Virus record (IMG/VR): IMGVR_UViG_3300034198_009850
Span: 1-21,048 of that record
DNA length: 21,048 nucleotides
Source of the DNA: a virus
Direction: 5' to 3' (one strand)
Positions 1 through 21,048 of this stretch are shown piece by piece. A program made the position numbers and the translations under genes. Under the pieces are notes generated by a model that saw nothing but the letters and a program-made list of their open reading frames with translations, was not told where the DNA came from and did no database searches. How positions within the stretch are numbered: position 1 is the stretch's first letter; every line of letters starts with the position of its first letter.

Positions 1-38
1 ATGATGGGTGTATTACCTGGTTTAAAACAGTAGGATAA
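1..38 (+). CDS. 3' end of an upstream gene (partial)
   Basis: Only the last codons of a gene that begins outside the window are present, so its product cannot be identified. Two frames are possible. Frame 3 ends DGCITWFKTVG with TAA at 36-38. Frame 1 would end MMGVLPGLKQ with TAG at 31-33. I prefer frame 3 because every complete gene in the window stops with TAA and because it leaves the short spacing typical here. By position this could be another baseplate hub or wedge gene, but that is inference. Confidence 0.4.
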   Translation, partial: DGCITWFKTVG

Positions 39-41
39 AAA

Positions 42-734
42 ATGGCAGATACTTTACCACAAACTTCAAATGAAAATTTAACCTCTAAAAATAGCGGAGA
101 TGCATCGACAACTGGAACACCAACGATTGTTCCTTTGGCCAGAAGTCAAGTTGCAAATACTTTTATTGATGTAGCAAATCATAATTTGGCACACTCATGC
201 GATTTTATTTCTGAACTGCAACACAATACTAAATTAAAAGAGTGGATTAATTCGAATGCTCATACTATTAGAGAAGGCATTCGTGATATAATGAGATTGT
301 TGGGTTTAGGTGATGCGACAGGTCAATTTACTTGGTTAAAAGATGCATTACAAACACTCACAAGAGCATTAAAATGGATTCAAAAGAATGTAATAAAACC
401 TATTCTTGATTTTGAAAAATATGTGGTCCAATATATTGCTAAACTTACCGCAATTATTGCTTGGATTGCTAGTTTACCTGCAAGATTAGCCGCACTATTA
501 GCAGATTGTTCCGCCAGATTAATTAGATTGGTTGGAAGTGTTTTTAGTGATTTTTTAAGTGAATCAACAACAAATGCTGGATTGGGTGAAGTGTTTACAG
601 CTGCAAAAGAAGCAGCCGGAACATTGGTTCAAACTGTTGGTCAAGCTGCAACGGCAGCTCAAGGCGCTTTAGCAATTGCTTCAGCAGCACAACAATTACC
701 TAATTTGGTGGCACCGTTGAAGAAAGGTATATAA
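42..734 (+). CDS. Hypothetical alpha-helical protein preceding the spike gene
   Basis: I do not recognise this 230-residue protein. The first 35 residues are polar and Ser/Thr/Asn-rich. Residues about 45-165 look strongly helical, with amphipathic stretches and a hydrophobic, Ala/Leu/Ile-rich run near 130-170 (AKLTAIIAWIASLPARLAAL) that could be a buried helical bundle or a membrane-associated segment. Residues about 180-225 are Ala/Gln-rich and end in basic KKGI. There is no signal peptide. AGGA at 32-35 lies six bases upstream of the ATG and supports this start. The stop overlaps the spike gene's start in a TAATG junction, so the two are probably translationally coupled. A structural or hub-assembly role is inferred from context only. 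Confidence 0.75.
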   Translation: MADTLPQTSNENLTSKNSGDASTTGTPTIVPLARSQVANTFIDVANHNLAHSCDFISELQHNTKLKEWINSNAHTIREGIRDIMRLLGLGDATGQFTWLKDALQTLTRALKWIQKNVIKPILDFEKYVVQYIAKLTAIIAWIASLPARLAALLADCSARLIRLVGSVFSDFLSESTTNAGLGEVFTAAKEAAGTLVQTVGQAATAAQGALAIASAAQQLPNLVAPLKKGI

Positions 735-1510
735 TGGCAATTAACCCATCTCCGTCTAATAACTTATGGACAGAGCCAGAATCAGCGGCAAATGCTGATA
801 ATCAACCAGTTTATCCATATAATAATATACAACAGACAGAAGCAGGTCATTCCTTTGAGTTGGATGACACTCCAGGTCGTGAACGAGTTAGGTTACAGCA
901 TAGAGCAGGCACTTTTACAGAAATGCATCCTAATGGTGACCAAGTAGTTAAGGTATTGGGAGATGGATATGAGATTATTGCCAAAAATAAGAATGTAATG
1001 ATTTCTGGCGCTTGTAATATTACAGTTAAAGGTGATTGTAATTTACAAGTGGAAGGCAATAAAAATGAAACTATTACTGGAAACTATTTTTTAGAAGTTC
1101 GTGGTAGTATGATTGCCAGAGCTGCAGGTTCAGACGGTATGACACTTATTTCCGATTCTGATATGTCGATTCAATCCAATGCCTCTGCAACGGGTGCTTT
1201 GTATATCTCTGCTGGTGACCATGTTTATGTTGCTTCAGACATTCAAACAGCTGGTACAATTTCTGCTGATGTGATTAATGCGGAATCCAGAATTAATGCT
1301 GGTACTGGTTTGTATGCAGGTATTCAAGGTGTTTATTCACAAGGTCCAATCACTTCATTGATATCGATGCAAGCACCGCTGGGCACATTTGCAATTATGG
1401 ATGCGGTTTTAATGACCGACACAATTAACTCAGCAATTTTTAGTTCACACATACACCCAACACCAAAAGGACCCTCAGGTCCACCAACCACACCGTTTTT
1501 TGGAGTTTAA
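734..1510 (+). CDS. 5: Baseplate central spike, gp5 C-terminal type (no lysozyme domain)
   Basis: This 258-residue protein resembles the C-terminal spike part of the T4 gp5/VgrG superfamily, a trimeric beta-helix at the baseplate tip that punctures the outer membrane. Residues 36-70 hold the family signature (ETEAGHSFELDDTPGRER type, then HRAGTFTEMHPNGDQ). Residues 72-125 give short valine/isoleucine-alternating repeats (NVMISGACNITVKGDCNLQV) expected of an intertwined beta-helix. The C-terminus has HIH at 239-241 followed by a Pro/Gly-rich tail (HPTPKGPSGPPTTP), like the iron-binding HxH tip of phage P2 gpV. T4 gp5 has 575 residues with an OB-fold and lysozyme; neither is seen here. AAAGG at 723-727 and the TAATG overlap support the start. 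The beta-helix assignment is firm; use of the gp5 name is by family and position. Confidence 0.85.
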   Translation: MAINPSPSNNLWTEPESAANADNQPVYPYNNIQQTEAGHSFELDDTPGRERVRLQHRAGTFTEMHPNGDQVVKVLGDGYEIIAKNKNVMISGACNITVKGDCNLQVEGNKNETITGNYFLEVRGSMIARAAGSDGMTLISDSDMSIQSNASATGALYISAGDHVYVASDIQTAGTISADVINAESRINAGTGLYAGIQGVYSQGPITSLISMQAPLGTFAIMDAVLMTDTINSAIFSSHIHPTPKGPSGPPTTPFFGV

Positions 1511-1513
1511 ATA

Positions 1514-2296
1514 ATGGCAACAGTTAATAATGCAACTGGAGTATATGCGACACTAAATTACAACTTTAGTGACCCGAACAACTATGTAGAAAATTTATCA
1601 GCAAATGCGGTGGCACATTTAAATGCGATGCCTGCTTTTATTCAATCTTGGCAAGCACAAGATATCGCAAATAATACTGTTGGTGGATATTTTCAAAATC
1701 CTGTTGTGGGTTATGTAAATACAATTATTACAGTATCAAATCAGATGAATGTGGCTGCCAATTCAGCTAATATCGATTCAATTACAATTGCAGCCAACAC
1801 ATTATATTGGGATGCACAAAATTTCTTAGCTCACACCAATAGAATTTCTGGTGTAACAGCGTATACTGGTGATAATACTGTTCCTTACTACAATAATGCG
1901 ATGAATTTAGGTAAAACCGCATTATATATTACTAATCAAACAGACAATATTACAAATACCGCACCTATTATGGGCAGTTTTACTAGTATTTTAGTTGGAC
2001 CACAGATTTATAGTTCGGCCAATACAATGTCTGCCGACTACATTATTTTGACTGCCGGTATTAGTGCAAACAATTTATCTAATTCACAAATCACACAGAT
2101 TTTGTCTGATATTGCAAATACCGACAGTTTATTAGTAACTAGACAAAATGCAGATGTAACCTATTTTACTAATTTGCAGACTTTTGTTAATAATTATAAT
2201 ACCGTTAAACAATTCTCAAATATGGGTGAAACACAAACCTATTTGTTGAATAATTTTATTGGCACCGACAAACTAAAATCAAGGATTAATTCATAA
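1514..2296 (+). CDS. Hypothetical phage structural protein between spike and gp25
   Basis: I do not recognise this 260-residue protein. It is rich in Asn, Thr, Ala and Ile and has no Cys, signal peptide or obvious membrane segment. Several stretches read as amphipathic helices with regular hydrophobic spacing (residues about 25-50, 68-105, 190-255). The segment SANIDSITIAANTLYWDAQN sits near residues 91-110. GGAG at 1502-1505, eight bases before the ATG, fits a ribosome binding site, and only three bases separate it from the spike gene. Composition and position within the late cluster suggest a virion or assembly component. The gene ends just before the only long intergenic gap in the window, so it may be the last gene of a transcription unit. 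Confidence 0.75.
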   Translation: MATVNNATGVYATLNYNFSDPNNYVENLSANAVAHLNAMPAFIQSWQAQDIANNTVGGYFQNPVVGYVNTIITVSNQMNVAANSANIDSITIAANTLYWDAQNFLAHTNRISGVTAYTGDNTVPYYNNAMNLGKTALYITNQTDNITNTAPIMGSFTSILVGPQIYSSANTMSADYIILTAGISANNLSNSQITQILSDIANTDSLLVTRQNADVTYFTNLQTFVNNYNTVKQFSNMGETQTYLLNNFIGTDKLKSRINS

Positions 2297-2300
2297 TTCA

Positions 2301-2356
2301 AAAATTCGAAATTTTGCGTTCCGGCCCAAGAATTTTTTGGGCGCAATTCGAAATTC
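2301..2356. repeat. Intergenic imperfect hairpin flanked by an 11-bp direct repeat
   Basis: The core is a perfect 6-bp inverted repeat, GCCCAA (2324-2329) and TTGGGC (2337-2342), with a 7-base loop. TTGC at 2314-2317 and GCAA at 2343-2346 could extend it across an internal bulge. The sequence AATTCGAAATT occurs at 2303-2313 and again at 2345-2355 and is nearly self-complementary, so alternative pairings exist. It is richer in G+C than its surroundings. No T-run directly follows the stem, so it is not a textbook intrinsic terminator; an mRNA end, processing site or recombination remnant are all possible. Confidence 0.5.
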
Positions 2357-2383
2357 TAAAAAAGCGATTTTACTCCAGAGCTA

Positions 2384-2391
2384 GATAAATA
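2384..2391 (+). promoter_or_regulatory. Late-promoter-like octamer before gp25 (weak)
   Basis: GATAAATA matches the T4 late promoter element TATAAATA at seven of eight positions. It ends only four bases before the gp25 ATG. A T4-type late start site would then fall at or inside the start codon, leaving no leader, and there is no clear Shine-Dalgarno sequence here. It is either used for a leaderless message, serves another purpose, or is a chance match in AT-rich DNA. Confidence 0.25.
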
Positions 2392-2395
2392 AACA

Positions 2396-2788
2396 ATGGC
2401 AAACCTTAAAAAAATTTACTCCGATATAGATTTCACTTTTACCAAAATACCGGTATTAAATGATGTCGCCTTAAGCTACGATGAAATGGCGGTTATTAGG
2501 TCTATTCGAAACCTTTTACTGACAAATCATTTTGAGAGACCTTTTGCACCAGAAATTGGATCCAATATTAATGGATTATTGTTTGAACCAATTTCACCAA
2601 TTACATCAAGTTCATTGGAAACAGAAATAAAAAATGTTATCCAAAATTTTGAACCTAGAGCTTTGTTAAAAACAGTAAATGTAATTTCAAATCCAGACAA
2701 AAATGCATATAGTGTAGATTTAACATTTTATATTCAAAATGCAACACTACCAACAACAGTTACAATTCTTTTAGAGAGAAATAGATAA
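2396..2788 (+). CDS. 25: Baseplate wedge subunit gp25
   Basis: This 130-residue protein matches T4 gp25 (132 residues) along its length. The N-terminus MANLKKIYSDIDFTF closely parallels T4's MANINKLYSDIDPEM, which fixes the start codon. The family core follows: RSIRNLL, then RPFAPEIGSNINGLLFEP at about 49-66 and the NFEPRA motif at about 89-94, whose EPR triad is conserved in the gp25/GpW family. In T4, gp25 sits at the core of the wedge, binds gp6 and gp53, and helps trigger sheath assembly and contraction. The gene follows the hairpin-bearing gap and lacks a convincing ribosome binding site. One base separates its stop from gp6. Confidence 0.95.
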   Translation: MANLKKIYSDIDFTFTKIPVLNDVALSYDEMAVIRSIRNLLLTNHFERPFAPEIGSNINGLLFEPISPITSSSLETEIKNVIQNFEPRALLKTVNVISNPDKNAYSVDLTFYIQNATLPTTVTILLERNR

Positions 2789-2789
2789 A

Positions 2790-4862
2790 ATGGCAGGCGT
2801 TAATTCCAACATTCAAATCACAGATTTGGATTTTAATCTAATTAAAACCAATCTAAAAAAATATTTACAGTCACAAGACACATTAAAAGACTACAATTAT
2901 GAAGGTTCTGCCCTTTCAAATCTTTTAGATATTCTGGCATACAATACTCAATATAACGCATACTATTTGAATATGGTTGCGAATGAAATGTTTTTGGATT
3001 CTGCTTTGCAAAGAAGTTCTGTGGTATCTCATGCAAAATTGTTAAATTATACTCCAAAATCCGCATCTGCACCAAGAGCTGAAATAGATTTAGTAATGCA
3101 TGGCGTTACTGATTCATCTTTAACATTACCAACATTTACTAGTTTTCTTTCAGAATCAATTGATGGTACAAGTTATAAATTTGTAACTTTAAATTCAGTT
3201 ACAAACAATACAGATATGGCCAATAATACAGTAACATATTCAGGTTTAGTTATTAAACAAGGTGAACCAGTTGGTTTAACATTTACATATGATTCAGCAG
3301 CCAATCCGTCAGCAATTTTTGAATTGCCAGATTCAAATGTAGATACTACAACAATTACCGTTACTGTTCAACAAAGCAATTCAAATACCTATTCACAAAC
3401 ATATAATCTTGTAACAGACTATCTTTCTTTAGGACCAACATCACTTTCTTATTTCTTGCAAGAAGGCACCAATGGTTACTATCAAATTTATTTTGGTGAT
3501 GGTGTTTTAGGTAAAGCATTGACAGATGGTAACATTATTTCTATTTCTTATATTGTAACACAAGGAGTATCTGCTTCAGGTGCCAACAATTTTGTATTGA
3601 TGAATACTATTTCTGGTTATTCTGTGAATACAATAACTCCAATTTCTGGTGCAACACAAGGTGCAAACAAAGAAAGTATTGCATCAATTAAATATTCGGC
3701 ACCTAAATCTTATTCAGCACAAGGTCGTGCAGTTACTAAAGAAGATTATATTTACTTGATTCAAAACAATTCAGGTATTTTTCCAATTGATGCAGTTAAT
3801 GTTTGGGGTGGTGAAGAAAATAGTCCTCCAATTTACGGTGCTATTTTTGTTGCTATCAAACCAAAAGGTGGTTATTTGTTGACCGAAACACAGAAACAAA
3901 TTATTACTAAAGAGATTATTAAACCAATTTCTGTATTGACTGTTCAACCTAAGATTATTGATGTTGATTATACTTATTTGGTAATAAATTCAAATGTATT
4001 ATATGACCAAAAATTAACCAATTTAACTTCTGCACAGTTAGAATCACAAACATTGTCAGCAATCAAAAACTTTGGAAACAATACTTTAAATACATTTAAT
4101 TCTACATTCCAATTATCATCTTTGATTTCTGCGGTTCAATCAGTAAATCCTTCATTTATTACTAATGATGCGAATATTGCATTACAGAAACGATTTGCAC
4201 CAAATTTAAATACATCAGCTTCATATACATTTAAATTTGGTACTGCACTCAAAAAAGATGTGTTTGGTAAGAGTGTAAGCGCAACACCAAGTTTTCAATA
4301 TATTGATACTAAGAATAATAGCGTAGTTCGTGAAGCAGTTTACATTGAAGAAACTCCTTCATCAACAACCTATATTGATTCCATTTCAGTTGTAAATCCT
4401 GGTTTTGGTTATACATCAACACCAGTAGTAACTATTATTGGTGATGGTTCTGGCGCAACTGCTGAAGCAGTAGTAGTAAATGGTCAAGTTAAGTCAATCA
4501 ATGTTACTAATGCAGGTATCAACTATACACAAGCACTAATTCAAATTACTTCTACTGATGGTAATGGTGCATTGGCACAAGCAACTGCAATTTTGGCAGG
4601 CAATAAAGGCACATTGAGAACTTATTATTTCTTAAATGGTGTAAAGAATATTTTAAATGCCAATGCTGGAACAGTAGACTACTCTGCTGGTACTGTAACG
4701 CTTACAGATTTTAATCCTTCTGCAATCAATAATGGATTAGGCATACTAAGTATACAAGTTGTACCAGATTCAACCATCATTTCTTCAAGTCAAGATAAAA
4801 TTATCACACTAGATACAACAGATACAAACGCAATTAACATTAATGTTGTTGCTAAATCCTAA
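2790..4862 (+). CDS. 6: Baseplate wedge subunit gp6 (baseplate J-like)
   Basis: At 690 residues this is close to T4 gp6 (660). gp6 dimers form the iris-like ring that joins neighbouring wedges. The N-terminus carries the characteristic NLLDILAYNTQYNAYYLNMV helix region (about 44-63) and SVVSHAKLLNYTPKSA. A baseplate J-type core follows, with YYQIYFGDGVLGKAL near 230-244 and SYSAQGRAVTKEDY near 307-320, then NVWGGEENSPPIYG near 337-350. Residues 531-602 form a Gly/Tyr-rich beta module (GFGYTSTPVVTIIGDGSGA) that also occurs in other proteins of this window and is not something I know from T4 gp6. A weak AGAGAG at 2773-2778 precedes the start. The stop overlaps the next start by one base (TAATG). 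Confidence 0.95.
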   Translation: MAGVNSNIQITDLDFNLIKTNLKKYLQSQDTLKDYNYEGSALSNLLDILAYNTQYNAYYLNMVANEMFLDSALQRSSVVSHAKLLNYTPKSASAPRAEIDLVMHGVTDSSLTLPTFTSFLSESIDGTSYKFVTLNSVTNNTDMANNTVTYSGLVIKQGEPVGLTFTYDSAANPSAIFELPDSNVDTTTITVTVQQSNSNTYSQTYNLVTDYLSLGPTSLSYFLQEGTNGYYQIYFGDGVLGKALTDGNIISISYIVTQGVSASGANNFVLMNTISGYSVNTITPISGATQGANKESIASIKYSAPKSYSAQGRAVTKEDYIYLIQNNSGIFPIDAVNVWGGEENSPPIYGAIFVAIKPKGGYLLTETQKQIITKEIIKPISVLTVQPKIIDVDYTYLVINSNVLYDQKLTNLTSAQLESQTLSAIKNFGNNTLNTFNSTFQLSSLISAVQSVNPSFITNDANIALQKRFAPNLNTSASYTFKFGTALKKDVFGKSVSATPSFQYIDTKNNSVVREAVYIEETPSSTTYIDSISVVNPGFGYTSTPVVTIIGDGSGATAEAVVVNGQVKSINVTNAGINYTQALIQITSTDGNGALAQATAILAGNKGTLRTYYFLNGVKNILNANAGTVDYSAGTVTLTDFNPSAINNGLGILSIQVVPDSTIISSSQDKIITLDTTDTNAININVVAKS
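4380..4595 (+). other. Gly/Tyr-rich beta module in gp6
   Basis: gp6 residues 531-602 contain two units of the pattern I-x-V-x-(N/D)-x-G-x-x-Y-(T/x)-x-x-x-V-x-I followed by Gly-rich GDGSGATAEA or DGNGALAQA. Similar units occur in the gp7-like protein, gp8 and the 2084-residue protein. Confidence 0.7.
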
Positions 4863-7759
4863 TGATTAAAAACGATTATAAAACTTCGTTACTGGTTGCA
4901 GAACAACTACCAGAGTTTATTCGAGATAATCTCGATTACCAAACTTTTGTTTCTTTTTTAGAAGCATACTATCAATGGTTAGAAACTGCTCAATCATCTA
5001 ATTCAGCAGTTACCATAGCAAGCACATCTGGTGAAGGTGTAACTTACGCATCCAAAAATCTTTTAGATTATACGGATGTTGATACATCTTTGGATGGTTT
5101 TGTCAGTTACTTCATGGCTGATTTTTTACCGTATATTCCTGAAGATGCTTTAACAGACAAGAGAAAACTTTTAAAGATTGCAAGAGAATTATACAGAAAT
5201 AAAGGTACTGAAAAATCTTATCAGTTTTTGTTTAAAGCATTGTATGGTAAAGAAGCAACCATCTTTGAAACTTCCGATGTCATTCTTCGTGCATCTGATG
5301 GTAAATGGATTGTTACAAAATCAGTAAAAGTTAATTCATTTGACCCTAATTGGTTACTAATCAACAATCTCAGAATTGTTGGTGAAACTACCAAATCGAT
5401 TGCAACAGTAGATTATGCATCGGCAACAGGAACAAAAACAGAAATCTTTATTTCAAATATTCAAAGACTATTTCATTCAGGTGAGATTGTTCGTGTTGTT
5501 GATAATAATAATTTGGATGTTTATTTTTATGATGGCCAAGTTTACATTCAAAATGGCCAAGAAATTCCACCTGGTGCAACAACATTATTTGCCAAAATTG
5601 TTGGTGTAATTTCATCTATCAAGATTAATCCCAATTACAGAGGACTATATTATAATACTGGTGATCCAGTAATTGTTACAAATGGATTAAGTCCTGATGT
5701 TACAAACCCTATTGGCGCAACTGCAACTATTGGTACAGTCACGACAGGTGGTATTTTAAGTGTTGTATTGACTGACCCATCAAATGGTTATAGAGTTTAT
5801 CCCAACTCATCAATCACTTTTACAGGCGGTGGTGGTTCAGGCGCAGCTGCACACATCAATTTGATTGACGAAACAAAGTTAGCCAATCTTACAATGATAT
5901 CTGCAAACTCATTAGGTATTGTTGCAAATACTGTGATGGGAAGCACATCAAATCCTGTAAACTATACTAATTTTTCAAAACCTGCAAACACAAATTCAAA
6001 ATTATCTGATGCTTTAACTTTTGTTACACTACAAGTTGGTCCAATTGGTTCTGTTCTCTTAGATAGTCCAGGTTTAGGTTATACTGGTGCTCCTGCAATC
6101 TCAGCTTCTGCATCATATCTTACAGACATCAGTTTACCAACTGATATTGGTGCATTAGGAATTTTACAACCGATTAAAATTAATAATGGTGGTATTGGTT
6201 ATAGTAATGCAAATACAGTATTGATTATTGGTGGCACAGGTCATGGTGCATATGCCAATGTGACTGTAAACACCGCAGGTTCTATTATCTCTGCACGATA
6301 TGTTTATGAAGCCAATAATACGATTCACAGTTATCCATTAGGTGGTTTAGCATATACAACTGATTTAATTCCTTCTGTTAGTATTCAAAACGATCCAGGT
6401 TTGGGTGCAAACCTTTCAATTCCTGGCATCATGGGTATTGGTGCAAGTATTTCACCAACAACAGATAAAACTGGTTCAATTACAACAATTAACATTTTAA
6501 ATCCTGGTGAAGATTATATTTCTGCACCAAATGTTTCATTAAAAGTTGCTGATGTTGCAGTTTATAATATTGATACAGTTCATCTTCCAGAAAAAGGAGA
6601 TATCTTCTATCAAGGTGCTTCTTACAATACAGCAACATACTCAGTTACTTTAGATTCTATTACTAAATTAACTACTGCTTTCCCAATTGATCCACTACAA
6701 GATGTTTATCAATTAAGAACATACGACTATACTGGCACATATAATAATGGTGCTCCTTTAAAGTATGACAGAAAAGTAAGTAATGTAACCACAACATATA
6801 CTGTATATCCAACAAACTATTATTTGGATAGTAATAATAATCCAACCAGTATCAAACGATATGGTGATGGTAATGCAAAAGCAACCGCATCTTTCTTAGA
6901 TGGTTTGATTGTTGGTCAAGGTAAGTGGTTAAATGTTGATGGTCAATTATCTTCATTAGGTTTAGTATTAGAAAGTAAAGATTATAATAATTACACTTAT
7001 GTTCTTTCAGTAGAAAAAGCACTCGCAACTTATAAAGATATTGCATTAAACCTTTTACACGCTTCTGGCACTAGAATGATAGGCAGAAATCTATTAAAGA
7101 GTGCAAATGGTTTTACAATTACCACAGAAGATGTATTGCAAAAAGGTTATCATATGGGAACCGCATTTGGTCCATCAACCTATGCAACCATAGATTCCCA
7201 AGGTGGTGAAATTAGTACCAATATTATTCATTTCCATAATATGATTGGTTCTAATATTGCAGATAAGATTTTTGTTAATGACTACATCGAATATACTGCA
7301 ACCAATAATGTTAAAGTATATTCTGAGGTAACAAATGTAGATTATACCAATAATCAAATTACAATTCAAGATAATGTGTTTGTTTTATTTGCTAATGTTG
7401 CAACAGGATACGCAAATGCCTCCTCAAATGTGATAAATATATCAACGGTTACTGGACAATACGATGGTAACTTTAGTAATCCAACACCAGCAAACAACAT
7501 CATCTTTGTAGGTGATACAGTTTCATTAAATGGTGGACCATTCTATACAGTCCAACAAGTCTTTAGTAATGGCAATATTCGGGTCGCAAATAACTCTTTT
7601 GGACCAATCAATAATGCATACATTACAGTAAACAAGAGTGCAAATACACAAGATGTAATCATCTATGGTGTCATAGGTGAGTATACATTTCCACAATTAT
7701 TAACAGAGAATGGTTACATTTTAAATAGTGAATCAGGTAACATTCTATTAGCGGGGTAA
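4862..7759 (+). CDS. 7: gp7-like baseplate wedge protein, rearranged
   Basis: This 965-residue protein shares landmarks with the C-terminal part of T4 gp7, the wedge arm protein that binds gp10, gp8 and gp6. LPEFIRDNLDYQTFVSFLEA (about 16-35) parallels T4's DSNFEAFCEAYIQYL region, and LYRNKGTEKSYQFLFKALYG (about 110-129) parallels T4's STKGIEASYKFLFKVLYNEE. Residues about 690-746 (DGQLSS, then YKDIALNLLHASGTRMIG) parallel T4's SRWKSDVIRFVHPVGFGF. The large N-terminal part of T4 gp7 is absent. Residues about 286-566 instead hold several Gly/Tyr-rich beta units, and residues 747-965 are an unassigned, beta-rich C-terminal extension. There is no clear ribosome binding site; the TAATG overlap with gp6 suggests coupled translation. 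The family link is good; the gene number is by homology plus order. Confidence 0.82.
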   Translation: MIKNDYKTSLLVAEQLPEFIRDNLDYQTFVSFLEAYYQWLETAQSSNSAVTIASTSGEGVTYASKNLLDYTDVDTSLDGFVSYFMADFLPYIPEDALTDKRKLLKIARELYRNKGTEKSYQFLFKALYGKEATIFETSDVILRASDGKWIVTKSVKVNSFDPNWLLINNLRIVGETTKSIATVDYASATGTKTEIFISNIQRLFHSGEIVRVVDNNNLDVYFYDGQVYIQNGQEIPPGATTLFAKIVGVISSIKINPNYRGLYYNTGDPVIVTNGLSPDVTNPIGATATIGTVTTGGILSVVLTDPSNGYRVYPNSSITFTGGGGSGAAAHINLIDETKLANLTMISANSLGIVANTVMGSTSNPVNYTNFSKPANTNSKLSDALTFVTLQVGPIGSVLLDSPGLGYTGAPAISASASYLTDISLPTDIGALGILQPIKINNGGIGYSNANTVLIIGGTGHGAYANVTVNTAGSIISARYVYEANNTIHSYPLGGLAYTTDLIPSVSIQNDPGLGANLSIPGIMGIGASISPTTDKTGSITTINILNPGEDYISAPNVSLKVADVAVYNIDTVHLPEKGDIFYQGASYNTATYSVTLDSITKLTTAFPIDPLQDVYQLRTYDYTGTYNNGAPLKYDRKVSNVTTTYTVYPTNYYLDSNNNPTSIKRYGDGNAKATASFLDGLIVGQGKWLNVDGQLSSLGLVLESKDYNNYTYVLSVEKALATYKDIALNLLHASGTRMIGRNLLKSANGFTITTEDVLQKGYHMGTAFGPSTYATIDSQGGEISTNIIHFHNMIGSNIADKIFVNDYIEYTATNNVKVYSEVTNVDYTNNQITIQDNVFVLFANVATGYANASSNVINISTVTGQYDGNFSNPTPANNIIFVGDTVSLNGGPFYTVQQVFSNGNIRVANNSFGPINNAYITVNKSANTQDVIIYGVIGEYTFPQLLTENGYILNSESGNILLAG
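5717..6559 (+). other. Cluster of Gly/Tyr-rich beta units in the gp7-like protein
   Basis: Residues 286-566 of the gp7-like protein hold at least four units of the recurring module, centred on SNGYRVYP (about 308-315), GLGYTGAP (404-411), GIGYSNAN (444-451) and GEDYISAP (549-556). Two are followed by Gly-rich turns (TGGGGSGAAA, GGTGHGAYA). They lie between the two gp7-like landmark regions. Confidence 0.7.
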
Positions 7760-7762
7760 AAA

Positions 7763-9547
7763 ATGGCGTCAGTAAGAATAACAGAACTTCCAATTTTAAA
7801 TGCATTATCGGCAAATAATGCCAATACTGTATTTGTTGCCGTTGATAAAACTACCAATACTACATCACAGTTTTCAACAACTACTCTCGCTGGTGGATTA
7901 TTTGCAAACAACATTTTGAATGTTGGCACAAGCACACCATCAACATTCCCTGGAATACTTGGCCAGTTTATTGGTAATACTGCACCATATAGTCAAGTTA
8001 ATTTTCAAAATGCAAATTCAGCAGGTTCGATGGACATTGTTCTTACTGCGGATACAGGTGACAACTCAAACAACTTTGTAGATTTAGGTATTAACAACTC
8101 AAACTTTACAGACCCAACCTATTCATCAATGAAACAGAAAGATGGTTATCTTTTTGTTAATGGTTCCTCTGCAAGTGATTATGTTGGTAACTTAGTTATC
8201 GGCACCACAGCGGCTCACACAAATGTTATCTTTGCTGTTGGTGGAACAACTGCTTTGGATATTGTTGGTAAAATTTCTAGTTCTGGTTTAGCACTTAATA
8301 GTGGACGCACATTAACTTTCGGTGACGGCTCAGTTCAATCTACTGCCGGAATTGAAAATACAGCAGTTGTCCATTTAAATGCTTTGACATTATCAGGTAA
8401 CTTGATTGCCAATTCAGTAGGTCAAGGTATTTTTGTTGATACATTCACATCAAACAATGCCACATTTAGTAAAAATGCTCAAGTTTTAGGTTCTTTAATT
8501 GTTAATGGAACAATTACTGCCAACACTCTATTGGGTAATGTATATTTTTCAAATGTAACCACAGTTACTACGCAAGCAAATTCAATTCAATGGTTCGCAC
8601 AAACATCATCTCCTGCACAAACTTCAGGTCAAGTATGGTATTCTTCAAATACTATTTCTTTGGTGCAAGATACTGATGTTGCTGGAGATAGGCCTTCAAT
8701 TTCTAAAGTATTGTTTGAAAGAGTTTACAACGGAACAGGTTCAGCAATTCCAAATAATTCATGGGTTCGTCTTGGTGGTGCCGTTACATCCAATTCTGTT
8801 CCATATATTCAATTAGCAGATGCAACTTCTGCGGCCAATTCTCAAATTGAGGGTTTCATTAAAGTTGGTATTGCAGCTGGCGGATATGGTTTCCTATACA
8901 CAAGAGGTATCGTGTCTGATTTAGATGCTTCTTCTTTTGGAAATAATGGACAATTATTGTTTTTATCAACAACACCAGGTCAAGCATCTAATGTGGCACC
9001 AACAGGTGCAAATTCCGTTGTTCAAGTTGCAAAAATTCTTTCTAATGGTTCTGCAAACGGTAAATTACAAGTTTCAGTTTCCAATCTACAAGCCTATGGT
9101 AAACCAAACGGAGCTATTTTATTTGCAAACAATAATTTAATTCAAGCAAGTAACACATTATTCATTAATGAATCTATTGGTCAATTAAATGTGTCTAGCA
9201 CATTATATGCTGCTAACGGAATTATTAATAGAACATCACAATATCCAAGCACCCAAACAGCAATTACTATTAGTATGACTTCTGATACATGGGTGAAGTG
9301 TAATGTAGGAGCATCACTCACAATTACCCCAACCGCATTTACTCCTGGTTCTGAAGTAGTTGTAATTGCAACTAATCCAAATTCGGGTGCCGGTGCAGCA
9401 AGAACAATTACTCATGGTGCTGCAGCTGTAAATTCATCGGTGGGTGCAACAAGTTTTACTTTGGGTGCCACTACAACCGCTTTTATTAAGTATTATTGTT
9501 TTGATGGTGATTTAGCAAATACTTACGTTCAAGTAACTTACAGTTAA
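7763..9547 (+). CDS. Fibre-like virion protein inserted between gp7-like and gp8
   Basis: This 594-residue protein has phage fibre composition: rich in Asn, Ser, Thr, Gly and Ala, with one Cys-containing region near the end. The N-terminus MASVRITELPILNAL resembles the start of many marine phage fibre or baseplate-appendage proteins. LTFGDGSVQSTAG near 184-196 is a recurring fibre motif (DGT/S-x-Q-(S/T)-TA). Residues about 320-440 (SAIPNNSWVRLGGA, then FLYTRGIVSDLD and NGQLLFLSTTPG) match a beta domain common in phage tail fibres. The last 90 residues form an Asn/Thr-rich beta domain ending in LANTYVQVTYS. Three bases separate it from the gp7-like gene, with GGGG at 7753-7756 upstream. I cannot tell whether it is a receptor-binding fibre or a wedge decoration. 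Confidence 0.75.
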   Translation: MASVRITELPILNALSANNANTVFVAVDKTTNTTSQFSTTTLAGGLFANNILNVGTSTPSTFPGILGQFIGNTAPYSQVNFQNANSAGSMDIVLTADTGDNSNNFVDLGINNSNFTDPTYSSMKQKDGYLFVNGSSASDYVGNLVIGTTAAHTNVIFAVGGTTALDIVGKISSSGLALNSGRTLTFGDGSVQSTAGIENTAVVHLNALTLSGNLIANSVGQGIFVDTFTSNNATFSKNAQVLGSLIVNGTITANTLLGNVYFSNVTTVTTQANSIQWFAQTSSPAQTSGQVWYSSNTISLVQDTDVAGDRPSISKVLFERVYNGTGSAIPNNSWVRLGGAVTSNSVPYIQLADATSAANSQIEGFIKVGIAAGGYGFLYTRGIVSDLDASSFGNNGQLLFLSTTPGQASNVAPTGANSVVQVAKILSNGSANGKLQVSVSNLQAYGKPNGAILFANNNLIQASNTLFINESIGQLNVSSTLYAANGIINRTSQYPSTQTAITISMTSDTWVKCNVGASLTITPTAFTPGSEVVVIATNPNSGAGAARTITHGAAAVNSSVGATSFTLGATTTAFIKYYCFDGDLANTYVQVTYS

Positions 9548-9560
9548 TAGAGAATAGAAT

Positions 9561-10967
9561 ATGGCAACAGCAAACTCATCCGCACAATTACTTCCAGCAG
9601 GTAGACTATATGAAGTATTACAATACTACTATGCTCCAGCAGGTGCAAGTGCGATTCAATCTAATATTAATAACTTGTATGGATTTCTTGGACGAGTTAC
9701 TCCATGGGATGATGACAATAATCCTCCTATTCCTACACAAGATGATTATTCAGTCAAACAATATTTCAAGGATATTATTGCAGCCAAGTTAATCACTTCT
9801 TCTGATGTTGGTGCAGTTATTCCTCGTAGAGATTGGGAATCTGGTATTGTTTATGATTATTATGATGATACAGTAAATATGCTTGAACAAAGTTCAGACG
9901 GACTTACTGTTAAAAATTTCTATGTTAGAAACAAATTTGACCAAATATTTAAATGCCTTTGGAATAACAATGGCGCCGAATCAATAAATGAACCCCAATT
10001 TTTACCAGGAACATTTGATAATACATTCTTAGTAAAGACTGCTGATGGATATAAATGGAAATTTATGTATTCATTGGATGCTGGTTTGAAACAAAAGTTT
10101 TTTGATACAAATTGGATGCCAGTACCAGTAGGAGTTAGTATTCCAAATCCAGTATCAACATATGCAGCTCAAGGTTCAATCGATGTAATCAATATTACGA
10201 CAGTAGGAGAAGGATATACTTCTGGTGGAGTTACAATTAATATTGTTGGTGATGGCCAAGGTGCAGAAGCTATTCCATTAGTTAATGCTGCTGGTTATTT
10301 GTATGATGTTTCTATGGCCAATACAGGTCAAGGTTATACATTTGCTCAAATTAGTATTGAACCTAAAGTTGGTTACGATGCACCCACAGTTGTAGCAGAA
10401 GCTTTTGCACCTATTTCTCCTATTGCTGGTCATGGTTATGATCCAATTAGTGAACTTGGTTGTAATCATGTGATGGTTGGTATTGAATTTATTGAAAGTG
10501 AAAATAGTAAATTATCAACAAACATGACCTATCATCAAATTGGTTTATTAATTGATCCTGTTTCTGTTCAATCAGTATCTCAAAATCCACCAACACTAGC
10601 AAACACTTCTTTCTATGATGCAACTACCCATTTATTTGTTTCGCCTGGAACCGGTGAATTTACATCAGGTCAAGTAATCTATCAAGGCGCAAGTCAAACA
10701 AATTTCTCATTTATTGGAAGAATTGCTAGTTTCGACCCAGCATCCAATGTGGTGAAGGTCATAAATACAATTGGTACACCGACAAAAAATCAAGCTTTAA
10801 TTCAAGACCCTAATGGTCCTGTTGCAGGCGCTATTAGAACTATTTTAGATGTCCAAGACCCCGACTTCATAACCTTCTCTGGATATATGACATACATAGA
10901 GAATAGAACAGGTGTTGTTAGGAGTGCGGACGGCACCGAACAATTCCGTATTGTCCTAAGATTTTAA
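9561..10967 (+). CDS. 8: Baseplate wedge subunit gp8 (enlarged)
   Basis: The match to T4 gp8 (334 residues) is clear at separated blocks. FLGRVTPWDDD (42-52) corresponds to T4 FGRSEPWSSN; AVIPRRDWE (85-93) to AVIPRRDWG; DGYKWKFMYSL (162-172) to DGYVWEYLFEI; YHQIGLLIDPV (324-334) to FRQISIITNPL; and the C-terminal GYMTYIENR and QFRIVLRF to T4 GEMIYMENR and EINILFTF. In T4, gp8 dimers bind gp7 and gp10 in each wedge. The extra length, 468 residues in total, comes from a Gly/Tyr-rich beta module at 206-282 and a second insertion around 345-425 containing GEFTSGQVIYQGASQ. The 13-base upstream gap has only a weak AGAGA ribosome binding site. Confidence 0.93.
   Translation: MATANSSAQLLPAGRLYEVLQYYYAPAGASAIQSNINNLYGFLGRVTPWDDDNNPPIPTQDDYSVKQYFKDIIAAKLITSSDVGAVIPRRDWESGIVYDYYDDTVNMLEQSSDGLTVKNFYVRNKFDQIFKCLWNNNGAESINEPQFLPGTFDNTFLVKTADGYKWKFMYSLDAGLKQKFFDTNWMPVPVGVSIPNPVSTYAAQGSIDVINITTVGEGYTSGGVTINIVGDGQGAEAIPLVNAAGYLYDVSMANTGQGYTFAQISIEPKVGYDAPTVVAEAFAPISPIAGHGYDPISELGCNHVMVGIEFIESENSKLSTNMTYHQIGLLIDPVSVQSVSQNPPTLANTSFYDATTHLFVSPGTGEFTSGQVIYQGASQTNFSFIGRIASFDPASNVVKVINTIGTPTKNQALIQDPNGPVAGAIRTILDVQDPDFITFSGYMTYIENRTGVVRSADGTEQFRIVLRF
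10176..10406 (+). other. Gly/Tyr-rich beta module inserted in gp8
   Basis: gp8 residues 206-282 contain two units (VGEGYTSGGVTINIVGDGQG and NTGQGYTFAQISIEPKVGYD) between blocks that are conserved with T4 gp8. T4 gp8 has no counterpart, so this is an insertion relative to the T4 protein. Confidence 0.75.
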
Positions 10968-10979
10968 TGGAAAGAAAAA

Positions 10980-13900
10980 ATGACAATCAATTTTAATGTA
11001 GACCCATACTATGATGACTTCGATGCTGGAAAGAACTACCATCGTATTCTTTTCAAACCAGGTTATGCGGTTCAAGCTCGTGAATTAACACAGTCACAAA
11101 CCATTCTTCAAAACCAAATCACAAGTTTTGCTGATGCCATTTTTGCACAGAATACTCCTATTTCTGGTGGTAAAGTTACTGTCAATCAAAATGTCTACTA
11201 CTTAAAATTAAATACACTCGATGATTCTGGTGCAACTGTTGTTGCTTCACATTTTGCCAATGGTGTTATTCATAATGCTTCTGGTAGTGTTGTTGCAAAA
11301 GTTGTTGCAGCCGTAGAATCAACCACAACTGCTGGCGGCGGTGCTGGTGATACTCCTACATTGATTGTTTCTTACATTTCAGGTAATCAATTTGTTAGTG
11401 CAGAAAAATTATATTTGACAGGTTCAAATTATACTGCTACATTGATTACTTCTGCTGTTGGTAATATTGCAACAGGTTTAAGTTCTGTTGCTTCTATTGC
11501 CAAAGGTATTTTCTATGTTCAAGGTAACTTTGTTGTTGCAAATGAACAAACAATCGTTCTTTCCAAATACAATCAAAATCCATCCGTTCGAGTTGGTTTA
11601 AATGCCACAGAAACGGTAGTCGATTCAACTTCAGATTCTACATTGTTAGACCCAGCATTTAATGCTACAAACTATCAAGCACCTGGCGCAGACCGTTATC
11701 AAATTAATTTAACTCTTGAAACTAGAGCTCTTACTTTTGGTGATGACAGCAACTTTATTGAATTGGTTCGTTTAGATGCCGGTTCTATTGTTAAACAAGT
11801 TGATGGCACAGTATATTCTGTTATTGATGATTACTTTGCAAAACGCACCAATGATACCAATGGTGACTTTGTAGTTAATGATTATACATTAACACCTAAA
11901 GCAAACACAGTCAATCAGGACCAATATGATATTGGTATCTCTAAAGGTATTGCATATGTTCGTGGTTATCGTTTAGAAAATCAAAGCGATGTTAAATTAA
12001 CCAACGACCGTGCAAGAACATCTGTAACAGTATCCAATCACGGAACATTTCTTGACTATGGTAACTATTTTTATGTCAATTCTGCAAACGGTGTCTTTGA
12101 TGTTACAACACAACCACAAGTAGATTTCCATACAGTAAGCAAAGATAATATTGTATTAACAAATGCTAATTCATACAATTCTACAAAAGCTGCAACAGGT
12201 TATATTCGTAACTTAATTTATTCAAGCACATCTAATACTGCAAATGGTTTGGCATATGTTTACAAAGCATATGTTTATAATATTCAAAATCAAACATTGT
12301 CTGGAACTGCAAGAACAACATCTGCAAATAATACCTATATTGCTTTGCCAACTACATCCAATCAATTCTCAAATACTACAAATGCTTACTATCATGTAAC
12401 AATCAGTATTGATTCTGGTACTTCTGCTGGCGATTTTAGAAACATTGTTAATTACGATGCTGGCGCCAAGATTGCTTATGTCGATAGACCATTTACAGTT
12501 CCACCAGATTCAACGTCTGCATTTACTTTACGATTTGACACAACAGACTTTGAAACAATTATCAAAGCAACTTCTGGTACACCTTATACTATTACTGCAA
12601 ACACCACTATTGATAATTTAAACAAAGTAAATAGTGTTGCTAACAATGATACACAATTACAAAATCCAAATGCACCAGAATTAGTGTTCCCTGTTGGTAA
12701 TCCATTTGTAAGTTCTGTTGCAGATACTTCTTATACTACAACACAAGTATTCAGAAACGTTTCTTTCTCTGGTGTTGGTACTATTTCAGCGACCTTAACT
12801 TTTGGTTCCGCACCTTCAAGCACATTACAATTTTTAGGTAATGGTTCTTTAAGTCAAGATGCGATTGCACAAAACTTTTTAATTATTGTTACTGACCCAC
12901 AATCTAGTGGATTAAAAGCTGGTCAAGTTATTCCTTGGGGTATCAATGGTAGAACTTGTACCATCACTGGTGGTGCTACAGCTGCGTTTTCAGCAACTGA
13001 TGTAACTGCATTTACCGCAACAGTTATTGCTAAGATATATGTAAATGCTGGTAATGATACTTCTTATGTTTTGAAATCCAAAAATTTGGTTACTGCAAAT
13101 ACTTCAGGTGTAAATTATTCAGGCACAGTTGTTAATACAAATACAAAAGTTGATTTAACAAATGGTCAAGTATATGTTCAATATGCTGGTTTAGTTGCAC
13201 CAGGTCAACCACAGAAATTATACATTACTGATGCAAAACGTATTGTAAAAATTATTGACACCAAATCTTCTGGTACAGTTCCAACAACTGCAATGTTGAC
13301 CAACACAACATATGATGTTACAAGTAACTTTACTTTTGATAATGGTCAAAGAGATTCATATTATGACCATGCCGCTATTACTTTAAATGTTGGTGCACCA
13401 GCAATTCAAGGTAATTTGTTGGTTCTTTTAGATTACTATTCAACAACAGGTGGTGATGGTTATTATTCTGTAATGTCTTATTTGGCACCAGCATCTTCTG
13501 CACCAGAATCATATGCATCTATTCCAAGTTATACAAGTAGTTCTGGAACGTTCTATCAATTAAGAGATTGTTTAGATTTCAGACCTTCATTATTAAATGC
13601 ACAAGCAAACTTTACAATCAGAACATCAAGTTCAGGTTCTAATGCTGCTGGTGCTTATATTGCCGATGATTTAACAATATTTAATTCCGATTATGGATAT
13701 TACCTTGGTCGTTACGATAAACTTGTATTGAGCAAAGACAAATCATTCCAAATTATTCAAGGAACACCTTCAACAAATCCAATTCTACCAACAGAACCAG
13801 ATGGTTCATTGGTAATTGCAAATCTATATCACGATCCATATACAGCTTATATTCCAGGTGAATCAACTGGCGTATTACCAAATCTTTCTATGGAGAAAGT

Positions 13901-16900
13901 AAAACATAAGCGTTGGTTGATGAGTGATATTTCTAATTTAGAAAATCGTGTAAACAATGTGGAATACTATACTGCATTGAACTTGTTAGAACAAGGTGCA
14001 GCTGCACTTCAAGTACCAGATGGCAACGGATTAAACCGTTTCAAGAATGGTATTTTGGTTGATGACTTCTCAAGCTATGCTACTTCTGATACAAGTAATC
14101 CAAGTTACTATGCTTCTATTAATCGTAGAACAAAACAAATGACTGCGGCACAAGTGGTTAAAAACTTCCCACTACAACCACTTTCACTTGTTTACAATAT
14201 GGGTCAATTAGACCAAACAAGTTTGAATAACTTAGGTTATAATATTTCTAAAGCTGTTAATTCTAATTTCTTTACATTGAATTATACAACAGCAAATGTT
14301 GTAACTCAACAGATTGCATCACGCACAGTTAATTTAAACCCATTCTCAGTATCATTAAATTCTGGTACTATGAGTTTAAGTCCTCCAATGGACAATTGGG
14401 TTGATACACAAAAATCTCCAGACTTGTTGTTGGTTGATCCTAACTTGCAAGTATTCCAAGCAAGTAACAATGTAAACGTATTGTCTGTTGGTGATTGGAA
14501 AACAATTACTGGCACAACAACAACTTCATCAACAAATACTATTGGTCATGGAATTAATCCTTCACCATATGGTTTTGTTGGTTACTCGACACATACAACT
14601 TCAACATATTCTTTACAATCACAGACTACCATTTTAGGTAACTATGATAAGTTAGGTTCTAGTTATGTTGAAACTTCTGGTTATATTAAAGACATTTCTG
14701 TTCTGCCATATATCAGACAACAGTTCTTACAGTTCAACACATATGGTTTGGCAATCAATACCAATGTTCATGCCTATTTTGATGGCGTTAGTGTTGATAA
14801 GTATATTCGCAAATTAAGTGTATTAGAATTAACTGGTGTAACCGGTTCATTTACAGATGGTGACATTGTTGGTTACTATTCTGGTGGTACATTTACTCCT
14901 ATTGCAAAAGTAATTTCTTATTACAATTACACAAGTGATACAACTAAGTGGCGTCTATACATTGTTGGTATGGTTGGTGCAAACTTCAATACTGGCAACA
15001 CATTACAAAATGCACAGTTTAATAGTTCTGGTCAGTATCAATCTACTACTGCTTCAGGAACTATTCTTTCTTATACACACAACTCCGGTTCAATTGTAAA
15101 CGCAAATACAACTACGACTATTACATTGTCCAACAATGCGGCTAATACCGACATTTATAGTGGTCAAACAATGTATGTTATCAATGGTACCGGTGCAGGT
15201 CAATCTGCAAATATCTCATCATACAATCCAACAACTAAGTTGGCAACATTAAGTTCTGCAATCACCGCAGCTAATAATGATATCTACTCAATCGGTTCTT
15301 TAGTAACTAACGAAGCAGGTATGATTTCTGGTATGTTTGCATTACCTGGTTCTACATTCTATACAGGTCAAAGAACTTTCAGAATTGATAATAGTGTAAA
15401 CAACAATAAATCAAGTGCAACTACATTTGCAGAATCTACATTCTACGCAGCTGGTTTACAACAAACTAAACAAGGTGTAAACTATGCATCTTCTATTGAT
15501 GCCGCTAAGAATACATTTGTTGATACTCAAACACAAACAAATATTTCTTCTTATAGTTACACAACTCCATGGGATCCTGTTGCACAAACATTCATCATTG
15601 ATAAATCTAACTATCCAAATGGTTGCTTTGTTAGTGGCGTCAAATTGTTCTTTGCAACTAAAGCTTCTGAATATTCTCCTGTAACAATCTCTATTGTTGG
15701 CACAGTAAATGGTTACCCAAGTGGTGATACATTAGACCACTCTCAAGCTACTTTAACTGCTGAGAACATTAAAACAACAATTTCACCACAGTATTTGGAT
15801 CCAGATTCTTATACAGAATTTAAGTTTGATGCTCCTGTGTATTTGGAAGCTAACAAGTTATATGCTTTAATTGTTAAGTGCCCAAGTTCTAATGAATACA
15901 CAATTTATACTGCACAAAATGGTGATACTGCAATTGCATCTTCTACTAAAAATTTGCCAACTGATCCAGCACCAAGCACAGTAACTAAGATTAGTTCTGC
16001 ACCATATGTTGGTTCATTATTTGTGTCACAAAATTCACAAACATGGACTGCTGACCAAAATGAATCAATGATGTTTGTTATTGACCGTTGCGTATTCAAT
16101 ACTGCTTCTAATCCACAAATTCAATTTGTGGTACCTAAAAAATTGCCGTATCGTAAACTCACAGGTCAAGATGTTAATTACTATTTAAATGCTAATAATA
16201 TCTCTAGTTCTATTACTGCATTTGCAAATACTGATATTACAGCAGATGCATTTAATATTACAACGACAGATTTTATTCCTGGTTCAACTGCATTAAGTTA
16301 TACTTACACTTCTCAATTGGCTTCTGGTAGTATGGCACCTAATGCTGGTGTAACTCCAGGTAAATATGCTACCGCAACATATGATGACATTTATTTGAAC
16401 GATGGTTTGGGTAGTCGTAAGTTGGTAGCAAACTCTGATACATCATTCTCAGTATATGCACAGATGTCTACAAATGATGATGCAGTATCTCCAATGATTT
16501 CTGATGATGGTTTGAGTGTATATGCTATTGATTGGCAAATTAATAATTTAGGTTTGTCAAACAATGTAATTACTGTTGCAAATGGTGGTTCTAGTTACAA
16601 CGCAAATACAATTGCAGTAACAATTACTTCTGCAAACGGATTTGGTTCTGGTGCAACCGCTACTGCTAATGTGGTTGGTGGTGTAGTTAAAAATATTTAC
16701 ATTACAAATGCAGGTTCTGGTTACGCAACAACACCTACAATTACCGTATCAGATGGTTTAACTGGTAGTGGTGCCGTCATTACTGTTGCTGGTGAAACTT
16801 CAGCAATTGGTGGTAACGCACTCGCTAAATATTTGACCAAGAAAGTTGTATTAGACCAAGGTTTTGATTCTGGTGATTTGCGTGTATACTTTACTGCATA

Positions 16901-17234
16901 TCGTCCAGTCAATACAAACATCTATGTTTACTATAAGATACTTTCTAGAAACGATACACAGACATTTGATTCTGGTAATTGGCAGTTAATGACTTTAATT
17001 AACAATACAGATTCGTTGTATTCACCTACAAGAAATGATACTTATGAATTTGTGGCTGCACCTGGTGCAGGTAATGCCGCACAAAATTATGTTTCATATG
17101 TAAGTAATGTAACGAATCAAACTTACAATAATTTCAACCAATTTGCAATTAAGATTGTCTTGGCAACTTCAGATGGCACAGCCGTACCGTTCTTGACAGA
17201 CATGAGAGCAATTGCATTACCATCGGCGGTGTAA
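10980..17234 (+). CDS. Giant virion structural protein, DUF4815-type N-terminus
   Basis: This is the largest gene, 2084 residues. The N-terminus (NFNVDPYYDDFD, then HRILFKPGYAVQARELTQSQ, 5-41) is the signature of the DUF4815 family of phage structural proteins. Residues about 971-1065 (RWLMSDISNLENRVNNVEYY, then LNRFKNGILVDDFSS) and about 1530-1650 (PWDPVAQTFIID, GVKLFFATK, VNGYPSGDT, PVYLEANKLYALIV) match blocks conserved in large structural proteins of T4-like marine phages. Two GTGAGQ/GTSAGD-type units occur near 478-520 and 1403-1440. A Gly/Tyr-rich beta module lies at 1863-1945. GGAAAG upstream of the ATG fits a ribosome binding site. By position after gp8 it may stand in for T4 gp9/gp10 at the wedge periphery and anchor fibres; this is inference. 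Confidence 0.85.
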   Translation: MTINFNVDPYYDDFDAGKNYHRILFKPGYAVQARELTQSQTILQNQITSFADAIFAQNTPISGGKVTVNQNVYYLKLNTLDDSGATVVASHFANGVIHNASGSVVAKVVAAVESTTTAGGGAGDTPTLIVSYISGNQFVSAEKLYLTGSNYTATLITSAVGNIATGLSSVASIAKGIFYVQGNFVVANEQTIVLSKYNQNPSVRVGLNATETVVDSTSDSTLLDPAFNATNYQAPGADRYQINLTLETRALTFGDDSNFIELVRLDAGSIVKQVDGTVYSVIDDYFAKRTNDTNGDFVVNDYTLTPKANTVNQDQYDIGISKGIAYVRGYRLENQSDVKLTNDRARTSVTVSNHGTFLDYGNYFYVNSANGVFDVTTQPQVDFHTVSKDNIVLTNANSYNSTKAATGYIRNLIYSSTSNTANGLAYVYKAYVYNIQNQTLSGTARTTSANNTYIALPTTSNQFSNTTNAYYHVTISIDSGTSAGDFRNIVNYDAGAKIAYVDRPFTVPPDSTSAFTLRFDTTDFETIIKATSGTPYTITANTTIDNLNKVNSVANNDTQLQNPNAPELVFPVGNPFVSSVADTSYTTTQVFRNVSFSGVGTISATLTFGSAPSSTLQFLGNGSLSQDAIAQNFLIIVTDPQSSGLKAGQVIPWGINGRTCTITGGATAAFSATDVTAFTATVIAKIYVNAGNDTSYVLKSKNLVTANTSGVNYSGTVVNTNTKVDLTNGQVYVQYAGLVAPGQPQKLYITDAKRIVKIIDTKSSGTVPTTAMLTNTTYDVTSNFTFDNGQRDSYYDHAAITLNVGAPAIQGNLLVLLDYYSTTGGDGYYSVMSYLAPASSAPESYASIPSYTSSSGTFYQLRDCLDFRPSLLNAQANFTIRTSSSGSNAAGAYIADDLTIFNSDYGYYLGRYDKLVLSKDKSFQIIQGTPSTNPILPTEPDGSLVIANLYHDPYTAYIPGESTGVLPNLSMEKVKHKRWLMSDISNLENRVNNVEYYTALNLLEQGAAALQVPDGNGLNRFKNGILVDDFSSYATSDTSNPSYYASINRRTKQMTAAQVVKNFPLQPLSLVYNMGQLDQTSLNNLGYNISKAVNSNFFTLNYTTANVVTQQIASRTVNLNPFSVSLNSGTMSLSPPMDNWVDTQKSPDLLLVDPNLQVFQASNNVNVLSVGDWKTITGTTTTSSTNTIGHGINPSPYGFVGYSTHTTSTYSLQSQTTILGNYDKLGSSYVETSGYIKDISVLPYIRQQFLQFNTYGLAINTNVHAYFDGVSVDKYIRKLSVLELTGVTGSFTDGDIVGYYSGGTFTPIAKVISYYNYTSDTTKWRLYIVGMVGANFNTGNTLQNAQFNSSGQYQSTTASGTILSYTHNSGSIVNANTTTTITLSNNAANTDIYSGQTMYVINGTGAGQSANISSYNPTTKLATLSSAITAANNDIYSIGSLVTNEAGMISGMFALPGSTFYTGQRTFRIDNSVNNNKSSATTFAESTFYAAGLQQTKQGVNYASSIDAAKNTFVDTQTQTNISSYSYTTPWDPVAQTFIIDKSNYPNGCFVSGVKLFFATKASEYSPVTISIVGTVNGYPSGDTLDHSQATLTAENIKTTISPQYLDPDSYTEFKFDAPVYLEANKLYALIVKCPSSNEYTIYTAQNGDTAIASSTKNLPTDPAPSTVTKISSAPYVGSLFVSQNSQTWTADQNESMMFVIDRCVFNTASNPQIQFVVPKKLPYRKLTGQDVNYYLNANNISSSITAFANTDITADAFNITTTDFIPGSTALSYTYTSQLASGSMAPNAGVTPGKYATATYDDIYLNDGLGSRKLVANSDTSFSVYAQMSTNDDAVSPMISDDGLSVYAIDWQINNLGLSNNVITVANGGSSYNANTIAVTITSANGFGSGATATANVVGGVVKNIYITNAGSGYATTPTITVSDGLTGSGAVITVAGETSAIGGNALAKYLTKKVVLDQGFDSGDLRVYFTAYRPVNTNIYVYYKILSRNDTQTFDSGNWQLMTLINNTDSLYSPTRNDTYEFVAAPGAGNAAQNYVSYVSNVTNQTYNNFNQFAIKIVLATSDGTAVPFLTDMRAIALPSAV
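16566..16814 (+). other. Gly/Tyr-rich beta module near the C-terminus of the giant protein
   Basis: Residues 1863-1945 contain two units with the same spacing as in gp6: ITVANGGSSYNANTIAVTIT followed by GFGSGATATA, and IYITNAGSGYATTPTITVSD followed by GSGAVITVA. The match to the gp6 unit is the closest among the copies in this window. Confidence 0.75.
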
Positions 17235-17235
17235 T

Positions 17236-17454
17236 ATGTTAGTTAAAATACCAGGCACAACTTATGTTAGAGATACAAAAACTATGGCATTAATCAATAC
17301 AGATGTGTCTGGTTTGGAAGAATATAATTTTAAATCTAAAATGATTAACAGCCAAAAAGAGCAAATAAATAACATTAAAAATGAAATTAATGGAATAAAA
17401 GATGATATGCAAACCATTAAAAGTCTTTTACTTCAATTAGCATCCGGGAAATAA
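17236..17454 (+). CDS. Small coiled-coil protein between giant protein and S74 fibre
   Basis: This 72-residue protein begins MLVKIPGTTYVRDTKTMALI. I chose the ATG at 17236, two bases after the preceding stop, over an in-frame ATG at 17212 that would overlap the giant gene; the N-terminal VKIPGTTYVRD then sits at the true start. Residues about 34-68 (NSQKEQINNIKNEINGIKDD and on) form a strong parallel coiled coil with Ile/Leu/Met at heptad positions. A short protein of this layout next to structural genes is familiar in T4-like aquatic phages, but I know no function. The sequence suggests an oligomeric connector, chaperone or assembly factor. The weak upstream GGCGGTG suggests reliance on coupling. 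GGGAA near its end serves as ribosome binding site for the next gene. Confidence 0.8.
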   Translation: MLVKIPGTTYVRDTKTMALINTDVSGLEEYNFKSKMINSQKEQINNIKNEINGIKDDMQTIKSLLLQLASGK

Positions 17455-17456
17455 TA

Positions 17457-19583
17457 ATGGCCAATACAGTAAGCATACTAAGTTATACAAATACCTTTGG
17501 TGACTTATTAACTCAACAAAACAAAGCTGCTGTTGAACTTAATAATTTAGGTACCTATAACTATACCAAAGATAGTGGAACTCTCTACATCAATACTACT
17601 GACACAGCATTGTCTGTGATTGGTACTTCTATTCTCGGCACAACCATTGTGGCCAATACTTTGGCAGTTTCAAAAGATTCAACATTTTTAGCCAATGTTT
17701 TCTTAAACGGTGCAGGTACAACTCTTGTTGTTTCAAATAATGCAAATATTATAAAAACTGCTCAAGCAAATACTGTAACTGCTAATACTCTTACAAGTTT
17801 TGGTACCACATTAAATGTTACACCACCATTAGTCTATATGACTAGTGCAAACTTAACTGCTACAAATACAAATGCAAGTTTCAATTCTTTACAACTTGGT
17901 GGAAGTTTACAAGTTGGTACAGACATTACAGTAGCTAACAGTATTTTTGTTAATGGCACAAATACTTCTTTGTATGTTTCTAGTAGTGCAAGTGTTTCAA
18001 ATACAGTTCAAGCAAATACAATTGTTGCCAATACTATTACTGGTTTTGGTTCAACTCTAACAGTATCTCCTACAACTTTGGTTGTTACCAGTCCTACTCT
18101 GACTGCAACCGATACTGTTGCAAGTTTTAATACTATCTCCACAAGCGGTAGTTTACAAGTTGGTGGTAATTTTGTTCTCACTGGTTCTACTGTCTATGCG
18201 ACTAATAACTTTACAGTTGGTGCTGGTTTGGCAGTCAATGGCAACGCCAAATTTGCTACTTATAGACCAGTTGGTTCAAATGCTGAGATTCGTTGGAATG
18301 AAACATCGAAGTATTATGATTTAAATGATGTTAATAACGGAAACTATTATCGCATTTTAACAGACGAATTTGTTAGTGATTCAACATATAATAATGGTTC
18401 TACCAATGTGGCCACTTCAAATGCTGTATCATATCTACAAGGCGTGGCAAATACTGCCAATACTAGATTGAATAGTATTGAAACTATTAATGTTAACCAA
18501 AATACCAATATTACTGCGGTAAATAGTTATTCTTTCTCCGCTTATGCAACTGCAAACTCAGCACAAGCAAATACAGTATACACACAAGGTGTAGATGTTT
18601 CTCAAAACACCAGAATGACTATTATTGAAGGTGCCAATGCAACACAAAACACCAGACTTAATGCAATTGAAACAATTAATACTAATCAAAACACAAGCAT
18701 TAGTATTATTAACGGTGTTGACCTTACTCAAAATACCAACATTACTGCAACAAACGGTAAAATGGAATCTGCATATGCTCAAGCAAATGCGGCTAACGGT
18801 TTAGCTGGTGGTGCTTATGGTAGAGCAAATACTTCTGCAAACAGTTTTGCTGGTACAACAGGTACCGCCACACCTTCTAGTGGTGGTGTTACTTTTGCTA
18901 GCGGTAATGGTGTAACGGTTTCAGGTTCTGGTAGCACATTAACTATTAATACTCCACAAAATTTAAGAACTACTGACAGTCCAACATTTAATGGACTTAC
19001 ATTAACATCATTGACTATGAGTGGAACAGGAACAGCTGCTACTCAGACTACAACTGATTCTTCTACAAATATTGCAACTACTGCTTTTGTTAAGAATGTT
19101 TTAAATAGTTCAAATACCTATTCAATTAATACTTCAGGTAATGCATATAACATTACACAGTATACAGTTAATCAATCCGTAGGTACTGGTAACAATGTCC
19201 AACACAACTCTTTAGGTATTGGAACTGGTGCTTCAGGTACAACTGGTGAAATTTTAGCAACTAACAACATTACTGCTTACTATTCTGATATGAGATTAAA
19301 GAATAAGTTAGGCAATATTGACAATGCTTTATCTAAAGTTATGACTCTAAGTGGTTTCTATTATGAAGCCAATGAAACTGCACAAGCATTAGGATATGAA
19401 GTTAAGAAAGAAGTTGGTGTTTCTGCACAAGAAGTTCAAGCAATCATGCCTGAAGTTGTTGCACCTGCACCTATTGATAATCAATATCTCACAGTTCGCT
19501 ATGAAAAATTAGTACCATTACTAATTGAAGCAATCAAAGAATTAAATGCTAAAGTTGATGAACTTCAGAAAAAGATAGGATAA
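17457..19583 (+). CDS. Tail fibre with C-terminal S74 intramolecular chaperone
   Basis: This is a 708-residue trimeric-fibre type protein. Residues 81-244 are a tandem duplication with an 82-residue period. A receptor-fibre-like block follows (NAEIRWNETSKYYDLNDVNN, about 275-294). Residues 334-438 hold 14-residue QNT repeats, expected to be coiled coil. TDSPTFNGLTLTS and TDSSTNIATTAFVKNVL (about 504-553) are common fibre motifs. The C-terminal 99 residues are a peptidase S74 chaperone: SDMRLKNK starts at Ser610, and GVSAQEVQAIMPEVV and YEKLVPLLIEAIKELNAKVD follow. By analogy with endosialidase chaperones, cleavage would occur before Ser610 with Lys615 as partner, after trimer folding. GGGAA at 17446-17450 precedes the start. 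The receptor is unknown. Confidence 0.9.
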   Translation: MANTVSILSYTNTFGDLLTQQNKAAVELNNLGTYNYTKDSGTLYINTTDTALSVIGTSILGTTIVANTLAVSKDSTFLANVFLNGAGTTLVVSNNANIIKTAQANTVTANTLTSFGTTLNVTPPLVYMTSANLTATNTNASFNSLQLGGSLQVGTDITVANSIFVNGTNTSLYVSSSASVSNTVQANTIVANTITGFGSTLTVSPTTLVVTSPTLTATDTVASFNTISTSGSLQVGGNFVLTGSTVYATNNFTVGAGLAVNGNAKFATYRPVGSNAEIRWNETSKYYDLNDVNNGNYYRILTDEFVSDSTYNNGSTNVATSNAVSYLQGVANTANTRLNSIETINVNQNTNITAVNSYSFSAYATANSAQANTVYTQGVDVSQNTRMTIIEGANATQNTRLNAIETINTNQNTSISIINGVDLTQNTNITATNGKMESAYAQANAANGLAGGAYGRANTSANSFAGTTGTATPSSGGVTFASGNGVTVSGSGSTLTINTPQNLRTTDSPTFNGLTLTSLTMSGTGTAATQTTTDSSTNIATTAFVKNVLNSSNTYSINTSGNAYNITQYTVNQSVGTGNNVQHNSLGIGTGASGTTGEILATNNITAYYSDMRLKNKLGNIDNALSKVMTLSGFYYEANETAQALGYEVKKEVGVSAQEVQAIMPEVVAPAPIDNQYLTVRYEKLVPLLIEAIKELNAKVDELQKKIG
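17697..18188 (+). repeat. Tandem duplication in the S74 fibre (82-residue period)
   Basis: Residues 81-162 and 163-244 align without gaps: LNGAGTTLVVS with VNGTNTSLYVS, VQANTIVANTITGFGSTL with the first-copy equivalent, and GGSLQVG with SGSLQVG. Landmarks (NG at 84/166, SF at 141/223, SLQVG at 150/232) are each offset by exactly 82 residues (246 bases). The copies are diverged at DNA level. Confidence 0.85.
18603..18770 (+). repeat. Four 14-residue QNT repeats in the S74 fibre
   Basis: Residues 383, 397, 411 and 425 each begin QNT: QNTRMTIIEGANAT, QNTRLNAIETINTN, QNTSISIINGVDLT, QNTNITATNGKMES. The spacing is two heptads, with Ile/Leu/Met positions suited to a trimeric coiled coil. Two related units begin at residues 334 and 348, separated from the array by a 35-residue spacer, itself a multiple of seven. 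Confidence 0.8.
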
Positions 19584-19586
19584 AAC

Positions 19587-19931
19587 ATGGCAGCTGGTTA
19601 TCAAGACCAATGGTTAGAACAAGGTTCAGATTTTCTTACCGATTTGACATTGAATGATGTTAATGGAAATCCATACGATTTAACTGATTTTACTGTTGAA
19701 AGTAAAGCCAAAACTTCTTACTACTCAAAAAATGTTGTTATTACTTTTGATGCTTCTGTTGCTGATGCAGCCAATGGTATCATTATGTTAGCTGCTAATA
19801 ATGCTGTGACAGCTAATGTAAGTCCTAGACAAAAATTAGTTTATGATGTTATTATTACTGATAGTAATAGCGGTGCAAAAACCCGTGTTTTAGAAGGTTT
19901 GATATTTGTAGATCCAGCCGTATCATTTTAA
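19587..19931 (+). CDS. Small beta-sandwich virion protein (BppU N-terminal-like)
   Basis: This 114-residue protein follows a layout familiar in many phage genomes next to fibre genes: an N-terminal QGSDFLTDLTLNDVNGNPYD, then LTDFTVESKAKTSYYSK, a central DAANGIIMLAA, a KLVYDVIITDSNSG strand pair and a closing RVLEGLIFVDPAV. This pattern resembles the N-terminal beta domain of baseplate upper proteins, which attaches receptor-binding parts to the baseplate. That identification rests on motif layout, not an alignment. AGGAT at 19577-19581 is a good ribosome binding site and three bases separate it from the S74 fibre gene. A small adaptor linking a fibre to the baseplate is a reasonable inference. 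Confidence 0.75.
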   Translation: MAAGYQDQWLEQGSDFLTDLTLNDVNGNPYDLTDFTVESKAKTSYYSKNVVITFDASVADAANGIIMLAANNAVTANVSPRQKLVYDVIITDSNSGAKTRVLEGLIFVDPAVSF

Positions 19932-19941
19932 GGACTGACAA

Positions 19942-20526
19942 ATGCCATCAGTAACAGTCAATCCTATTAATAGAATTTCGGTAAGGGTTGGTCAAGTAAA
20001 TCAACCAGTTGTATCAGGGTCCAGCACATTTGTTGGTTCTTCTGGTTCACAAGCTCAAGCTGCTTTTAACCAAGCAAATAATGCGTATGCAGCTGCAAAT
20101 GCGGCTTATGAATATGCCAATAGTGCATACCTATTAGCCAATAATAAAGTCAGTCGCTCTGGCGATACAATGACAGATGCATTGTATTTCCAAACAGATT
20201 CCGGAGCATTAGTTGGTGTAGGTAATATTTTAGATGCCAACGCTATCGAACTATATGCTGGACCTGGTGCAGGTTGGGCAGAATTAAATTATGCAAATAG
20301 TAACTTTGTATATGTGGACGCAGCTGGTTCATATTTACAATCAGAACGAGCACAGTTAGATGTGTTCTCAGACGGTACAATCCGTATGGTAACCGCCAAC
20401 TCTAAGAATTTTGCAGTTGATACTGCTAATGTAAATGCTTTTGTGATTGCAGCTAATGATGATGTTTTCTCTACCGGTACCTATTATGGTGTGATTGCCA
20501 AAATAGACGGTGGAATTTTTTCATAA
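19942..20526 (+). CDS. Fibre-like virion protein with four perfect heptads
   Basis: This 194-residue protein begins with a beta-rich head (MPSVTVNPINRISVRVGQVN), then a Ser/Gly linker. Residues 41-68 contain four consecutive heptads of pattern A-(F/Y)-x-x-A-N-x (AFNQANN, AYAAANA, AYEYANS, AYLLANN). KVSRSGDTMTDALYF follows (about 69-83); GDTMTG-type motifs mark the junction between coiled coil and shaft in many tail fibres. The C-terminal 110 residues are a beta-rich domain (IELYAGPGAGWAELNYANSN). It has no chaperone domain or known enzyme motif. TAAGGA at 19929-19934 gives a strong ribosome binding site. It may be a short fibre or a fibre connector. It appears to be the last gene before a new promoter. 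Confidence 0.75.
   Translation: MPSVTVNPINRISVRVGQVNQPVVSGSSTFVGSSGSQAQAAFNQANNAYAAANAAYEYANSAYLLANNKVSRSGDTMTDALYFQTDSGALVGVGNILDANAIELYAGPGAGWAELNYANSNFVYVDAAGSYLQSERAQLDVFSDGTIRMVTANSKNFAVDTANVNAFVIAANDDVFSTGTYYGVIAKIDGGIFS
20062..20145 (+). repeat. Four tandem A(F/Y)xxANx heptads
   Basis: Residues 41-68 of the preceding protein. Every heptad has Ala at position 1, Phe or Tyr at 2, Ala at 5 and Asn at 6, with no break in register. It is too regular to be chance and fits a short oligomeric coiled-coil stalk. Confidence 0.85.
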
Positions 20527-20529
20527 ATA
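20522..20529 (+). promoter_or_regulatory. Probable late promoter (CATAAATA)
   Basis: CATAAATA matches the T4 late promoter element TATAAATA at seven of eight positions and straddles the stop codon of the previous gene. Transcription would begin around 20535-20540, just upstream of the ribosome binding site of the next fibre gene. The spacing is what a genuine late promoter would show. It rests on a single short motif in AT-rich DNA. Confidence 0.5.
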
Positions 20530-20548
20530 GAATATAAGAATAACAACT

Positions 20549-20555
20549 AAAGGAA
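20549..20555 (+). promoter_or_regulatory. Strong ribosome binding site for the last fibre gene
   Basis: AAAGGAA occurs six bases before the ATG at 20562 and is among the best Shine-Dalgarno matches in the window. It fixes the start of the truncated gene that follows. Confidence 0.7.
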
Positions 20556-20561
20556 GTTGAA

Positions 20562-21048
20562 ATGGCATCCAATACCGAAATTTTAATTAAACGCTCAATA
20601 ACTACAAATGCACCTTCGCAGTTGTTTAGTGGTGAGTTAGCTTACTCATACTCATCAAATACCCTCTTTATTGGTACCCCTGGTTCTGATGGTGCGATTG
20701 AGATTGGTCATTATTCCGACCTAGCCAATCTAGTAGCAGGAACATATGGTGATGCGACCAATATTCCTATTATTACTGTTGATACACATGGTACTATCAC
20801 CAATGTGTCAACATCACAAATTTCTACTACATTAAGTTTAAGTTCAGATGATGGCTCAAACACAATGTCGTTATTGGATGGTACACTAACCATTACTGGT
20901 GGTGACGGCATTTTAACAACAATTGCTTCTGATACAAGTGAAGTTGTTATAGATGTAGATGATACAGTATTCCGTTCAAATACGGAAATGGTTGGTACTG
21001 TTCAAAATGTTCAAACAGACGTTCAAATTTCTGGTAACTTGACTGTTC
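20562..21048 (+). CDS. N-terminal part of a further tail fibre protein (truncated by window end)
   Basis: An open frame runs without a stop from the ATG at 20562 to the window edge, giving 162 residues. The start MASNTEILIKRSITTNAPSQ followed by LFSGELAYSYSSNTLFIG matches the N-terminal domain of many fibres in T4-like aquatic phages (IKRS-T-T-x-x-P-x-x-L-x-x-GELAYS-x-x-x-x-x-LFIG), which probably anchors the fibre. The rest is Thr/Ser/Asp-rich beta sequence, with QTDVQISGNLTV at the edge typical of a repeating fibre shaft. It has its own promoter-like element and strong ribosome binding site, so it may be expressed separately. The C-terminal receptor-binding domain lies outside the window. 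Confidence 0.85.
   Translation, partial: MASNTEILIKRSITTNAPSQLFSGELAYSYSSNTLFIGTPGSDGAIEIGHYSDLANLVAGTYGDATNIPIITVDTHGTITNVSTSQISTTLSLSSDDGSNTMSLLDGTLTITGGDGILTTIASDTSEVVIDVDDTVFRSNTEMVGTVQNVQTDVQISGNLTV

Follow-up and report, generated by a model that had tools for sequence, protein, structure and literature searches.

Two ways of sharpening the needle of contractile systems are known, which are a separate PAAR cap, as in T4 and T6SS, and a self-tied metal apex, as in P2, phi92, and pyocins. The gp5 protein of T4 is one chain that is proteolysed between residues 351 and 352. As described in PMC10715212, the apices solved for P2, phi92, and the R2 pyocin each hold iron through six histidines contributed by three chains, and PAAR proteins with zinc close the T4 and T6SS spikes; the His-x-His (HxH) apex also appears in PMC11448403 and PMC11821841. 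The beta-helical spikes of P2 (gpV), Mu (gp45), phi92, and the R2 pyocin end in a C-terminal HxH with a short Gly/Thr/Pro tail, as does the spike described here. Several named phages that lack this tip, including P-HM2 and Melnitz, carry a gp5 that is divided over neighbouring genes, and a gp5 without T4-type lysozyme occurs too, the P-HM2 record giving no match to PF00959.

Here, we describe the spike locus in IMG/VR virus record IMGVR_UViG_3300034198_009850, of which positions 1 to 21,048, the whole stretch that was analysed, are referred to as the window. The spike resembles T4 gp5 in its homologous gp5C beta-helix with an SGHxxExDDTPGxER entry segment, in the OB domain encoded within the same gene cluster, and in the hub and wedge genes that surround it. 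It differs from T4 in that three genes (OB, helical, and beta-helix) are found in place of one, that OB is not part of the spike's own chain, that the lysozyme domain between OB and beta-helix is missing from the proteins scanned, and that the chain ends in HxH, whereas the T4 end is capped by the PAAR protein gp5.4. We consider it probable that the OB, helical, and beta-helix parts of gp5 have come to be encoded by separate genes and that a His-x-His apex formed by the spike itself has taken the place of the PAAR tip, a reading that draws directly on the gp5C homology, the stand-alone gene, the HxH found in every complete relative, the OB gene, and a PAAR search of related records that returned no match.

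The spike gene and its homology to T4 gp5

The features of the spike gene and the gene that adjoins it are as follows.

734..1510, + strand: stand-alone gp5C-type central spike protein of 258 aa (intact ORF; Pfam, PHROG, PDB profile, and structural alignment)
806..1288, + strand: gp5C/VgrG-type beta-helix part, residues 25-185 (structural alignment; pLDDT about 72-95 in the AF2 monomer)
1514..2296, + strand: ORF of 260 aa, function unassigned, adjoining the spike; an ORF of like size and similar sequence follows the spike in five relatives' loci

On sequence grounds, the N-terminal two thirds of the spike is T4 gp5 C-terminal family. The window spike by itself matches the Pfam family Gp5_trimer_C at E=2.3e-4 with 21.7 bits, which is below the family cut-off of 30.9, and Gp5_C as a second family. 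Its match to PHROG_430 (gp5; E=2.6e-40) is confined to profile positions 316-455 of 868. Scans for relatives gave 124 spike loci, of which nine were omitted because they were cut by a contig end or, for L128, broken in frame, leaving 115 complete spikes (set 1); a 92% identity filter reduced these to the 52 of alignment A1, and 40 of those 52 make up alignment A2. A second set comprised 67 loci from a profile scan (L136-L202), some on contigs shared with set 1, and the two sets hold 130 distinct complete proteins. Gp5_trimer_C is matched by 50 of the 52 members at E<=10, and the profile built from all 52 finds PDB chains of T4/KP1 gp5 with E-values of about 5e-25 to 2e-29 (T4-type gp5 at 1.8e-29), from T4 residue 372 on. 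The beta-helix of P2 gpV belongs to a different family, Phage_spike (PF18715; 4.6e-28 in the P2 control); the list of 21 families that the 52 members match at E<=10 does not include it.

The AF2 monomer aligned (VIA-align) with VgrG 9jg9 at a Z of 8.3 (rmsd 2.3 over 153 residues) and with T4 gp5 1k28 at a Z of 5.3 (rmsd 6.0 over 178 residues), and 1wth, the structure of the S351L mutant of T4 gp5, was among the structures found for the spike. Residue 1 of the model falls on T4 gp5 residue 366-368, and since T4 gp5 is cut at 351/352, the gene begins near the start of mature gp5C. The first-pass annotation had described a spike without lysozyme or OB domain that starts shortly before its signature, and indeed the Pfam scan gives neither domain in the 258-aa protein, of which GHSFELDDTPGRER begins 37 residues after the start. 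The accompanying description of the protein as almost entirely beta-helix holds for residues 25-185, which are covered by the gp5/VgrG alignment, and fails for residues 186-258, which form a separate module. The possibility that the spike is a frameshift-broken piece of a longer gp5 was rejected, because the gene has its own start, overlaps the preceding stop by 1 base, and has the same boundary in relatives. One relative (L202:2623-3855) encodes a spike of 410 aa with an extra N-terminal stretch of ~140 residues, probably helical, ahead of the gp5C part.

The 260-aa ORF gave no family above cut-off in Pfam/PHROG scans and no PAAR match. It occupies the place of PAAR or other hub genes in some T4-like phages.

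OB and helical genes upstream of the spike

Upstream of the spike, the window contains the following.

1..33, + strand: last 10 codons plus stop of a gp5 OB-fold gene of its own, the rest of which lies outside the window; reads MMGVLPGLKQ*
42..734, + strand: gene of a 230-aa helical protein, separate here; stands at the place of the T4 gp5 lysozyme domain and has homologues upstream of the spike

The OB gene has ~100 codons; that of the nearest relative (L002) ends MMGVLPGIKQE and matches Gp5_OB in Pfam (E=2e-6) and PHROG_430 (E=3.5e-32, positions 12-110). It had been suggested that the OB-fold would come from another gene, perhaps the one cut at the left edge, or be absent; the former stands, as positions 1-33 match the OB end in L002, and the latter was rejected because a profile search of 141 distinct loci found an OB domain upstream in 123, while the 18 without one have less than 1,500 bases of sequence there. 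This count used 141 distinct loci out of 181, with L203-L208 omitted. OB has its own gene in 98 of the 141, and 25 carry an OB-helical fusion. P2 gpV is unlike the window spike in this respect, its OB domain being part of the same chain.

A helical homologue was recognised in 125 of the 126 upstream ORFs examined. The AF2 model of the helical protein is all-alpha and of low confidence (pTM 0.35), and the helical and OB proteins scanned against Pfam and PHROG gave no lysozyme family. Two cysteines (C53 and C156) are invariant across the 64 homologues of alignment A3, which holds 64 of 75 proteins. Compared with the single gp5 of ten named phages, the helical family profile gave hints only (probability 33 for P-HM2 and 7.6 for syn9). 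Read by eye, the gp5 of cyanophages also appears to include a long helical region at this place, and the comparison is only suggestive of a common origin of the two.

The separation of OB and beta-helix chains into neighbouring genes is shared with P-HM2 (PHM2_025/026; L087:3206-6864) and Melnitz (L082:8001-11044), both as annotated, and, by our own reading, with S-SRM01 (L217:5983-8578) and AG-345-D19 (L215:5974-8482). These four differ from the window spike in having no HxH module; the P-HM2 beta-helix, for example, ends EIYLN. In Melnitz, a PAAR-like gene (match below cut-off) adjoins gp5, and none was found in the 30 spike records searched. HTVC008M, which is among the closest cultured phages with 40% identity over 71% of gp6, has by eye a short gp5 of OB and beta-helix without lysozyme, but this gp5 is a single chain that ends PIDLN, and a PAAR-like ORF, likewise recognised by eye, lies near gp25.

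The C-terminal module and the tip of the spike

The last 73 residues of the spike contain the following features.

1289..1507, + strand: C-terminal module, residues 186-258 (aligned C-termini); occupies the place of the I-x-L-N end of several named relatives
1448..1456, + strand: HIH motif (H239 and H241), proposed metal-binding apex by analogy, conserved among relatives
1457..1507, + strand: Pro/Gly-rich tail of 17 residues, PTPKGPSGPPTTPFFGV, likened to the ends of P2 gpV and Mu gp45

The window spike ends ...SSHIHPTPKGPSGPPTTPFFGV, in agreement with the HIH and Pro/Gly tail noted in the first-pass annotation. From the window alone this is weak evidence, as shuffling the last 45 residues 20,000 times gives an HxH in 865 cases; it is the conservation across relatives that makes it strong. 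HxH lies within the last 45 residues of all complete spikes (115/115 in set 1, 67/67 in set 2, and 130/130 distinct proteins), and H239 and H241 are invariant in the 52 non-redundant relatives, in which the middle position holds I, F, V, W, T, Q, N, or R. Both histidine codons switch between CAT and CAC among these 52, so that it is the protein letters that are kept constant. A chance match was therefore rejected. The motif lies 15-24 residues from the C-terminus in 64 of 65 HxH sequences, the remaining one being cut by a contig end, and HxH occurs elsewhere in the protein in just 5 of 66. The ends of P2 gpV (HKHPGDSGGTTGSPL) and Mu gp45 (HIHRGDSGGTTGPMQ) have the same histidine spacing and the same kind of tail, with HxH at a comparable 12 residues from the C-terminus.

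The module of ~70 residues has a consensus around ...AP.GNF....GIMDAVLMTD.IN..IY..H.H..P.GPTGPP..P.... In the AF2 monomer it forms a separate low-confidence part, with a pLDDT of about 46-60 over the tip and a short predicted helix (residues 227-236) directly ahead of HIH. The rows of the structural alignment barely reach past residue 185 and give no evidence for a new fold there. The module profile gave no match in the PDB at E<=10, and PHROGs gave nothing convincing on the spike C-termini. Pfam Apex (PF18946), too short a model to be decisive, matched 1 of 40 spike C-termini at E=0.0073, below cut-off as were P2 (0.0016) and Mu (0.35). In tblastn searches of 50,697 phage records, the 74-aa query from the window found nothing at E<=10, and a second query from the module found one match (E=6). 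Taken at the sequence level, a P2-like, self-capped HxH tip seems to have been placed on a T4-type spike.

A form with a related ending was seen in a T4-like contig in a Chloroherpeton MAG (L203:6891-8750), with similar gene order and an OB-containing ORF (Gp5_OB, 3e-7). Its spike reads NHKHADPQGGFVTPP some 40 residues before its end, with HKH followed by ADPQGGFVTPP, which resembles the P2 apex and may be another, or an earlier, version of the tip.

In the proposed mechanism, the spike gene would encode, as a polypeptide of its own, the needle at the distal end of a T4-type central spike. Three such chains would intertwine into a beta-helix like that of T4 gp5C. The OB ring that docks the needle on the hub would be supplied by the separate upstream gene or by an OB-helical fusion. 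The C-terminal ~70 residues would close the needle in place of a PAAR protein such as T4 gp5.4, with HIH at the apex of the trimer, where three His-x-His pairs (six histidines) may hold one metal ion, probably iron by analogy, and the Pro/Gly tails would fold over the metal as in P2 gpV, the phi92 spike, and the R2 pyocin. Upon sheath contraction, the self-capped needle would puncture the outer membrane, and the peptidoglycan-cutting role of T4 gp5 would fall to other structural proteins.

The main competitor to self-capping is a diverged or distant PAAR-like protein that caps the spike, HxH then merely trimming the C-terminus or binding the cap. The PAAR family (PF05488) was not matched in 20 spike-carrying records at E<=1 or in 10 further ones at E<=10; these 30 are mostly the longest of the records behind the spike loci, include records of 179,754 and 108,197 bp, and may be fragments. 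In the control, 8 of 11 named T4-like phages were matched at E<=1 and 5 of 11 above cut-off, the matches of P-HM2 and syn9 being weak and distant from gp5. None was found in phiM12, OLIVR5, and P-SSM2, although these have no HxH tip, so that an absent match supports an absent cap but cannot prove it. This imperfect detection, the possible incompleteness of the records, and the uncharacterised 260-aa gene directly after the spike all favour a hidden cap. Against it stand the lack of any match in the 30 records even at loose E, the two long ones included, and the replacement of the I-x-L-N end of several PAAR-bearing relatives by the HxH module in every spike relative, which together make a hidden cap rather improbable. 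Ends of the I-x-L-x type without HxH were found in the beta-helix chains of HTVC008M, D479, Aeromonas phage 25, Mosig, X1, syn9, S-RIM4, and P-HM2, and the gp5 of Cr30, Melnitz, phiM12, and OLIVR5 continues into further domains. That of Melnitz, read by eye, has an HNH near its C-terminus inside an apparent peptidase domain, so HxH close to the C-terminus can also arise otherwise. The first-pass annotation had named a full gp5 with OB and lysozyme plus a gp5.4-type PAAR gene as the finding that would contradict it, and this combination was not found.

HxH could also belong to a fibre-like receptor-binding domain that binds iron as in T4 gp37 and is no piercing apex. HxH iron sites have been reported for phage tail fibres (PMC11705849), and a P2 gpV C-terminal structure is titled 'host-binding domain' in a reference listed by PMC10715212. 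However, the distance of HxH from the C-terminus is much like that in P2 and Mu, its near-absence elsewhere in the protein and its position on a gp5C beta-helix within the hub gene cluster are at odds with a fibre, and the module is short and conserved rather than hypervariable, which leaves the fibre reading very unlikely. Alternatively, the tip may be self-closed with an HxH that is structural, or that binds zinc, another metal, or none, rather than iron. PAAR tips use zinc, but in P2, phi92, and the R2 pyocin it is iron that the comparable trimeric HxH sites bind (both from PMC10715212), and we regard this variant as unlikely, if less so than a hidden cap. With the self-capped apex as the preferred reading, the earlier proposal of a T4-type baseplate combined with a P2-like tip is borne out by the gp5C spike within a T4-type baseplate cluster and its conserved P2/Mu-like HxH; overall, the first-pass observation is confirmed and its interpretation is supported in part.

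Hydrolase domains, lineage, and implications

On the opposite strand, relatives encode, beyond genes that by eye resemble T4 gp26, tail tube, and head-completion genes, a protein of ~450-840 codons that is transcribed divergently. In 6 of 15 loci this divergent protein has a hydrolase-type domain above the family cut-off in Pfam.

L065:803-2494 and L039:1251-2825, - strand: phage lysozyme domain
L019:1559-3199 and L210:7684-9171, - strand: GH19 domain
L028:2025-3395 and L026:1652-3124, - strand: VgrG3-like C-terminal domain

A further 3 of the 15 have matches below cut-off (GDSL lipase in L010, Hydrolase_2 in L064, and VgrG3-like in L038), and the remaining 6 have none or an unrelated weak Pfam match. 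Among spike records, PF00959 was found in 3 of one set of 20 and in 1 of another set of 10; it was not matched in the P-HM2 and Melnitz records. From gene order, the divergent protein would be a tape-measure or hub protein; a phiM12 neighbour at a similar place is annotated as similar to tape measure proteins. The window ends short of the divergent gene, so that for this phage a hydrolase there is presumed from its relatives.

A profile scan of viral contigs found at least 591 relatives among 600 stretches, the best 80 of which were used, so the spike family is large and bigger than counted. By gp6, the nearest cultured phages (HTVC008M, Melnitz, and Mosig) have about 40% identity or less. For the gp5C entry domain, the tree of all 51 rows requires 4 changes for the HxH group, which is not on one side of a branch but broken up by very long, weakly placed rows (P-HM2, syn9, and OLIVR5). 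After removal of six long rows and of roughly half of the 35 HxH rows, 28 rows remain, 18 of them HxH; in this smaller tree the HxH rows lie on one side of a branch with support 84/96 and in 98% of 200 bootstrap trees; the rows counted as lacking HxH include Melnitz, with its HNH in a peptidase-like domain. From these trees, a single origin of the HxH tip is likely.

Literature searches of partial coverage gave no paper whose title or abstract opening describes a T4-type gp5 with an HxH tip or a split gp5. As a split gp5 and a gp5 without T4-type lysozyme already occur in the named phages above, the novelty lies in combining a T4-type gp5C with a P2-type tip of its own making, which is fixed across a lineage and placed in a gene-split gp5. 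In a joint scenario that we see as evenly balanced between holding and failing, the T4 needle tip was swapped once for a P2-style metal apex in the ancestor of a large uncultured lineage, the spike is assembled from separate OB, helical, and beta-helix chains without gp5-type proteolytic maturation, and the cell-wall enzyme has moved to a neighbouring structural protein that exchanges lysozyme, GH19, and VgrG3-type domains. A T4-type spike apparently uses the self-tied apex throughout a lineage, and the tip thus behaves as an exchangeable module. With a gene boundary near the T4 maturation cut, the spike is a naturally separate gp5C, which helps to ask why T4 cuts gp5 and whether lysozyme must travel with the needle. 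Should the tip bind iron, aquatic phages of this kind would carry it, a point of relevance to the proposal that phages act as iron carriers.

Finally, several baseplate ORFs of the window (2790-4862, 4862-7759, 9561-10967, and 10980-17234) contain, by eye, a repeat of the GxGYTSxPxVxIxGxGSGAxAxA type.
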